This document shows, piece after piece, positions 1 to 64,000 of a stretch of 64,000 bases of DNA. This DNA comes from Flavobacteriales bacterium (lineage in GTDB: Bacteria > Bacteroidota > Bacteroidia > Flavobacteriales_D > Crocinitomicaceae), in contig CANGJM010000014.1 of NCBI GenBank assembly GCA_947454525.1, forward strand, positions 1 to 64,000, written 5' to 3'. Below the pieces are notes generated by a model, which was not told the origin of the DNA, did not search any database, and saw nothing but the letters and a program-made list of their open reading frames with translations. The position numbers were made by a program, and so were the translations under genes. Positions within the stretch are counted from its first letter, which is position 1. The number at the start of each line of letters is the position of its first letter.

Positions 1-180
1 ATCATTCCAAGAACGGGAGTGCTCGGAACCTTGCTTCTAGCAGCGTACATGGGAGGTGCAATCGCCACGCATTTGGAACATGGACAATCAGTCATTGCGC
101 CTTGTGTCATTCAAGCTGTGTTATTGATCATTGCTGGATACCGCTTCCCTGAATTGAGATCAAGACTTTTCAATCAATAG
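1..180 (+). CDS. DoxX-like membrane protein, C-terminal fragment
   Basis: An open frame enters from the left edge and stops with TAG at 178-180, giving about 59 residues. The visible part holds a glycine/alanine-rich membrane segment (LLLAAYMGGAIATHLEHG), a second hydrophobic stretch (VIQAVLLIIAGYRFPELR) and a short basic tail. This matches the end of small four-helix DoxX-like (DoxX_2) inner-membrane proteins, where the Gly-Gly-Ala-x-x-Thr-His pattern is common. The family's function is poorly defined. The start lies outside the window, so length and N-terminus cannot be judged. It is followed 27 bp later by another small membrane protein on the same strand and probably shares its transcript. 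Confidence 0.6.
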   Translation: MIPRTGVLGTLLLAAYMGGAIATHLEHGQSVIAPCVIQAVLLIIAGYRFPELRSRLFNQ

Positions 181-207
181 TTTTTTTCATACTCACTTAA
201 CTTAAAG

Positions 208-447
208 ATGAAGACTCCTTTCAACAAATACCTATACCTTGGTTTCCTCCTACTAGGAACCTATCAGGCATTTTTTAATAAGGATTACTTGCAATCCGCT
301 GCATCCTTTGGAATTGGATTAGCTTTCGATCCATTCAATCAAAATACAAGTTGGTATGACCGCCCGGCTTGGCATAGAATTATTTTATACCTGCATTTGA
401 TGATTTTTTGGGGGATGTTAGTTTTAGGAGGATTAAATTCTAAATAA
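208..447 (+). CDS. small two-helix membrane protein, function unknown
   Basis: This 79-residue protein has a hydrophobic segment at about residues 9-24 and a second at about 58-74, with a polar region rich in Asn, Asp and Trp between them. It starts 27 bp after the DoxX-like gene and is closed by a clear terminator at 472-502, so it is probably the last gene of that operon. I recognise no catalytic motif and do not know the family. A small inner-membrane accessory of the DoxX-like protein is possible but unproven. Confidence 0.6.
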   Translation: MKTPFNKYLYLGFLLLGTYQAFFNKDYLQSAASFGIGLAFDPFNQNTSWYDRPAWHRIILYLHLMIFWGMLVLGGLNSK

Positions 448-471
448 CTAGTTTTAACGGATTAAATATAT

Positions 472-502
472 AAACCTCGGCCCTATCGTCGAGGTTTTTT
501 TT
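472..502 (+). terminator. Rho-independent terminator
   Basis: AACCTCG and CGAGGTT form a perfect 7-bp stem around a 10-base loop and are followed by a run of eight T. It ends the small membrane-protein transcript before the MarR operator. Confidence 0.85.
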
Positions 503-518
503 GTTAAAACCGAAATAA

Positions 519-536
519 TAGTTATATATATAACTA
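519..536. promoter_or_regulatory. probable MarR operator, site 1 (upstream of marR)
   Basis: TAGTTATATATATAACTA is a perfect 18-bp palindrome 32 bp ahead of the marR start codon. A near copy (15 of 18 bases) sits at 1042-1059 directly ahead of the pirin gene. MarR dimers bind palindromes of this size, and autoregulation is the rule in the family. The pairing of the two sites with this gene set is my inference. Confidence 0.55.
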
Positions 537-568
537 ATTATGTTGATATTTGTATTCTAATTTGATTT

Positions 569-1024
569 ATGGCATCGATTGAACAGGAAATAAAACAAAA
601 AAGTTTTGATACTGAGCTGATTAAAGCCAATATCAATGTATTGTACACAGCTAACTGGTTGAACAACAAAATATCGAATGTCCTAAAGCCACACAATGTT
701 ACCCATGAGCAGTTCAATGTGTTGCGCATTTTAAAAGGAAGTCACCCCAATAATATGTGTCAAAAGGATATTCTTTCGCGCATGATTGCACCAAATTCGA
801 ATGTGACCCTACTCATCAAAAAATTGAAGGAAAAAAATTTGATCACGGTTGTTCAATCCGATCGGGATAAAAGAGAATATGAAATTTCGATATCAGAAAC
901 CGGACTTCTGCTTCTAACTGACATTGAGTTAGCATTGAAAAGCAATGTAAGTCTCTTTAATCATTTGAACGAAAATGAAGCTTCTACCTTGAATGCTTTG
1001 TTGGATAAATTAAGAGGGAACTAA
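569..1024 (+). CDS. MarR-family transcriptional regulator
   Basis: This 151-residue protein has the layout of MarR dimers: N-terminal helices, a winged helix-turn-helix at about residues 50-110 (CQKDILSRMIAPNSNVTLLIKKLKEKNLI, then the wing QSDRDKREYEISI), and C-terminal dimer helices. The DKR-x-x wing motif is typical. The following pirin and Old Yellow Enzyme genes suggest a sensor of quinones or other electrophiles, as in several MarR systems that control flavin reductases. Two matching palindromes, at 519-536 and 1042-1059, are placed to let it repress itself and the two genes behind it. The ligand cannot be read from sequence. Confidence 0.85.
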   Translation: MASIEQEIKQKSFDTELIKANINVLYTANWLNNKISNVLKPHNVTHEQFNVLRILKGSHPNNMCQKDILSRMIAPNSNVTLLIKKLKEKNLITVVQSDRDKREYEISISETGLLLLTDIELALKSNVSLFNHLNENEASTLNALLDKLRGN

Positions 1025-1041
1025 AAAAAAAATTAAACAAA

Positions 1042-1059
1042 TAGTTGTATATACAAGTA
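1042..1059. promoter_or_regulatory. probable MarR operator, site 2 (upstream of pirin)
   Basis: TAGTTGTATATACAAGTA contains the perfect 12-bp palindrome TTGTATATACAA (1045-1056) and aligns with the site at 519-536 at 15 of 18 positions. It ends 6 bp before the pirin ATG. A TTG inside it could be misread as an earlier start codon, but the operator role and the ATG at 1066 explain the region better. Confidence 0.55.
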
Positions 1060-1065
1060 AATGAA

Positions 1066-1899
1066 ATGAATAAAAAAATCAGTCAATCCAGTTTATCTCC
1101 CAGCAGCAGAAGTATGGGGCCACACGTTCGACAAGTGATTCCGAGTGCGGTTGAACACATTGATCCATTTGTATTCCTTGATCATTTCGGGCCTTTGGAC
1201 AAAACTCCCGGTGGCGGTGGCGTTCCTCCTCACCCTCACGCTGGAATTTCGACCATCACGTATTTGTTTCAAGGAAGCAATCGCCATCAAGATAGTCTCG
1301 GAAACGATTCCATAGTTTATGCTGGTGACATGGCATGGATGCAGGCAGGAAAAGGGATTGTCCACGCGGAAGGAATGAATGAAAACAGAACAGAAGTTGA
1401 AGTGGTGCACGGATTGCAATTTTGGATATCGCTTCCCTCCGCTCAAAAGTTCATCGACCCAGATTTTTTCCATTATCCATCTGCTTCATTACCTATGATT
1501 GGAATGGGAAAAGCAACGGTGAAAGTCCTGTGTGGTGAATTAAACGAACAGAAATCCCCCGTTCAAAGCTTATCTCCCGCATTTATGTTTGAAATCAACA
1601 TTCCAGCTCAAGAGGAACTGACAATTCCCCTCATGGAAGGAAATACCCTCGGCTTGTACATGGTTAGTGGTTCCATCAGCGTGGACAACAAAGAACTGCT
1701 TCCAACCACGATGACCTCATTTGAAAAAGAAGGTTCGGAATTGAAGCTAACATCCTCGCAGGACAGTCATTTCATCTTATTTGGAGGAAAACCCTTGGAT
1801 GAACCGATCGTTGGGTACGCTTCGTTTGTGATGAACAATATGGAACAAATTCAACAAGTGATGGACGATTACCATTCAGGAAAAATGGGGACACTATAA
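1066..1899 (+). CDS. pirin family protein (cupin, quercetinase-like)
   Basis: This 277-residue two-domain cupin matches the usual pirin length. Near residues 30-60 it has FLDHFGP and PPHPHAGISTITYLF, the pirin signature that supplies the metal-binding histidines (H-P-H). It is followed by AWMQAGKGIVHAEG with another histidine and a conserved Glu. Bacterial pirins such as YhiW and YhaK bind iron, and some have quercetin dioxygenase activity or respond to oxidative stress. The start is set at ATG 1066 because the upstream frame extension lies inside a palindromic operator. It is followed 25 bp later by an Old Yellow Enzyme, and both are likely under the MarR gene ahead. Confidence 0.9.
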   Translation: MNKKISQSSLSPSSRSMGPHVRQVIPSAVEHIDPFVFLDHFGPLDKTPGGGGVPPHPHAGISTITYLFQGSNRHQDSLGNDSIVYAGDMAWMQAGKGIVHAEGMNENRTEVEVVHGLQFWISLPSAQKFIDPDFFHYPSASLPMIGMGKATVKVLCGELNEQKSPVQSLSPAFMFEINIPAQEELTIPLMEGNTLGLYMVSGSISVDNKELLPTTMTSFEKEGSELKLTSSQDSHFILFGGKPLDEPIVGYASFVMNNMEQIQQVMDDYHSGKMGTL

Positions 1900-1924
1900 A
1901 TTTTAAACAACTAACAAATACAAA

Positions 1925-3001
1925 ATGAAACTATTAAAAGAAACAAAAATTGGCAATTTAGTATTGCAAAACAGCATGGCAATGGCTCCCATGACGCGCA
2001 GTCGAGCGGACATCAATGGAATCGTGAGCGAGTTAACGGTTTTGTATTACAAGCAACGATCAAGTGCAGGGCTGATCATGAGTGAAGCCATCAATATTTC
2101 GGAACAAGCCATTGGAAGTCCTTTTACGCCTGGAATTTACAATCAAGATCAAATCGAAGCGTGGAAGAAGGTAACACAAGTCGTTCATGAAAACGGAGGT
2201 AAAATCTTTGCGCAATTGTGGCATACTGGACGCGTAGGACATTCCATCGATAAAAATGGCGTATTGCCAGTGGCGCCGTCTGCGATTGCGATTCAAGGAC
2301 AGCAACATTTTACTTCTCAAGGTCCAAAGGACTATGAAACGCCGCGCGCATTGGAGAACACAGAGATTAAACATATTGTGGAAGAATTCGCACAGGCAGC
2401 TTTAAATGCAATGGAAGCAGGTTTTGACGGTGTTGAACTTCATGCCGCTTTTGGTTATTTGCCAAATCAGTTTTTAGTGGAAAGTGCCAATCAACGTACG
2501 GATGAATACGGTGGATCCGTTGAAAACCGTAGTCGATTTGTATTAGAAGTCATGGAAGCTATGGTTCATGCGATTGGTGCAGACAAAGTTGGTATTAAAC
2601 TTTCGCCAAGTATTCCTTACAATAGCATCATAGATAGCGATCCAACTACGCTGTATACTTACTTACTGAATTCTCTAGACAAGTTGCCGTTGGCGTATGT
2701 TCAATTGATGAATGCCATGTTTCCAACAGATGACTTACCTCAATATCCAAGAGATGTGATGGGAGTATTTGGTCCAGTGACAAAACACATGGTCATTGCA
2801 AACGGTGGATACACCCGTGAATCCGGAGAAGCAGAATTGGAAAAAGGAATTGCATCGATGATTGCCTATGGTTCATTGTTTATCTCTAATCCAGACTTAC
2901 CGAAACGATTTGAACTCAACGCAGAACTGATCCAACCGGACAGAGCAACAATGTATGGCGGTGGAGAAAAAGGTTATACGGATTATCCGTTGATCAACTA
3001 A
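1925..3001 (+). CDS. Old Yellow Enzyme family alkene reductase (NemA-like)
   Basis: This 358-residue FMN TIM-barrel protein reduces activated C=C bonds (enones, quinones, nitro compounds) with NAD(P)H. Visible family motifs are the N-terminal LGNLVLQNS-type strand with MAPMTRSRA, FAQLWHTGRVGHS (FMN and substrate region), GFDGVELHAAFGYLPNQFL, RTDEYGGSVENRSRF and, near the C-terminus, IAYGSLFISNPDLPKR, which binds FMN phosphate. Length matches NemA and OYE. It is the last gene of the MarR-pirin-OYE set and is closed by a terminator at 3021-3048. The true substrate is unknown; electrophile detoxification fits the neighbours. Confidence 0.92.
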   Translation: MKLLKETKIGNLVLQNSMAMAPMTRSRADINGIVSELTVLYYKQRSSAGLIMSEAINISEQAIGSPFTPGIYNQDQIEAWKKVTQVVHENGGKIFAQLWHTGRVGHSIDKNGVLPVAPSAIAIQGQQHFTSQGPKDYETPRALENTEIKHIVEEFAQAALNAMEAGFDGVELHAAFGYLPNQFLVESANQRTDEYGGSVENRSRFVLEVMEAMVHAIGADKVGIKLSPSIPYNSIIDSDPTTLYTYLLNSLDKLPLAYVQLMNAMFPTDDLPQYPRDVMGVFGPVTKHMVIANGGYTRESGEAELEKGIASMIAYGSLFISNPDLPKRFELNAELIQPDRATMYGGGEKGYTDYPLIN

Positions 3002-3020
3002 AAAACAGATTGAATGAAGG

Positions 3021-3048
3021 AGCCGATTATTAATAATCGGCTTTTTTT
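3021..3048 (+). terminator. Rho-independent terminator
   Basis: AGCCGATTATTAATAATCGGCT is a near-continuous inverted repeat (AGCCGATTA/TAATCGGCT) followed by seven T. It closes the MarR-pirin-OYE transcript. Confidence 0.85.
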
Positions 3049-3151
3049 ATGCAATAAATCAAAGAGATCTTCGTTCGACCCACAAGAAAACGTAGGTTTT
3101 ATTATCTAAGATGAAACAGAGCGACATTGCTCATCAAACTCATCTTCAGAT

Positions 3152-5497
3152 ATGACCCGTTTTTTCTTGTTTACCCTACTTTTTCCTGTTTTTCTATTCG
3201 CTCAAAACAATACACAAGTCATTCGTGGCAATGTCACCGATAAATGGACCCAATCCCCTATTCCATCAGTGATGATTGAGATTCCAACCTTGGAATTGAC
3301 CGTTTATTCCGATTCCTTAGGAAATTATGTTTTCGAAGGACTTAAACCGGATCGTTATGAGTTAAAAGTCTCTTCGGACGCATACAAACCGACATCGATA
3401 CCCAATGTCATAGTGACTTCAGGAAAAGAAGTCATTGTCGATATTTCGTTGGAAGAGAAATTTCAGCAAATGAAAGATATCAGTGTGAAAGTGGAGAATA
3501 AAAGCGGCGCTAATAATAAATTGGCTAGTGTCAGTGTGCGTACATTTTCCATGGAAGAAGTCAATCGTTATGCTGGTGGACGAAACGATCCAGCGCGTTT
3601 GGCTGCGAATTTCGCAGGTGTCAGTGCGCCGGACGACAGTCGAAACGACATTGTTATCCGTGGAAATTCCCCTGTAGGAGTTCTTTGGCGAATCGACGGA
3701 ATGAATGTAACGAATCCGAATCACTTTGCATCTGTGGGAACAACAGGTGGATCTGTGAGTGCTTTAAACACGAACTTGCTGAAGACTTCCGACTTTTTCA
3801 CATCAGCTTTTCCGGCAGAATATGGAAATGCAACAGCAGGTGTCTTTGATCTTGGACTCCGAAATGGAAATACGAAAAAACGAGAAACAACTTTGCAAGC
3901 AGGAGTCATCACGGGACTAGAACTCACAACGGAAGGTCCATTCAGTAAGAAAAGTGCAGCATCCTATTTGGTTGGATACCGGTATTCCCTTGCAGGAATT
4001 GCCCAAGCAATGGGAGTCAATATCGGTACAACAGCTACTCCCTCCTACCAAGATTTATCCTTTAAATTATCGAGTGGAACAACGAAATTCGGGAAGTTTT
4101 CTGCTTTTGGAATCCTTGCTACAAGCACAATAAATATTGGCGGTGGTTCTGCGAATACATTATATGGAAATGGCAACAAAGTAGATTTTGCTAGTAAAAT
4201 TGGACTAGGCGGAATCAATCATTTTAAGCAGATCAATGCAAAATCAAACATTACTTCAACTCTCGGTATTAATTATTCTGAAAGCAAGCAAACAGCTTAC
4301 GATGTGGACCATATGACCGATAGCAGTTTTGTTCGAGAAATCAGTAATACGGCAAAGAAAACGTATTTCTTGAGCAGTAGTTATCAGTTGAAAATCAATT
4401 CTCGTTTATTTTTTAAATTGGGTATTCAGGATGAAATCATTGGTTTGGATCTGTATTATCAAACGAAAAACAATGTATTTGAACCGGAGAGAATCATTTG
4501 GGATTACAACAGTGGAACAAATTTAGCACAGGCGTATGCGCATTTGAAGTATCAAGTGACGGAGAAGTTGACACTGAATGCTGGAGTTCATTCACAATAT
4601 TTCTTTTTAAATGAATCCAAATCATTGGAACCACGCTTCGGAATGATTTATTCTTTGAATGCCAAAAGCTCCATCAATTTGGGTTACGGATTACATGCGC
4701 AAATGCAACCAATCAACGTGTATTTCTTACAGAAAACAGACATGAGTGGGAATATAACTAACAACAATAAAAACTTAGATTTCACCAAAAGTCATCACTT
4801 TGTTTTGGCTTACAACTTACAGCCAGCAAACGATTGGAGAATGAAGTCTGAAGTTTATTACCAAGCACTCTTCAATGTTCCGATTAACGCCTATTCAAGT
4901 GCTTACTCCATGTTGAACACCGGTGCGACATTCAAAACGGATTTAACGGACAGTTTGGTGAATAACGGGACAGGAACCAATTATGGAATTGAACTGACCG
5001 TGGAGAAGTTCTTCAGCAAGGGATATTATGGTTTGTTTACCTCTTCCCTTTATAACTCAACATATGTAGCGAGTGACGGTGTTGAACGAAATACTTCGTT
5101 TAACGGAAAATATGTGGTCAATGTACTTGGAGGAAAGGAATGGAAAATTGGCCAGGATAAACGAAATCGTTTTTCAGTCGATGTGAAATTCACCAATGCC
5201 GGCGGAAGAGCATATACACCGATTGATTTGACAGCATCCATCGCAACTGGACATGAAGTATTATCAACGGATGTCAATTCAGGAAATTATGCCACGTATT
5301 ATCGTTTGGATGTCAAAGCTGGATTCACCTTAAACAGCGCCAATCGAAAAATTGCACAAACCCTTTCCTTGGATTTACAGAACGTCACCAATCATAAAAA
5401 CGTCTTCTCTGAAAGCTATGATAATCAATCTGAAAGCATTAAAACGACCTACCAATTGGGATTTTTTCCTAATATTGTTTACAAAGTTCAGTTTTAA
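3152..5497 (+). CDS. TonB-dependent outer-membrane receptor
   Basis: This 781-residue protein begins with a signal peptide (MTRFFLFTLLFPVFLFAQ). A carboxypeptidase-regulatory-like domain follows at about residues 23-110 (VIRGNVTDKWTQSPIPSVMIEIP...), as is usual in Bacteroidota receptors. The plug domain is at about 130-240 (RNDIVIRGNSPVGVLWRIDGMNVTNP) and a long beta-barrel ends in an aromatic strand (FFPNIVYKVQF). It imports an unknown ligand across the outer membrane using TonB energy. It lacks a SusD partner, so it is not a classical SusCD pair. A NodB-like deacetylase starts 32 bp after its stop and may share the transcript. Confidence 0.88.
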   Translation: MTRFFLFTLLFPVFLFAQNNTQVIRGNVTDKWTQSPIPSVMIEIPTLELTVYSDSLGNYVFEGLKPDRYELKVSSDAYKPTSIPNVIVTSGKEVIVDISLEEKFQQMKDISVKVENKSGANNKLASVSVRTFSMEEVNRYAGGRNDPARLAANFAGVSAPDDSRNDIVIRGNSPVGVLWRIDGMNVTNPNHFASVGTTGGSVSALNTNLLKTSDFFTSAFPAEYGNATAGVFDLGLRNGNTKKRETTLQAGVITGLELTTEGPFSKKSAASYLVGYRYSLAGIAQAMGVNIGTTATPSYQDLSFKLSSGTTKFGKFSAFGILATSTINIGGGSANTLYGNGNKVDFASKIGLGGINHFKQINAKSNITSTLGINYSESKQTAYDVDHMTDSSFVREISNTAKKTYFLSSSYQLKINSRLFFKLGIQDEIIGLDLYYQTKNNVFEPERIIWDYNSGTNLAQAYAHLKYQVTEKLTLNAGVHSQYFFLNESKSLEPRFGMIYSLNAKSSINLGYGLHAQMQPINVYFLQKTDMSGNITNNNKNLDFTKSHHFVLAYNLQPANDWRMKSEVYYQALFNVPINAYSSAYSMLNTGATFKTDLTDSLVNNGTGTNYGIELTVEKFFSKGYYGLFTSSLYNSTYVASDGVERNTSFNGKYVVNVLGGKEWKIGQDKRNRFSVDVKFTNAGGRAYTPIDLTASIATGHEVLSTDVNSGNYATYYRLDVKAGFTLNSANRKIAQTLSLDLQNVTNHKNVFSESYDNQSESIKTTYQLGFFPNIVYKVQF

Positions 5498-5528
5498 GAT
5501 AGAACGCATCATATTTAAAATAAAAGGA

Positions 5529-6434
5529 ATGAAACGAGTGTTGACGTTAATGTACATCGTGATTTTCAGCATTGCTGGACGAAGTCAAACCACCGCAAAC
5601 ATTGAAATGCTTTTCCCAAAAGGAAAGTCAAAAGCGTTGATTTTGAGTTATGATGACGGATGTGTGCAAGATCGTCAGTTAGTTGAGTTGATGAATAAAT
5701 ACGACTTAATCGGTACCTTTCACTTGAACGCAAATAAGCTTGGAACGGCAAATTATTTGGTGAAGGATGAAATTCAGAAACTATTCAAGGGACATGAAGT
5801 TTCTGTTCATACGTTTAATCATCCTGGATTAACGAAATTATCGATTGAGGAAATTCAATATGAAATCGTTGAGGACCGCAAAGAATTGGAACGCTTAGTC
5901 ACTTATCCAGTCCGTGGAATGGCCTATCCATTTGGGAATCATAACGACACAGTGATTGAGGTCATTTCGAAATTGGGCATTGAATACGCACGAACAGTAA
6001 ACGACACCTACGGATTCGAAATTCCTGAAAACTTTTTAAAATGGCATCCAACCATGCATCAATTTTCAAAAGCGTATTGGAAAGCCAATGATCCCCTTCA
6101 GGATTCTATCGAAATAAACTTGTTTTACAAGACCATTGATTCGTTTTTACAAACGAAAGATTTAGCTGTTCTCGATATCTGGGGACATTCTTGGGAAATG
6201 GGCAGTGATGCAAAGAAATGGACTGAAACAGAGCGTTTTTTCAAGTATTTGTCCGCTCGTTCCGATGTCTATTATTGCAAACAAATCGATCTAGTGGACT
6301 ACATTCATGCTTTTCAAAATCTACGCTTTTCGATGAATAACAACATGGTGTTTAACCCGAGTGCACTTAAGGTTTTCTTTCGTTATAATAAGGAAATTAG
6401 ATCTGTTGATCCAGGAGAAACAATCAGAATATAG
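5529..6434 (+). CDS. secreted polysaccharide deacetylase (NodB-like)
   Basis: The protein is 301 residues long, starting at ATG 5529 with a signal peptide (MKRVLTLMYIVIFSIAGRSQ). An in-frame extension upstream overlaps the receptor gene and is rejected. The NodB homology domain shows ALILSYDDG (catalytic base and metal Asp) and EVSVHTFNHPGL (metal-binding H-x4-H). A conserved block, RGMAYPFGNHND, follows, and then LDIWGHSWEMG. CE4 enzymes of this type remove acetyl groups from sugar polymers. The nearby TonB receptor suggests glycan handling at the envelope, but the substrate is not visible. Confidence 0.82.
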   Translation: MKRVLTLMYIVIFSIAGRSQTTANIEMLFPKGKSKALILSYDDGCVQDRQLVELMNKYDLIGTFHLNANKLGTANYLVKDEIQKLFKGHEVSVHTFNHPGLTKLSIEEIQYEIVEDRKELERLVTYPVRGMAYPFGNHNDTVIEVISKLGIEYARTVNDTYGFEIPENFLKWHPTMHQFSKAYWKANDPLQDSIEINLFYKTIDSFLQTKDLAVLDIWGHSWEMGSDAKKWTETERFFKYLSARSDVYYCKQIDLVDYIHAFQNLRFSMNNNMVFNPSALKVFFRYNKEIRSVDPGETIRI

Positions 6435-6472
6435 AGTGAAGTTAGTCACTTTGGACGCGCGGTAATGAATTC

Positions 6473-6904
6473 TTAACGACGTGATGAATAATAAAATCCA
6501 CGTTCTTCACAAAAGCGAAGGACATTGTCATTATTCAGTTCCCCGTTTTCGACAAGTCCATTCTTCACGATCATCATTGCCATTAGTTTCTTTACAGGGA
6601 AGGTACCTGTTTCACACCTGGACTGTTCTTCATTGCTAAACGTTACGGCTAAATAGGAAAAATGTTGAGTTTGAAACCCAGTAGATGTTTTTATTTGCCT
6701 AAATGAACTCGTTTCTTTAAAAACGGCTAAAAGTTGGTTTTGCATGTTATACACGTTGTAACTTGAGGATAATACCGGACTTTCTAAAATAAAAGAAGGT
6801 TCACCATTCACAAGTACGACGTCTCCATCGATTTTAATTTTCGCTTTTTGTGCTTGACTAATTCCAGTAATTCCGAGGAACAAAATAAAAATGAATAATT
6901 TCAT
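6473..6904 (-). CDS. small secreted protein, paralogue of the gene at 7009-7470
   Basis: The protein has 143 residues, of which 1-18 form a signal peptide (MKLFIFILFLGITGISQA). The mature part opens with QKAKIKIDGDVVLVNGEPSF and has no motif I recognise. A tandem paralogue lies upstream on the same strand. The two genes share an almost identical stretch of about 90 bp covering the leader, signal peptide and first mature residues, but the rest has diverged strongly. The shared pattern continues as S(Y)xxYxMQNxxLA, a C-x-x-(S/T)-F cysteine site, K-K, and NGELN near the end. Function unknown; a secreted or periplasmic role is likely. Confidence 0.72.
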   Translation of the reverse strand: MKLFIFILFLGITGISQAQKAKIKIDGDVVLVNGEPSFILESPVLSSSYNVYNMQNQLLAVFKETSSFRQIKTSTGFQTQHFSYLAVTFSNEEQSRCETGTFPVKKLMAMMIVKNGLVENGELNNDNVLRFCEERGFYYSSRR

Positions 6905-7008
6905 GTGGACTAATTTTTTGTTTAATTAAAAAGATGAGAATGTTTCAAACAAAGAAAAAAAAGTTGTTTTACTAAATTCCATGTAGAAACAATAAAATTA
7001 AGGGTTGA

Positions 7009-7470
7009 TTAACGACCTTTAATCGTAGTCGGCTTTTTTCTTGGATTACTATATGGAAAACCAGCTTCTTGACAAAAGTTCTTGATTACTGGTTCATTCA
7101 ACTCCCCATTTTGAACCCATAAATTAGTCAAAATGAAATTTGCAAATTGTTTTTTAATTCCAAAGGAACTCATTTCACATGATGATTGTTCCGAGTCATT
7201 AAATTTCACTAAAAAATAATAATTTCGAACATCCTTATATGAACCATCACTTTGACGAACCATTTTGGAAATGAAATTGGTTTCAAAAGTAGCTAATTGT
7301 ACATTTTGCATACTATATAGCGTATAAGATTTCGGAAAACCTTTTTCTTCTAACTGAAAAACAGGAGTATTATCAACGAGTACAATATCTCCATCGATTT
7401 TAATTTTCGCCTTTTGTGCTTGACTGATTCCCGTAATTCCGAGGAACAAAATAAAAATGAATAATTTCAT
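7009..7470 (-). CDS. small secreted protein, paralogue of the gene at 6473-6904
   Basis: The protein has 153 residues, with a signal peptide identical to that of its neighbour (MKLFIFILFLGITGISQAQ) and the same KAKIKIDGD start of the mature region. Further shared positions include LYSMQNVQLATF, a single conserved cysteine (SSCEMSSFGIKKQ) and VQNGELNEPVIKNFC near the end. It carries an extra basic tail (RKKPTTIKGR). The pair looks like a tandem duplication in which the 5' part has been kept similar while the body changed. No family recognised. Confidence 0.72.
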   Translation of the reverse strand: MKLFIFILFLGITGISQAQKAKIKIDGDIVLVDNTPVFQLEEKGFPKSYTLYSMQNVQLATFETNFISKMVRQSDGSYKDVRNYYFLVKFNDSEQSSCEMSSFGIKKQFANFILTNLWVQNGELNEPVIKNFCQEAGFPYSNPRKKPTTIKGR

Positions 7471-7506
7471 GTGGACTAATTTTTTGATAAAATAACTAAA
7501 AACAAG

Positions 7507-7532
7507 TGGGTTTTCCTAATTCGGAAAACCCA
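7507..7532. other. perfect 10-bp inverted repeat between divergent genes
   Basis: TGGGTTTTCC and GGAAAACCCA are perfect complements around the 6-base spacer TAATTC. The repeat lies between the divergent starts at 7470 and 7558, where a terminator for either gene would make no sense. It could be an operator, an RNA hairpin in a long leader, or a barrier between the divergent transcripts. A T-rich run follows on the + side. Confidence 0.5.
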
Positions 7533-7557
7533 TTTATTTTTCTCTTAATTTCGTTTA

Positions 7558-7986
7558 ATGGAAATCAAAGCCCAAATTGAGCAGTTTATTTCTCAGCAAG
7601 CGGAAAGCAAGCAACAAGATTTGTTGACCTTGCACGAGTTGATGAGTAACATCCTTCCGACCGGAAAATTATGGATGGAGGACGGTAAAAATGAAGAAGG
7701 AAAAGTGGTGGCGAATCCAACGATTGGCTACGGACAGCAAATCATGTTATTAGCAAAAGGAAAATCCCGCGAAATGTTCCAAATCGGAATCAGTGCAAAT
7801 ACAAGTGGAATCTCCATTTACCTAATCGGTATTCGAAATAAATTAGATCTTGAGAAACAATTCGGATCTAAACTCGGAAAAGCCAAAATTACTGGCTACT
7901 GCATCAAATTCAAACAACTTGCTGATTTGGATTTATCTGTTCTCGAAGAGGTGATTCGCTTAGGAATTCAATTAACGAAAGATTAA
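7558..7986 (+). CDS. DUF1801-type protein (YdhG/YjbR-like)
   Basis: This 142-residue cytosolic protein has no signal or membrane segment. The sequence pattern (a short helical start, GKLWMEDGKNEEGKVVANPTIGYGQQIM, then alternating strands ending in a LSVLEEVIRLGIQL helix) fits the DUF1801/YdhG alpha-beta fold. The family's biochemical role is unknown. It is divergent from the secreted-protein pair and convergent with the DUF4287 gene. Confidence 0.7.
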   Translation: MEIKAQIEQFISQQAESKQQDLLTLHELMSNILPTGKLWMEDGKNEEGKVVANPTIGYGQQIMLLAKGKSREMFQIGISANTSGISIYLIGIRNKLDLEKQFGSKLGKAKITGYCIKFKQLADLDLSVLEEVIRLGIQLTKD

Positions 7987-7999
7987 ACCGTTCCTGATC

Positions 8000-8048
8000 C
8001 CTCCGCCGCGGCTGACTGTTTCTGTTTCTCGTTCTCTTCGCAAAAGCG
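8000..8048. repeat. GC-rich pyrimidine tract, left flank of the DUF4287/KilA-N block
   Basis: This intergenic stretch has a short GC-rich start (CCCTCCGCCGCGG) followed by a pyrimidine run (GTTTCTGTTTCTCGTTCTC). A similar arrangement occurs at about 9370-9420 on the other side of the DUF4287 and KilA-N genes. The two can be aligned by eye at roughly three bases in four. They may be copies of a degenerate repeat or boundary scars. Confidence 0.35.
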
Positions 8049-8055
8049 GAAAACC

Positions 8056-8274
8056 TCAATCTCGTTTTCCTTTGAAATAAGCAAATAGTGCCATCGCGTG
8101 ACCATGTCCCAATTCGTATTCTTCTTTGAGCCAATTTGTGATTTCTGTCGCTTTTACTCCCGCAGTTAATGCTCCGTTCGTTAAAAACCCCTTTTCTTCG
8201 GCTTTTTGTGCAAAAGCGATTGGATTCAGTCCGGTTTTTGCTTCGATGTTGTCAAGGTACGCTTGGAATGACAT
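8056..8274 (-). CDS. DUF4287 domain protein
   Basis: This 72-residue soluble protein begins MSFQAYLDNIEAKTGLNP and has ITNWLKEEYELGHGHAMALFAYFKGK, the hallmark of DUF4287. In this family the domain is often found alone or before a DUF5655 domain. Function is unknown. The gene lies between a convergent DUF1801 gene and a KilA-N gene on the same strand. Confidence 0.8.
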   Translation of the reverse strand: MSFQAYLDNIEAKTGLNPIAFAQKAEEKGFLTNGALTAGVKATEITNWLKEEYELGHGHAMALFAYFKGKRD

Positions 8275-8471
8275 GTGTATTGATTTAAAATAAAACGTTG
8301 TAAAGATATTATTCCTTTTAAAATACTGAAAATTTACTCATAGACGAAGCTACAATCTTGATTAACAACTCAACAATTGATTTATTTTATACTTGGGCGA
8401 CAATTAAACTCAAGACGTTTTGATGAAAAATATTAAAACAAACGGTTAAAGAGAATTACGAATTTATCGGT

Positions 8472-9299
8472 TTATTCCAATTTTTTCAAATTCGGATTGA
8501 AAAGAATTGATTTTAATTGAGAAGCAGCTATATCATGAAGTCTTATTAACCTTTCTTTTTGAGATATATTTTGTGTGATAAAAATTGAATTTATACTTTC
8601 AAGATTACTGAGAACAACTAATTGTTCTAGACTACTGTAATCTCTTATATTTCCTGCTAAATTAGGATTTTGAAGTCTCCATTCCTTTGCCGAAATCCCA
8701 AACAATGCTACATTTAATAAATCTGCCTCATCGGCATAAATAAAATTTATTTGATTTATATTTAGCTCTTTGGGAATTAATTTGATTTTAATTGTATCCG
8801 TTAGAATTTGATAATTTATTTTCGATAATATTCGCTGAATTTTCCATTCAATTTTTGAAGACTTCGTTTCTTCTTTTTTTAATCTTTGAAATTCTTTAAT
8901 TAAATAAAGTTTGAACTCTGAACTTATCCAAGATGCAAATTCGAAGGCAATGTCTACGTGTGCAAATGTCCCTCCGTTGTGACCTTTTTTAGAAACTATT
9001 CCAATTGCGTTTGTCTGATCAATCCATCTCGAAGGGGAAAGTGTAAATGAATGTTGACCAGAATCAAATAGAAAGGAGTCGAATTCGACCCCTTTGAATT
9101 TTGGATTGTTGAGTTTCTCCCAAAGACCAATAAATTCCAATGTTGATCTATTTCTAATCCAATTTTTCACAACATCTTTTGGTTCATGTGGGTTTTTATT
9201 TCTGGCAATATCCGTTAACGATATAAAGTCTTGGTCTCCAATAGTGAATGTTTCAATTTGATGACCTTTCACTAATATCATTTGATTTTTCCTTTTCAT
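8472..9299 (-). CDS. KilA-N domain protein
   Basis: From ATG 9299 this encodes 275 residues; ATG 9281 is an alternative. An in-frame extension upstream is low-complexity and pyrimidine-strand derived, so it is excluded. The N-terminal half matches KilA-N: FISLTDIARNKNPHEPKDVVKNWIRNRSTLEFIGLWE, then GGTFAHVDIAFEFASWISSEFKLYLIKEFQRL. KilA-N is a DNA-binding-type fold found in phage and large-DNA-virus proteins and in stand-alone bacterial genes. The coding sequence is more AT-rich and Ile/Asn/Lys-rich than its neighbours, which fits acquisition from a mobile source. No other phage genes are present. Confidence 0.82.
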   Translation of the reverse strand: MKRKNQMILVKGHQIETFTIGDQDFISLTDIARNKNPHEPKDVVKNWIRNRSTLEFIGLWEKLNNPKFKGVEFDSFLFDSGQHSFTLSPSRWIDQTNAIGIVSKKGHNGGTFAHVDIAFEFASWISSEFKLYLIKEFQRLKKEETKSSKIEWKIQRILSKINYQILTDTIKIKLIPKELNINQINFIYADEADLLNVALFGISAKEWRLQNPNLAGNIRDYSSLEQLVVLSNLESINSIFITQNISQKERLIRLHDIAASQLKSILFNPNLKKLE

Positions 9300-9367
9300 A
9301 CAAGAAATAACTTGTGAATAAAGAAAATTATTGCATTTGAATAATGAATAATTACTTCTATGCACCG

Positions 9368-9418
9368 TTGGACTCGCTCTCTCCATCGCGACGGACTCTT
9401 TCTCTTTCTCTTCTCGCT
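9368..9418. repeat. pyrimidine tract, right flank of the DUF4287/KilA-N block
   Basis: The region CTCTCCATCGCGACGG followed by CTTTCTCTTTCTCTTCTCGC resembles the tract at 8000-8048 in order, composition and orientation. It fills the gap between the KilA-N start and the HxlR stop codon. Confidence 0.35.
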
Positions 9419-9763
9419 CTATACCCCCTCCTCCAAAACCACTTTTCGGTGTTGCAATCCCCACTCAACAACATGCTGAATCAAGGTTTTAATCGACTTT
9501 CCATGCTGACTCATGCGGTACTCGTAGGTGGAGGACGTTTCTGTGCGAATTTCCACACGTTCGATCATGCGAAGTTCTTCTAAATAGCGTAATTCCTTAG
9601 TCAAGGTGGCCGAAGTGATTCTCCCAAGTATGGACTTTAATTCGTTGAATCTTCGTGGTTTGTCGCAAATGTAAGATAGAATGGGTCCACGCCATTTCCC
9701 ACCGATGATGTCCAATACATCCGCCACGACTTTAATTCCATGTTGTTTGGTTTTTACTTCCAT
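9419..9763 (-). CDS. HxlR-family transcriptional regulator
   Basis: The protein has 114 residues, the usual HxlR length. The winged helix is visible as DIIGGKWRGPILSYICDKPRRFNELKSILGRITSATLTKELRYLEELRMIERVE, which holds the family's GGKW and RFxELxxxL-x-I-(S/T) signatures. HxlR proteins are dimeric sensors of formaldehyde, electrophiles or redox change and usually act on a divergent neighbour. Here the divergent gene (9849) encodes a muconolactone-isomerase-like protein. An inverted repeat in its own leader at 9770-9789 is a candidate operator. The N-terminal cysteine seen in redox-sensing relatives is absent, although one Cys (ICDKP) is present. Confidence 0.88.
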   Translation of the reverse strand: MEVKTKQHGIKVVADVLDIIGGKWRGPILSYICDKPRRFNELKSILGRITSATLTKELRYLEELRMIERVEIRTETSSTYEYRMSQHGKSIKTLIQHVVEWGLQHRKVVLEEGV

Positions 9764-9769
9764 TTTATC

Positions 9770-9789
9770 AGGTATCTTTTTTCATACCT
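9770..9789. promoter_or_regulatory. inverted repeat, candidate HxlR operator
   Basis: AGGTAT-N8-ATACCT is a perfect 6-bp dyad lying between the presumed hxlR transcription start and its ATG at 9763. A -7 box for hxlR is adjacent at 9793-9800. The position fits autorepression. Confidence 0.45.
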
Positions 9790-9792
9790 AAA

Positions 9793-9800
9793 CAAAGCTA
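9793..9800 (-). promoter_or_regulatory. -7 promoter box for hxlR
   Basis: TAGCTTTG on the minus strand matches the Bacteroidota consensus TAnnTTTG exactly, 29 bp from the hxlR ATG. No clear -33 element was found. Confidence 0.5.
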
Positions 9801-9830
9801 CGATTTATCTTCATAACGAATCAATCTGAC

Positions 9831-9838
9831 TACATTTG
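9831..9838 (+). promoter_or_regulatory. -7 promoter box for the gene at 9849
   Basis: TACATTTG matches TAnnTTTG and lies 10 bp before the ATG at 9849, implying a very short leader. Confidence 0.5.
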
Positions 9839-9848
9839 AAAAAAAAAC

Positions 9849-10115
9849 ATGAACATAACAGCAGTCATTTTAACCTTAAAAGAAGGTGTAAACGTTTCTG
9901 AACTAGGAGCAATTTTGAAACATGAACAAGAGATGGTGGCTCAGTGGACATCAGAGGGAATCATTCACGACATGTACTTACGTCAGGGAAGAAATGGAGC
10001 TGTCATCATATTCAACGAATTGGACGAAACAGCGGTTCAAGCATTAATCGAAACCCTTCCACTCTATCCTTATTTTAAACCGGCTGAATTTTTGGGATTA
10101 TTGAAGAACGATTAG
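9849..10115 (+). CDS. muconolactone-isomerase-like / ABM-fold small protein
   Basis: This 88-residue soluble protein has alternating strands and helices (MNITAVILTLKEGVNVSELGAILKHEQEMVAQWTSEGIIHDMYLRQG, then GAVIIFNELDETAVQALIETLPLYPYF). The pattern of a W-x-x-G turn, a VIIFN strand and a LPLYPYF segment is typical of muconolactone isomerase-like and YciI-like dimeric alpha-beta barrels. Such proteins often accompany HxlR regulators that sense electrophiles, as here in divergent arrangement. The exact reaction is not known. Confidence 0.65.
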   Translation: MNITAVILTLKEGVNVSELGAILKHEQEMVAQWTSEGIIHDMYLRQGRNGAVIIFNELDETAVQALIETLPLYPYFKPAEFLGLLKND

Positions 10116-10192
10116 TTAAATTGACTAGCGCAGATGAAGTGATGGAATGCAAACAAAAGTCATTATGTGTTGTTACAAAACTAAACACATAT

Positions 10193-10516
10193 ATGAAGTC
10201 CTTTTTACTTTCGATCACTTTCATTTGCTTAACTTTTGCTCATCAAAGTTTTGCCCAAAGCATCAATTTCACCTTCCATAACGGATCCTTGAAGTCAATT
10301 CCCTTGGTGATTCCCAGTGTGATGAATCCAAATTTGAATCCACTCTCGAATAGCGGTATTTCCTTAAACGTTGGACAAAACGTGTATTTCTATCCAAATG
10401 GAACATCGAAAAAACGTGAGTTGCTTTTTACGGTCGATGAGTCCTTTCAGCAAGATCAAATTCTGGAAATCGATGCGATGATTGAAAAACGCAAGAAAGA
10501 GTTGAAAGCGCATTGA
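10193..10516 (+). CDS. small secreted protein, function unknown
   Basis: Starting at ATG 10193, this encodes 107 residues with a signal peptide (MKSFLLSITFICLTFAHQSFA). The upstream in-frame extension would begin with TTG and would bury the signal peptide, so it is rejected. The mature part has short strands (INFTFHNGSLKSIPLVIPSVMNPN, VGQNVYFYPNG) and a charged C-terminal helix (IDAMIEKRKKELKAH). I do not recognise a family. Confidence 0.62.
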   Translation: MKSFLLSITFICLTFAHQSFAQSINFTFHNGSLKSIPLVIPSVMNPNLNPLSNSGISLNVGQNVYFYPNGTSKKRELLFTVDESFQQDQILEIDAMIEKRKKELKAH

Positions 10517-10545
10517 TGGTGAATCATCGTTTCAAAGAAATATAG

Positions 10546-10553
10546 TAAATTTG
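10546..10553 (+). promoter_or_regulatory. -7 promoter box, apparently leaderless
   Basis: TAAATTTG matches TAnnTTTG and ends 3 bp before the ATG at 10557, so transcription would begin at or very near the start codon. Confidence 0.5.
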
Positions 10554-10556
10554 AGC

Positions 10557-10886
10557 ATGTACATTTCACTCACAGGACTTAAGCCTAAAAATTTCATTTC
10601 ATTCTTTCGCTTTTGGCGTTACGCTGTTCCCTCTTTTCGTCAAGCACAGACGGCAAAAGGAAATATTTCCTTAAGCGCCAAACGTATTAAAGGTTATCAA
10701 TGCACTGTGACATCCTGGGAAAGTCGAGAAGTAATGTTGGAATTCATGCGAAGCGGCGCTCACTTCGAGGCGATGAAACAATTTCACAAAATCGCAACAG
10801 GAAGAACCTATGGATATGAGTCCGATACTGTTCCCACCGCTGAAGAAGCCTTTCGCTTGTTGATGGAAAAAGGAAAGGATTATTGA
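10557..10886 (+). CDS. monooxygenase-like (ABM/spheroidene monooxygenase-like) small protein
   Basis: The protein has 109 residues from ATG 10557; a TTG two codons earlier falls inside the promoter box. The pattern (FFRFWRYAVPSFRQAQTAKGNISLSAKRIKGYQCTVTSWESREVMLEFMRSGAHFEAMKQF) with a T-x-W-x-S strand and an H-x-x-A-M helix resembles the dimeric alpha-beta barrel of antibiotic-biosynthesis-monooxygenase-like and DUF3291-like proteins. A role in oxidising or scavenging small molecules is conceivable. Its 3' end overlaps the convergent acetyltransferase gene by 7 bp. Confidence 0.6.
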   Translation: MYISLTGLKPKNFISFFRFWRYAVPSFRQAQTAKGNISLSAKRIKGYQCTVTSWESREVMLEFMRSGAHFEAMKQFHKIATGRTYGYESDTVPTAEEAFRLLMEKGKDY

Positions 10887-11404
10887 TCCAAGTGCCGTTC
10901 CATCAATAGATCAGTCTGCTCATCACTTCCCAGCATAAACGCATGTTTTCCGAAGAATTGAAAGCGATTACGCTCGTAAAAACGAATGGCAGAAACATTG
11001 TGTTCCCAAACTCCTAACCAAATCAATTTCAATTGTTTGACTTTAGTTAATTCAATAGAAAAATCAAGTAAAAACTGTCCCACCCCCCTGTTCTGAAATT
11101 CACTTCGAACGTAAATGCGCTCGATTTCCATCGAAGGAACTTCCCGTTTTTCCGTTTGTGCCTTCGCTTCATTTAGTTTCAAATAGGCCAAGATTTCGTT
11201 GTTGCTCTTTACGAAATAGAAGGATATTGATGGATTGTTAAGCTCTTCCGCTAGTTGATCCAAGGACAAATTCACTTCGAGGTACTGACTCATATCCTCC
11301 TTGGTGTTTACTTCCGCAAACGTATCGAAAAAAGTTTGACGACTTATTTCTTGCAATGCCAGTAAATCGGCTTTAGGTACCTGGTAAACCTCCATTCCAT
11401 TCAT
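10880..11404 (-). CDS. GNAT-family N-acetyltransferase
   Basis: The protein has 174 residues. The GNAT core is visible: an FYFVKSNNEILAYLKLNEA strand, MEIERIYVRSEFQNRGVGQFLLDFSIELT with the acetyl-CoA pyrophosphate loop (Q/R-x-x-G-x-G/A as QNRGVG), and IWLGVWEHNVSAIRFYERNRFQFFG, the N-x-x-A-x-x-F-Y motif. The overall pattern resembles PaiA/YkkB-type polyamine or small-amine acetyltransferases. The substrate is not determined. Start at 11404; an internal ATG three codons in is possible. Confidence 0.88.
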   Translation of the reverse strand: MNGMEVYQVPKADLLALQEISRQTFFDTFAEVNTKEDMSQYLEVNLSLDQLAEELNNPSISFYFVKSNNEILAYLKLNEAKAQTEKREVPSMEIERIYVRSEFQNRGVGQFLLDFSIELTKVKQLKLIWLGVWEHNVSAIRFYERNRFQFFGKHAFMLGSDEQTDLLMERHLDQ

Positions 11405-11408
11405 AGCT

Positions 11409-11416
11409 CAAAAGTA
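11409..11416 (-). promoter_or_regulatory. -7 promoter box for the GNAT gene
   Basis: TACTTTTG on the minus strand is an exact TAnnTTTG match only 4 bp from the ATG at 11404, another near-leaderless arrangement. Confidence 0.5.
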
Positions 11417-11456
11417 CATAATCACTTTAAATTCATAGCAATGAGTGCTATCTTGA

Positions 11457-13847
<2,391 letters not shown>

Positions 13848-13869
13848 TTCTCATTGAATGAAAATCGTA

Positions 13870-13903
13870 AAAGTCCTGACCGAAATGTCGGGACTTTTTT
13901 TTG
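13870..13903 (+). terminator. Rho-independent terminator of katG
   Basis: AAGTCCTGAC and GTCGGGACTT pair over about 10 bp with one G-T pair around the loop CGAAAT, followed by eight T. Confidence 0.88.
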
Positions 13904-13984
13904 TTCGTAATTTTCAAGAATTATCTAGTATGAATGAATCTGTGAATACCAAAAAAATGTAATTTCAAGTTCAAATTTGAACGT

Positions 13985-14404
13985 ATGATTAAATCTTTTT
14001 TATCCAGCACAATTTTATGCGCTTGTGTTTTAGTGTTAAGTAGTTCTTTTCAGTTAGAAACCAATGACTTCAATCCAACAGGAACATATGAATTCGACCA
14101 CGGAGATAATGGCAATGGAATCGTCAAAGTCAAAAATATCAGTAAGGATAAATTCAATGTGAGCATTTTTGTTGTTGGTGGACCACCGAGTCACAATATG
14201 GGTGAATTCATGGAGGAATTGAAAATAAAAAATGGTATCGCGAATTACAAATCAGGTGATTGCCAAATTAAATTTATCTTCAATGCAAAGGCTGTTAAAG
14301 TGATACAATCCGGATTCGATTGTGGATTTGGCGCAGGAATTGCCGTTAATGGATATTACAAAAAGACTTCGAGTAAAGTTCCTAACATGGAGGATCCTTA
14401 TTGA
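13985..14404 (+). CDS. secreted protein, function unknown
   Basis: The protein has 139 residues with an N-terminal signal peptide (MIKSFLSSTILCACVLVLSSS). The mature domain is strand-rich (PTGTYEFDHGDNGNGIVKVKNISKDKFNVSIFVVGG ... YKSGDCQIKFIFNAKAVKVIQSGFDCGFGAGIAVNGYYKK) with two cysteines that could pair. The G-x-Y-x-F and late G-x-Y-K-K strands look like a small lipocalin-like or META-like barrel, but no family is certain. Its stop overlaps the ATG of the next gene (TGATG), so the two are translationally coupled. Confidence 0.68.
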   Translation: MIKSFLSSTILCACVLVLSSSFQLETNDFNPTGTYEFDHGDNGNGIVKVKNISKDKFNVSIFVVGGPPSHNMGEFMEELKIKNGIANYKSGDCQIKFIFNAKAVKVIQSGFDCGFGAGIAVNGYYKKTSSKVPNMEDPY

Positions 14405-15246
14405 TGAAGCTTCAAATACTCGGTCTTTCCTTTTTCCTTTGCGGGATAATTTCCCTTCAATCTCAAACGAGTTTGAAGCTGATGTCCTACAACATTCGCT
14501 ACGACATCACCACGTCGAACGCGAGTCCATGGACAGAACGACATACCGCTATTGCTAGTCAAATCAAACGTTTCGATGTCGACATCGTCGGCATGCAAGA
14601 AGTTTTGGTGCATCAACGTCAGCAATTGTTGACAGACCTTCCCGCTTTTGCATCGGTAGGTGTTGGACGTGATGACGGTATTGATGGAGGTGAGTTCTCC
14701 CCTATTTTCTACAAAGCGGATCGATTTCAACTCCTCGTCTCTTCCACGTTTTGGCTTTCTCCCACTCCCGAGATTCCATCGAAAGGTTGGGATGCAGCCT
14801 TGAATCGCATTTGCACGTATGCACAATTTGTAGATCTTCAATCCAAGGATACTTTCTGGGTGTTTAACACACATTTTGATCACGTAGGAGAAACTGCACG
14901 AATGAAAAGTGCCGAGTTGATTCTTCAAAAAGTCAAAGAAGTGACAAAGGGAACAAATCAAGCCGTGATTTTCTGTGGGGACCTCAATTTAAACGACGAT
15001 CATCCAACCATCACGTTTGTACAATCCCAACTGAAGGATGCATTACTTGTATCAAAACAAGTGAAAACGAAGATGAATCGAACCTTCAATAACTTTGATT
15101 TAACGACGCCTGCATCCAAGCGAATTGATTACGTTTTCACCAATTCAAACGTGACTGTTCAATCCTTTGAAACGATTGTGGAGTCATTTGGCGTGAGTTA
15201 TCCTTCAGATCACTTCCCAATCCTAGCGAAGCTGAAAATAAAGTAA
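14404..15246 (+). CDS. secreted endonuclease/exonuclease/phosphatase-family hydrolase
   Basis: The protein has 280 residues with a signal peptide (MKLQILGLSFFLCGIISLQSQ). EEP-fold motifs are in order: LMSYNIRYD, IVGMQEV (metal Glu), FWLSPTP, FWVFNTHFDHVG, AVIFCGDLNLNDDHP (catalytic Asp and Asn) and YPSDHFPILAKL (catalytic His). Secreted Bacteroidota members of this group act as phosphodiesterases, nucleases or sphingomyelinase-like enzymes; which one applies here is not visible. The start ATG overlaps the previous stop codon, indicating coupled translation. Confidence 0.88.
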   Translation: MKLQILGLSFFLCGIISLQSQTSLKLMSYNIRYDITTSNASPWTERHTAIASQIKRFDVDIVGMQEVLVHQRQQLLTDLPAFASVGVGRDDGIDGGEFSPIFYKADRFQLLVSSTFWLSPTPEIPSKGWDAALNRICTYAQFVDLQSKDTFWVFNTHFDHVGETARMKSAELILQKVKEVTKGTNQAVIFCGDLNLNDDHPTITFVQSQLKDALLVSKQVKTKMNRTFNNFDLTTPASKRIDYVFTNSNVTVQSFETIVESFGVSYPSDHFPILAKLKIK

Positions 15247-15249
15247 GTA

Positions 15250-15828
15250 CTAACGTAGTTTCGCTGCGTCGTGTATGGACTTTGTCCATGCTTGTGTTCG
15301 TTCGATCGCTGGCAAAACTTCCTCTGGTGTTTGTACGATTTTATACAATTCTCCTAGGTCATCGGACATGAATTTCTCCGCTACCGCTTGTTGCATCATG
15401 AGTTGAAATGCATCAAAGTAATTCCGTGTATTGAGGATAATAATCGGCTTCGTAAATTGCGCCAATTTTTTCAAAGTGATTGCTTCAAACAGTTCCTCAA
15501 AGGTTCCGGGTCCACCAGGTAGAGCAACCAATGCATCTGTTCCTTCCAAAAACTTTGCTTTGCGCTCATGCATCGTTTCTGTGTACACGAAATCGGAAAC
15601 ACCACGATGTCCCCATTCTACTTCGTTCATGAACTGGGGCATGATTCCTTTGATTTGTCCGCCAGCAGTCAAAACACCATCTGCTAGTTGACCCATGAGA
15701 CCAGATGATCCGCCACCAAAAACGACTTGAACCTTATTTTTCGCGAAGATATGAGCAAGCGTTTCCGTTGCTTTGAAATATTCCGGATGGATTTGCGCAC
15801 TTGACGCACAGTAAACACAGATTTGCAT
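15250..15828 (-). CDS. LOG-family nucleoside 5'-monophosphate phosphoribohydrolase (TIGR00730)
   Basis: This 192-residue Rossmann-like protein starts MQICVYCASSA and shows VVFGGGSSGLMGQLADGVL and PGGPGTFEELFEAIT, which is the PGGxGTxxE signature of the LOG (lysine decarboxylase-like) family. Characterised members cleave cytokinin ribotides or purine nucleotides to release the base. Bacterial housekeeping roles are likely nucleotide salvage or clean-up. It is convergent with the EEP hydrolase, 3 bp apart. Confidence 0.9.
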   Translation of the reverse strand: MQICVYCASSAQIHPEYFKATETLAHIFAKNKVQVVFGGGSSGLMGQLADGVLTAGGQIKGIMPQFMNEVEWGHRGVSDFVYTETMHERKAKFLEGTDALVALPGGPGTFEELFEAITLKKLAQFTKPIIILNTRNYFDAFQLMMQQAVAEKFMSDDLGELYKIVQTPEEVLPAIERTQAWTKSIHDAAKLR

Positions 15829-15876
15829 ATGGTAAAGTTGCGAAAAGAATTTTAGTTTAATTGTAAAATGCTTTTG

Positions 15877-15884
15877 TAATTTTG
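15877..15884 (+). promoter_or_regulatory. -7 promoter box ahead of the gene at 15968
   Basis: TAATTTTG matches TAnnTTTG and leaves an 83-bp leader before the ATG at 15968. Confidence 0.4.
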
Positions 15885-15967
15885 TCCCCTTAATCCATTC
15901 TTAACTTAGTCACTGGGTGGATATTTGAAAATTAAACTTTCTAACCAATTAGAAATCAATTTAAATC

Positions 15968-16189
15968 ATGAATCAAACTGCGCAAAAACCTAAAAAATGG
16001 AAAATCATGTTGGTATCATGGTTGTTTGTTTACCCACTTATAAACGTGATGTTTGCCATCGTTTTTCCACTTGTAAAGGAACAGCATCAATTGGTGAAGA
16101 CACTTGTGTTTACTTTGATTCTCGTTCCAATCATGGGGATATTTTTACCAAAGATCCACAAGCGTTTTTGGAATTGGATTTGTAAATAA
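15968..16189 (+). CDS. small two-helix membrane protein
   Basis: The protein has 73 residues. A basic N-terminus (QTAQKPKKWKIM) is followed by two membrane helices at about residues 14-34 and 44-62 and a short basic tail. The layout resembles DUF2798-type or ABM-tail membrane hairpins, but similarity is too weak for a name. It precedes a methyltransferase by 59 bp. Confidence 0.6.
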   Translation: MNQTAQKPKKWKIMLVSWLFVYPLINVMFAIVFPLVKEQHQLVKTLVFTLILVPIMGIFLPKIHKRFWNWICK

Positions 16190-16248
16190 TTTTCTTCAAA
16201 GAAACCTAGGTTACGTTCATAGTCTAGCAAATTGTACATCTTTGTTGC

Positions 16249-16857
16249 ATGGAAAAGAATTTGAAATCACATTGGGAAACGGTTTATGAAACAAAAAGTC
16301 CACAGGAGGTATCTTGGACACAGGAAATCCCCCAAATTTCGTTGGATTTCATTCAGTCATTTCAGTTAAACAAAGATGCGCGAATCATCGATATTGGTGG
16401 CGGTGATAGTTTACTAGTCGATCACTTACTCGACCTTGGATTCACCGATCTTAGTGTATTGGATATTTCTGCATACGCAATTGAGCGTGCTAAAGTACGT
16501 TTGGGAGAACGAGCATCATTGGTCCAATGGATTGTTTCTGACATCAACGAATTTGAACCCGAGATTACGTACGATTTATGGCATGACCGCGCTGCATTTC
16601 ACTTTTTAACCGCACCATCGGACATCAGTCGTTATGCGCATTTAGCAGTGAATCACGCAAGAAATCTGGTCATAGGGACATTTTCCACAGATGGACCACT
16701 AAAATGCAGTGGATTAGAAATTACCCAGTACAACGAAGTAAGTTTGGGTGATTTATTTCGAGAGGAAGGATTTGAATGCATTGAAACTAAACGAGAAGAT
16801 CATCAAACACCCTTTGGTACGAGTCAAAACTTTGTGTTTGCTTCGTTTCGTAAATAA
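16249..16857 (+). CDS. class I SAM-dependent methyltransferase
   Basis: The protein has 202 residues. Motif I is ARIIDIGGGDSLLVDHLLDLG, motif II DLSVLDIS, and the DLWHDRAAFHFL segment is typical of the small class I group seen in Bacteroidota next to thiopurine and aconitate methyltransferase relatives. The N-terminal HWETVYETKSPQEVSW helix is also characteristic of that group. The substrate is unknown. The upstream sequence ATCTTTG near the ATG is a near match to the -7 box. Confidence 0.88.
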   Translation: MEKNLKSHWETVYETKSPQEVSWTQEIPQISLDFIQSFQLNKDARIIDIGGGDSLLVDHLLDLGFTDLSVLDISAYAIERAKVRLGERASLVQWIVSDINEFEPEITYDLWHDRAAFHFLTAPSDISRYAHLAVNHARNLVIGTFSTDGPLKCSGLEITQYNEVSLGDLFREEGFECIETKREDHQTPFGTSQNFVFASFRK

Positions 16858-16862
16858 GCAAC

Positions 16863-17861
16863 TTACAAACTTGCCCTTAAAATAATATTAGAAGGATTGG
16901 CAATCCGATGCTTTTTCCCATTCATCACCATTTTCGCCATCGTTTTTCCCATGGCATGAAAATCTGTTGAAATCGTAGTAATGCCATTTTCAATGACTTT
17001 TTTCAAAGGAATTTCGTTATAGGATATGATTCCGACATGTTTTCCAATCGCTAGTTCTTTGGCTTTGGCTAATTCGATTACCTCTACCAATTGATTGTCG
17101 TTAGGCGTAATAAAAACAGCTCCTTTTTGAACGTGTTTATCCTCTACAGCATGAATCACTTCGTACGGAAACTTGATTTCTTCGCAATAGGATCGAAATC
17201 CTTCGACCATTCCAATGGGCTCCTTCGCTCCAGGGAAAATGAGAATCAATTTACGGTAATACTTCAAACTTGGATGCGCTTCCTTTAAGCCCATTTTCAT
17301 GTCCGTTGAGAAATCTTGATAAACCGCAGGATATTCAGTCAAGTATTCATTTGTTTGATCCAATAAGTACACTGCCTCCTTCGGTAGTTTGGCAATGATT
17401 TCAGCTGTTCCTACTAAATTGGATGGCATGATGATGTAATTCGAATACCTGCCCGCATTTTCAGTAATTAATTTATCGAACATGGGTAGATTGAAGTGAT
17501 GAAAGAAAATATCCACCTCTGCTCGTTTATTGATTTCTTCGTAAAATCCATTGTATATCAATTCTTTAAATGAGTTTAATTCATCAAATAATAGAAATAG
17601 ATTTTGCTCGTGTTGGAATCCCAAACTCTTGATAAAATACCCTTTCCCGATAATGGAATATACCACGCCTCGTTTCTTTAATTCATCATACGCTTGAAGT
17701 ACGGTATCGCGGGAAAGCCCATTGGCTAAAGCGATTTTGTTGATGGATGGAAGTTTATCGTTCAGTTTTAAACGCTTTTCTGTCAATGCGCGTTCAATGC
17801 ACAAGATGATTTGCTTGTACTTCGTTTGTGCAGATTGCGGATCTATTTTGATTAAAGGCAT
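16863..17861 (-). CDS. GntR-type regulator with LacI-like sugar-sensing domain
   Basis: The protein has 332 residues from ATG 17861; a longer TTG form runs through the operator region and is rejected. An N-terminal GntR winged helix (LKLNDKLPSINKIALANGLSRDTVLQAYDELKKRGVVYSIIGKGYFI, about residues 26-72) is followed by a periplasmic-binding-protein-like domain (about 85-330). That domain ends with the LacI-type pattern GITTISTDFHAMGKTMAKMV. AraR-like regulators have this layout and release DNA on binding sugar. It is divergent from the galM operon, so control of galactose or galactan use is a sound inference. Three ACyGGTA boxes lie between the two genes. Confidence 0.88.
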   Translation of the reverse strand: MPLIKIDPQSAQTKYKQIILCIERALTEKRLKLNDKLPSINKIALANGLSRDTVLQAYDELKKRGVVYSIIGKGYFIKSLGFQHEQNLFLLFDELNSFKELIYNGFYEEINKRAEVDIFFHHFNLPMFDKLITENAGRYSNYIIMPSNLVGTAEIIAKLPKEAVYLLDQTNEYLTEYPAVYQDFSTDMKMGLKEAHPSLKYYRKLILIFPGAKEPIGMVEGFRSYCEEIKFPYEVIHAVEDKHVQKGAVFITPNDNQLVEVIELAKAKELAIGKHVGIISYNEIPLKKVIENGITTISTDFHAMGKTMAKMVMNGKKHRIANPSNIILRASL

Positions 17862-17872
17862 GATCGAATGAA

Positions 17873-17912
17873 ACTGGTAGCTAAAATACAACTAAACCGG
17901 TAGGTACTGGTA
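17873..17912. promoter_or_regulatory. candidate operator: three ACyGGTA boxes
   Basis: ACTGGTA (17873-17879), ACCGGTA (17896-17902) and ACTGGTA (17906-17912) sit in the gap between the divergent regulator and galM. The last two are 10 bp apart, one helical turn, and ACCGGT is itself a palindrome. They are the best candidates for binding sites of the adjacent GntR/LacI-type protein. Confidence 0.45.
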
Positions 17913-17968
17913 TGGTTGTGAAAAGTTTATTTTGTACTTTTCTCTTCGAATCCACCTGAATCGTAAAA

Positions 17969-18991
17969 ATGAACCCAGTAGAAATAAAAGAATTTGGACA
18001 ATTACCTGATGGTCAAATGGTTTATTCCTATTTATTGAAGAATAAGAATGGAATGTCCGTTGAGTTTATTTCCTACGGTGCCGTTATGCGTACATGCGTA
18101 CTGCCCGGAAAAGTAGGTTTGGATGTTGTCCTCGGTTTCGATTGCTTGGAAGATTATTTAAATTCCATGAACATGGAGAATCCACCCTACTTTGGTAGCA
18201 TGGTTGGGCGTTTCGCTGGTCGAATTCATGAAGGGATTTTCTCTCTGAATAACAAAGTCTATCAGCTAGGTAGAAATCATGGTGCACATCATTTGCATGG
18301 CGGAACCGATTCTTTCAGTCGTGCACTTTGGACAGCGGAACTTCAAACTTCTGAACAGGAGATTACCTTTACACACATGTGTCCTGCTGGCACAGAAGGT
18401 TTTCCTGGGGAATTAACGAGTTCACTCACCTATTCTTTGACAGACGAAAATGAACTGAAAATGTGCTTCAAAGCCGAATCTACAGAGGATACCATCATCA
18501 ATGTTACGCAACATCATTATTGGAATTTAGGTGGACACAATCAATCTGTCGATCATCAATCCATTCATTTGAATGCAACACATTACTTAGAAAAGAATAC
18601 AGATAATATTCCAACAGGAACTTTCGAGCAATGGTGCGCAAGGCCTATGCAGGAAGAACTAACGCATGAACTACGCGCTGGATTAGATCATACTTTTGTT
18701 ATTTCAGATCAATCGGAGATTCAAGCAACCTTAACGCATCCATCTAACGGATGGAAAATGTTGGTGAAGTCCAACCAGCCGGCAGCGCATCTATTCATTG
18801 GTTGTGGCTTGCCGGAAAACTTAAGAGGAAAAGAAGGTGTTTCCTATCATTCGGCAAGCGGAGTTTGCTTTGAAATGCAAAACTTTCCGGATGCTCCAAA
18901 TCATGAACATTTTCCTTCGAGCGTCCTTCGAAAAGATGAAGTCTACGAAAATAATACGACCTTTCACTTTGTAAATCAAGACCATGAATAA
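17969..18991 (+). CDS. galM: aldose 1-epimerase (galactose mutarotase)
   Basis: This 340-residue enzyme interconverts alpha and beta anomers of galactose, feeding galactokinase. Family motifs are FGSMVGRFAGRIHEG, HHLHGG, NVTQHHYWNLGG (catalytic His), GLDHTFVIS (substrate Asp) and GVCFEMQNFPDAPN (catalytic Glu). It is the first gene of a six-gene galactan/galactose operon, and its last codons overlap the start of the GH53 gene by 8 bp. A sequence 7/8 identical to the -7 box (TACTTTTC) occurs upstream. Confidence 0.94.
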   Translation: MNPVEIKEFGQLPDGQMVYSYLLKNKNGMSVEFISYGAVMRTCVLPGKVGLDVVLGFDCLEDYLNSMNMENPPYFGSMVGRFAGRIHEGIFSLNNKVYQLGRNHGAHHLHGGTDSFSRALWTAELQTSEQEITFTHMCPAGTEGFPGELTSSLTYSLTDENELKMCFKAESTEDTIINVTQHHYWNLGGHNQSVDHQSIHLNATHYLEKNTDNIPTGTFEQWCARPMQEELTHELRAGLDHTFVISDQSEIQATLTHPSNGWKMLVKSNQPAAHLFIGCGLPENLRGKEGVSYHSASGVCFEMQNFPDAPNHEHFPSSVLRKDEVYENNTTFHFVNQDHE

Positions 18992-20033
18992 ACAACTCCT
19001 CATTATTTTACTGCTTTCCATCGTTGGAATCTCGGCATCCTGTAAAGACAAAAACAAACCAAAACCACCTACTCCACCGGTGGCGACTGATTATTTGGCA
19101 AAGGGTGGCGATGTCAGTTGGTTACCTCAAATGGAAGCAACAGGATTTAAGTTCTTTGAATCCGACGGAACAGAGACTGACTGTTTGGAAATCTTGAAAA
19201 ACAGAGGAATGAACACGGTCCGTCTGCGCGTTTTTGTTCATCCGTCCAACAATCCACAAAGTGGACACTGTTCAAAAGAAGAAACGGTTGCCATGGCTGT
19301 TCGCGCCAAGAATTTAGGAATGAAAGTCATGATTGATTTTCATTATTCTGATACTTGGGCGGATCCAGCGAATCAAACAAAACCAGCCGCTTGGGCGAAT
19401 TGTACGTTTGCCGCACTGAAGGATTCTGTTTACCAACACACGTACGATGTTTTGTCCGCATTGAAAACAGCCGGAGTCACTCCGACATGGGTTCAAATTG
19501 GAAATGAAATTCCTAGTGGCATGCTTTGGCCGGAAGGGTCGTATACGAATTTTGGTCAATTGTCCGCACTTGTGAATAAAGGATACGACGCAACAAAGGA
19601 CATCGATCCTACAATCAAAGTCATCGTGCACATCGACAAAGGAAATGACAATGCTCGTTTCCGTTGGTTCTTTGATTTAGCAGTCGCAAATGGAATGAAA
19701 TTCGATGTCATCGGTGCATCCTACTATCCGTATTGGCTAGGATCAGACTACACCGTAACGATTAATGATTTAGAAACAAACTTGAACGATATGGTCACGC
19801 GCTACGATAAAGACGTCATGGTTGTGGAAGTTGGTGGTGATTATACGTTGGTTCAAAATACTCAGGATATGTTGACTCAAGTTATTTCAATCGTGCGTGG
19901 AATTCCAGGTCAACGAGGACTCGGAGTGATTTATTGGGAACCGGAAGGCGCGAAATCATGGAGTAATTATCAATTGAATTGTTGGCAGAACAACGGAAAA
20001 CCTTCAACGGCACTAGATGCCTTCTTTAATTAA
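18984..20033 (+). CDS. GH53 endo-beta-1,4-galactanase, lipoprotein
   Basis: This 349-residue protein carries a lipoprotein signal (MNKQLLIILLLSIVGISASC). A proline-rich linker then leads to a GH53 TIM barrel: KGGDVSWLPQMEATG, NTVRLRVFVHP, MKVMIDFHYSDTWADPANQ, WVQIGNE (acid/base Glu, about 174), and MVVEVGGDY (nucleophile Glu, about 281). GH53 enzymes cut beta-1,4-galactan side chains of pectin. Lipidation suggests attachment to the outer membrane. Its position between galM and a GH2 enzyme shows a route from polymer to galactose. Confidence 0.93.
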   Translation: MNKQLLIILLLSIVGISASCKDKNKPKPPTPPVATDYLAKGGDVSWLPQMEATGFKFFESDGTETDCLEILKNRGMNTVRLRVFVHPSNNPQSGHCSKEETVAMAVRAKNLGMKVMIDFHYSDTWADPANQTKPAAWANCTFAALKDSVYQHTYDVLSALKTAGVTPTWVQIGNEIPSGMLWPEGSYTNFGQLSALVNKGYDATKDIDPTIKVIVHIDKGNDNARFRWFFDLAVANGMKFDVIGASYYPYWLGSDYTVTINDLETNLNDMVTRYDKDVMVVEVGGDYTLVQNTQDMLTQVISIVRGIPGQRGLGVIYWEPEGAKSWSNYQLNCWQNNGKPSTALDAFFN

Positions 20034-20037
20034 GTCT

Positions 20038-22380
20038 ATGCGTAATTTATTCTTCTTTTCATTTCTTTTCTCCGTTGTTTCATCTTTTGGCCAAGCGAGA
20101 AAAGTCACTTCCTTTAATTCGGATTGGGAGTTTTTGCGAGCGGACGTGAAAGACAGTCCGATCTTTCATAATTGGGAAAAAGTAACGCTTCCGCATACCG
20201 CTCGATTGGAATCAAAAGTAGTGGTTTCCCAATTTCAAGGTGACTGTGTTTACCGCAAATCCTTTTATTGTCCGCTCAAGAAAGATGAATTAGCTTTTTT
20301 GTACTTCGAAGGTGTCATGATGACGGCAGCTGTTTACTTGAATGGAACGTGGATGACAACCCATGAAGGTGGTTATCTTCCGTTTACTGTGGACTTAACC
20401 TCTGAATTAAAAAGTGGCAAAAATGTCATTGAAGTACGTGTAAACAATGAAGATAATCCACAAATCCCACCGGGAAAACCCTTAAAGGACCTAGATTTCA
20501 ATTATTACGGTGGAATTTACCGAAATGTGAAACTCATCAAAACGAATGACATTCACATCACCGATGCTGTCCATGAAAACATCCCAGGTTCTGGAGGCCT
20601 ATTTGTGAATTTTTATTCCTTCAAAGCATCCACTGCGAAAGCACAAGTTCTTGTTCATGTCAAAAATGAATCAAACCATTCAGCCAAGATCAGAGTCGAA
20701 ACAACGATTACAGATGGAAAAGGATATTCTAACCGAACCATTTCTACCACGAATGAATTAGCAGGAAATACGAGTCAACAAGTCAAATCAGAAGTGAATG
20801 TTGCTCACGCTGAACTGTGGAGTCCGAGTCATCCGTTTTTGTACGATTTGACTGTTCGCGTATTCAAAGACAATAAATTGGTGGACGAACAACACCAAAA
20901 AGTCGGCATTCGTTTCTTTGAATTAAAAGATGATGGTTTTTACTTAAATGGTTCGAAATTCGAACTATCAGGCACGAATCGTCATCAGGAATACCCGTTT
21001 GTCGGTTATGCCCTTTCGGATAATGCCAACTGGCGCGATGCTGTCATGATTAAAAATGCTGGATTCAATTTTGTGCGACTTTCCCATTATCCACAGTCGG
21101 AATCATTTTTGAATGCTTGTGATGAACTTGGATTGATTGTCATGGATTGTTTGCCTGGCTGGCAATACATGGGAGATTCTACGTTTCAAGTGAACGTCAA
21201 ACAGAATTTACGCGACATGGTTCGACGCGACCGTAATCGTACCTGTGTCCTGTTTTGGGAGAATTCCTTGAATGAAACGTGGATGGAACCATCATTTACA
21301 AAAGAATTAAATGACATTCTGGACGAAGAAATGCCGTTTTATTCGATTAGTTGCAGTTGGATTGATGATCCATCTTACGATTTGTTTATTCCTGCACGTC
21401 AACACGCCAAAGCTCCAGTTTATTGGAATTCCTATCAAAATGGAACGAAACACATCCTCGTTGCGGAATACGGCGATTGGGAATATTATGCACAAAACGC
21501 TGGATTTCAACAAAGTACTTTTTCCGATTTAAAAGAAGAGGAACGGACATCGCGTCAGTTGCGTTCCGATGGTGAGAAACGTCTGTTGCAGCAAGCGTTC
21601 AACTTTCAGGAAGCGAGTAATTCAAATCACCAAGGGGAACGAATCATCGGTGAAGCCAATTGGTTGATGTTCGATTACAACCGCGGTTATAGTCCGGACT
21701 TGGAATCCTCTGGAATTGCGGATATCTTTAGGATTCCGAAATTCTCCTACGATTTTTACAAAAGTCAAGTATCTCCTATGGATTCATTGCGTGATCCGCG
21801 TTTAGAATCCGGTTATAATTTAGGTTTTGCTACTTTCTGGACTCCTGAATCTCCGCTTGATGTGACCGTATTTAGTAACGTAGAAGAAGTGAAATTGTAT
21901 GTAAACGATTCCTTGATTGGACGCCAAAAACCGACCATCAATTCCTTTAGTGATCATTTAAATCATCCACCTTTTCATTTTCAAGTTTCGAAATTTGTTC
22001 CGGGAAAGTTAACGGCTGTTGGATATGCGAATAATAAAGAAGTCGCTTTCCGTCAAGTGTTTACTCCAGGAATCCCAAATGGCATGAACATGGATATCGT
22101 AACGGAAGGCATTCCAATTGCTAAAGATCAAATGGATATGGTTTTTGTGCGGGCTTTCGTTACATCAAATGAAATACTCGTTCCTACCGCTGAAGAGGCA
22201 TTCACTTTCAAAATCATCAAAGGAAAAAATGCCACCTTAATTGGTGAGAATCCCGTAAAGTCCGAGGCGGGAATTGCATCGATACTTCTAAAGACAGAAG
22301 GATTCCATGATGAAATTCAGATTGAAGCAAGTTCGCCCAAACTAGGAACGATGGTATTCATTTTAGCACCAGAAAAATGA
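20038..22380 (+). CDS. GH2-family beta-galactosidase
   Basis: The protein has 780 residues from ATG 20038, with a signal peptide (MRNLFFFSFLFSVVSSFGQ), so it is likely periplasmic. The sugar-binding jelly roll, Ig-like domain and TIM barrel of GH2 follow in order. The FYLNGSKFELSGTNRHQEYPFVG block, WENSLNETW (acid/base Glu, about 412) and ILVAEYGDW (nucleophile Glu, about 475) are visible, with a further Ig-like C-terminal part. It probably trims galacto-oligosaccharides made by the GH53 enzyme. Its stop codon overlaps the galK start. Confidence 0.92.
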   Translation: MRNLFFFSFLFSVVSSFGQARKVTSFNSDWEFLRADVKDSPIFHNWEKVTLPHTARLESKVVVSQFQGDCVYRKSFYCPLKKDELAFLYFEGVMMTAAVYLNGTWMTTHEGGYLPFTVDLTSELKSGKNVIEVRVNNEDNPQIPPGKPLKDLDFNYYGGIYRNVKLIKTNDIHITDAVHENIPGSGGLFVNFYSFKASTAKAQVLVHVKNESNHSAKIRVETTITDGKGYSNRTISTTNELAGNTSQQVKSEVNVAHAELWSPSHPFLYDLTVRVFKDNKLVDEQHQKVGIRFFELKDDGFYLNGSKFELSGTNRHQEYPFVGYALSDNANWRDAVMIKNAGFNFVRLSHYPQSESFLNACDELGLIVMDCLPGWQYMGDSTFQVNVKQNLRDMVRRDRNRTCVLFWENSLNETWMEPSFTKELNDILDEEMPFYSISCSWIDDPSYDLFIPARQHAKAPVYWNSYQNGTKHILVAEYGDWEYYAQNAGFQQSTFSDLKEEERTSRQLRSDGEKRLLQQAFNFQEASNSNHQGERIIGEANWLMFDYNRGYSPDLESSGIADIFRIPKFSYDFYKSQVSPMDSLRDPRLESGYNLGFATFWTPESPLDVTVFSNVEEVKLYVNDSLIGRQKPTINSFSDHLNHPPFHFQVSKFVPGKLTAVGYANNKEVAFRQVFTPGIPNGMNMDIVTEGIPIAKDQMDMVFVRAFVTSNEILVPTAEEAFTFKIIKGKNATLIGENPVKSEAGIASILLKTEGFHDEIQIEASSPKLGTMVFILAPEK

Positions 22381-23561
22381 TGGATATTTCAACTGCACTC
22401 ATCCGGGAATTAAGTTTAAACTTCAAAGCGCAATTTGGAAAGAGCCCTGCCCTACTTGTCTTTGCACCAGGACGCATCAACTTAATCGGTGAACACATCG
22501 ACTACAACGACGGATTCGTTTGTCCAGCAGCGATTGACAAATATGTAGGCTTTGCACTTGGACCTTCTTCAACCGAGAAATCCATCGTACTCGCTCAAGA
22601 CCTTGAAGAAGAATTTCATTTCGATGCGCAGGAAGATTTTCAGGCGGATCAACACCATTGGACAAATTACATCAAAGGAGTCTTACATCAATTTTCGGGA
22701 ATGGAGATTCCACCGTTTCAACTTGTTTTTCGAAGCAGTATTCCAATCGGCGCCGGACTTTCCTCCTCTGCAGCCTTGAGTTGTGGATTCGCTTACGCAT
22801 TAAATGAGTGGACAAAAGCAGGGAAGTCCAAAAAGGAATTGGCGCTCATCGGACAGCGAACAGAACACGAGTTTGCCGGAGTAAACTGCGGACTAATGGA
22901 TCAATTTGCCAGCGTTTTTGGTCAAAAGGATTCCTTTATTCTTATGGATTGTCAAGATTTGTCCTTGAATTTCGTTCATGCGGAATTGGAAAACAGTACA
23001 TTTTTACTCATTGATTCCTGTGTGAAACACGATTTAGCGGAATCAGCATACAACCAACGTCGTTCCGAATGCGAACATGCGCTTGCAATCGTAAAACAAA
23101 CTTTTCCGGAAGTCACTTCATTTCGTCAATGTGAAATGAGACATTTAGAATCATCACGTGAGCAAATGGGAGAAATCTCCTTTCGACGTGCTTCGTATGT
23201 CGTTGCAGAAATTGAACGTGTGCATTTAGCGATGTCAGCACTAAAAAACAAGGACGAACAGTTGCTCGGAAACATATTAAATCAAACACATGAAGGACTT
23301 TCCACTCAATACGATGTCAGTTGTGCTGAACTCGATTTTTTACAGCAAAGTGCCGTAAATCACAAAGATGTCCTCGGCGCACGAATGATGGGTGGTGGAT
23401 TCGGCGGATGCTTGTTGGTTCTGCACAAAAAGGACAGTCAACATTCCGTGATTAAAGCACTTACGCGTGATTTTTTAGCAAAATTCGGAATCGAAGCAAA
23501 AGCGTATCCAATCAACATTAGTCAAGGAATTCAACACCTCGCATGGCATGAACAAGTTTAA
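22377..23561 (+). CDS. galK: galactokinase
   Basis: This 394-residue GHMP kinase phosphorylates galactose at C1. It has the galactokinase signature GRINLIGEHIDYNDGFVCPAAI, the ATP loop PIGAGLSSSAALS (motif 2), CGLMDQFASVFG with the catalytic Asp region, and GARMMGGGFGGC (motif 3). Two ATG codons lie in tandem (22377 and 22380); the first overlaps the GH2 stop. The end overlaps galT by 14 bp. Confidence 0.96.
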   Translation: MMDISTALIRELSLNFKAQFGKSPALLVFAPGRINLIGEHIDYNDGFVCPAAIDKYVGFALGPSSTEKSIVLAQDLEEEFHFDAQEDFQADQHHWTNYIKGVLHQFSGMEIPPFQLVFRSSIPIGAGLSSSAALSCGFAYALNEWTKAGKSKKELALIGQRTEHEFAGVNCGLMDQFASVFGQKDSFILMDCQDLSLNFVHAELENSTFLLIDSCVKHDLAESAYNQRRSECEHALAIVKQTFPEVTSFRQCEMRHLESSREQMGEISFRRASYVVAEIERVHLAMSALKNKDEQLLGNILNQTHEGLSTQYDVSCAELDFLQQSAVNHKDVLGARMMGGGFGGCLLVLHKKDSQHSVIKALTRDFLAKFGIEAKAYPINISQGIQHLAWHEQV

Positions 23562-24594
23562 TCAGGACATACATCCTCACCGACGTTACAATCCACTTTT
23601 GGATGAATGGATTCTCGTTTCTCCACAGCGCGCATTTCGTCCGTGGCAAGGACAAACCGAAGTGTTGAATGAGGAACAACGCCCAAGTCACGACGAAAAC
23701 TGTTATTTGTGTCCGGGAAATCAGCGTTCCAATGGAATTCGAAATGAAGCATACGCATCGACCTTTGTGTTTGAAAATGATTTCTCTGCATTGATGAAAG
23801 AAACTGTTGATCAATTAGATACAGATTCGAATTTCTTTCAAAGCAAGGCAGAGCGAGGAATCAATAAAGTGGTGTGTTTTTCGCCCAATCATGCCTTGAC
23901 TTTGGCAGAAATGTCTATTCAAGAATTGCTGTCCATCGTCGAAACATGGACGAACGAATACAAATCACTCAGTTCCTTGGATTACATCAAACACGTACAG
24001 ATTTTTGAAAACAAAGGAAGCGTAATGGGCTGTAGCAATCCGCATCCACACGGACAAATTTGGGCGCAAGAATCGATTCCCACGCAAGTTGCAAAAACCC
24101 ACCAACAGCTTTTGAATTATCACAAAAAGCATGGTAGTTCAATGCTATTGGATTATGTTAAAGAAGAAACTGGGAAGCAAGAACGCTTGATTTCAGAGAA
24201 CGAGCACTTTGTTTTGTTGGTTCCTTTCTGGGCAACGTGGCCCTTTGAAACCATGATAGTCAGTAAATTTCCTTGTGAGAATCTGACTGAATTGAATCCA
24301 GCGCAACAATTGAGTTTTGCCGAGATGATTCAATGTATAACCGTTAAATACGACAACCTATTTCACTGCTCCTTCCCCTATTCAGCTGGGATTCATCAAG
24401 CGCCAACGGATGGAGAGAATCATCCAGAATGGACCATGCATATGCATTTTTACCCTCCACTTTTACGCAGTGCTAGCGTGAAGAAATTCCAAGTGGGTTA
24501 TGAAATGTTGGGTGAAGCACAACGGGACATTACACCAGAACAAAGCGCGGAAAGACTCCGCTCACTTTCAACGATACATTATAAAACGACCTAA
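23548..24594 (+). CDS. galT: galactose-1-phosphate uridylyltransferase
   Basis: The protein has 348 residues. The HIT-like catalytic motif is SNPHPHGQIWA with the nucleophilic His. Other signs are HRRYNPLLDEWILVSPQRAFRPWQGQ, CYLCPGNQRSNG (zinc-site cysteines) and HMHFYPPLLRS near the end. It moves UMP from UDP-glucose to galactose-1-phosphate in the Leloir pathway. UDP-galactose 4-epimerase (galE) is not in this window. Confidence 0.96.
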   Translation: MNKFNQDIHPHRRYNPLLDEWILVSPQRAFRPWQGQTEVLNEEQRPSHDENCYLCPGNQRSNGIRNEAYASTFVFENDFSALMKETVDQLDTDSNFFQSKAERGINKVVCFSPNHALTLAEMSIQELLSIVETWTNEYKSLSSLDYIKHVQIFENKGSVMGCSNPHPHGQIWAQESIPTQVAKTHQQLLNYHKKHGSSMLLDYVKEETGKQERLISENEHFVLLVPFWATWPFETMIVSKFPCENLTELNPAQQLSFAEMIQCITVKYDNLFHCSFPYSAGIHQAPTDGENHPEWTMHMHFYPPLLRSASVKKFQVGYEMLGEAQRDITPEQSAERLRSLSTIHYKTT

Positions 24595-24596
24595 AC

Positions 24597-26267
24597 ATGC
24601 ATACTTTATCTACTACTGATTTCCTTGTATTTTTTGTCTACTTCGTCATCATTGTCGGATATGGCTTTTGGATTTACAAACGAAAACAAAAAGAATCCTT
24701 GAATAGCCAAGATTACTTTTTAGCCGAAGGGTCCTTGACTTGGTGGGCAATTGGCGCGTCCTTGATTGCCAGCAACATTAGTGCGGAACAATTCATTGGC
24801 ATGAGCGGCAGTGGATTTAAAATGGGCTTAGCAATCGCAACGTATGAATGGATGTCCGCAGCGGTGTTGATTCTTGTTGCAGTGTTTTTCATGCCCGTTT
24901 ATTTGAAGAATAAAATCTCCACAATGCCGCAGTATCTGAAGAAGCGCTACAATGGACAAGTAGCCATGATCATGGCGGTGTTTTGGTTGATGTTGTATGT
25001 GTTTGTTAACCTAACAGCCATTCTATACTTAGGTGCTTTAGCGATTAGCAGCATCTCCGGTTTGAACTTGTTTTTCTGCATGGCATTCTTAGCGATTTTC
25101 GCCGTAATTATTACACTTGGTGGCATGAAAGTGATTGGATATACGGATGTCATTCAAGTATTCTTTTTGATCCTCGGAGGATTGGTGACTACTTATTTGG
25201 CAGTGGATTTGGTTGCGAAAGAGTTTGGTGGATCAGGGGTTTTCGATGGATTAAGCTATTTAAAAAGTCACGCTGGAGATCATTTCCATATGATATTCGA
25301 TAAATCTAATTCTAACTACATGGACCTTCCTGGTTTGTCTGTTTTAATTGGCGGTATGTTAATCATTAATTTGAATTATTGGGGCTGCAATCAATACATT
25401 ACCCAACGAGCTTTGGGAGCGGACTTAAAAACAGCGCGTGGTGGAATCCTGTTTGCCGCATTTTTAAAATTGTTGATGCCGGTGATTGTTGTCCTGCCGG
25501 GAATTGCAGCATACGTTCTTTATCAAAACGGACATTTTCAAACCGAGATGTTGCAAGGTGGTGAGTTAAATCCTGATCGAGCTTATCCAGTGTTGCTAAA
25601 TTTATTGCCATCTGGCTTGAAAGGATTGTCCTTTGCGGCTTTGACAGCTGCGATTGTTGCTTCATTAGCTGGAAAAGCGAACAGCATTGCAACGATATTC
25701 ACGTTGGACATTTACCAAACGAAAATCAAACCCGAAGCCACGGAGAAAACCTTGGTAAACGTCGGGAAAATATCGATTGTTGTGGCGATGTTAATTGCCA
25801 TGGCTGTTTCACCGTTTTTAGGAATCGATAAAAAAGGTGGATTCCAGTACATTCAAGAGTACACAGGTTTTGTTAGTCCGGGGATTTTCGCGATGTTCAT
25901 CTTTGGTTTCTTTTGGAAAAAAACGACGTCGAATGCAGCTTTGTTTGCAACAATTGGCGGATTCCTTTTCTCCATTTTACTCAAATTCCTTCCACTTGTT
26001 GTTTCCTTGAGAAGCTTGAATCCAATGGGATTCGCGGTAAAAAATGCGCATGGCGTTTATGAAATTCCATTCATTGACCGCATGGGCTTTGTCTTTGTAC
26101 TTTGTGCAATTGGAATGATCGTTATTAGCTTAAGAGAAACGAAACGTGGAATTATTCCAAATGCCATGGAAATTGATCGAAGCATGTTCAGAATGTCCAA
26201 CGGTTTCATCATTGGAATGCTTGTGATCCTTTCCTTGCTTGTGTCGCTTTACACGATATTCTGGTAG
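24597..26267 (+). CDS. sodium/sugar symporter (SSS/SGLT family)
   Basis: This 556-residue membrane protein has about 14 hydrophobic helices. Family signs include SLTWWAIGASLIASNISAEQFIGMSGSGFKMG, WMSAAVLILVAVFFMPVYLKNKISTMPQYLKKRY and GLKGLSFAALTAAIVASLAGKANSIATIFTLDIY, the sodium-binding helix region. It matches SGLT-type galactose/glucose transporters such as Vibrio SGLT. It starts 2 bp after galT and closes the operon, so galactose uptake is the likely job. Confidence 0.93.
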   Translation: MHTLSTTDFLVFFVYFVIIVGYGFWIYKRKQKESLNSQDYFLAEGSLTWWAIGASLIASNISAEQFIGMSGSGFKMGLAIATYEWMSAAVLILVAVFFMPVYLKNKISTMPQYLKKRYNGQVAMIMAVFWLMLYVFVNLTAILYLGALAISSISGLNLFFCMAFLAIFAVIITLGGMKVIGYTDVIQVFFLILGGLVTTYLAVDLVAKEFGGSGVFDGLSYLKSHAGDHFHMIFDKSNSNYMDLPGLSVLIGGMLIINLNYWGCNQYITQRALGADLKTARGGILFAAFLKLLMPVIVVLPGIAAYVLYQNGHFQTEMLQGGELNPDRAYPVLLNLLPSGLKGLSFAALTAAIVASLAGKANSIATIFTLDIYQTKIKPEATEKTLVNVGKISIVVAMLIAMAVSPFLGIDKKGGFQYIQEYTGFVSPGIFAMFIFGFFWKKTTSNAALFATIGGFLFSILLKFLPLVVSLRSLNPMGFAVKNAHGVYEIPFIDRMGFVFVLCAIGMIVISLRETKRGIIPNAMEIDRSMFRMSNGFIIGMLVILSLLVSLYTIFW

Positions 26268-26268
26268 T

Positions 26269-26559
26269 TTAGATAATCTCTACGAGTAATCTACGTTGCA
26301 AGCCAATTTCTACCAATTTGAAAAAGGTAGAAAATTGAATATCGCTCATCCCGCGCTCAATACGCGAGATGTAGCTCTTCTTTGTGCCGGTTCTTTCGGC
26401 TAATTGTTCTTGTGATAACTTCGCTTCTTTTCGCGCAGCTTTGAGTTGTTCGCCAAGGCGAAATGCAATGGACTCACGATCGAATTGATCGCGTTTTTCA
26501 CTGCCTCTAGAGCCATATTTGGCCTGCAATAATTCTTCAAATGTGCTAATCTTTTCCAT
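26269..26559 (-). CDS. XRE-family antitoxin (HigA-like)
   Basis: The protein has 96 residues. The helix-turn-helix is at about 32-85 (AFRLGEQLKAARKEAKLSQEQLAERTGTKKSYISRIERGMSDIQFSTFFKLVEIGL). It lies downstream of, and overlaps by 14 bp, a RelE/HigB-like toxin gene, the toxin-first order of HigBA systems. It would neutralise the toxin and repress their shared promoter. Confidence 0.9.
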   Translation of the reverse strand: MEKISTFEELLQAKYGSRGSEKRDQFDRESIAFRLGEQLKAARKEAKLSQEQLAERTGTKKSYISRIERGMSDIQFSTFFKLVEIGLQRRLLVEII

Positions 26560-26887
26560 GGCTGTATTCTTTTTTAAGTTTTTCTGCTAATCGAATTTCT
26601 TTACTTGGTGTTTTTTGAGATTTCTTCACGAAACAGTTCGTGAGGATAATCAGTTCTTCTTTTTCTTTGAAACAAAGTATGCGGATAATCTTTTCACTGG
26701 TTAACACGCGTACTTCATAGATTCCATTAGTTGAAACAAGTTTCTTAAAGAATTTCACGGGTACTTCTCTTTCGAAACGGATGTAATCTAAGATGTAATC
26801 GATTTTTGTTTGAACCTTCGGTGATTGATCAAAGTAAATGCTTAAAAAACGCTCTTTATAAAATCTAAATTCTCTTATGTTCTCCAA
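26546..26887 (-). CDS. RelE/HigB-like toxin (phage Gp49-like)
   Basis: The protein has up to 113 residues. The pattern VQTKIDYILDYIRFEREVPVKFFKKLVSTNGIYEVRVLTSEKIIRILCFKEKEELIILTNCFVKKSQKTPSKEIRLAEKLKKEY matches the Gp49/HigB fold with its late KK-x-x-KTP-x-x-EI-x-x-A signature. Such toxins are ribosome-dependent mRNA nucleases. No ATG is available near the 5' end; the frame opens at TTG 26887, which also lies in a perfect -7 box, so the exact start is uncertain and a non-ATG codon may be used. Confidence 0.85.
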   Translation of the reverse strand: MENIREFRFYKERFLSIYFDQSPKVQTKIDYILDYIRFEREVPVKFFKKLVSTNGIYEVRVLTSEKIIRILCFKEKEELIILTNCFVKKSQKTPSKEIRLAEKLKKEYSHGKD

Positions 26888-26892
26888 AGTTA
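26885..26892 (-). promoter_or_regulatory. -7 promoter box of the toxin-antitoxin pair
   Basis: TAACTTTG on the minus strand matches TAnnTTTG and overlaps both the apparent TTG start and the dyad at 26889-26906. Confidence 0.45.
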
Positions 26893-26906
26893 ACTATTTA
26901 GTTTAC
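26889..26906. promoter_or_regulatory. dyad, candidate operator of the toxin-antitoxin pair
   Basis: GTTAACTATTTAGTTTAC is an 18-bp inverted repeat with 7 of 9 pairs matched. It overlaps the -7 box, as expected if the XRE antitoxin represses its own promoter. Confidence 0.45.
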
Positions 26907-27026
26907 ATTTTATAACAATTACCCAATTTTTTTTTAAAAAAAACCACGGAATAGCATAACGTAGGTTTTTCATAAAATATTTTATCTGATATGCTTGTTC
27001 GTTCATTAAGTAGCTTTTATTGTGTG

Positions 27027-27034
27027 TATATTTG
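27027..27034 (+). promoter_or_regulatory. -7 promoter box for the GH13 gene
   Basis: TATATTTG, an exact TAnnTTTG match, lies 16 bp before the ATG at 27051. Confidence 0.5.
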
Positions 27035-27050
27035 AGGCTAAACTCCTTTT

Positions 27051-28430
27051 ATGAAGTACTTCTTTTTCACCTGTTTAACACTTCTATTTTTGACTTCGTG
27101 TGAAAAAGATAAAGTACCGACACCGACATCGCCCCCAATTCCAACGGACCCTTCCGGATATATCCAATATGGAACACCTTATGCTTCTATGCCAGCAACG
27201 GAGGATGCTGTGGTTTATGAAGTAAACCTGCGTGCGTTCAGTTCTACGGGTGATTTACAAGGTGTAATCAATCGTTTGACGGAAATCAAAGCACTGGGAA
27301 TCAATACGATTTGGTTGATGCCGATTTATGAAGAAGGTGTGTTGAATAGTGTCCACTCACCTTATTCCGTGAAAGATTACAAGAAAGTAAGTACAGAATA
27401 TGGCTCCTTAGCGGACTTAAGAACTTTGACAACACAAGCGCATCAGTTGGGAATGTCCGTTATTTTAGACTGGGTGGCGAATCATACATCTTGGGATAAT
27501 GCATGGATTTCCGATCATCCGGACTGGTATTCGCAAAATGCAGCGGGAAACATCATTATTCCTCCTGGAACGAATTGGAACGATGTCGCGGACCTGAATT
27601 TCAATAATTCAGACATGAAATCCGCTATGATTGACGCCATGAAATACTGGGTGCTCGAAGCGAATGTAGATGGATTCCGTTGTGACTATGCTGACGGTGT
27701 TCCATTCGACTTTTGGCAGCAAGCCATCACGGCTTTAAATGCAATTCCCAACAGGGATTTATTGTTTTTGGCTGAAGGAACAAGAGCAGATCATTACAAC
27801 GCGGGATTCAATTTGACCTACGGATGGAATTTCTATACAGCTGCGAAGAATTTATGGGCTGGAACGGCTTCTATAACCAACTTATACAATACACACTTGG
27901 CTGAATATACGAACATGCCAGTTGGTAAACACAAAATTAGATTTACAACAAATCACGATGAGTCCGCGTGGGATGCTTCACCTTGGAGTTTGTTCAATGG
28001 GAAAGCTGGAGCTTTAGCCGCTTCTGTTTCAACGATATTTATGGGAGGTGTCCCGTTGATTTACACGGGACAAGAAGTTGGACGCAGCACCACTACCCCA
28101 TTCTTCACGAATTCACCAATCAATTGGACCATCAATCAAGACATGTTGCAGGCCTATAAAGACTTGTTGGCATTTCACAATGAATCAGCAGCAGCTAGAA
28201 AAGGAAGTATTTCGAATTACGCTATTTCCACCAATGTACTTTGTTTAAAGAAGACACTGGGAACAGAGAATGTGGTGATCATTGTGAATGTACGCAATTC
28301 GAATCAATCGTTTTCTGTGCCGAGTCCACTGACTGGTAATTGGACCAACGCTTTGAATAACGCAAGTTACACTTTAAATAGCACCATTAATCTTACTCCT
28401 TATCAGTACATTATACTGAAAAATAGCTAA
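27051..28430 (+). CDS. GH13 alpha-amylase-family enzyme, lipoprotein
   Basis: The protein has 459 residues with a lipoprotein signal (MKYFFFTCLTLLFLTSC) and a proline-rich linker. GH13 regions are in order: GINTIWLMPIYEEG, SVILDWVANHTSW (region I), VDGFRCDYADGVP (region II, nucleophile Asp about 211), LLFLAEGTR (region III, acid/base Glu about 243) and RFTTNHDESAWD (region IV, Asp about 303). It acts on alpha-glucans, probably at the cell surface or periplasm. It sits alone between the toxin-antitoxin pair and acs, near but outside the galactan operon. Confidence 0.92.
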   Translation: MKYFFFTCLTLLFLTSCEKDKVPTPTSPPIPTDPSGYIQYGTPYASMPATEDAVVYEVNLRAFSSTGDLQGVINRLTEIKALGINTIWLMPIYEEGVLNSVHSPYSVKDYKKVSTEYGSLADLRTLTTQAHQLGMSVILDWVANHTSWDNAWISDHPDWYSQNAAGNIIIPPGTNWNDVADLNFNNSDMKSAMIDAMKYWVLEANVDGFRCDYADGVPFDFWQQAITALNAIPNRDLLFLAEGTRADHYNAGFNLTYGWNFYTAAKNLWAGTASITNLYNTHLAEYTNMPVGKHKIRFTTNHDESAWDASPWSLFNGKAGALAASVSTIFMGGVPLIYTGQEVGRSTTTPFFTNSPINWTINQDMLQAYKDLLAFHNESAAARKGSISNYAISTNVLCLKKTLGTENVVIIVNVRNSNQSFSVPSPLTGNWTNALNNASYTLNSTINLTPYQYIILKNS

Positions 28431-28433
28431 AGA

Positions 28434-30344
28434 TTAAAATGCCCCAGATTTGATTTCATCAACAATGGATGGATCAAGTAAAGTGCTTGTATCGCCTAGA
28501 TTCGAAGTGTCTCCTTCCGCAATTTTCCGCAAAATACGACGCATGATTTTTCCACTGCGGGTTTTTGGTAATCCAGAAACAAATTGAATTTTGTCCGGTT
28601 TTGCAATTGCACCAATCACTCTTGAAACCGTTTGCAGAATATCTTGTTTCGCTAAAGCAGCATCTCCGTGTTGATTTTCAATGATCACGTAGGCATAAAT
28701 CCCTTGTCCTTTAATGTCGTGAGGGTAACCAACGACAGCGCTTTCAATGACGCCAGTATGCATATTGATGGCGTTTTCTATTTCCGCTGTCCCGATGCGA
28801 TGTCCACTTACGTTCAATACGTCATCAACGCGTCCCGTGATGCGGTACATTCCGTTTTCGTCGCGAAGACAACCATCGCCTGTGAAGTAATAATTCTCAT
28901 AAACGGAGAAATACGTTTGACGACAGCGCTCATGATCGTTATAGGTTGTTCGAATGATTCCAGGCCATGGAAACTTGATGCACAGATTCCCATTGACACC
29001 GTTTCCTTCGATTTCCTTCCCAGCATCATCCACCAAACAAGGTTGGACTCCAGGCAAAGGCAAGGTTGCGTAAGAAGGTTTGCTTGGTGTGACTCCAGCC
29101 AAGTTTGAGATGAGTACTCCGGCTGTTTCTGTTTGCCACCAGGTATCGACAATCGGACAATTATTTTTACCAATGTGTTGGTTGTACCATTGCCAAGCTT
29201 CTTCGTTGATCGGTTCACCAACAGAACCAAGGACTTTTAAGGAACTTAGGTCTTTGTCAACGACGTGTTCTAATCCGAATCCCATTAAGCTACGAATAGC
29301 AGTTGGCGCCGTGTACAGAATGTCAACGTTAAATTTATCGACGATGTCCCAAAATCGTCCAGCATCGGGATAGGTTGGAATTCCTTCAAACATCAGAGAT
29401 GTTGCTCCGGCACTTAATGGACCGTAAATAATGTAACTATGTCCGGTAATCCAACCGATATCCGCTGTGCAGAAATGAATTTGTCCGGGTTTGTATTGAA
29501 AAACGTTGACGAACGTGTAGTTCGTCCAAATCATGTATCCTGCGGTTGTATGAACCACGCCTTTCGGTTTTCCTGTCGAGCCGGAAGTATAAAGAATAAA
29601 GAGAATATCTTCCGCATCCATTTCTGCCGCTGGAAAAAATGGACTTCCCGCTTCCTCCACTTTTTGAATTTCATCGGTCCACCAAACATCGCGTCCTTTC
29701 AGCATGGAAACCGGCACACGTGTACGTTCATATACGACGACACGTTCAATCGTATGATTACCAACCAATGCATCATCGATTACAGATTTCAAAGGAATGT
29801 CCTTTGCGCCTCGAAACGCACCATCACACGTAACGATAAAACGCGCTTTCGCATCATCTAGTCGGTCTGCAATTGCTTGAGCGGAGAAACCACCAAAAAT
29901 AATGGAGTGAATCGCACCGATTCGCGCACAAGCGAGTGTAGCAATCGTTAATTCAGGAATCATTCCCATGTAAATACACACACGATCTCCTTTTTGAACG
30001 CCGTTATTTTGAAGGACATGTGCAAACTGCATGACTTTCGCGTGCAACTCTTTGTATGTGTAAGTAATTGAAGATTCGTTTGGATCGTTTGCTTCCCAAA
30101 TCAACGCAGCGTGATCACCTTTGTCAGCTAAATGTCGATCGAGGCAATTTTCGGTAATGTTCAATGTTCCCCCTTGAAACCAACGAACAGAAGGTTCTGT
30201 GAAATTCCATTCCAAGACCTTGTCCCATTTCTTTTTCCAAACAAAGTTTTCAGCGATTTCCGCCCAGAATTCTTCGGGTTGATTAACGCTCTTTTCATAA
30301 GCGCGGTGATATTCCTCGAGGGAGTTTAGTTGGTAGGGATACAT
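28434..30344 (-). CDS. acs: acetyl-CoA synthetase
   Basis: This 636-residue AMP-forming enzyme makes acetyl-CoA from acetate. The N-terminal ACAS domain (EEYHRAYEKSVNQPEEFWAEIA) is followed by the ATP loop ILYTSGSTGKPKGVVHTTAGY (about residue 250), VDTWWQTETAG, YFTGDGCLRDENGMYRITGRVDDVLNVSGHRIGTAEIE and PKTRSGKIMRRILRKIAEG. The last holds the catalytic Lys that is usually controlled by acetylation. Length matches the family. Convergent with the GH13 gene. Confidence 0.96.
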   Translation of the reverse strand: MYPYQLNSLEEYHRAYEKSVNQPEEFWAEIAENFVWKKKWDKVLEWNFTEPSVRWFQGGTLNITENCLDRHLADKGDHAALIWEANDPNESSITYTYKELHAKVMQFAHVLQNNGVQKGDRVCIYMGMIPELTIATLACARIGAIHSIIFGGFSAQAIADRLDDAKARFIVTCDGAFRGAKDIPLKSVIDDALVGNHTIERVVVYERTRVPVSMLKGRDVWWTDEIQKVEEAGSPFFPAAEMDAEDILFILYTSGSTGKPKGVVHTTAGYMIWTNYTFVNVFQYKPGQIHFCTADIGWITGHSYIIYGPLSAGATSLMFEGIPTYPDAGRFWDIVDKFNVDILYTAPTAIRSLMGFGLEHVVDKDLSSLKVLGSVGEPINEEAWQWYNQHIGKNNCPIVDTWWQTETAGVLISNLAGVTPSKPSYATLPLPGVQPCLVDDAGKEIEGNGVNGNLCIKFPWPGIIRTTYNDHERCRQTYFSVYENYYFTGDGCLRDENGMYRITGRVDDVLNVSGHRIGTAEIENAINMHTGVIESAVVGYPHDIKGQGIYAYVIIENQHGDAALAKQDILQTVSRVIGAIAKPDKIQFVSGLPKTRSGKIMRRILRKIAEGDTSNLGDTSTLLDPSIVDEIKSGAF

Positions 30345-30435
30345 GTTTTATTGCTTTTACTCAACGAAAATACGTTTTCTATGATAGGAAAAGTAGCAAT
30401 AATCGTTCAGATATTAGCACAAAAACAGCGTGGAC

Positions 30436-31026
30436 TTAAGGGATGATTTCAATTGCAACCTCATTTCGACGATTGATGATGTCCCAAGGAGCATTGTAGC
30501 CCATATACATGAATCCACCAGTAGCTTTCAAATGGTGTTTTTGAATGATGTTTTTCAATACAGCTATATGACTATCGATGCGTTCATCATTGGAGTATCC
30601 CCCATAACGAACAACTAAAAGTACTTTAGAAACCTCTTCTTGAATCGTTACGTTTTTGTTCGATGGATTCGGAAGATCATCTTTCTTATATTGACTCGGC
30701 ATTACGAAATACATCGTTGCTGAATCATTTAATTCCATCACAACCGGCGAAGTCATGGCGATTTTCTGCTCCTTTTCATTCCCTCCGAAGATATATCCCG
30801 CAATGCTACGGAATCCATCACTTCCAGAATTCTCGAAGGATTTATCCTTAACGCTTGTTTTTGCGACAATCATATTTGGATACTGTCGAAGTTCGATGTT
30901 CTTTTCATAGGACTTAAGAACCGTATATTTCGGCATTTCGATGTTGGAGTAACGGAAGGACATAAAGACTACGAATAGTAGAACAATGCCAACAAAACCA
31001 ATTAGGATATAGGTCATTTTTTTCAT
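30436..31026 (-). CDS. SOUL/HBP heme-binding family protein
   Basis: The protein has 196 residues from ATG 31026; ATG 31017 is an alternative. A single N-terminal membrane helix (TYILIGFVGIVLLFVVFMSF) is followed by the SOUL domain: YTVLKSYEKNIELRQYPNMIVAKT, GFRSIAGYIFGGNEKEQKIAMTSPVVME and GGFMYMGYNAPWDIINRRNEVAIEI. Members bind heme or porphyrins. Likely anchored to the inner membrane facing the periplasm. Confidence 0.88.
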   Translation of the reverse strand: MKKMTYILIGFVGIVLLFVVFMSFRYSNIEMPKYTVLKSYEKNIELRQYPNMIVAKTSVKDKSFENSGSDGFRSIAGYIFGGNEKEQKIAMTSPVVMELNDSATMYFVMPSQYKKDDLPNPSNKNVTIQEEVSKVLLVVRYGGYSNDERIDSHIAVLKNIIQKHHLKATGGFMYMGYNAPWDIINRRNEVAIEIIP

Positions 31027-31176
31027 GTGTTTTCTTTTAGAACAAAACAAACTAGTAATGGTTTTGTTCTAAACTCTATTTCTGTGAAATATACAATAAA
31101 TCAAGTATTTACCTCTTAGTTATACTTTTTCATTTCATTTTTTTCAGAAAAAACTCAACGATTATCGAAAATTGTA

Positions 31177-31184
31177 TATCTTTG
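31177..31184 (+). promoter_or_regulatory. -7 promoter box for tRNA-Arg
   Basis: TATCTTTG is an exact match to TAnnTTTG, 11 bp before the tRNA 5' end. Confidence 0.55.
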
Positions 31185-31195
31185 CACTCAGAAAC

Positions 31196-31269
31196 GGCCT
31201 TGTGGCGCAACTGAATAGCGCATCTGATTACGGCTCAGAAGGTTTCAGGTTTGAATCCTGACAAGGTCA
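31196..31269 (+). tRNA. tRNA-Arg (anticodon ACG)
   Basis: The 74-nt cloverleaf has the acceptor stem GGCCTTG/CAAGGTC, D arm GCGC-loop-GCGC, anticodon arm TCTGA-TTACGGC-TCAGA with anticodon ACG, and T arm TCAGG-TTTGAAT-CCTGA. CCA is not encoded. It has its own -7 box and a terminator at 31278. Confidence 0.95.
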
Positions 31270-31277
31270 CAAGCAAA

Positions 31278-31306
31278 AACCCAGCACGCAAGTGCCGGGT
31301 TTTTTG
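31278..31306 (+). terminator. Rho-independent terminator of tRNA-Arg
   Basis: AACCCAGCAC and GTGCCGGGTT pair with one mismatch around the loop GCAA and are followed by a T run. Confidence 0.85.
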
Positions 31307-31604
31307 TTTTTATAGCGTTTAACGATCATATTGACAAGCGATTAAAACAAAAACACCCGCAAATTGCACTGCAATTTTGGGTTTTAACATGTTATGAACT
31401 CCCCTTAGGAAAACGCGCCGACGTAATCCTGAAATTCCTATCGTAAAGATAAATCGGCATCCACCTCCCAAAGAATGTGATTCTATTTGATTTTGAACTC
31501 AAATTCACAAACAATTAATCACAATTCCGCTTGGTGTATAAATCCAAATTAGAGTTGCTCAGACCATTTATGTTTCGCCTTATAATTAATAAATACTTGT
31601 GATA
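31307..31604. other. AT-rich intergenic region after tRNA-Arg
   Basis: No convincing gene was found here. An imperfect hairpin at 31348-31386 (CCC..AAATTGC-ACT-GCAATTT..GGG, ending in TTTT) may be a second terminator. A tRNA 3' flank is a common integration site, but no integrase or repeat of the tRNA end was seen in the window. Confidence 0.4.
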
Positions 31605-31712
31605 ATGAACAAATTATTTAATTTCATGAGAATCAAGTTATATTTCATAGTGCTTTTTTTTGCGATTTTCGCAAATGACCTCCGGGCAATTGCGAATTCA
31701 GATTACCAATAG
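31605..31712 (+). CDS. 35-codon signal-peptide-like ORF, possible remnant
   Basis: ATG at 31605 opens 35 codons with a basic start and a strongly hydrophobic core (IKLYFIVLFFAIFA) ending in RAIANSDYQ-stop. It looks like an isolated signal peptide, such as the 5' end of a decayed secreted-protein gene, or a small membrane peptide. No longer continuation in any frame was recognised. Confidence 0.25.
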   Translation: MNKLFNFMRIKLYFIVLFFAIFANDLRAIANSDYQ

Positions 31713-31726
31713 TCGTGAATAAAAAT

Positions 31727-31734
31727 TATGTTTG
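31727..31734 (+). promoter_or_regulatory. -7 promoter box of the lipid-type operon
   Basis: TATGTTTG is an exact TAnnTTTG match, 32 bp before ATG 31767 and 65 bp before ATG 31800. It would drive the six-gene operon at 31767-39701. Confidence 0.45.
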
Positions 31735-31766
31735 TAAGATAAACGAGACGAATATTTGTAGGGATT

Positions 31767-34121
31767 ATGCCCTCTCAAATCTTATACATACGGAAGAAGA
31801 TGGAGAATGATTACCAATTAGCACCCGGACGCGGATTAATGAGTCAAACGGCTTATGATCTGAGAATAGCACACTTAAAAACACTTTTGGATGTGGAAGA
31901 TGTGCTTGATTCAAAATCCATTCGACTGGAACACATTCAAAACAATATTGAAAGTTACATCGGCACCATTGAGATTCCATTGGGATTAATTGGACCATTG
32001 AAATATATGGATACTGATCAAGCTGAATTTGTTTACACCGCTGTAGCTACAACGGAAGGAGCTTTAGCAGCAAGTATGAACAGAGGAGCGAAGGCCATCA
32101 GTGAATGTGGTGGATTTAAAGCACATGTGATCCATCAAAAAATGCTTCGCACACCCATGTTCACTTTTGGACAAATGTCCGAAGCGATCGCCTTTGATCA
32201 ATGGATCAAAAAACAGTTTGAGGAAATCAAACAAATCACCCGCAAATATTCGAATTACGCAGATTTAATCGAAATCAGAAGTGTTGTCATCGGTAAAATT
32301 ACGCACCTCAAATTCATCTATTCTACCAGTGATGCTTCCGGACAAAACATGACCACTAGTTGTACTTGGCATGCTTGTTTGTGGATTGATGAACATTTTC
32401 AAAAGGAAACAAACATTGAAATCCTACATTTTGTTATCGATGGAAATGGTGCATCTGACAAGAAAGTATCGTTTTACTCCATGCAAAATGGACGTGGAAC
32501 TCATGTGATCAGTGAGTGTTTTTTAACCAATGAAATCATTGAAAAAACATTGCGGACAACAGCGGATGACATGTTTCGATCCTACATTCATTCCATGGCA
32601 ATAAGTCGTTTAGATGGAATGATTGGATACAATATTAATGTTGCGAATACCATTGCTGGAATTTTTGCTGCCACCGGACAAGATTTGGCCTGTATCCATG
32701 AATCTTCTACAGGAATATTGCAAATGGAGCAAACCCACGAAGGGTTGTACATTTCTTTAAGTTTGCCAAATTTAGTGGTCGGAACGGTCGGTGGTGGAAC
32801 TCATTTGCCTGCGTTTACCAAAATCCTAGAATTAATGGATTGCAAGGGAATTGGAAAAGTGGGGCGTTTTTCAAAACTCATTGCAGGTTTTGCTTTATCC
32901 CTTGAAATATCTACCCTTGCGGCCATTGTGAGCGGACAATTTGTTCGGGCACATCAAAAGTTGGGTCGAAATAAACCCGTGAGTTGGTTGTTGCGTTCAG
33001 ATATAGACCTCCCGTTTATTACGAAAGGAATGAATTTGTTTCAACATAAAATCACTTCCTTTTCTTTTCGAAATGATTCCAATTTGGAAAATGGAATTCT
33101 GATGGATCTAACCAGTCGTGTCTCAAAAAAAGTAATTGGATTCATTGAACTTGATTTAATCTTAGCAAATGATACCACTGTCCCTGTTTTAATAAAAAGC
33201 AAAGCGCTAGGGGCGGAAGTTATTGATGGACTGCGCTTTATGGCAAGCAACTTAAATGTAGAACTTTCGGACACCCTATTCGAACATGGTCAATCATTAG
33301 AATACGCTAATTGTGAGAAAAAGGAAATTCAAGTATATGAGCTGCTCGCAAAAATGGGATTTGAATGCACCCCTGCATTTTATGGCGCTAAAATCGAGGA
33401 AAAAGCGGAAACATATTTGCTCTTCATGGAGCGATTAGAGCCTGCCAAAATGCTCCTTTTTAATTCTGAAAACAATCCTGAAAGCTGGAGTAAGAAACTC
33501 ATTCTTACAACCATTCATGCAATTCACAAGATTCATGCGGCATTTGTCACAAGCGATTCAAAGGAACAACTTTCATCGGTGGTATCGTTCGAACCAGTGA
33601 AAGCGCTTGAATTATACAGGCAATTTAACCGATTGAATGCAAAGGATTACGCGTATTTGAATTGGACGGATTCCTTTCATTATTTGGACACTGTTTTAGA
33701 GGATTGGAAACGAAGTACTCCAGTTAAAAAAAGTGTTTTGACGCTAGTTCACAATGATTATAATCCTCGTAATGTGGGCGTAAGATTGGATGGGAGTATT
33801 TGCATGTACGATTGGGAACTTGCATCATTCAATATTCCACAAAGAGATGTGTTTGAATTTTTAGCCTTTACCCTATCTGAAGATTTTTCTTCTTCGGATT
33901 TAACTGAAATACTCGCGGAACATTACCTTTTGTTGAAGGAATTGAATTCGGAAAACTATTCCTATCAGGACTACTTACAAGATTTTAAATTAGCCGGAGA
34001 TGAGTTTTTGTTAACACGCGTGAGTTTTTATTTGGCCGGCAGCACCTTGGTACACTATCCATTTATCAACCGAGTATTTGAAGTTTCATTGAAAATGATT
34101 CAATTCATTCAAAATGTTTAA
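31767..34121 (+). CDS. HMG-CoA reductase fused to an APH-like kinase domain
   Basis: The protein has 784 residues; ATG 31800 is an alternative start (MENDYQLAPGRG). Residues about 1-425 form a class I-like HMG-CoA reductase: TTEGALAASMNRG (catalytic Glu about 95), SDASGQNM, GASDKKVSFYSMQNGRG (catalytic Lys about 231), AATGQDLA (catalytic Asp about 305) and QFVRAHQKLGRN (catalytic His about 395). Residues about 440-784 resemble aminoglycoside phosphotransferase/choline kinase proteins: VLIKSKALG (ATP Lys about 475), a KEIQVYELL helix, LVHNDYNPRN (catalytic Asp about 662) and MYDWELAS (metal Asp about 681). All key residues of both halves are present, so both may be active. A reductase feeding a kinase could turn HMG-CoA into phosphomevalonate, but that is inference. 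First gene of a six-gene operon. Confidence 0.85.
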   Translation: MPSQILYIRKKMENDYQLAPGRGLMSQTAYDLRIAHLKTLLDVEDVLDSKSIRLEHIQNNIESYIGTIEIPLGLIGPLKYMDTDQAEFVYTAVATTEGALAASMNRGAKAISECGGFKAHVIHQKMLRTPMFTFGQMSEAIAFDQWIKKQFEEIKQITRKYSNYADLIEIRSVVIGKITHLKFIYSTSDASGQNMTTSCTWHACLWIDEHFQKETNIEILHFVIDGNGASDKKVSFYSMQNGRGTHVISECFLTNEIIEKTLRTTADDMFRSYIHSMAISRLDGMIGYNINVANTIAGIFAATGQDLACIHESSTGILQMEQTHEGLYISLSLPNLVVGTVGGGTHLPAFTKILELMDCKGIGKVGRFSKLIAGFALSLEISTLAAIVSGQFVRAHQKLGRNKPVSWLLRSDIDLPFITKGMNLFQHKITSFSFRNDSNLENGILMDLTSRVSKKVIGFIELDLILANDTTVPVLIKSKALGAEVIDGLRFMASNLNVELSDTLFEHGQSLEYANCEKKEIQVYELLAKMGFECTPAFYGAKIEEKAETYLLFMERLEPAKMLLFNSENNPESWSKKLILTTIHAIHKIHAAFVTSDSKEQLSSVVSFEPVKALELYRQFNRLNAKDYAYLNWTDSFHYLDTVLEDWKRSTPVKKSVLTLVHNDYNPRNVGVRLDGSICMYDWELASFNIPQRDVFEFLAFTLSEDFSSSDLTEILAEHYLLLKELNSENYSYQDYLQDFKLAGDEFLLTRVSFYLAGSTLVHYPFINRVFEVSLKMIQFIQNV

Positions 34122-34647
34122 CATGGAACAGCTTTTACAACATGTCATCCTCGTTTTTGTCCCGATGATATTTGCGAATTCATTCCACATGGTTTTCGTG
34201 AAGTGGGATTTGTTAGCATCGTTTAATATACCGATTTCTGTGCGCCTTTTTGGACAAAATAAAACGTTAAGGGGATTTATCCTACTGCCACTTTTAAGCG
34301 CGCTATTCGCCTTGCTTGGAAGCAATGTTTTTGGTCCTTTTCTTGGTTCGAATGCGCACGTTGTGTTCTTTGGTTTGGGCCTTGGAATCGTTTATTTATT
34401 GGCCGAACTGCCTAATTCTTATGTCAAACGAAGATTGAACATTCCAAACGGTGGACATTCGGAAAAATACAAAGTCCTGCAAATAATCATCGATCGAGCC
34501 GATTCGCTTGTCGCTATCTTTTTGTATTATTACCTAGTTACGGATTGTCCTTTCCTGGATTGCAGCATTCTTTTTTTCAGCGCCATGATCATATCCTTTC
34601 TCACTTCCGTGTTGTTATTTTCACTTAACATAAAACGATCCATCTGA
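34114..34647 (+). CDS. CDP-archaeol synthase/CdsA-like cytidylyltransferase
   Basis: This 177-residue membrane protein has about five helices, the size of archaeal CarS rather than bacterial CdsA (about 270). It carries RLFGQNKTLRGF (about 45-56), SYVKRRLNIPNGG (about 105) and DRADSL (about 130). These match the S-x-x-K-R and D-R-x-D-S signature of the CTP-transferase family and the FGxNKTxRG motif of CarS. Such enzymes make CDP-activated lipids from CTP and a lipid phosphate. Related folds include phytol and farnesol kinases, so alcohol phosphorylation is an alternative. It overlaps both neighbours (8 bp and 1 bp), showing coupled translation. ATG 34123 is another possible start. Confidence 0.75.
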   Translation: MFNMEQLLQHVILVFVPMIFANSFHMVFVKWDLLASFNIPISVRLFGQNKTLRGFILLPLLSALFALLGSNVFGPFLGSNAHVVFFGLGLGIVYLLAELPNSYVKRRLNIPNGGHSEKYKVLQIIIDRADSLVAIFLYYYLVTDCPFLDCSILFFSAMIISFLTSVLLFSLNIKRSI

Positions 34648-37085
34648 TGTATATAAGTAAGTTAACGCATTCATTGAACGAAACGTTGGTTGGTGGAAAG
34701 GCTGCAAGTCTTTCCAAATTAATCGAATTCGGTGTGGATGTACCGAATGGATTTGTTTTGACCAAGCAACTCTTGAAAGATTACCTCATTCATCAGCAAT
34801 GGCCGGAAGGATTTTTAAACGATTTACAAAAGGAAATATCCTCTTTGAATAGCGACAAATTAATCGTCAGAAGTTCGGCAATCGGCGAGGATTCAGAAAA
34901 TCATTCCTTCGCAGGACAACTGGATTCCATTGTTGTTGAAAATGAGCTCTCTGCTGTAGAAGCGACCATTCGTCAGTGCTGGAAAGGATTGGAAAACGAT
35001 CGTGTGAAAGCATACGAAAAGATTTCAGGAAAGATATTGACTGAAATGGGCGTCGTGATTCAAATCTTTTTAGAAGCGGATTATGCGGGTGTAACTTTCA
35101 CACAATCCCCTACTGACGAACTTTGTTCCTATACAGAATATGTCCAAGGTGCTGGAGAACAATTAGTAGCTGGAAAAATCACGCCAAAGAATTTTTCTGC
35201 AAAGCGAACGGGATTAGATGTATTGAATCTGCCTTTCAATGGAAAACAATTGATTACGAAAAGTTTCCAATTGAAGGATCGATATGCGTGTCATTTGGAC
35301 ATCGAATGGGTAGCGAAAGGAAATCAAATTTACTTTGTTCAAGCACGTCCAATCACCGTTGAAGTATCTAAAAAAATCTATTGGTCGAATACGAATTTAA
35401 ACGAGAATTATCCAGATCCGATTTCTCCCTTATTGTACTCCATTGCTCGGGATTCTTACTATCATTACTTTAAAAATATTTCCAAGTTATTGCAAATTGA
35501 CGGAGAAACGTTGCGTTCATTAGAATCAGCGTTTAGCAATACGGTTGGGATTTGGGGCAACCGTATTTATTACAACATGACGAATATTCACAACGTCATG
35601 TCTAGTTCACCACTCCGCGCCTATTTCAAAGAAGCGTTCAATCAATTCGTTGGTTATTCAGACCAGGATGTCGCTACGCAATCTAGTGTCAATCGAACTT
35701 CGCTAGTGAAACTCTTATGGCGTTTGATGTATTTGAACATTCGCTTGGAAAGCCATGTTCGAAACATTGAAGGCAAAGTGAGTGATTTTTCTCGCAAAGT
35801 AGATGAAGAAAACGGCGACCAAATCAATGCTAAATTGTTTTATGAATTTCTTGATTTGCGTTTCAATCAATGGTATCACGCGAGTTTGGCGGACTTTTTC
35901 TCCATGATTCATTACAAATTATTGGGTAAAATAACGCATTCTTTCTACGGTGAGGAAAGTGTTGGCGTACACAACACCTTGATTCAAGCCATTCCTGGAT
36001 TAATCAGCAGTGAGCCACTCAATGACATTTGGGACCTAGTGATTCAAATTGAAAAAATAGATGGAGGAAAAACGTTTTTCCTCGAAAACCCTGCAGAACT
36101 CGTTTGGGACACCGTCAATCGATCTTCTGAATGGAAAACGGTACAATTTGGCTTTCAACAGTACCTGAAAACGTGGGGATTCCGATGTTCAGGTGAATTA
36201 ATGTTCTTCAAACGCAATTACATCGAGGATCCACTTAAGTTTGTAGAATTAGTGCAAAGTTACATGCGAAACGATGCCGTGAATCCTAGGCTCGTGATAC
36301 AAAAGAAAGACCTAGAGCGTAAAAAGGCAATGCGTGCTTTCGTGTGGAAAATCATCAAAAAACGACACATTCTCTTCCCGCTTGCTTTGTTTGATATCCT
36401 GAAACTTTATCTCATTGCAAGCCTTTGTAAACATGCGATTTCAAGTCGAGAGCGTGTGCGCTACAAACAAGCGGAGATGTATTATAAATTCAAAGTCGTC
36501 GTAAAACGTATTGGGGCGAAAGAAGTGAGCAAAGGAAATTTAAGTGATTCCGAAGATATCTTGTACTTGAGCTACAAAGAAATTGGAGAGTTGATTGGTT
36601 CTTCTGCGATGGATGCTGCATTATTAAAGGAAAAAATAGCGGATAGAATCCTCCATTTTAAGGAAGAATCGAAAAAGGAATTCCCGAGTAATTTCGCGAC
36701 GAATTTTGGCGAAAGACCTGAGTTCATCGAAGGAGAAATTCCCTTCGTAGAAGGTGCGACAGAGTTCCGAGGACTCGCAGCAAGTGGCGGACGAATCAAA
36801 GGAAGAGTGAAGGTTTTAGAATCCGTTTTGGAAGGATATAAAATTGAAAAAGGAGATATTTTAGTCACCAAACAAACAGATCCCGGTTGGGCCATGGTTT
36901 TTCCATTAATCGGCGGACTCATCGTCGAGCGTGGCGGTGCTTTGTCCCATGGAGCAATTGTAGCCCGAGAATTCGGTATTCCGGCTGTTATTGGCATCGA
37001 TCACATTACACGTTCCCTCAAGGATAATGACGAAGTGATTTTAGATGGTAATTTGGGCAAAATTCAACTCATCCATCATGATTAA
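34647..37085 (+). CDS. PEP-synthase-like dikinase, rifampin-phosphotransferase-like layout
   Basis: The protein has 812 residues. An N-terminal ATP-grasp domain (about 1-245) shows LVGGKAASLSKLIEFGVDVPNGFVLT, LIVRSSAIGEDSENHSFAGQ, YAGVTFTQSP and DIEWVAKGNQIYFVQARPIT. The C-terminus (about 705-812) is a swivelling phosphohistidine domain with GGALSHGAIVAREFG (His about 767). The middle (about 260-700) is helical and unlike the PEP/pyruvate barrel, which is absent. This order matches rifampin phosphotransferases (RPH), which transfer the beta-phosphate of ATP to a hydroxyl of a small molecule. Here the neighbours suggest a lipid or isoprenoid alcohol as acceptor, by inference. Start ATG overlaps the previous TGA. 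Confidence 0.82.
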   Translation: MYISKLTHSLNETLVGGKAASLSKLIEFGVDVPNGFVLTKQLLKDYLIHQQWPEGFLNDLQKEISSLNSDKLIVRSSAIGEDSENHSFAGQLDSIVVENELSAVEATIRQCWKGLENDRVKAYEKISGKILTEMGVVIQIFLEADYAGVTFTQSPTDELCSYTEYVQGAGEQLVAGKITPKNFSAKRTGLDVLNLPFNGKQLITKSFQLKDRYACHLDIEWVAKGNQIYFVQARPITVEVSKKIYWSNTNLNENYPDPISPLLYSIARDSYYHYFKNISKLLQIDGETLRSLESAFSNTVGIWGNRIYYNMTNIHNVMSSSPLRAYFKEAFNQFVGYSDQDVATQSSVNRTSLVKLLWRLMYLNIRLESHVRNIEGKVSDFSRKVDEENGDQINAKLFYEFLDLRFNQWYHASLADFFSMIHYKLLGKITHSFYGEESVGVHNTLIQAIPGLISSEPLNDIWDLVIQIEKIDGGKTFFLENPAELVWDTVNRSSEWKTVQFGFQQYLKTWGFRCSGELMFFKRNYIEDPLKFVELVQSYMRNDAVNPRLVIQKKDLERKKAMRAFVWKIIKKRHILFPLALFDILKLYLIASLCKHAISSRERVRYKQAEMYYKFKVVVKRIGAKEVSKGNLSDSEDILYLSYKEIGELIGSSAMDAALLKEKIADRILHFKEESKKEFPSNFATNFGERPEFIEGEIPFVEGATEFRGLAASGGRIKGRVKVLESVLEGYKIEKGDILVTKQTDPGWAMVFPLIGGLIVERGGALSHGAIVAREFGIPAVIGIDHITRSLKDNDEVILDGNLGKIQLIHHD

Positions 37086-37800
37086 ACACTACCTTCATAC
37101 ACGTTTAAGACCAGGGGCGTTTGTTCTTTTGAGCATCTTTTTGTCCTTGCTGGTTTTGGAGCCCGATTCAACTCAGAAAACGGCGTTATGGAACTGCGTG
37201 TTTTTATTGGTGTCCTTTTTAGTTTTTCGACTGATCGACGATGCAGGTTCCATTCGTGCTGACCGCATTCATCATCCAGATAGAATCTACTTATCTGTAG
37301 ATAACTTCCCTAAATTTTGTTCCTTCACGGCATTGATTTCTTTGTGCTATTTGATGCCATTATTCTTTTTAGCATTAAACATAGCGCTGATTGTCATTAG
37401 TTTAATGATCAGTTCAATTGGGTTGTACTTTTTACTTCAAAATCGATTTCAACTGCTTCAACTCATTCCCTTACTGAAATACCCTTTCCTGCTCTGCTGT
37501 GTGGTTGTATCACCCATTTCCATGAATCAATGGTTTGTATGCGGAAGTTCTTTTTTCATCATGCTATCGTATGAACTTCTGGAGGACAAAAACGCCACTT
37601 GGACGAAGCGTATTTTCACCTTGATTTCTTTAACAATCGCAGGAATCTTCTCCATTTATTTTTCGTCGATTTCGTACGCTTCACTTTTCATTTTGATTCC
37701 GTTAGCGTTGTCCATTTTATTTTTCCGATGGAAGTACATTCAGTACCTACCCATCGCTTATTATCCCTTATGTGTATTCATTAATTTATTATTAACATGA
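37078..37800 (+). CDS. UbiA-like prenyltransferase
   Basis: The protein has 240 residues from ATG 37078; a longer form overlaps the dikinase gene and is rejected. It has about seven to eight membrane helices. Near residues 50-67 is RLIDDAGSIRADRIHHPDR, matching the UbiA pattern D-x-x-x-D followed by (N/H)P-x-R, which binds prenyl diphosphate through Mg. The second Asp-rich motif is weaker (YELLEDK). UbiA enzymes move prenyl chains onto aromatic rings, heme or, in archaea, glyceryl phosphate ethers. It overlaps the dikinase by 8 bp and the methyltransferase by 4 bp. Similarity is moderate, so the acceptor is open. Confidence 0.65.
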   Translation: MIKHYLHTRLRPGAFVLLSIFLSLLVLEPDSTQKTALWNCVFLLVSFLVFRLIDDAGSIRADRIHHPDRIYLSVDNFPKFCSFTALISLCYLMPLFFLALNIALIVISLMISSIGLYFLLQNRFQLLQLIPLLKYPFLLCCVVVSPISMNQWFVCGSSFFIMLSYELLEDKNATWTKRIFTLISLTIAGIFSIYFSSISYASLFILIPLALSILFFRWKYIQYLPIAYYPLCVFINLLLT

Positions 37801-38768
37801 ACGATTTATTCCTAAAAAAAGTAAATAACCCAGAACATTACCGCTTTGAAAAAGTGAACTGCTATTCGTGTGGATCGGATGATTATTCCTTATTTCTCAT
37901 TGGTGAGGAAGACCTTACAGGAAAAGATGGGGAGTTTCAATACGTGAAATGCAAGAAGTGCGCTTTGGTTTATCAGAATCCACGAATTGCGGTGAATCAA
38001 ATCAAAGAGTTTTATGACGGCGAATACATCGCTCATCGCAAGAAAAAAAACTGGGGTGTACTCACGCCACTTTATGAGTGGACCATGAACAAACACGATC
38101 GTGAAAAAGATAAATTGGTTTCCAAACATGTGAATTTTGATTCAAAAACAGAAATTCTTGATGTTGGATGCGCAGTCGGAACCTTTCTTCTACACATGAA
38201 TAAAAAGTATCAATGCCAGATCAGTGGAGTTGATTTCAAAGAAGGATTGGAATACCCGGGATTTGAGAAAATCGAATTCTACGAAGGACTTTTCTACGAG
38301 CAAGTAATGGAAAACAAACGTTACGATCTTGTAACCATGTGGCATTTCCTCGAACATGATTATGATCCAATTAAAACCTTGGAGAAAGCAAAAGAAGTGT
38401 TGAAAGATGACGGAAAATTAATCATCGAAGTCCCTAGATTGGACAGTTTTACCTTCCGATTATTTGGTAAAAAATGGCCAGGTGTCCAAGCACCACAACA
38501 CACCATCCTATTTGATAAAAAGAAGTTTGTGGAGATGATGGAACAAAACGGGTTCAAAGTTGTGAAATACCGTGCATGGGGCGCCTTCCCTCCTTATTTT
38601 TACATCTTTGCAGGAGCTTATTTTAAGTTAATCGGAAAAGGATTGAATTTGAATAAAATCATCTTCCCTTATTTCCTAGGACAATTGCTCTTAACACCGA
38701 TGTTAATTTTTCAAAAAGTACTGAACCTATCCATGCAAACCATTGTTTGTGAAAAAACGAAAGCATAA
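37797..38768 (+). CDS. zinc-ribbon class I SAM methyltransferase
   Basis: The protein has 323 residues. An N-terminal zinc-ribbon-like pair, CYSCGS and VKCKKCALVYQNPR, is followed by a class I methyltransferase domain: TEILDVGCAVGTFLLHM (motif I), ISGVDFKEG, YDLVTMWHFLEHDYDPIKTLEKAKEVLKDDGKLIIEVPR and NGFKVVKYRAWGAFPPYF. The C-terminal third is hydrophobic (PYFLGQLLLTPMLIF) and may bind the membrane. It overlaps the UbiA-like gene by 4 bp (ATGA). It probably methylates a lipid or isoprenoid intermediate of the same pathway. Confidence 0.85.
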   Translation: MNDLFLKKVNNPEHYRFEKVNCYSCGSDDYSLFLIGEEDLTGKDGEFQYVKCKKCALVYQNPRIAVNQIKEFYDGEYIAHRKKKNWGVLTPLYEWTMNKHDREKDKLVSKHVNFDSKTEILDVGCAVGTFLLHMNKKYQCQISGVDFKEGLEYPGFEKIEFYEGLFYEQVMENKRYDLVTMWHFLEHDYDPIKTLEKAKEVLKDDGKLIIEVPRLDSFTFRLFGKKWPGVQAPQHTILFDKKKFVEMMEQNGFKVVKYRAWGAFPPYFYIFAGAYFKLIGKGLNLNKIIFPYFLGQLLLTPMLIFQKVLNLSMQTIVCEKTKA

Positions 38769-39701
38769 ATGACAAGCGATATTAGTCAATTAAAGGCCCG
38801 TGACGACAAAGCATTTTTAAGTTTATTGGTCCCGGTAATTCTCTGTTCTACTGGTATGTATTTATCCTTGGAGCATTCCGTTATGCTTCATTGGGCAGGT
38901 CAATTCATCTTGTCATTCTTCTTCTTGCAAACGTTTATTCTGTTGCATGAGTGTGGACATTTAAACTTTTTCAAAACACGTTTTTTGAACGCGTTTTTTG
39001 GACAGATATTCGGTTTTTTGACGATGATTCCGTTTTATTCTTGGACGCACATGCACAATTTGCATCACAAGTGGACAGGATGGCGAGATTTGGATCCAAC
39101 CACAGAGAAAACGGTTGAACTGCAGGGTGCCCATTTCATGCGATGGATTGTCAATATTTCCTGGTTTCTTTTTATTCCGATTTTCTTTTTGTCCTATATG
39201 CTGAGTAATTATTGGAACATTTTTAAAATAAAGCGGCATTTGAATGAGCGTAAATTTAGGGTTGCAGTACTTCAGATTGGCATCAGCCTTCTGATTTACA
39301 TTGTTTTGTTTTTGAGTTTTAAGAACTTCCTTCTTCAACTGATTTTGCCGGCATTCCTCATGAGTCTTGTATGGAAGGAACTAGTGATCATGACCCAGCA
39401 TTCCCACATTGAGATTCCAATAGCGAATGGCTCGCATGTTAAACCCGTTTCCTATGCTGACCAAGTGAAATATACCAGAAGTTTCTATGTGAATTCTTGG
39501 TTTGAATCCCTTTTTCTTTTCAATTTCAATTACCATGAAACACACCATGTCTATCCTGGAGTTCCGGCATACTGGCTGCAAAATATTGATTTAAACGTAC
39601 CAAAGGAACCAAGCTACAAAACATGGTTTCTGAAAGCGAAGTCCATGAAGGGGGAAGATTATGTGTTCCGAACTTCAGCGAAAACTGGCAAGAAATTCTA
39701 A
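38769..39701 (+). CDS. membrane fatty-acid desaturase-family di-iron enzyme
   Basis: The protein has 310 residues with four to six membrane helices. The three His boxes are HECGH (about 60), HNLHH (about 96) and HETHH (about 257), followed by VYPGVPAYWLQ. This pattern occurs in acyl-lipid desaturases and in carotenoid hydroxylase/ketolase relatives. The gene starts directly after the methyltransferase stop with no gap, so it is the sixth gene of the operon. It may desaturate or hydroxylate the lipid product. Convergent with a second desaturase 5 bp downstream. Confidence 0.88.
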   Translation: MTSDISQLKARDDKAFLSLLVPVILCSTGMYLSLEHSVMLHWAGQFILSFFFLQTFILLHECGHLNFFKTRFLNAFFGQIFGFLTMIPFYSWTHMHNLHHKWTGWRDLDPTTEKTVELQGAHFMRWIVNISWFLFIPIFFLSYMLSNYWNIFKIKRHLNERKFRVAVLQIGISLLIYIVLFLSFKNFLLQLILPAFLMSLVWKELVIMTQHSHIEIPIANGSHVKPVSYADQVKYTRSFYVNSWFESLFLFNFNYHETHHVYPGVPAYWLQNIDLNVPKEPSYKTWFLKAKSMKGEDYVFRTSAKTGKKF

Positions 39702-39706
39702 CCGCA

Positions 39707-40648
39707 TTAGTCCTTTGTCACACATTCCTTGTACACATCAAAATAGGACTTCGAAACGTGAAGATTTTGTTTAATCAATTCGTTCTCATTAAAAACACGA
39801 TGAGTTGCTCTCAGATTATAGCAAGGAATCCCCGGGTAAATGTGGTGTTCATTGTGATATGAAATGAATTTCGGTGCAAGGAAAATTCTTGCCAGTAATC
39901 CATGCGTGGTGGTTCTCGTTTGCAAATCCGCACTTTTATTTTCGATGCCTGAATGTTCCGCTATTCTTCTCAAGCGGTTGGCAATTTGGGTCCAGGTGAC
40001 AAAAGGAATCAACCAATAAAGCACTAGGCTCATGCCGTTTCCAGTAAATATGAATCCAGTTAAAACGGACAAATAAAAAGTGATTCTCAAAAACGTATAC
40101 CAACGAGGCGCTTTGTCCTTTTTGGTTTTCATTTGAGCACTGGACATCACTCGAAACGTTTCAAAAACACCAAGTCCGGATAGTTGAATCGCTAAAACTT
40201 TGAAGAATTGCTTTTTATTCATGGGGAAACGCCAATGCGGATCGAACTTCGCAATAAAATCAGGATCCTCTTCGGTGTTCAATCTCGCATGATGCGCTAA
40301 ATGTTTTACTCGGTAAGAACGCATGGAAATAATCAAAGGCCAAGAACAGAAAATTTCCGATAACCAATCGTTTAAGAATTTATTTTTCGAAATGAGTTGG
40401 TGGACAGATTCGTGCATAATTAATCCCAAGGCGAGGTATCGTGCTCCAATAAAAATAACGGTAAACAAATAAAAATACCAGGAAAAGTAACGCTCACAAA
40501 GCCATGCGCAAGCGAAGATACTCCCCCACTCTAAAAAAATAGAACCGATTCCTTTGAAGTCGTTAATGCGATGCAGGCTTTTTGTTTGCTCATTTGGAAT
40601 CAATTTACGAATCTCTTTCTTGTCTTGAAGAATCATACTCATATTCAA
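39707..40648 (-). CDS. second membrane fatty-acid desaturase-family enzyme
   Basis: The protein has 313 residues. His boxes are HESVH (about 77), HLAHH (about 115) and HNEHH (about 264) followed by IYPGIPCYNL. It shares its layout with the convergent desaturase but is clearly diverged. The gene has its own upstream region at 40649. Substrate could be acyl lipid or the product of the neighbouring operon. An internal ATG two codons in is possible. Confidence 0.88.
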   Translation of the reverse strand: MNMSMILQDKKEIRKLIPNEQTKSLHRINDFKGIGSIFLEWGSIFACAWLCERYFSWYFYLFTVIFIGARYLALGLIMHESVHQLISKNKFLNDWLSEIFCSWPLIISMRSYRVKHLAHHARLNTEEDPDFIAKFDPHWRFPMNKKQFFKVLAIQLSGLGVFETFRVMSSAQMKTKKDKAPRWYTFLRITFYLSVLTGFIFTGNGMSLVLYWLIPFVTWTQIANRLRRIAEHSGIENKSADLQTRTTTHGLLARIFLAPKFISYHNEHHIYPGIPCYNLRATHRVFNENELIKQNLHVSKSYFDVYKECVTKD

Positions 40649-40808
40649 TTTTTTTTCAACTTAAATTTACGAATATCCTTCATAAAGCACAAGTTTTCCC
40701 ATGAGTTTTTTATCGGTATGAATGGATCATTCAACTCACTAATTAATTAATATTCTGATCGTTATAACTTTTTAACTGAAATCACAATTCAATTCCCTTA
40801 ATTAAGGC

Positions 40809-40816
40809 TATTTTTG
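40809..40816 (+). promoter_or_regulatory. -7 promoter box for the acyl-ACP desaturase
   Basis: TATTTTTG is an exact TAnnTTTG match with a 45-bp leader to ATG 40862. Confidence 0.45.
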
Positions 40817-40861
40817 CACTCGAAATCTCCTCGATTATTCAACTAAAATAAACAGATAAGC

Positions 40862-41854
40862 ATGGCATTCGAACATAAAATGGAAGTACTCAAATCAATC
40901 GAGCCAGATGTACATGCGTTTATTGAGGATAAAATGAATCTTCCAGAAGAATGTTGGCAACCTACGGACTTCATTCCAAACGCAGCGGATGCTGATTTCA
41001 TGGAGCAAGTTCGTGCCCTTCAGGAAAGCATCGCGCAAGTTCCTGATACAGTCATGGTTTCCCTCGTTGGAAACATGATTACCGAGGAAGCACTTCCCAG
41101 TTACCAAACGTTTTTTAATTTATTAGAAGGTGTAAATGTGGAACGCAATGTAGCAAGTACAGGTGCATGGGTGCGTTGGTCGCGCTTGTGGACAGCTGAA
41201 GAAAATCGTCACGGTGATTTATTGAATAAATACTTGTACCTAAGTGGACGCGTTGACATGCGTGAAGTAGAAATGACGATTCAACGTTTGATTCACAACG
41301 GAATCGATTTGCAAACAGCTGCAGATCCATACAATGGATTGATTTACACATCTTTCCAAGAACGTGCAACAAAAATATCTCATGTAAATACGGGTAAAAT
41401 CGCCTACAAATCTGGGGATAAATTGCTCGCGAAAATATGTAATACCATCGCAGGAGAAGAAGCTTTGCACGAAAAAGCATACAAGTTTTTCATGAGCAAA
41501 GTGTTCGAATCTGATCCAAATGGTGCATTGGCTGCTTTCGTTCAAATGATGAAAAAGAAAATTGTCATGCCGGCTTCTTTAATGGACTTTGGAACAGATA
41601 AAAAACAATACGTGAATTACGCATCCATTACCCAAAAGATTGGCGTATACACAAGTCATGACTATGCGAACATCATCGATCACTTGGTGAAATTCTGGTC
41701 AATCGATAAACTCAAAGGACTCAGCGACGAAGGAAACAAAGCACAAGATTTCCTTTCATCTCTTTCCGAACGCTACTTCAAATTAGCCGAACGACTTCAA
41801 GAAACGACTGAAGTTCAATTGATTTGGTTGAATAAAGGAAAGTTGGCGCTGTAA
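40862..41854 (+). CDS. acyl-ACP desaturase (ferritin-like di-iron)
   Basis: This 330-residue soluble protein has the two iron-binding motifs EENRHG (about 112) and GEEALHE (about 198) and the helices WVRWSRLWTAEE and RATKISHVNTGKIA. These are typical of stearoyl-ACP delta-9 desaturases of plants and bacteria. It inserts a double bond into ACP-bound acyl chains using oxygen and ferredoxin. Together with the two membrane desaturases, three distinct desaturases are present within 3 kb. Confidence 0.92.
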   Translation: MAFEHKMEVLKSIEPDVHAFIEDKMNLPEECWQPTDFIPNAADADFMEQVRALQESIAQVPDTVMVSLVGNMITEEALPSYQTFFNLLEGVNVERNVASTGAWVRWSRLWTAEENRHGDLLNKYLYLSGRVDMREVEMTIQRLIHNGIDLQTAADPYNGLIYTSFQERATKISHVNTGKIAYKSGDKLLAKICNTIAGEEALHEKAYKFFMSKVFESDPNGALAAFVQMMKKKIVMPASLMDFGTDKKQYVNYASITQKIGVYTSHDYANIIDHLVKFWSIDKLKGLSDEGNKAQDFLSSLSERYFKLAERLQETTEVQLIWLNKGKLAL

Positions 41855-41875
41855 ATTCTCATGAATTATTTTTTA

Positions 41876-42049
41876 CTAGCCATTTATTTTCTTCGCAGCT
41901 CTTCGTTTACTGAGGTATTGTCCTATGTACATACCTGTCATAGCGCAAATACCCGTAACAAGCGCCTGTCCAAGAGGGTATCCAAAAGCCATAACAACAG
42001 CACAACCTGCGATAAAGGGAATAACGAATTGAAGGATTATTTTTTTCAT
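41876..42049 (-). CDS. small two-helix membrane protein
   Basis: The protein has 57 residues from ATG 42049; a longer ORF would overlap the GH38 gene. Two glycine-rich hydrophobic segments (LQFVIPFIAGCAVVMAFGY and GQALVTGICAMTGMYIGQY) end in a strongly basic tail (SKRRAAKKING). No known family. It may be co-transcribed with the GH38 gene ahead. Confidence 0.5.
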   Translation of the reverse strand: MKKIILQFVIPFIAGCAVVMAFGYPLGQALVTGICAMTGMYIGQYLSKRRAAKKING

Positions 42050-42077
42050 GCTACTTATTTTTAGTAAAAATATACAA

Positions 42078-44798
42078 TTATTCAATCTCCAAACTCACAT
42101 CAAAGGATAAATGTCCCGATTGTGAAGCCTTGTAATTCGTGTGCCAATAGTTGTTTAACACATACAAATATAGTGGATTAACCGCGGCGTTTTCTCTTGT
42201 CCAAACTTTGGCTCCGTTTACTTTTTCTTCTTGAATGATGGAACCGACTTCAAACAAACTAAACGCAGGAGCTTGAAGGATGAGGGTGTGCTTTTCATCG
42301 CTTAACTCTACTTGCTTACTCACGCAAATAAATTCTTTGTTGGAGCCTGGTAGTTGATCAACTGGATAAACCAACGAATGGTTTTCATCTCCATAGTTTA
42401 ACTTCCAGTTGGATTCCATGAAGGGAAAAGCAATATGCAAGGATTCCTTGTCGAATTCTTCGGTTTTATTCGCTTCGACATGAACGACAATGCGATTGGT
42501 GTTTTTCTTCCAAAGATAGCTGACTTGTACACCTTCAAATCCCACTAAATCAAAATGGATGAGCATAAATTTCTCTTCTTCGTTCTCGCGATCTTCCAGT
42601 ACCGTGATGTTTGTTGGGCCAAAGTACTGCATGGGGGAAATTCCTTTGGCATAAATGAATTGCATGAAATCATTTGGAGCCTTTTCGGATATAAGGTTCT
42701 CGTTATCAACAAGGATCTTCGTGATGCCACCTGTGCTTAAATCGACATCAAAACTGGTGATTTTACTTTTTTTGACGATTCGAACATTCAGAGATTCAGG
42801 ATATTCATAACCGAGTTTCTTGCTCAAACGTGTGTACTGTTGTTCTGCTGAATCCAAGAAGGACTTTTTAATCCGCCATTGTTCCGTCGTGAAGAAAAGC
42901 GCTGGATCTGAAATACTACACCAAGATCCCCAAGTATGTTCATGGAATAAAATGATGTTTCGGTGCAATTGATAAAATTCAACTTCATGTGCAGAGTACA
43001 CGTTTTTCTTGTGAGCAAATTCATCCAAAGCAATCGTTTGTAGCGCTAATTTTCGATTGGCCATCTCCTCAACCGCCGTTGAATAAGCGCCATCTTCCCA
43101 ATATGGACTGATTTCTCCTGTTCGCACTGGAATCTCTGAACCATAGCGCTGTTCGAAGTTTTGGTAAAGCGAATCGACATTTCCGATGACCAATTTCGGT
43201 GAATCGTAGCGCTCGTTCCATGCATGAACAAAGGAACATAAGGTCGTATCCACAGGACCATTATCGGCGTTTTTGGTGTAACGCAATTGAACCATGTCAT
43301 ATGGATAATTGCTGCTTTGCAACTGGTGCACATACGCCGAAATACGAGATTCCCATTTGCTTTCTTTCTCTCCGTCTTGGATGTTGTGAAAATACGAATA
43401 GCCTTTTCCAGCGGTCCAAACCAACAGTTTTTCGTTCGAATTCAAGCTGGGTTTCCAGTAGAATATTTGATCTCCCGTTTCTTTGATTACTCCACCTACT
43501 CGATCGCCGTGATCAGGTAAATTCTCCACGTAATTCGGTCCAAGGGATAAATATGGAATGTGATTCCTCGTGTAATTGTTTAATCCGTCGTAAGTAATTC
43601 CTGGGATATCCGTAATCATCGCATTGGAGATACGAATCCCATAGGATTTCTCTAATTGTTGTGCATATTCAACTAGCCAATTTAACTCTTCGGCTTGAGA
43701 AAGTCCTGTCAGGACGTTCGCGTAATTTGCTGAAAGAGAAATGTTCCCTGAACGAACATATTGAATAAATAAGGCTTTTTCAGTCGGACTTGCCTCCTTC
43801 ATGAAGTTCTCAACAGCCCAAAGGGATTCTACGTGCCAAACAGGTTTTTCAGGAGAATTTACCGACTGTTGAATCCACGCAATCGCTGAACGAATGTTTC
43901 GGTTTTGAATCTGTTCTACTTCCGTTTGAAGGTGCGAATAACCAATGTCGTTGTGGGAATGGTGAATGATGTGAAAGGTATAATTTTTCGTTTCTTGAAC
44001 CGTCACCAACTGATGAAAAACCTGCTTACCAATGGAAATGTGAATACTGTCGGTTCCGACAAATTCCTTCGGATAGCTAGGAAAACGCAAGGAATTGTAG
44101 CCTGGTTTAATCGTCCCTTTTACCTCAAAATAGGTGGATTTGATACGGATTCCCTGTGTTTTCTGCGTGTAAGGATGATCCACTCGGACAATTAATTCCC
44201 GACTCAAGGCATTCTTCAGAATTAAATTACTCGCTTCCACCTGAAATTTCCAATCACTTCGATGCATGAAAACCATCAACCAGTCACGACTTCCTTCATC
44301 TTTCCCGGTGAATGAAAATTCAGCGTTCTCTTTGACCCATTCCGTCGGAACTTTAATTGTTAAATACCCAAAAACATCTTTATTGATGTCGTATTCAATG
44401 CATTGGAGTTCGTAACCTACTTCGTTTGAAATCCAAGAATCTTCGAAAAAAAGTCCGCTTCGTTTCGCTTTCGTTTCCAACACAAACAGTTCTTTGCCAT
44501 TCAAGTTGATTTGAAAATGACGATTTGCGGCACTCGTTCCTGATGAATGTCCAATTAAAAATCGAAATTGCGTGAATGCTTCTTTGTTTTGAGGAATTTC
44601 CGCACGCATCGTAATCATGGAATTTCCATTGCAACGCGTTAAAAGGGAACTGTCCGCAAATTCATGCAAAGGCGAGAAGTACTTCAGGACTTCCCCACTT
44701 ACTTTTGTTAAATAGCCATCCACTTGATTCGTTTTTTGAGCGAATAAGGCCGTTGAACAGCATAGAAATAGAATCCAAGTTACTTTTTTCATGAGCAT
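42078..44798 (-). CDS. GH38-like alpha-mannosidase family protein, secreted
   Basis: The protein has 906 residues; the start may also be ATG 44792. It has a signal peptide (MKKVTWILFLCCSTALFAQ) and a beta-rich N-terminal third. The GH38/57-type catalytic domain begins near residue 275 with FHIIHHSHNDIGYSH (zinc His and Asp), then MITDIPGITYDG (nucleophile Asp about 396), and a C-terminal beta-sandwich. GH38 enzymes release alpha-mannose. The long N-terminal part with two jelly-roll-like segments is more than the minimal family and may bind substrate. Confidence 0.8.
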   Translation of the reverse strand: MLMKKVTWILFLCCSTALFAQKTNQVDGYLTKVSGEVLKYFSPLHEFADSSLLTRCNGNSMITMRAEIPQNKEAFTQFRFLIGHSSGTSAANRHFQINLNGKELFVLETKAKRSGLFFEDSWISNEVGYELQCIEYDINKDVFGYLTIKVPTEWVKENAEFSFTGKDEGSRDWLMVFMHRSDWKFQVEASNLILKNALSRELIVRVDHPYTQKTQGIRIKSTYFEVKGTIKPGYNSLRFPSYPKEFVGTDSIHISIGKQVFHQLVTVQETKNYTFHIIHHSHNDIGYSHLQTEVEQIQNRNIRSAIAWIQQSVNSPEKPVWHVESLWAVENFMKEASPTEKALFIQYVRSGNISLSANYANVLTGLSQAEELNWLVEYAQQLEKSYGIRISNAMITDIPGITYDGLNNYTRNHIPYLSLGPNYVENLPDHGDRVGGVIKETGDQIFYWKPSLNSNEKLLVWTAGKGYSYFHNIQDGEKESKWESRISAYVHQLQSSNYPYDMVQLRYTKNADNGPVDTTLCSFVHAWNERYDSPKLVIGNVDSLYQNFEQRYGSEIPVRTGEISPYWEDGAYSTAVEEMANRKLALQTIALDEFAHKKNVYSAHEVEFYQLHRNIILFHEHTWGSWCSISDPALFFTTEQWRIKKSFLDSAEQQYTRLSKKLGYEYPESLNVRIVKKSKITSFDVDLSTGGITKILVDNENLISEKAPNDFMQFIYAKGISPMQYFGPTNITVLEDRENEEEKFMLIHFDLVGFEGVQVSYLWKKNTNRIVVHVEANKTEEFDKESLHIAFPFMESNWKLNYGDENHSLVYPVDQLPGSNKEFICVSKQVELSDEKHTLILQAPAFSLFEVGSIIQEEKVNGAKVWTRENAAVNPLYLYVLNNYWHTNYKASQSGHLSFDVSLEIE

Positions 44799-44855
44799 AA
44801 ACAGATTTTATCAAAGATACAATTTCCGAGTGTCTTGCTCCTACTCGAAATCCCT

Positions 44856-44863
44856 TATCTTTG
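44856..44863 (+). promoter_or_regulatory. promoter of the nitroreductase gene
   Basis: TATCTTTG is an exact -7 match with TTG at 44835-44837 (18-bp spacing), so both Bacteroidota promoter elements are present. Confidence 0.6.
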
Positions 44864-44878
44864 TCAAAAAACACCCAT

Positions 44879-45466
44879 ATGCGCTTTAATTTATCTGAAA
44901 TCAACGAACTCATTAAAAGTCGAAGAACGATTTATCCTGAGCAATTTTCAACCCGAAAAGTGCAAAAAGATCAAATTGAATTGCTCTTGACGAATGCGCA
45001 ATGGGCTCCAACACACGGAAATACGCAACCTTGGCGTTTTCATGTGTTCACTGATGGTGGATTACAGAAATTAAGTACTTTCTTGGGTGAAACGTATTTG
45101 AAATTGACACCAAAAGAACAGCAAAACGATGCTAAACTGGCAAAGATGTTGCGTCGTCCCATGATTTCTTCCGTGGTGATTGCTGTCAGTATGAAGCGCC
45201 AAGAAGAAGAGAAAATCCCTGAAATTGAAGAGATTGAAGCAGTAGCTTGCGCGATTCAAAACTTACATTTGAGTTGTACAGCCTACGGATTAGGTGGATT
45301 CTGGGCGACTCCAAAAGTTATTTACAGCGAAGAGATGACTTCATTCTTAGGTTTAAGTAGTCGCGATAAGTGCTTGGGAATCTTTTATGTAGGATATCCA
45401 GATGTCGAATGGCCACAAGCGCATCGACGTCCAATTGAGTACAATACTACGTGGATTTCAGAATAA
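44879..45466 (+). CDS. nitroreductase family protein
   Basis: The protein has 195 residues from ATG 44879; the TTG at 44861 lies inside the promoter. The FMN-binding start is SEINELIKSRRTIYPEQFS, then WAPTHGNTQPWRFHVF. The later block AVACAIQNLHLSCTAYGLGGFWATPKV and LGIFYVGYP complete the fold. These NAD(P)H-dependent flavoenzymes reduce nitro groups, quinones or related compounds. Confidence 0.92.
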   Translation: MRFNLSEINELIKSRRTIYPEQFSTRKVQKDQIELLLTNAQWAPTHGNTQPWRFHVFTDGGLQKLSTFLGETYLKLTPKEQQNDAKLAKMLRRPMISSVVIAVSMKRQEEEKIPEIEEIEAVACAIQNLHLSCTAYGLGGFWATPKVIYSEEMTSFLGLSSRDKCLGIFYVGYPDVEWPQAHRRPIEYNTTWISE

Positions 45467-45513
45467 ATTGACCTTAAACTACACAAGTTTCTCTATTTTT
45501 ACGTTCTGACCGT

Positions 45514-46269
45514 ATGCGTAGATTTATCCTCATCCTTTTCCTCCCTCTTTCTATGTTCGCACAGAAAGAAAACAAATTTGGTGTTCAAAATTACTTTGGA
45601 TTCCAAACTCGAATGATCATTCCTTCCGATGCGATTGGACCTAATTCATTGACATTAACAAAAGAAGCCTTCACCACAACGATTCAGCAGCAAACTGGCT
45701 ATACCTTTGGTGGTGTTGTCCGACTTGGACTGAGTGAATTGATTTCCATCGAAACTGGACTCAACTACGTTCAGCGCATTTATGGAATTACCATGTCGGA
45801 AACGGATTCAGCCATCACTGCGTTTAGCAACATGAAATTCATTCAATACGACATTCCAGTTTCTGCCGTGATCAATGTGAAATTGACCAAAGAGCTCTAT
45901 GCAAATGCTTCGTTGGGATTAGCTTTGCAAAACAAACCATCGAGTGTTGGAATTATTACGAATCCACAAGGAAAGCACGAGTTCTTTCATCAAGGCGTCG
46001 TGGACATCCACAAAAAGATGTCATTTGATTTAATTTCAAGCGTTGGATTTGAATACCGCACGAAGAAAAGCGGCGTATTTTACCTAGGTGGATCCGCACG
46101 TGTGGCGATGGCCCCTGTTTTTCTTTTAGTGGCGAAACACCGCTATGTCAACGATTCACAAGTCGTATTTGGAAATGTCAATGGTTCGTATCTGTCCGTA
46201 GATTTCAAGTATTTCCTTCCTTACAAGCGCGCAAGAAACCTCATTTTTAAACCAGGTCCAATCGAATAA
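45514..46269 (+). CDS. outer-membrane beta-barrel protein
   Basis: The protein has 251 residues with a signal peptide (MRRFILILFLPLSMFAQ) and amphipathic strands (FGVQNYFGFQTRM, GGVVRLGLSELISIETGLNYVQRIYG, SVGFEYRT, YLSVDFKYFLPYK). This matches small OMP_b-brl_2/PorT-like barrels of Bacteroidota. Ligand unknown. A sequence close to the -7 box (TATTTTTA) lies upstream. Confidence 0.8.
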   Translation: MRRFILILFLPLSMFAQKENKFGVQNYFGFQTRMIIPSDAIGPNSLTLTKEAFTTTIQQQTGYTFGGVVRLGLSELISIETGLNYVQRIYGITMSETDSAITAFSNMKFIQYDIPVSAVINVKLTKELYANASLGLALQNKPSSVGIITNPQGKHEFFHQGVVDIHKKMSFDLISSVGFEYRTKKSGVFYLGGSARVAMAPVFLLVAKHRYVNDSQVVFGNVNGSYLSVDFKYFLPYKRARNLIFKPGPIE

Positions 46270-46328
46270 ACGGATCAATGGGATTTATTCAGTACCTTCA
46301 TACTGAGAATTCAATAAAACAGTACACA

Positions 46329-47429
46329 ATGATTAATTTAAAAAGCATTCAAACAGAAATTGACGCAAGTTTTCTTTACGCTTTGCTGGCGGAGCATGAA
46401 GAAGACGAAAATGTGACGAAAGTGTTTGTACAAATGAGTGCGATTGAATTAAGTCACGCAGAGGCTTTTGCACATAGCAACGGACTTCCACTGGATCATC
46501 TTCCAGGTCCATCTTGGAGAGCAAAGACATTGGCGCGCATCGGTAAAATTCTTGGTTACGACTATGTTCTTGGCGTTTTACTGGACACCGAAAAAAGCAT
46601 CTCATCCGCAGTGGTAAATGCACGTAAAACAACGAATACTGCATCCTCCATTTCAGATACAGCACACGTTACCATTCTACGAAACATTTTAAATCACAAC
46701 AAAAACGTATCCGGTTCCAATTTAGCGCGCTTCGAGAAACGTCACCGCTCCGTGGGTGGAAACGCCTTAAGAGCTGCCGTTCTTGGTGGAAACGATGGAT
46801 TGGTTTCCAACTTTAGTTTAGTCATGGGAATCGCTGGAGCATCAAGCGGACAACAAGAGGTATTGTTAACCGGAATCGCTGGATTACTTGCAGGAGCATT
46901 GTCCATGGCTTTAGGTGAATGGATTTCCGTCAAAAGTTCCCAAGAATTGTTCGAGAACCAAATGGAGCTCGAAATGGAAGAATTGGAACACAATCCGGAA
47001 GGAGAAGAAAAGGAATTGGCTTTAATCTACATTTCCAAAGGAATTCCGGAAGAACAAGCGATGTCCATGGCAAAGGAAATCATGACGAATAAAGACCACG
47101 CACATCAAATTCTTGTGAAAGAAGAATTAGGAATCAATCCGGAAGATTTAAAAGGATCTGCGATGGAAGCGGCTCTCGCCTCTTTTGTGTTTTTTGCCAT
47201 AGGAGCTGTTTTACCGGTGATTCCATTTTTCTTCATTGGTGGAATGAAAGCGATTCTCTTTAGTTCCATTTTAAGTGCCGTTGGATTGTTCCTTATCGGT
47301 GGATCCATCACGCTTTTCACAGGAAAAAGCCTTCTTTTCTCTGGGATGCGTCAAGTTATTTTTGGACTTGCGGCTGCTGCCATCACCTATGGAATTGGAC
47401 ACATGATTGGCGTTTCGATTGCTGGGTAG
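46329..47429 (+). CDS. ferritin-like domain fused to VIT1-type iron/manganese transporter
   Basis: The protein has 366 residues from ATG 46329. Residues about 1-140 form a rubrerythrin-like four-helix bundle with metal ligands in EIDASFLYALLAEHEEDE and MSAIELSHAEAF. Residues about 150-366 form the VIT1/CCC1 transporter (RAAVLGGNDGLVSNFSLVMGIAGAS, GALSMALGEWISVKSSQELFENQMELEMEEL, then three hydrophobic helices). The same fusion occurs in MbfA, an inner-membrane iron exporter. Export or storage of Fe/Mn is likely. Confidence 0.9.
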   Translation: MINLKSIQTEIDASFLYALLAEHEEDENVTKVFVQMSAIELSHAEAFAHSNGLPLDHLPGPSWRAKTLARIGKILGYDYVLGVLLDTEKSISSAVVNARKTTNTASSISDTAHVTILRNILNHNKNVSGSNLARFEKRHRSVGGNALRAAVLGGNDGLVSNFSLVMGIAGASSGQQEVLLTGIAGLLAGALSMALGEWISVKSSQELFENQMELEMEELEHNPEGEEKELALIYISKGIPEEQAMSMAKEIMTNKDHAHQILVKEELGINPEDLKGSAMEAALASFVFFAIGAVLPVIPFFFIGGMKAILFSSILSAVGLFLIGGSITLFTGKSLLFSGMRQVIFGLAAAAITYGIGHMIGVSIAG

Positions 47430-47432
47430 TCG

Positions 47433-47645
47433 TTACATTTCCAATCTGTCTGAATCCTCCAACGCGAACAATTCTTCAATCGTACATTGGAAGAATTCAC
47501 CAAGCCTCATTCCAAGTAATAACGTTGGATGGTATTTTCCATTTTCAATGGCGTTTAATGTTTGTCGAGAAACATCCATTTTATCGGCTAATTCTTGCTG
47601 TGAAACCCCTTTGATGCTGCGGTAAATTTTAATTTTATTTTTCAT
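47433..47645 (-). CDS. XRE-family small transcriptional regulator
   Basis: The protein has 70 residues, almost all helix-turn-helix: KIKIYRSIKGVSQQELADKMDVSRQTLNAIENGKYHPTLLLGMRLGEFF. This is the YozG/YgzD-type single-domain regulator usually paired with a small membrane protein gene, as here. The pair overlaps by 11 bp with the membrane-protein gene first. A 13-bp direct repeat upstream of the pair (48139-48172) is its likely target. Confidence 0.88.
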   Translation of the reverse strand: MKNKIKIYRSIKGVSQQELADKMDVSRQTLNAIENGKYHPTLLLGMRLGEFFQCTIEELFALEDSDRLEM

Positions 47646-48105
47646 CTGATTGTTTGTAAAAACGGTTCAAAGCAATTTTTTGTTTTAAATTAAACAGCAG
47701 TAAAATTAAAAATAACTGAATAATCATTACTTCCCAAAAATGGATTCCGAAAATAAAAACAGTTTCCACGATGACCAACATAAAGTTGACTTGAACGGAC
47801 CACGCGAGTGATTCTAGTCGGATTTTAGAAATCAATTCGTCCTCAACGGGCTCCTTTGAAAAACCGTGAACGATTCCACTAACAACAAGCAATAAAGAAA
47901 TGATCTCATCCATCAGGTTATTCTTAATCCAAAATTGCTCACCCTGTATTAAGTGATCCGAAAAAAACATCGGGACATTCAATTCAAGTCCTGACGACAG
48001 GGAAGAAATGGACTCATAAAAAAACAGATGGCAAATGCCAAGGATAACGGATGAATAGAAAATCCAAGCGCTTGGCTTTTTAAATTTGTTCGTGAATAAT
48101 AACAT
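47635..48105 (-). CDS. four-helix membrane protein paired with an XRE regulator
   Basis: The protein has 156 residues with four hydrophobic segments (about 13-30, 60-80, 102-120, 123-140) and a basic tail (LKQKIALNRFYKQSDEK). It resembles the DUF2178/DUF2975-type membrane partners of YozG-like regulators, but no specific domain is certain. In such pairs the membrane protein may inhibit or sequester the regulator; for this pair that is inference. Confidence 0.7.
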   Translation of the reverse strand: MLLFTNKFKKPSAWIFYSSVILGICHLFFYESISSLSSGLELNVPMFFSDHLIQGEQFWIKNNLMDEIISLLLVVSGIVHGFSKEPVEDELISKIRLESLAWSVQVNFMLVIVETVFIFGIHFWEVMIIQLFLILLLFNLKQKIALNRFYKQSDEK

Positions 48106-48127
48106 GGTATAAAGTTTAAAGTTTTAT

Positions 48128-48172
48128 CAAATGTATAGTATATTTTACATTATGACAAATATATTTTACATT
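48128..48172 (-). promoter_or_regulatory. promoter/operator of the XRE pair with 13-bp direct repeat
   Basis: TATATTTTACATT occurs twice, at 48139-48151 and 48160-48172, exactly 21 bp apart (two helical turns). On the minus strand two -7 boxes, TATATTTG (48156-48163) and TACATTTG (48128-48135), overlap or flank the repeats. This fits autorepression by the XRE protein. Confidence 0.5.
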
Positions 48173-48229
48173 TTGTATGATAAACAACTGCATCATATCT
48201 ATTTTCTCCAGGTTTATCAAGCAAATTCA

Positions 48230-48237
48230 TACTTTTG
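48230..48237 (+). promoter_or_regulatory. -7 promoter box, near-leaderless
   Basis: TACTTTTG is an exact TAnnTTTG match only 4 bp from ATG 48242. Confidence 0.5.
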
Positions 48238-48241
48238 AAGC

Positions 48242-48670
48242 ATGAACACTTTTTTACACATTCTAAAAAGAACACTCGTCATTTTCATTTCGCTTTTTGC
48301 AGGAGCAATGTTAAATGGCGCATTGATTGACGTGAGCCGTCAAATCATTCCACCACCTGTTGGATTTGACTTAACAACGGCAGAAGGACTTCAAGCAGCG
48401 ATGCCACACATGGGTCCGGAACATTTCTTATTTCCTTTCCTCGCACATGCACTTGGAACCTTGCTCTCCGCAGTATTGATTACACGTTTCTTAAAAAGCC
48501 AACAATTTGTCTTTTCGATGATGGTTGGAATTCTTTTTCTTTTAGGTGGAGTTTCCATGGTGATCATGTTGCCTGAAACACCCATTTGGTTTGTTCTGGT
48601 GGATTTACTATTCGCCTATATTCCAATGGCTTATTTGGGCTATAAAATGGCATGTCGTTCCTTGAAGTAA
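48242..48670 (+). CDS. four-helix membrane protein, function unknown
   Basis: The protein has 142 residues. Helices lie at about 11-30, 62-82, 86-108 and 114-135, with a polar loop holding PPPVGFDLTTAEGLQAAMPHMGPEHF after the first. Small-residue-rich helices (FAGAMLNGALI) suggest close packing. I recognise no family. It stands alone with a near-leaderless promoter. Confidence 0.65.
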   Translation: MNTFLHILKRTLVIFISLFAGAMLNGALIDVSRQIIPPPVGFDLTTAEGLQAAMPHMGPEHFLFPFLAHALGTLLSAVLITRFLKSQQFVFSMMVGILFLLGGVSMVIMLPETPIWFVLVDLLFAYIPMAYLGYKMACRSLK

Positions 48671-48723
48671 AACTTAAATACTTGTTAAATTCTTTCATTT
48701 CAATGAATTGAATGAACTAAAAG

Positions 48724-48746
48724 ATTACATTCGTTAAAAATGTAAT
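48724..48746. promoter_or_regulatory. perfect inverted repeat ahead of the HYC_CC_PP gene
   Basis: ATTACATT-N7-AATGTAAT has perfect 8-bp arms and ends at the base before the TTG start codon. It could be an operator, or a hairpin that hides the start of translation. Confidence 0.45.
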
Positions 48747-49136
48747 TTGATTCGTTTCATACATCTTTTGTTGATTCCTGTCTACTTGTGCGTTGCATTG
48801 AGTTGTCCTGTTCGATTGCATTTTTGCGGGAATGAATTAAGCGTATTTTCCTTTTTTGGACTTAATTCAACAAAATGTTCATCCCAATTACAACACAATC
48901 AGCATTCTTGCAGCCATGACGAATCAGTACTGATTGATTTGGATTCATTTGATTCAGATGATGAAGTTTCATTTTCTGATCTTGAGAAAATTGATCATCT
49001 TCCTTTTTCTTCCATTCATTGGCCGTTTTCAATGATTTTAGAAACTTATTCTGATCCAATTGAACCTAAATGTCAATTTTTGTTTTTTGTTCAGCCTGTC
49101 CCTAAATACATACAATATTGTTCCTATCTCATATAG
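48747..49136 (+). CDS. HYC_CC_PP-family-like secreted protein with TTG start
   Basis: The protein has 129 residues. A signal peptide (MIRFIHLLLIPVYLCVALSC) is followed by RLHFCGNELSVFSFFGLNSTKC, close to the H-x-C-G ... C pattern of the Bacteroidota HYC_CC_PP family, and by a later FVQPVP. The second half is acidic (DLDSFDSDDEVSFSDLEKID). An in-frame stop at 48735 leaves TTG 48747 or ATT 48750 as the start. Such genes often precede metal or TonB transport genes, and a TonB receptor follows two genes later. Confidence 0.6.
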   Translation: MIRFIHLLLIPVYLCVALSCPVRLHFCGNELSVFSFFGLNSTKCSSQLQHNQHSCSHDESVLIDLDSFDSDDEVSFSDLEKIDHLPFSSIHWPFSMILETYSDPIEPKCQFLFFVQPVPKYIQYCSYLI

Positions 49137-49162
49137 GATAAATTGCTATTAATCTTTAGCTT

Positions 49163-49188
49163 TTAATGTCATATGTCAGTGACATTAA
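49163..49188. other. perfect 9-bp inverted repeat between genes
   Basis: TTAATGTCA-N8-TGACATTAA is a perfect dyad between the HYC_CC_PP gene and the SPFH lipoprotein gene. Only a weak T run follows, so it may be an operator (TGTCA-N8-TGACA is a regulator-like arrangement) or a weak terminator. Confidence 0.45.
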
Positions 49189-49283
49189 CTTTTAGGACTG
49201 CTTGTTTAAAATGTTTCGTTTTAATCGTATGTACCATCTCTTTTTAATTAGTACTTCATTCATCATTTAATAAATTTTATACC

Positions 49284-50054
49284 ATGAAAAAAATCTCCCT
49301 TGCACTCGTTGCTGGAATTGCCTTAGCATCTTGCACAGTCATTCGTCCAGGACAAATCGGACTCAAACAAACGTTTGGAAAACTTCGTGCAAATACCTTA
49401 AATGCAGGTCCACGCGTATTTAACCCCTTCGTCTCCAAAGTGATAAAAATTAATGTGAGAACAGTTGAGTTGTATCAAGTTTTAGAATTGCCAACCAAAG
49501 AAGGTTTGAGCGTTAAAACGGAAATCATTTTACTGTACCACGTGAATCCATTAATGGTGAAGATGATTTATGAAAATTACGGATTGAATTACCAGAAAGT
49601 CATCGTTGAAAGTAACTTTATTGCAACGGCAAGACAAGTTTCAGCACGATACGATGCGAAGGAATTATACGCTGTCGATCGTAAAAAAGTAGAACATGTG
49701 ATGGTCGACGAATTGACATCCGATATTGGTGACAAAGGATTTGTGATTGACGCCGTTCTCTTAAAAGAAATCAGCTTGCCAAGTGCAATGACTCAAGCGA
49801 TTCAATCCAAGGCAAGTGCCGAACAATCCGCTTTACAAATGGAGTTTGTTATTCAAAAGGCCGTAAAAGAAGCAGAAAGACTATCTATCGAGGCCGAAGG
49901 AATTAAAAAAGCACAAAACATCATTAATAGCTCATTGACGGAAACATTATTAAAATACAATTACATCGAAATGCTTAAAGGACTTTCCACTTCTCCGAAT
50001 GCGAAGGTGATATTAACGGATGGAAAACTTCCCGTAATGTTGAATGAAAAATAA
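49284..50054 (+). CDS. SPFH/Band 7 (prohibitin-like) lipoprotein
   Basis: The protein has 256 residues with a lipoprotein signal ending in LASC (Cys about 18). An SPFH domain follows (VIRPGQIGLKQTFGKLRANTLNAGPRVFNPFVSKVIKINVRTVELYQ ... IATARQVSARYDAKELYA). A helical region EQSALQMEFVIQKAVKEAERLSIEAEGIKKAQ is typical of prohibitin oligomers. SPFH proteins form large membrane rings. A lipid anchor in place of the usual transmembrane helix is less common. A terminator at 50071-50114 closes it. Confidence 0.88.
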   Translation: MKKISLALVAGIALASCTVIRPGQIGLKQTFGKLRANTLNAGPRVFNPFVSKVIKINVRTVELYQVLELPTKEGLSVKTEIILLYHVNPLMVKMIYENYGLNYQKVIVESNFIATARQVSARYDAKELYAVDRKKVEHVMVDELTSDIGDKGFVIDAVLLKEISLPSAMTQAIQSKASAEQSALQMEFVIQKAVKEAERLSIEAEGIKKAQNIINSSLTETLLKYNYIEMLKGLSTSPNAKVILTDGKLPVMLNEK

Positions 50055-50070
50055 TTCATTTTCAAAGGAC

Positions 50071-50114
50071 AAAAAGGATTTTGTTGATTGTTTGTTCATC
50101 GAAATCCTTTTTTT
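50071..50114 (+). terminator. Rho-independent terminator
   Basis: AAAAAGGATTT and AAATCCTTTTT pair around a 20-base loop, and the 3' arm runs into a T tract. Confidence 0.7.
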
Positions 50115-50186
50115 ATGTCCCCTTTGTTATTTAGAATCGTTCTAAAATACCTCAAAAGTGGTATTGATGACGCTGTGTTACGCAAC

Positions 50187-50194
50187 TAACTTTG
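50187..50194 (+). promoter_or_regulatory. promoter of the second TonB receptor
   Basis: TAACTTTG is an exact -7 match, and a TTG at 50164-50166 is placed as a -33 element (20-bp gap). The leader to ATG 50216 is 21 bp. Confidence 0.55.
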
Positions 50195-50215
50195 CACAAA
50201 AAAACAAAGCTTATA

Positions 50216-52429
50216 ATGCGCCTGCTCTTATCCATTCTAATTGTCAGCTTAACAAACTTCGTGTTTTCACAAGATAGTTTATTGAAAATCAGCACACAAA
50301 GTGATGTGCTTGTGCGAACGTATCAAATCATGAAACAACTTCCTGATTCTATTTACCAAATGAAAATTGTATCAGGTAAAAAGATGGAAATCATTTCTTT
50401 GAATGCGCAGCAATTGGACTTAAGCACGAATAATTACCGTCAACTGTTTAAACGTACACCTGGAATTTACGTGAGTGAACACGATGCTTCCGGATTGCAA
50501 GCGAGTATTTCCACCCGTGGACTGAGCGCGAATCGATCATGGGAATTCAACATGCGTCAAAATGGCTACGACATCGCTGCTGATCCATCCGGGTATCCAG
50601 AATCGTATTACACTCCTACCCTAGATGCTGTTTCAAAAGTGGAAGTCCATCGTGGTTCATCCGCCTTACAATATGGAACACAGTTTGGTGGAATGATTAA
50701 CTATCAATTCAAAGACAAGTTAAACGACCAGCCTTTTTCATTGGAAAATAGTCAAACCATCGGTTCTTTCGGACTTTTCAATAGTTTCACTGCGCTCGGT
50801 GGAAATGTGAAAAATTGGTCTTACTATGGATTTGTTCACCACCGAAATGCCGAAGGATTCCGACAAAACAGTCAATACACTACAGCAAATTACTTTGGAA
50901 AAGTGACCTATCAACTCAAAAAAGGAAAGATCTCCGCTGAATATTCCAATAGTGGATACGTTAGTCAACAAGCGGGCGGAATCTTCGATACCTTGTTGCA
51001 CGCCAAACCGGACACTTCTTTCCGTGCTAGAAACTGGTTTCAAGTAAAATGGAATACGCTTTCACTTCAAGGAGAATACGCGTTCAGTCCTCTTTCTAAA
51101 ATACACTTCTACACCGCAATCACCTTTTCCGATAGAAATAGCGTTGGATTCACGAAATCATTAACGACTTTGGACACCTTCAACACCTTGTTAGGGTCGT
51201 ACAATCCACGTCAAGTAGACATCGATCATTACTTGACGCAATCGAGCGAAGTTCGCTACCTAAAACAGTACAATTTGGGACAACAATTGCAAACATGGAC
51301 CATTGGAGCACGTTTTTGCAACAGTGAAATCCACCGCTTGCAACAGGGAATCGGAAGTACAAACAGCGACTTAGATTTAATCGTTTCACCTGACAATTCA
51401 GGGAATTTGTTTCAAAAGGACTTATTGCTAGGCACGCAAAACATTGCCTTGTTTAGTGAACACTTATTTAAAGTAGGCAAAAGATTTTCCCTTACTCCCG
51501 GATTCCGTTCGGAGTATTTGACTAATCAACTTTCTGGACGCTCCAATAACTTTGCAAGTGGAATCATGGAAATCCAAGAAAAGAAACGTTTCATCCTTCT
51601 AGGTGGATTAAGTAGCAATTTTCAGTTGTATACAAAACAACGAATAAAATGGAGTTTGTATGCGAATGCTACACAAAACTACCGTCCAGTGATGTACTCC
51701 GAATTATTACCTTCTTCTACAACAGAAGTCGTTGATCAAGCAATGAAAGACGTGACTGGATTTACTTCCGAGCTAGGTACCAAAGGCGTATTCATGGATA
51801 GAAAAGGTCCAATTACCTTTGATATCAACGCGTTCTATTTGCGTTACAACGGAAAAATCGGAACATATTTAGTGAACAACGCGCCTTTCAAAACGAACAT
51901 TGGTGATGTTGTGAGCAAAGGAATCGAAGCATTCATGGAATGGTCCTTTTTCAATCCTTTCTTTAAAAACGCTGCAGCGAGCGAATTGCTATCTGTCTAT
52001 GTGAGTGGAACCATTCAGGATGCCACATACGTCAAATGGAACAATCCTGCTTTAGCACAAGATCCAACGCATTCCATTCAAGGAAAAAAAGTGGAATATG
52101 CTCCGTCCCAAATCCTTCGCTTGGGATTAAATTACGATTACAAAGGATTCTCCTTTAATTACCAGTATTCCTACACGGGATCCGTCTTCACAGACGCCGC
52201 GAACACCGTTTCAGCGAATGCGTCAGCCACAGTTGGACAATTGAGCGCATACGACATTCACGATGCGTCTGTGAGTTACAAATTCAATAAAAACTACCAA
52301 GTAAAAATTGGCGCAAACAACCTATTCAATGAAATCTATGCTACACGCAGAAGCGGCGGTTATCCAGGTCCAGGCTTGTTGCCATCGCAAGGAAGATCGA
52401 TTTATGGAACGATGATTATTAAGTTGTAG
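50216..52429 (+). CDS. TonB-dependent receptor (FecA-like)
   Basis: The protein has 737 residues from ATG 50216; the frame opens earlier at a TTG inside the -7 box, which is rejected. A signal peptide (MRLLLSILIVSLTNFVFSQ) leads to a plug domain with RQLFKRTPGIYVSEHDASGLQASISTRGLSANRSWEFNMRQNGYDI and VSKVEVHRGSSALQYGTQFGGMINY. The barrel ends with the TonB C-terminal pattern KNYQVKIGANNLFNEIYATRRSGGYPGPGLLPSQGRSIYGTMIIKL. The last pattern is typical of ferric-siderophore or ferric-citrate receptors. No carboxypeptidase-like N-domain is present, unlike the first receptor in the window. Confidence 0.9.
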   Translation: MRLLLSILIVSLTNFVFSQDSLLKISTQSDVLVRTYQIMKQLPDSIYQMKIVSGKKMEIISLNAQQLDLSTNNYRQLFKRTPGIYVSEHDASGLQASISTRGLSANRSWEFNMRQNGYDIAADPSGYPESYYTPTLDAVSKVEVHRGSSALQYGTQFGGMINYQFKDKLNDQPFSLENSQTIGSFGLFNSFTALGGNVKNWSYYGFVHHRNAEGFRQNSQYTTANYFGKVTYQLKKGKISAEYSNSGYVSQQAGGIFDTLLHAKPDTSFRARNWFQVKWNTLSLQGEYAFSPLSKIHFYTAITFSDRNSVGFTKSLTTLDTFNTLLGSYNPRQVDIDHYLTQSSEVRYLKQYNLGQQLQTWTIGARFCNSEIHRLQQGIGSTNSDLDLIVSPDNSGNLFQKDLLLGTQNIALFSEHLFKVGKRFSLTPGFRSEYLTNQLSGRSNNFASGIMEIQEKKRFILLGGLSSNFQLYTKQRIKWSLYANATQNYRPVMYSELLPSSTTEVVDQAMKDVTGFTSELGTKGVFMDRKGPITFDINAFYLRYNGKIGTYLVNNAPFKTNIGDVVSKGIEAFMEWSFFNPFFKNAAASELLSVYVSGTIQDATYVKWNNPALAQDPTHSIQGKKVEYAPSQILRLGLNYDYKGFSFNYQYSYTGSVFTDAANTVSANASATVGQLSAYDIHDASVSYKFNKNYQVKIGANNLFNEIYATRRSGGYPGPGLLPSQGRSIYGTMIIKL

Positions 52430-52459
52430 TCAATAGTTGTTTAAAAAGCTGTTATTAGT

Positions 52460-53500
52460 TTAATTCAAATAGTATCCTGTAGCTTTACCCTGTCCTTCTT
52501 TTGTGATGATTCCTTTTTCAACTAATTCACCTAGGTTCTTTTTCACAGTAGGCAATGCGAGTCCAAGTTTCTTTGCGATTTCACCAGATCCGCATCCTGA
52601 ATGGTTTTGAATGTAAAACAATATGCTCTTTTCGCGAATGGACACAGGCACATCTATTTTACTTTCTTCTAATTTGTATAATAGTTGATCTTGAATATGA
52701 ATCAAACAGCTGATAAAAAAAGTAATCCATTCTGTTATGTTTTCTCCGGGTCTTTCGCGTTGTGTTTGCATGAGTATTCTGTAATACTCAGATTTTCGAT
52801 TTTCAATTTCATGCTCAAAACTAACGTATTGAATCCATGAATACCCATTTTTCAGGAGCAACAAACTACCTAGCAACCGACTTAAACGACCATTCCCATC
52901 TTGAAACGGATGGATACTTAAAAATTCATACACAAAAACAGCTGCTTTGAGCAATGGAATTGTTTCTTTATCGGTTTTATACCAATCGAACAACTGCCTC
53001 ATAGCGTCTTCCGTCGCTATTCCTGGATCTGCTGTTTTAAAGACAATTTGTTTTGTGCCATCAACGAAGTTCGCCTCAACAGCATTGCTGACTTGCTTAT
53101 ATTTTCCTTTATGCCACGTATCCTTTTCGCCATGCTGCATTAAAATTTTATGCAAGTTTTTAATTTGACCCTCCGTAATTTGAATGGCATCAAAGTTCTC
53201 TGCGATGGTGTCTAACGCTTCAAAATACCCAATTACCTCCTGTTCGTCTCTTTCCTCTAGTTTAGAAATAGACAATTTCCCGATCAATACAGCTACTTCA
53301 TCATCGGTCATTTTAGAGCCTTCAATTCTGGTTGATGCGCCGACACTTCGAACTGTTGCGATCGATTTTAGTTGTTTCAGTGATGTACCCTCTCGTTTCT
53401 CTATGGAAGTCCACGAAGCATCAAACCGATCTATTTTGTTCAGGTCAGTAAGGATTTTCATGCCAAGATCCAAGTGCAAATTGTGTATTTTCAGGCTCAT
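52460..53500 (-). CDS. Fic-family protein with C-terminal winged helix
   Basis: The protein has 346 residues. The Fic active site is HPFQDGNGRLSRLLG (about 199-213). N-terminal to it, STRIEG (about 55) matches the inhibitory motif (S/T)-x-x-x-E-(G/N) of class II Fic proteins, so it is probably self-inhibited. A winged helix at about 290-345 (GCGSGEIAKKLGLALPTVKKNLGELVEKGIITKEG) suggests DNA binding. Most Fic enzymes attach AMP to proteins. The start codon abuts a 12-box TATACG array, a likely binding region for its own winged helix. Confidence 0.92.
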   Translation of the reverse strand: MSLKIHNLHLDLGMKILTDLNKIDRFDASWTSIEKREGTSLKQLKSIATVRSVGASTRIEGSKMTDDEVAVLIGKLSISKLEERDEQEVIGYFEALDTIAENFDAIQITEGQIKNLHKILMQHGEKDTWHKGKYKQVSNAVEANFVDGTKQIVFKTADPGIATEDAMRQLFDWYKTDKETIPLLKAAVFVYEFLSIHPFQDGNGRLSRLLGSLLLLKNGYSWIQYVSFEHEIENRKSEYYRILMQTQRERPGENITEWITFFISCLIHIQDQLLYKLEESKIDVPVSIREKSILFYIQNHSGCGSGEIAKKLGLALPTVKKNLGELVEKGIITKEGQGKATGYYLN

Positions 53501-53504
53501 AAAA

Positions 53505-53651
53505 TATACGTATTTATACGCAAATATACGAATAATATACGCATTTACAACTTAAAAATATACGTATTTATACGTATATATACGATTGGATATACGAAAT
53601 GATTGATGAAAAATATACGTATATATACGTAAATATACGAATCAATATACG
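53505..53651. repeat. 12 TATACG boxes in three ~55-bp tandem units
   Basis: TATACG begins at 53505, 53515, 53525, 53536 / 53559, 53569, 53579, 53591 / 53614, 53624, 53634, 53646. Each of three units of 54-55 bp holds four boxes at 10, 10 and 11-12 bp spacing, which puts them on one face of the helix. Units are separated by 23 bp start to start between last and first boxes. The array begins 4 bp upstream of the fic start codon. Confidence 0.9.
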
Positions 53652-53701
53652 AAATAAAATGGATCGATTCCTTTACCAATAAAGGATTCAACCCAAATTC
53701 G

Positions 53702-54952
53702 TCACTTCAACTCCTCTTCTGCAACTTCATCCGTTTTCGTGTATCCTTTCAGCGTCCATGAAATTAATAGGAAAGCTAACAGCGCGATAAATGCGGCAAC
53801 TAGGAATGGTGTCCCGAGTCCAAGGTTGGAGTTGGGTACACTTGATTTGAAATTGTAGTAAAACCACATGAACAATGGTGGACCAATAATCTCGGCCAAA
53901 CTCATCAAGCTAGTGAAGATTCCTTGGAGTTCTCCTTGCTCGTTGCTTTGCACTTGTCCGGAAATTATAGAACGAATCGCTGGATCCACAATTCCAGTGA
54001 ATGCATATGGTAGAATGATGGCGTACATCATCCATCCTTCGTAGATGAGTCCCATTCCCATTAAAACGAAAATCGAAAGAAATAAGCCAAGTTTAGCTGC
54101 ATTTCTCTGCCCTACTTTCGCAACAATTTTTCCAGTTAAGGCTCCTTGAACGACTCCAAAACAAACACCGACAACGGCTAATGAAATCCCCACTTCTTTG
54201 GTGGTCCAGCCGAATTTTTCCATCGAATAGAAATTCCATGTGGAATGGACACACATCGTTGTAAGAATCGTCAAGAAAGAAACGAGGAATAAATACTTTA
54301 ACTTCTTGAAGCGTTTCATTTGTTGAAGTGCACCAAAAGGATTGGATCGTTTCCACTCGAAGGCGCGGCGGTTTTCTACGGGTAAAGATTCTTTCAAAAC
54401 GATAAATCCATAGATGAAATTCGCCATGGAAAAGAAAGCTGCTACTAAGAATGGCGTACGCGCACCAAAGTCCGATAGGAGTCCACCAATCGCTGGTCCG
54501 ATAACAAATCCAATACCAAAGGCAGCACCAATCATCCCGAAATTCTGTGCACGTTTATCCGGAGTGGAAATATCTGCAATGTATGCGGAAGCGGAAGTGA
54601 AACTCGCACCAAAGATACCAGAGACTGCTCGTCCGATCACCAACCACCATAAATCCGGTGCGAAATACATCACCATATAATCCAAGCTCATTCCGAGTAC
54701 GGAAATCAACAAAATGGGACGACGACCAAAGCGATCGCTCAAGTTTCCGATGAGCGGAGAAAAGATGAATTGCATGAACGCGTAAGCACCCATCACCCAT
54801 CCAAAATACTGAGATGCTTGTCCTAATGGCACATGCGCCGTTTCTGAAATTAAGGTTGGAAAAGACGGAATGATGATTCCAAGACCAATGGAGTCAAGGC
54901 AGATGGTTACTAATATAAAAAGTAAAGCCGATTTCGGATTGATGACATTCAT
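53702..54952 (-). CDS. MFS efflux transporter (TetA-like)
   Basis: The protein has 416 residues from ATG 54952, with 12 membrane helices. The loop 2-3 motif GNLSDRFGRRPILLISVLG and the TetA-type motif C region GFVIGPAIGGLLSDFG are clear, and the first helix TICLDSIGLGIIIPSFPTL is typical of the TCR/Tet family. It probably exports a drug or metabolite by proton exchange. Substrate cannot be read from sequence. Confidence 0.92.
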   Translation of the reverse strand: MNVINPKSALLFILVTICLDSIGLGIIIPSFPTLISETAHVPLGQASQYFGWVMGAYAFMQFIFSPLIGNLSDRFGRRPILLISVLGMSLDYMVMYFAPDLWWLVIGRAVSGIFGASFTSASAYIADISTPDKRAQNFGMIGAAFGIGFVIGPAIGGLLSDFGARTPFLVAAFFSMANFIYGFIVLKESLPVENRRAFEWKRSNPFGALQQMKRFKKLKYLFLVSFLTILTTMCVHSTWNFYSMEKFGWTTKEVGISLAVVGVCFGVVQGALTGKIVAKVGQRNAAKLGLFLSIFVLMGMGLIYEGWMMYAIILPYAFTGIVDPAIRSIISGQVQSNEQGELQGIFTSLMSLAEIIGPPLFMWFYYNFKSSVPNSNLGLGTPFLVAAFIALLAFLLISWTLKGYTKTDEVAEEELK

Positions 54953-55029
54953 GAAGAGCAAGATCTAGTTTGAGGGACAAAGATAAGCAAACTCAAGAGA
55001 GAGTTAGATTAAGAAGTTGTGAAATCTAG

Positions 55030-55533
55030 TTAAAGGTATTTATATGGCTCGCCATTTTCAATCAACTGTTCGATGTTCTTCAAAACCTGTTTCATGTATT
55101 TCCTCCAAAAGAGTTTTGTAAATAACCAATTCAGTGGATAATATAAAATTCCATGTGCATACATCGTATAGGAATAATCAATTTGAATGGTATTCGGCGA
55201 AGTTTCAGTTGTTTTCCATTCACCCACAAATTCATAGAATCCAAGCATCCATGATTGAAAATCATCTACTTTAATCTTCCAATACTCATTTTCTCTACGC
55301 TCCAACACATGATCCACTGAAACAAATCCTCCTTTTTGTGACCAAGACTTCGCAGCAAAGACCTTTTTTGAAGAATGGACTTGACCCCAATTTTCATCAT
55401 CCGTACAATACGTTACTTTAGGCATGACACCAAATCCAGTGTGAATTTTGGTTACATCACAAAGCATGGGCATTTTAAACGCCTGTTCTAAGGAACAATG
55501 ATACGTAGTTTGGATAGCAGTATGAACTTTCAT
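55030..55533 (-). CDS. SRPBCC-fold (polyketide cyclase/START-like) protein
   Basis: The protein has 167 residues from ATG 55533. It begins MKVHTAIQTTYHCSLEQAFKMPMLCDVTKIHTGFG, the usual START-like strand and helix, and shows VSVDHVLERRENEYWKIKVDDF and FVGEWKTTETSPNTIQIDYSYTMYAHG strands followed by a long amphipathic C-terminal helix. Such proteins bind hydrophobic ligands in a deep pocket. The ligand is unknown. Confidence 0.75.
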   Translation of the reverse strand: MKVHTAIQTTYHCSLEQAFKMPMLCDVTKIHTGFGVMPKVTYCTDDENWGQVHSSKKVFAAKSWSQKGGFVSVDHVLERRENEYWKIKVDDFQSWMLGFYEFVGEWKTTETSPNTIQIDYSYTMYAHGILYYPLNWLFTKLFWRKYMKQVLKNIEQLIENGEPYKYL

Positions 55534-55605
55534 GGGTGCAAGGTAGTCATTTCCAGATTTAAGACAACACATTAACCCATGAGCACTCCGCCGCAAAGAA
55601 GAACA

Positions 55606-56829
55606 TTAAAACGTTTTACCGATACTGATTCCGAACATAGGGAAGACATAGATTCCGTTCGATGGGAATCGGGTCCCGTTATTTACCGTATGAGCTATCC
55701 CGAGTACGACAGGCGTCATCGTAGCTTTGAACAGTAGTCCATTACAGTAACTATGATAGGTGTAACCAATACGTATACTTGGACAAACTTCTTGTGAACG
55801 ATATTTTTCTGAAGTGCCAAATTCTTTAATGAGAAAGGTAGTAACACCAATTCCAAGTTCTAATTTATTTGGCAGGTTTTTGGTTTTGTTAAAATCAAAC
55901 GATGCATTGTACGACAAAGGAAACGAAAACATGCGATGATTCATTTCTACCCATGGAACGTAGTTTAAAGAGAAATAACCTCCAGCAATGCTGTGTTGAA
56001 CGCCATTCGACGAAACATTTAAGCTACGTTCGTACATGACAGCACCATAGAGACTTTGTCCGAGCAGGTCAACATAAATGGCATTTTTTGACGGTCCAAC
56101 GAGCTTTTTTGGTTGGCGTTTATTGATTTCACAAGTAAGACTTAAACCAGAATTAATTCCCGAAAAACCTAAGGTTACGGCTTTCTGAATTTTACCACTT
56201 ACATATTGTTCGTATTCTGAAACCACTTTGGATTGGGCGTATTGATATCCAACACTTAATCCTAGTCGCCACTGTGTATTTGAACCCTTAAAGATTGGAT
56301 AACTCAACTTTACTTGCGCGCTCCCTCCGATACGATTGGCATAATACCACGGTTCGGGAATATAGCACCAAAACATCGTTGTGGAATATCTTTTTATTTG
56401 CATGATGTTGTAGGATAATCCGGCTTGAAGTTGAAGGTCCCAATCATCCTTTATTGGTTTGCGTAACAGTTTTTGTAAAAGCGCCATTCCATCCAATTGA
56501 CCTCTTATAGAGATGGAGCGATTTAAGACCGTGAAACGATCCACCATACTTGCTTGATCAACTTTTAGTTGTGTTCCGATACTCAACATGGGTGTCAATC
56601 GGTAGTTCAGTTGCAAAGCTTTATAAAAAGCGTGATGTAAAGGCTCATAGTCCTTTGAGGAGACGAAAAACGTATCTCCGTAAAAGGCATTTAAGTCATT
56701 CATATCCACACGTTGGTATCCACTACTTAGGTTGATGTTGAACCTTGAAAAACGCGCTTGCTCAAACTCTTGAGAGAACAGCAATTGAAAAGAAAAAGCA
56801 AATAAAAATGTGAGTAGGTATTTTTTCAT
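55606..56829 (-). CDS. outer-membrane barrel protein, paralogue A
   Basis: The protein has 407 residues with a signal peptide (MKKYLLTFLFAFSFQLLFSQ). It has repeated amphipathic strands and ends in FGISIGKTF. It shares with the gene at 56958 the opening strand (LSSGYQRVDMNDLNAFYGDTF), a central GPSKNAIYVDLLGQSLYGAVMYERSLNV block, FDFNKTKNLPNKLELGIGVT and RIGYTYHSYCNGLLFKATMTP. No known ligand. Confidence 0.8.
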   Translation of the reverse strand: MKKYLLTFLFAFSFQLLFSQEFEQARFSRFNINLSSGYQRVDMNDLNAFYGDTFFVSSKDYEPLHHAFYKALQLNYRLTPMLSIGTQLKVDQASMVDRFTVLNRSISIRGQLDGMALLQKLLRKPIKDDWDLQLQAGLSYNIMQIKRYSTTMFWCYIPEPWYYANRIGGSAQVKLSYPIFKGSNTQWRLGLSVGYQYAQSKVVSEYEQYVSGKIQKAVTLGFSGINSGLSLTCEINKRQPKKLVGPSKNAIYVDLLGQSLYGAVMYERSLNVSSNGVQHSIAGGYFSLNYVPWVEMNHRMFSFPLSYNASFDFNKTKNLPNKLELGIGVTTFLIKEFGTSEKYRSQEVCPSIRIGYTYHSYCNGLLFKATMTPVVLGIAHTVNNGTRFPSNGIYVFPMFGISIGKTF

Positions 56830-56930
56830 ACAAGTTTCGAAAGATTCATGACTAGTAAGGTTAACGTCAAAAATTTAGGTAAAGGGGTGTGAAGGTCAAA
56901 AACGAATAAACCGCAGATTATCCATTCAGA

Positions 56931-56962
56931 ACATTAACACATTGGCACATTAGCACATTAAA
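56931..56962. repeat. four tandem octamers (ACATTrrC-type)
   Basis: ACATTAAC, ACATTGGC, ACATTAGC and ACATTAAA run in tandem with an 8-bp period. The last unit covers the stop codon of the barrel gene at 56958. It lies between the two paralogous barrel genes. Confidence 0.7.
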
Positions 56963-58256
56963 ACGTCTTTCCAATACTGAAGCCAATCCAGGGCATTACT
57001 CGACGGTCAAAGAATCCAGCTGAGCCAAAGTTGGTGTAATGAATTCCCGAGTATTCTTCTCTTACAAATCCAGGTAATAAAGGTGTAAACGTTGCCTTGA
57101 ATAGTAGTCCACTACGGTAACTGTGGTAGCAATAGCCAATCCGCAAACTTGGATATAGGTATTGTTCCTTTTTAGCTGGTTCATAGTCATATTGCGTTAA
57201 CCCCAAGGCTGTTATTCCGAAGCCAAGATCCAATTTGCTCGGTGAATTTTTTGTCTGATTAAAATCAAAATAAGCATTGTATGCAACTGGAATGGAAGTA
57301 AGTCCTAAATAATCCCAAGGAATGCGGTTTAATCGCATAAATCCAAGAGAGAGTGCATGTTGAATCCTAGTTGACTCTACGTTTAAAATGCGTTCGTAAA
57401 CGAGGGAGCCATAGGTACTTTGTCCGAAAACGTCTAAATACACCGCATTTTTCGAGGGAGAAACACTTTCCTGTTTTTTATGGTGATTGATTTCATAACT
57501 CAATCCTATTCCTGCGTTGAAACCAGAGAAATCAGCCGTCATCGGATACTTGCCTAAAACGATCCAATCTGCTGCATCTGTTCTCAGTTGCTTGGTTCTC
57601 GCATGTTGGTACCCAAGGGTTAGTCCCAGGCGTAATTGGGAGGATTTCCATTTTAGTATAGGATAGCTTATGTTGACTTGTGAATTCCAACCAATACTTG
57701 GAGCGAAGTAGTTGTTCTCGTGGTTGTATACACTGGAGTTGGTCGATAAATTCACATACATGGTATTCAGCGTTGCTCCTGCCAAAAGCTGCATTTGCCA
57801 TTTCTTCATGACGTTTCTTTTAGCGAAGTGATCCAATAACTGTCCGCAATCTAGCTGTGCAAAGATTCCAAACGAATTATTCCGAACACCCAATCGATTG
57901 TTAGAATAAATGGTGTCCGTAATGTTTCCAATTTCATCCATGAAGTAAATCGGACTCACATGTTCAATGACTTGTTCATTCGATTTAACAGAAACACCAA
58001 ATCCCAGGAAATGATTAAATTGATAACTCAATTCTAAATTTCGATACATGGAATGACGAATGTTCTGCGTGAACAGATTATTGGGAATCGCAAATGTATC
58101 CAAGTAATAACGGTTGATGTCCCCCATGCGCAAGTGCTGGTATCCGAGGGAATAAGAAACTGACAATCGAGAAAGCTTTGTTTTTTCGCTGTTTGTTTGG
58201 GCGTTTAGGATCTTAACGAAAAAAAGAAGAATAAGAAAATAAGTAATCTTGAGCAT
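56958..58256 (-). CDS. outer-membrane barrel protein, paralogue B
   Basis: The protein has 432 residues from ATG 58256, with a signal peptide (MLKITYFLILLFFVKILNAQ); the longer frame is rejected. It shares with the next gene the SLGYQHLRMGDINRYYLDTF opening, SPSKNAVYLDVFGQSTYGSLVYERILNVES, FDFNQTKNSPSKLDLGFGIT, RIGYCYHSYRSGLLFKATFTPLLPG and the C-terminal GFSIGKTF. The two probably arose by tandem duplication. Confidence 0.8.
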   Translation of the reverse strand: MLKITYFLILLFFVKILNAQTNSEKTKLSRLSVSYSLGYQHLRMGDINRYYLDTFAIPNNLFTQNIRHSMYRNLELSYQFNHFLGFGVSVKSNEQVIEHVSPIYFMDEIGNITDTIYSNNRLGVRNNSFGIFAQLDCGQLLDHFAKRNVMKKWQMQLLAGATLNTMYVNLSTNSSVYNHENNYFAPSIGWNSQVNISYPILKWKSSQLRLGLTLGYQHARTKQLRTDAADWIVLGKYPMTADFSGFNAGIGLSYEINHHKKQESVSPSKNAVYLDVFGQSTYGSLVYERILNVESTRIQHALSLGFMRLNRIPWDYLGLTSIPVAYNAYFDFNQTKNSPSKLDLGFGITALGLTQYDYEPAKKEQYLYPSLRIGYCYHSYRSGLLFKATFTPLLPGFVREEYSGIHYTNFGSAGFFDRRVMPWIGFSIGKTF

Positions 58257-58319
58257 GGATAGGTTTTGAGTATAAGACAAATGAAGAACGTGGAAAGTTA
58301 CAGGTTGGGGTAACACTCT

Positions 58320-58544
58320 CTAAATTGTGAGAATGAATTTCCGTAAGAAATAATCGGCAAGTCGCTTAGCCTCACAATCCATAGATTTTTTCACGATGTA
58401 TCCAGCAGCCGCGTAGATCACCACATTGGAAAGTCCAGGTAATGTAATCTCAGTAAGAATGGGTTTAGCTGTAACTGCTTTAGTTACTCCTCCGAGAACT
58501 CCGGAGGCTGTTGTAAAAATAGAAGTATGCGAATGTTGAGACAT
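58320..58544 (-). CDS. small protein with one hydrophobic segment
   Basis: The protein has 74 residues. A Ser/Thr/Gly-rich start (MSQHSHTSIFTTASGVLGGVTKAVTA) is followed by LPGLSNVVIYAAAGYIVKKSMDCEAKRLADYFLRKF. One weak membrane helix (about 41-54) and a basic end are seen. Family not recognised; a phage-like or holin-like reading was considered but has no support. Confidence 0.45.
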   Translation of the reverse strand: MSQHSHTSIFTTASGVLGGVTKAVTAKPILTEITLPGLSNVVIYAAAGYIVKKSMDCEAKRLADYFLRKFILTI

Positions 58545-58684
58545 GAAGTTTTGCTTCGATTAGGAAACAAACTTCGGGAATTGGAAAGTGTGGAAATACC
58601 TAAATAGGTTAAGTTGAGAACTTAAAAGTTCTAATAGGTTGAATAGGTATCTAAAATTTCAAAATGAAATAATTAAAGCGTTTT

Positions 58685-59581
58685 TTAATTTTTAAAAAAC
58701 TTTAGGTTTTGATTACCGACTTGAATCATATAGACCCCATTCTCCAGACCGTTCAATTTCAGATGATTTTCACCCGAATTGAGATAAAACTGTTGAACTT
58801 CTCGTCCGCTAGCATCGAATAGAAGTGCATTATTTCTCAAAATATTTTCGGGCATTGAGATTGTAATCATATCAAAGCTTGGATTTGGGTAAATACTGAT
58901 CTCTTGAAGTAGATCTAGGTCATTGACTGACGCGGTGTCTGGCAATGTACAATTGGCATTTGAATAAGGATAATAAGACTGATTATTGATTTTCAGACAG
59001 CTCAAATGTGATTCTCGGATATCGATCAAATCAGGAAAGAGTAAACCAAAATCACTTCCTATACCCTCAATATAACTGACTTCATTTCCTGCACAACTTC
59101 CTTGAAAATGAAAAACACGATGGTCATTACCATTCACTTGAATGGTATCAATCAGATAGAGGGTTTCGGTATTGAATCCAAGGCAATCTGATACTAATGA
59201 ATGGAGCACTGAATTATTTGTATCGCCTACTTGCAAAGAGAAGTCGTATAGGATGTGTTCAGTCGTACTGTCAGTCAAAACCACATAGATTTTTTGATTG
59301 AGTGTGTCTTGGCGAATGGCTCCTGTGTAGGTGGGAAAAAGACTCAAATCATTGATACTCGGAACTTCAAGCTTCTTGATTTTGACATACGTTTGCGAAT
59401 TGATAAGCGTATCACCGTCAGTATAATATTTATAATCAACTAAGGTGCACGTCGGACAACTCAATAGGGCAATGCCTCCATATTGATACCACTCGGCATT
59501 TTGCATTGGCAGCGGTTTGTATTGCGCGTGTGCTGTTTGAATACTTGCAAAAAGCAAGAAAAGGTAGAAGAGGTTTTTCAT
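58685..59581 (-). CDS. secreted protein with T9SS type A sorting domain
   Basis: The protein has 298 residues with a signal peptide (MKNLFYLFLLFASIQTAHA). The C-terminal ~75 residues form the T9SS type A sorting domain: ISIYPNPSFDMITISMP, LLFDASGREVQQF and LENGVYMIQVGNQNLKFFKN. The middle is strand-rich with several cysteines and no recognised enzyme. It is the third gene of a T9SS-cargo operon, 3 bp after the previous one. Confidence 0.86.
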   Translation of the reverse strand: MKNLFYLFLLFASIQTAHAQYKPLPMQNAEWYQYGGIALLSCPTCTLVDYKYYTDGDTLINSQTYVKIKKLEVPSINDLSLFPTYTGAIRQDTLNQKIYVVLTDSTTEHILYDFSLQVGDTNNSVLHSLVSDCLGFNTETLYLIDTIQVNGNDHRVFHFQGSCAGNEVSYIEGIGSDFGLLFPDLIDIRESHLSCLKINNQSYYPYSNANCTLPDTASVNDLDLLQEISIYPNPSFDMITISMPENILRNNALLFDASGREVQQFYLNSGENHLKLNGLENGVYMIQVGNQNLKFFKN

Positions 59582-59584
59582 GGC

Positions 59585-61066
59585 TTAGTTTTTAATGAAT
59601 TTAATCTTTTGAGAGTGCACTTGAATGGTGTACATGCCGCTTTTCAATTCTTTAATATTCAAATTGTTATCACCCCCAGAAACACTAAAATTTGCCACAA
59701 CTTTGCCGAGGTTATCAAACAAAACACATGTTGTATTTAAGGTATTCTCAGGTAAAGAAACTATCAAGTTTTCATTAGCCGGATTAGGGAATATGTTGAC
59801 CAAAAAATCGTTGTTCACTTCATCAATCCCTGCAGTTTGACAGCCTTCCGATAAACAAGCCCATTCGTCCAGTTTGACAAGAATAAAAGGATTCGGAGCC
59901 GATCCAATACTATTATAGGCAACTGTTGCATAACCCCCAAAGTCAGATTTGATGATCGTTTGATATTCTCCGTTTGAATGCAAATCGAAAATATTTATTA
60001 TTCGTCTGAAGATCACATTTCCAGAATATGAAGTTTTTTCAATACATAGCATTGTATTAATCCCCATATTCTGGGTGAAAAGAGTATCCATAAAACCTAC
60101 TGATAATATTGTATTATCATCATCAATTAAGGCACTATGAAAACTATTGCCGATCGACTCATGTCCAGTGACATTTTTCCAAATTAAATTGCCGTTAATA
60201 TCAAATTTGATAGTCATAGGTTTTTGCATGTCGAATGAACCAACTGTATTCCCAGTGAATTCCGATCCTACAGCTATGAAATTTCCATCGGGCAACTGCT
60301 TTACGTTAAATAACCAACCCCCATCTGAAGAATTAAAATACTTTTGCTGAAGTATGGTTCCGGTAGAATCGAGAAAGCATACAAAAGATTTATTGTGATT
60401 ATTCCTGTAACCGACCAAAACTATTTTATTTGTTACAGAATCTTCGATTGCAGCAAAAACATTTTCTACTTCATTTTGAGTATTAAAATTATATTTCTGT
60501 TTCCACTGGGTATTTCCAAGCGAATCTGTTTTTAATAAGAAACATTTTGCATCTCCCATAAAAGGCCCTGTTAATCCACTAATTAAAAAACCCCCATCCT
60601 TTGTTTTTGACACCGATCTGGTTTCTAACGTCTGGTCAATTGAATCACCAAGAAGGTGTTTTGTCCATAATGTATCGCCTTGATCATCTAATTTTATCAA
60701 ATAGCTGGTGTAGTTTTCCGTTCCAATATCATGGGTATAGAATGTGGAGTAATAGGTTTCATCCGATTTTTTTAAGAAATCTTGAATAAACCAACCAATA
60801 CACATGTTCTGATTATTCGCCATCGGATATCGCTTATACCAAAGAGAATTACCCATTGAATCAACACCAGAAACGGTATATCCCCAAGCCCCTGCAGAAT
60901 CAATAGACATACCTGCTAACATATACCCATAACTGGTGTTGGCAACACCATAACTTTGCGAACTGCTATTCGGTGGAAAAAAATAGTTTTGAACGAAACG
61001 ATCTGGAGCTTGTGCAAAAGCTGACAAGCTAATTAGGAGGACAAAAAACGAAGTAAGTATCTTCAT
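59585..61066 (-). CDS. secreted repeat protein with T9SS type A sorting domain
   Basis: The protein has 493 residues with a signal peptide (MKILTSFFVLLISLSAFA). The body has propeller-like repeats of the form GDTLW(T/K)KHxxG..D..xSxxKTKDGGFLISG and DGNFIAVGSE, each with a D-x-x-G-N-x-x-W turn. The C-terminus is a sorting domain (VNIFPNPANENLIVSLP, VLFDNLGKVVANF, SGMYTIQVHSQKIKFIKN). It is probably surface-bound or released by T9SS. Starts 4 bp after the previous stop. Confidence 0.86.
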   Translation of the reverse strand: MKILTSFFVLLISLSAFAQAPDRFVQNYFFPPNSSSQSYGVANTSYGYMLAGMSIDSAGAWGYTVSGVDSMGNSLWYKRYPMANNQNMCIGWFIQDFLKKSDETYYSTFYTHDIGTENYTSYLIKLDDQGDTLWTKHLLGDSIDQTLETRSVSKTKDGGFLISGLTGPFMGDAKCFLLKTDSLGNTQWKQKYNFNTQNEVENVFAAIEDSVTNKIVLVGYRNNHNKSFVCFLDSTGTILQQKYFNSSDGGWLFNVKQLPDGNFIAVGSEFTGNTVGSFDMQKPMTIKFDINGNLIWKNVTGHESIGNSFHSALIDDDNTILSVGFMDTLFTQNMGINTMLCIEKTSYSGNVIFRRIINIFDLHSNGEYQTIIKSDFGGYATVAYNSIGSAPNPFILVKLDEWACLSEGCQTAGIDEVNNDFLVNIFPNPANENLIVSLPENTLNTTCVLFDNLGKVVANFSVSGGDNNLNIKELKSGMYTIQVHSQKIKFIKN

Positions 61067-61070
61067 AACG

Positions 61071-64000
61071 TTATTTTACTAAAACTAATTTTTGCTGCTT
61101 AATTGCTTTTCCATCTACATATAGTGTAGCAAAATACAAAGAATTCGTTAGGTTTTCTGTCGAAAAGTTTTGAAGCGTGTTCGCACCCATTCTAAACGTT
61201 TCTATCAGTTTTCCATTGACATCATGAATGTAAATGGAAGCCACTTTAGAGTTTTCTACTGATTTAAATAATAAGGTAACATTATCTGATGCAGGATTAG
61301 GGAACAACTGAAAAATAAAGTTATTATCCTCTGATTCAGACCAAGTACTGTCTGTTGCTTGAGAAAAACGAGTGCTATTTTCCTCAATAGGAAGTAGTCT
61401 AAGTTCAGGATAAGCATACTTAAATACCTGCATTAATAATGCTTGGGCATGGTTTTGAAATTCTTTTTGTTCATCTTCAGCAATATTTAACATTTCTGAA
61501 AACTTTATTGAATCACTACTTAAAAGATAACATTTTTGAGATACATCATTCAACTCTAAAATCATTCGTTGAAATGCACAAAAATCTGATAAATGCGGTT
61601 TTAGCTCCAAAGTATCAAGTATTTGATCAGCCTCAATATAATCCCCTTTAAAAATATTAACTTTCACCAAATCACATGAAGAATTTGGTCTGTTTTCCAT
61701 TTTGATTAAATATAAAATACTATCTATCGCATTCACATTGGATGTGTCATGAAGATAATTACTGATTTCTTCTGATACCAAACTTTGGATTTCAAAATTC
61801 TTAAGAATTATCTGTCCTTCCAATTCAAAACGTGCTGATAAACCTGTTTGAGAAGCATTTATTTGCTCAATTAAAGTTTGAGATAAATTTTTATTTTCAA
61901 TAGCCAACTTAACATTATTTGTAATTGGTGAATTTGCAATTATTACATCTTTTATATCGACAGAAGGTGTTGTTTGTACTCTGTTGATATAGGCTATCAA
62001 TACGTCATCACTTAAAAATGGTGAATAACTCATAAGGAGATTTTTCAATGACTCGGAACTTAAAGTACTACTAATAGAGGAAATTAAATTAGCCGTATTC
62101 CCACCATCTACAATACTATCATAATAAGTTTTTTGATTCGCTAATTCCAATTTTAACGTGCTCTTTTCTAATTTGATTTCTACAAGACTTTTGTTCATTG
62201 TTAAAGGGCAGTCACTAGGATCTGGCTTTCCGTCATAACTAAAAATTTGAACTAATAAATCACTGCAACTTGGTTGCGGAAGTGGTGAATAATGTTCACC
62301 AGTATATGAATGATGAATTACCTGTTTTCCTGCATTAGGAGAAGGGAAAGAATTATCGTTGTTTATATACCATTTGTTTTCATTTCCACAAATGGCCGAA
62401 TAATAATTCCTAACATAATTAGTCACAGCGCCACTGGAACCTTGAACATAATTTACGGTTGGTTGAATATTACCTGATGACATTTGAGCAATATCATATT
62501 TACCACTTAAAAAAATGTTACAATTCATTTTTAATCCATCAATAAAATTATTTTCACCTGAATTGTTATCAAGCGAGTTGATACCAACTGTCATATTTGT
62601 AAAGTAATTACTATAAATTTGATGAGCCCCTTCCATTGAATTACGAACAAAAATTCCAATATCATCTTGGTTATTCGTAGTATTATTAAATGAATTATTC
62701 TGAACTTTATAATACTTACATCGATCTAAATACAAACCATAAGCTTGATATTCACCCCCAACCTCTACTTCACAATTGTTAAATACCGGATAATGCATTC
62801 CAGAAAGAAGAGCACCACCAGAGGTGTTGTTTATAAATTTAACGTGATTAATATTCGCACTCATGAAAACATTTGAATTATGGGATTCAATACCATAATC
62901 CCAATTTTGAAATTTCGATTGAATTATATTATTTGGCAAACATGGAACTGTACCGTTGGTGCAATAGTCATTCACTATGAATTTAGCATCAACCGAATAA
63001 ATTCCATTACCACGACTTAAAACTGGATATGCATTTCCTGCTAAATATTTAAAATCACAACCTTTAATATTGACATTTTTTATATTCCACATACTTATTC
63101 TTGTAGTAGGAATCAATCCATTAACCAGTAATTGATTTATCTCAAAAACACAATTGTAGAAATAACTAACATTATTAAAATTAGGATAAGACATAAATTC
63201 AACGTCTCTTCGGTTATTAATGAATTTACTGTCTTTTGCACGAATGACCCCACCAAAACTTGTCCAATTAATATTGCCGTTAACGTCAATTAAACTTGTG
63301 CTTATCCCATTTTTCGCATTTTGAATCGTTGCGTTATTTTTCAGATCGATAATTCCTTGATAAGGCGATAAACCATTTGATAGAATTGTCTGTGGCTGAT
63401 TTCCATTTCCACCGACATTAACTCCTTCCCACATTCCGCCGCAACTATTAGTAAGTATTCCCCCATCTACCACAACTCGAGCGTTTGGTTTTATTATTAA
63501 TCTTATATCTTCGGCAAATTGAACTGTACCCTTTATAGTAAGAGTTACTCCCGGGTCTACAACAACATTACTATTGAATGAACGATAATAATTTTCATCC
63601 CATGTCTGAGAAGTTGTTACATGGTAATCCGTTGACTGAGGCAATGGAGCGTCCCAAATTCCGCGACCATAAGTTGAGGCAAGTAGTTTACCTTTACAAT
63701 TATTTATTTCTAGTTTTGTGATTATAGCAGCGGGCAGACCATTATTAAAACATTCCCATGTTTGTAAGGCTTTATTCCAGCGATAAACACCTGCATCTGT
63801 TCCGGCATAAATTTCGTCATCAGTACCATTACGGTAAACCAAACAATTCACTGGAAATGGAGGTAGCCCAGTTGAAAAATCAGTCCAAGATGTACCACCA
63901 TTATTTGAAAAAACTACACGATTCAATCCTTGACTTGTAGGAACTCCTTGCCAATAACCAGCACAACTTGCCCAAACTCTATCTGGATTATATGGATCAA
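61071..64000 (-). CDS. large T9SS-sorted protein with propeller and beta-helix parts (5' end outside)
   Basis: At least 976 codons; the frame continues through the right edge, so the N-terminus is missing. The first part has sortilin/BNR-like propeller repeats (VFSNNGGTSWTDFSTGLPPFPVNCLVY, IYAGTDAGVYRW). The middle (about 130-560) looks like a right-handed parallel beta-helix with many Asn-rich turns. A helical region follows, and the C-terminus is a type A sorting domain (FQLFPNPASDNVTLLFK, VNGKLIETFRMG, QQKLVLVK). The gene is more AT-rich than the window average. First visible gene of the three-gene cargo operon. Confidence 0.85.
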   Translation of the reverse strand, partial: DPYNPDRVWASCAGYWQGVPTSQGLNRVVFSNNGGTSWTDFSTGLPPFPVNCLVYRNGTDDEIYAGTDAGVYRWNKALQTWECFNNGLPAAIITKLEINNCKGKLLASTYGRGIWDAPLPQSTDYHVTTSQTWDENYYRSFNSNVVVDPGVTLTIKGTVQFAEDIRLIIKPNARVVVDGGILTNSCGGMWEGVNVGGNGNQPQTILSNGLSPYQGIIDLKNNATIQNAKNGISTSLIDVNGNINWTSFGGVIRAKDSKFINNRRDVEFMSYPNFNNVSYFYNCVFEINQLLVNGLIPTTRISMWNIKNVNIKGCDFKYLAGNAYPVLSRGNGIYSVDAKFIVNDYCTNGTVPCLPNNIIQSKFQNWDYGIESHNSNVFMSANINHVKFINNTSGGALLSGMHYPVFNNCEVEVGGEYQAYGLYLDRCKYYKVQNNSFNNTTNNQDDIGIFVRNSMEGAHQIYSNYFTNMTVGINSLDNNSGENNFIDGLKMNCNIFLSGKYDIAQMSSGNIQPTVNYVQGSSGAVTNYVRNYYSAICGNENKWYINNDNSFPSPNAGKQVIHHSYTGEHYSPLPQPSCSDLLVQIFSYDGKPDPSDCPLTMNKSLVEIKLEKSTLKLELANQKTYYDSIVDGGNTANLISSISSTLSSESLKNLLMSYSPFLSDDVLIAYINRVQTTPSVDIKDVIIANSPITNNVKLAIENKNLSQTLIEQINASQTGLSARFELEGQIILKNFEIQSLVSEEISNYLHDTSNVNAIDSILYLIKMENRPNSSCDLVKVNIFKGDYIEADQILDTLELKPHLSDFCAFQRMILELNDVSQKCYLLSSDSIKFSEMLNIAEDEQKEFQNHAQALLMQVFKYAYPELRLLPIEENSTRFSQATDSTWSESEDNNFIFQLFPNPASDNVTLLFKSVENSKVASIYIHDVNGKLIETFRMGANTLQNFSTENLTNSLYFATLYVDGKAIKQQKLVLVK

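Follow-up and report, generated by a model that had tools for sequence, protein, structure and literature searches.

CccR of Yersinia pseudotuberculosis is a class II Fic protein with a C-terminal helix-turn-helix (HTH) that binds and represses its own promoter (PMC9755527, PDB 7XUX). Among the papers searched it is the nearest characterised case to the fic gene described here, which lies in a 64,000-nucleotide stretch of a Flavobacteriales genome (hereafter the window). CccR and the window Fic share an inhibitory S-xxx-E-G motif and the CccR-type feature of a C-terminal HTH on a class II Fic, and 7XUX is a detectable relative in both sequence and fold. They differ in the DNA ahead of the gene. 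The CccR operator consists of two inverted 10-bp repeats 26 bp apart, whereas 4-12 direct repeats 10-12 bp apart are found here; the array, being made of direct repeats, does not contain the two widely spaced inverted repeats of the CccR type. CccR is also a secreted type VI secretion system (T6SS) effector, whereas the window Fic has no sign of secretion.

The available part of the SoFic paper presents SoFic as a single-gene anti-phage Fic family, with a small antitoxin (AS1) and no operator described in that part (PMC12249575). Like the window Fic, SoFic is a class II Fic with a C-terminal domain. In the window Fic, residues 45-343 align to the PADLOC SoFic profile at 4.2e-48, but the NCBIfam SoFic equivalog model gives 58 bits against a cut-off of 550. 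SoFic is the nearest defence family by profile, but by the NCBIfam score the window Fic is not a SoFic equivalog.

Two regulators outside the Fic family have a related operator geometry. BldC of Streptomyces is a winged helix-turn-helix (wHTH) protein that binds head-to-tail on direct repeats of varying number (PMC5859096), the same geometry that is proposed below for the Fic winged helix. However, BldC is a MerR-like protein of 68 residues with 9-bp repeats and no enzyme domain, and belongs to another wHTH family by Pfam; the Fic protein is not a MerR-like wHTH of about 68 residues. The defence-island repressor RptR autorepresses a defence promoter via short direct repeats overlapping the -10 box (PMC12255303), which resembles the proposed fic operator in its autorepression through direct repeats over a promoter. 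In contrast to the boxes at fic, each RptR repeat is palindromic and is occupied by a homodimer; the fold is unrelated and the regulator gene is separate. Literature searches of open-licence papers returned no description of the direct-repeat operator proposed here for fic.

Results

The fic gene (52460-53500, minus strand) encodes 346 amino acids and, from its open reading frame, Pfam matches, motifs and AlphaFold model, is predicted to be a class II Fic enzyme whose C-terminal part is a winged helix. Pfam matches are Fic (1.6e-18) and HTH_24 (1.2e-9, residues 290-333). The catalytic sequence HPFQDGNGRLSR at residues 197-208 agrees with HPFx(D/E)GNGRxxR, and the inhibitory motif STRIEG (residues 56-61) has the class II form (S/T)xxxE(G/N) and precedes the Fic motif on the N-terminal side of one and the same chain. 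The catalytic core and the inhibitory motif are nearly invariant among homologues. By its motifs the product is a class II Fic AMP-transferase with predicted activity. The winged helix, a HTH_24/MarR-type wHTH fused to Fic, spans approximately residues 287-345. The AlphaFold model has a recognition helix at 316-328 and a wing at 332-345, with a mean pLDDT of 78.7 and low confidence at 43-84, around the inhibitory motif. The recognition-helix codons, including those of P317 and K321, are at 52517-52555 (minus strand) and were delimited from this model and from the co-variation described below. Solved relatives of the protein include SoFic (3ZCN, 3EQX) and CccR (7XUX).

Ahead of fic are 12 TATACG boxes on the plus strand (53505-53651), which read CGTATA in the direction of the gene and form three near-identical units of four. 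The proximal unit (53505-53541) has TATACG starts, listed from the fic side outwards, at 53505, 53515, 53525 and 53536; read on the minus strand it is four CGTATA boxes with a spacing of 11-10-10 that end 4 bp before the start codon (53500-53498, minus strand). The middle unit (53559-53596; starts at 53559, 53569, 53579 and 53591), also recognised by comparison with the homologues L004 and L005, and the distal unit (53614-53651; starts at 53614, 53624, 53634 and 53646) have a spacing of 12-10-10 on the minus strand. On the plus strand the box intervals are 10,10,11, then 10,10,12 and 10,10,12, with gaps of 23 between units, which recur at periods of 54 and 55 bp. The sequence-only reading of this DNA had described such an array and was right in every coordinate. 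It had also considered the order to be far beyond chance, and in 200 dinucleotide-shuffled versions of the window the densest 147 bp contained 2 boxes, compared with the 12 observed. The 55-bp period scores 201 in Tandem Repeats Finder. A triple-box pattern has a single site in the 2.83-Mb genome, which is the window array, and the reversed-pattern control has 0.

The same reading placed all boxes on one side of the helix. This holds within each unit, where the resultant is 0.94-0.98 at 10.5 bp per turn, but not across all three units, where phase drift lowers it to 0.50; strict one-face phasing of the 12 boxes was therefore rejected. The term iteron-like, also used there, fits the appearance only. 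The neighbouring genes encode a TonB receptor and an MFS transporter, with no rep gene or origin next to the array, and no link between the array and replication was found. Replication iterons were rejected, as there is no rep gene and the array is linked only to fic. Elsewhere in the window, a short tandem repeat of ACATTAGC (56931-56960, 3.8 copies) lies between two genes for related proteins.

The array is conserved in a sample of 80 fic homologues from public genomes (57-100% identical). All 80 have at least one four-box unit with a spacing of 11/12-10-10 within about 250 bp of the start, and each scores at least 13.2, against 12.6 for the best shuffled upstream region. By a stricter count, 62 homologues have two units, 15 have one and 3 have three, so that a third unit like the distal unit of the window is found in only 3 of the 80. 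The base autocorrelation of the upstream regions peaks at 10, 20, 31, 45, 55 and 65 bp. Unit-to-unit distances are concentrated near 45 and 55 bp, which fits a helical-phase constraint between units as well. The box differs by clade (CGTATA, CGGATA, CGAATA, CGTATC, CGAATC, CGAACC or CGTCTC), and the letters are largely uniform within one locus. In one locus (L149) the boxes ahead of fic (CGTATT/CGTATC) form an enlarged run, which suggests that unit number can grow through local duplication. Another fic copy (L104) has an internal TAA stop, and its proximal boxes are altered relative to the close relative L103. Eleven homologues carry about 140 extra residues C-terminal to the winged helix (L033, L034, L035, L041, L042, L044, L050, L056, L069, L125 and L126).

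A blind search of 295 Bacteroidia genomes with a degenerate four-box pattern gave 21 places in 18 genomes, and the reversed pattern gave 1. Of the 17 distinct loci, 12 immediately precede a member of this fic subfamily; the array thus occurs mainly at the promoters of that subfamily. This outcome and the presence of the array in all 80 homologues both favour the sequence-only reading, which had itself proposed the two checks. The other five loci (L112, L113, L117, L118 and L121) have an array and no adjacent fic gene, and at least two of them look like remnants. The array of L112 appears truncated, L118 has a lone distal unit whose flank matches that of the fic locus L116, and L117 has a similar single unit; these three are probably remnants of lost fic cassettes.

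Comparison by blastn with near relatives without this fic outlines a cassette of fic and array of about 1.28 kb (52430-53709). In L212, and similarly in L213, about 24 bp replace this segment, and the locus is otherwise intact, with the convergent TonB receptor and MFS transporter genes retained. Since both lack the whole block between the same neighbours, the array and the gene move as one cassette that is gained or lost as a single block. Matches to fic were found in 20 of the 200 genomes of the family sample, and in only a few of the same genus. A search for relatives in viral contigs found none.

The inspected upstream regions of further Fic genes, from this genome and from related ones, have no such array, and some of these genes have inverted repeats upstream instead. 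A second Fic subfamily of about 295 amino acids, with the start MINQTTKDKI, has an inverted repeat like TTACCGTGAA...TTCACGGTAA around a TATATTT promoter element (L182, L183, L185, L203, L204, L205 and L206, the last in the window's own genome). This is apparently another Fic operator with the opposite symmetry. A distant Fic (L109, 33% identical) has an inverted repeat TACTGCATA...TATGCAGTA upstream and no direct repeats.

The Bacteroidetes promoter consensus has TTTG at -33 and TANNTTTG at -7 (PMC6847099). The window has the pattern TTG-N19-TATATTTG. The predicted -7 element TATATTTG (53521-53528, minus strand) matches TANNTTTG and overlaps boxes 2-3 of the proximal unit, and the predicted -33 TTG (53548-53550, minus strand) is 19 bp upstream of it in the gap between units. 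The predicted transcription start is near 53516, some 16 bp ahead of the ATG. The -7 element is in the same register in most homologues. It overlaps the proximal unit, in strict or relaxed form, in 53 of the 80 homologues, including the window. In 20 of the 80 it is downstream, mostly 21-26 bp from box 4, and the unit covers the -33 region; no -7 element was detected in the remaining 7. Both arrangements would suit a repressor that blocks RNA polymerase. Because the boxes overlap the -33/-7 promoter, autorepression of fic seems most likely. An RNA-level element was rejected, as most of the array would stay untranscribed in the window and in many relatives because their -7 element is inside the proximal unit.

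Co-variation was scored in 104 non-identical homologues by comparing boxes 3 and 4 of every unit with each protein column. Residue 321 ranks first of 346 columns for box position 6 (adjusted mutual information 0.729; next 0.489). R321 occurs with C at this position in 59 of 59 loci and K321 with A in 39 of 45. The exceptions L049 and L080 pair K321 with C boxes, and four S317 loci likewise combine K321 with C at position 6. Residue 317 ranks first for box position 5 (adjusted mutual information 0.855; next 0.293). S317 goes with a majority of C at position 5 in 4 of 4 loci, compared to 0 of the 100 other loci, and the one locus with CGTCTC boxes (L058) has G317. A search around G229 for additional S317 relatives returned just the one known before. 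Within the recognition helix, residues 317 and 321 are separated by a single turn. On a tree of the Fic domain alone, L033 (P317, CGxATA) and L034 (S317, CGAACC) are sisters, a pair in which the box switch can be seen between close relatives.

Independent switches are few. Position 6 has six parsimony changes, four of which are on the same branches as K/R changes at residue 321, and position 5 has two. The per-column simulation p of 0.0025 is the floor of 400 simulations and fails correction over 346 columns; the strength of the co-variation is in the rank of the two residues and in their position within the recognition helix. For the spacing between boxes 1 and 2 (11 or 12), no protein column was above the simulated maximum.

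A distant set of 19 homologues (37-46% identity), some on proteobacterial and cyanobacterial plasmids, was also compared. In 10 of the 19, the 100 bp immediately ahead of the gene contain an exact 6-mer that recurs at a 10-bp distance, compared to 0.28 expected. The repeat letters differ, for example TGGATA, TGGATG and CGGGT. The strict four-box statistic, which is too rigid, was below p = 0.05 in only 4 of 21 distant homologues in this identity range, and the 10-bp lag test was picked after this weak result and after the sequences had been viewed. It is therefore suggestive, not firm, that 10-bp-phased direct repeats with other letters are often kept in homologues from other phyla, since the stricter test was mostly negative and the lag test was chosen post hoc.

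Discussion

Sequence comparison establishes the conservation of the array, its spacing, its overlap with the promoter, its linkage to fic and its co-variation with the protein. From this evidence, the array is probably the operator of an autoregulated fic gene, read by Fic's own winged helix and repressing. Each CGTATA box would be the site for one C-terminal winged helix, and residues 317 and 321 of its recognition helix (316-328) would read box positions 5 and 6. The winged helices would align head-to-tail in sets of four, at intervals of 10-12 bp along a single face of the DNA, and two or three units would cover the promoter. As Fic protein rises, RNA polymerase would be shut off and the potentially toxic AMP-transferase kept low. 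We infer that Fic physically binds the boxes, that it does so cooperatively and with a head-to-tail stoichiometry, and that the outcome is repression; the choice of repression over activation is drawn solely from position. Earlier suggestions of a cooperative operator and of autoregulation fit the promoter overlap, and the winged helix as reader of the array is backed by the co-variation of the boxes with residues 317 and 321, so that binding of Fic to its own array is strongly, if indirectly, supported. A counterpoint to the direct-repeat model is the two-fold symmetry of known Fic dimers, from which inverted repeats would be expected.

A regulator encoded elsewhere might bind the boxes and control fic in trans, and a host factor could favour AT-rich direct repeats. 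However, the array accompanies fic both within the cassette and across lineages, the genome has no second array, and no column of Fic follows the box letters as closely as those of its recognition helix; control in trans is therefore quite unlikely. Alternatively, the winged helix might bind the array and activate fic, or serve as a concentration-dependent switch rather than a simple repressor. The unit upstream of the -7 element in 20 of the 80 homologues is in a possible activator position, and the number of units ranges from 1 to 3, but in 53 of the 80, the window among them, the -7 element is overlapped by boxes that continue towards the start codon, an occluding position, and CccR is a repressor. 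Activation or a switch is thus unlikely.

A neutral tandem duplication, or a side effect of AT-rich promoter sequence, is an extremely improbable explanation of the array. The units of the window are near-identical and the expanded run at L149 indicates that local duplication occurs; however, the spacing is kept in all 80 homologues, the letters diverge in step with the protein, and the distances between units are mainly about 45 and 55 bp. Beyond simple autorepression, it is conceivable, though doubtful, that the array couples DNA occupancy of 4-12 aligned Fic proteins to their inhibited state. A signal-triggered release, for example by phage infection, would then derepress the gene and activate AMP transfer at once, and the DNA would act as a built-in antitoxin.

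Conclusions

Many class II Fic enzymes have a winged helix at the end of the chain. The fic locus yields a base-by-base prediction of which DNA is read, by which residues and at what spacing, and two residue-to-base rules (321 to position 6 and 317 to position 5) make the idea testable. The comparison suggests that self-repression via phased direct repeats is the usual state of one widespread Fic subfamily. The locus also shows how the expression control of a mobile toxin-like gene can be packed with it into one compact cassette.
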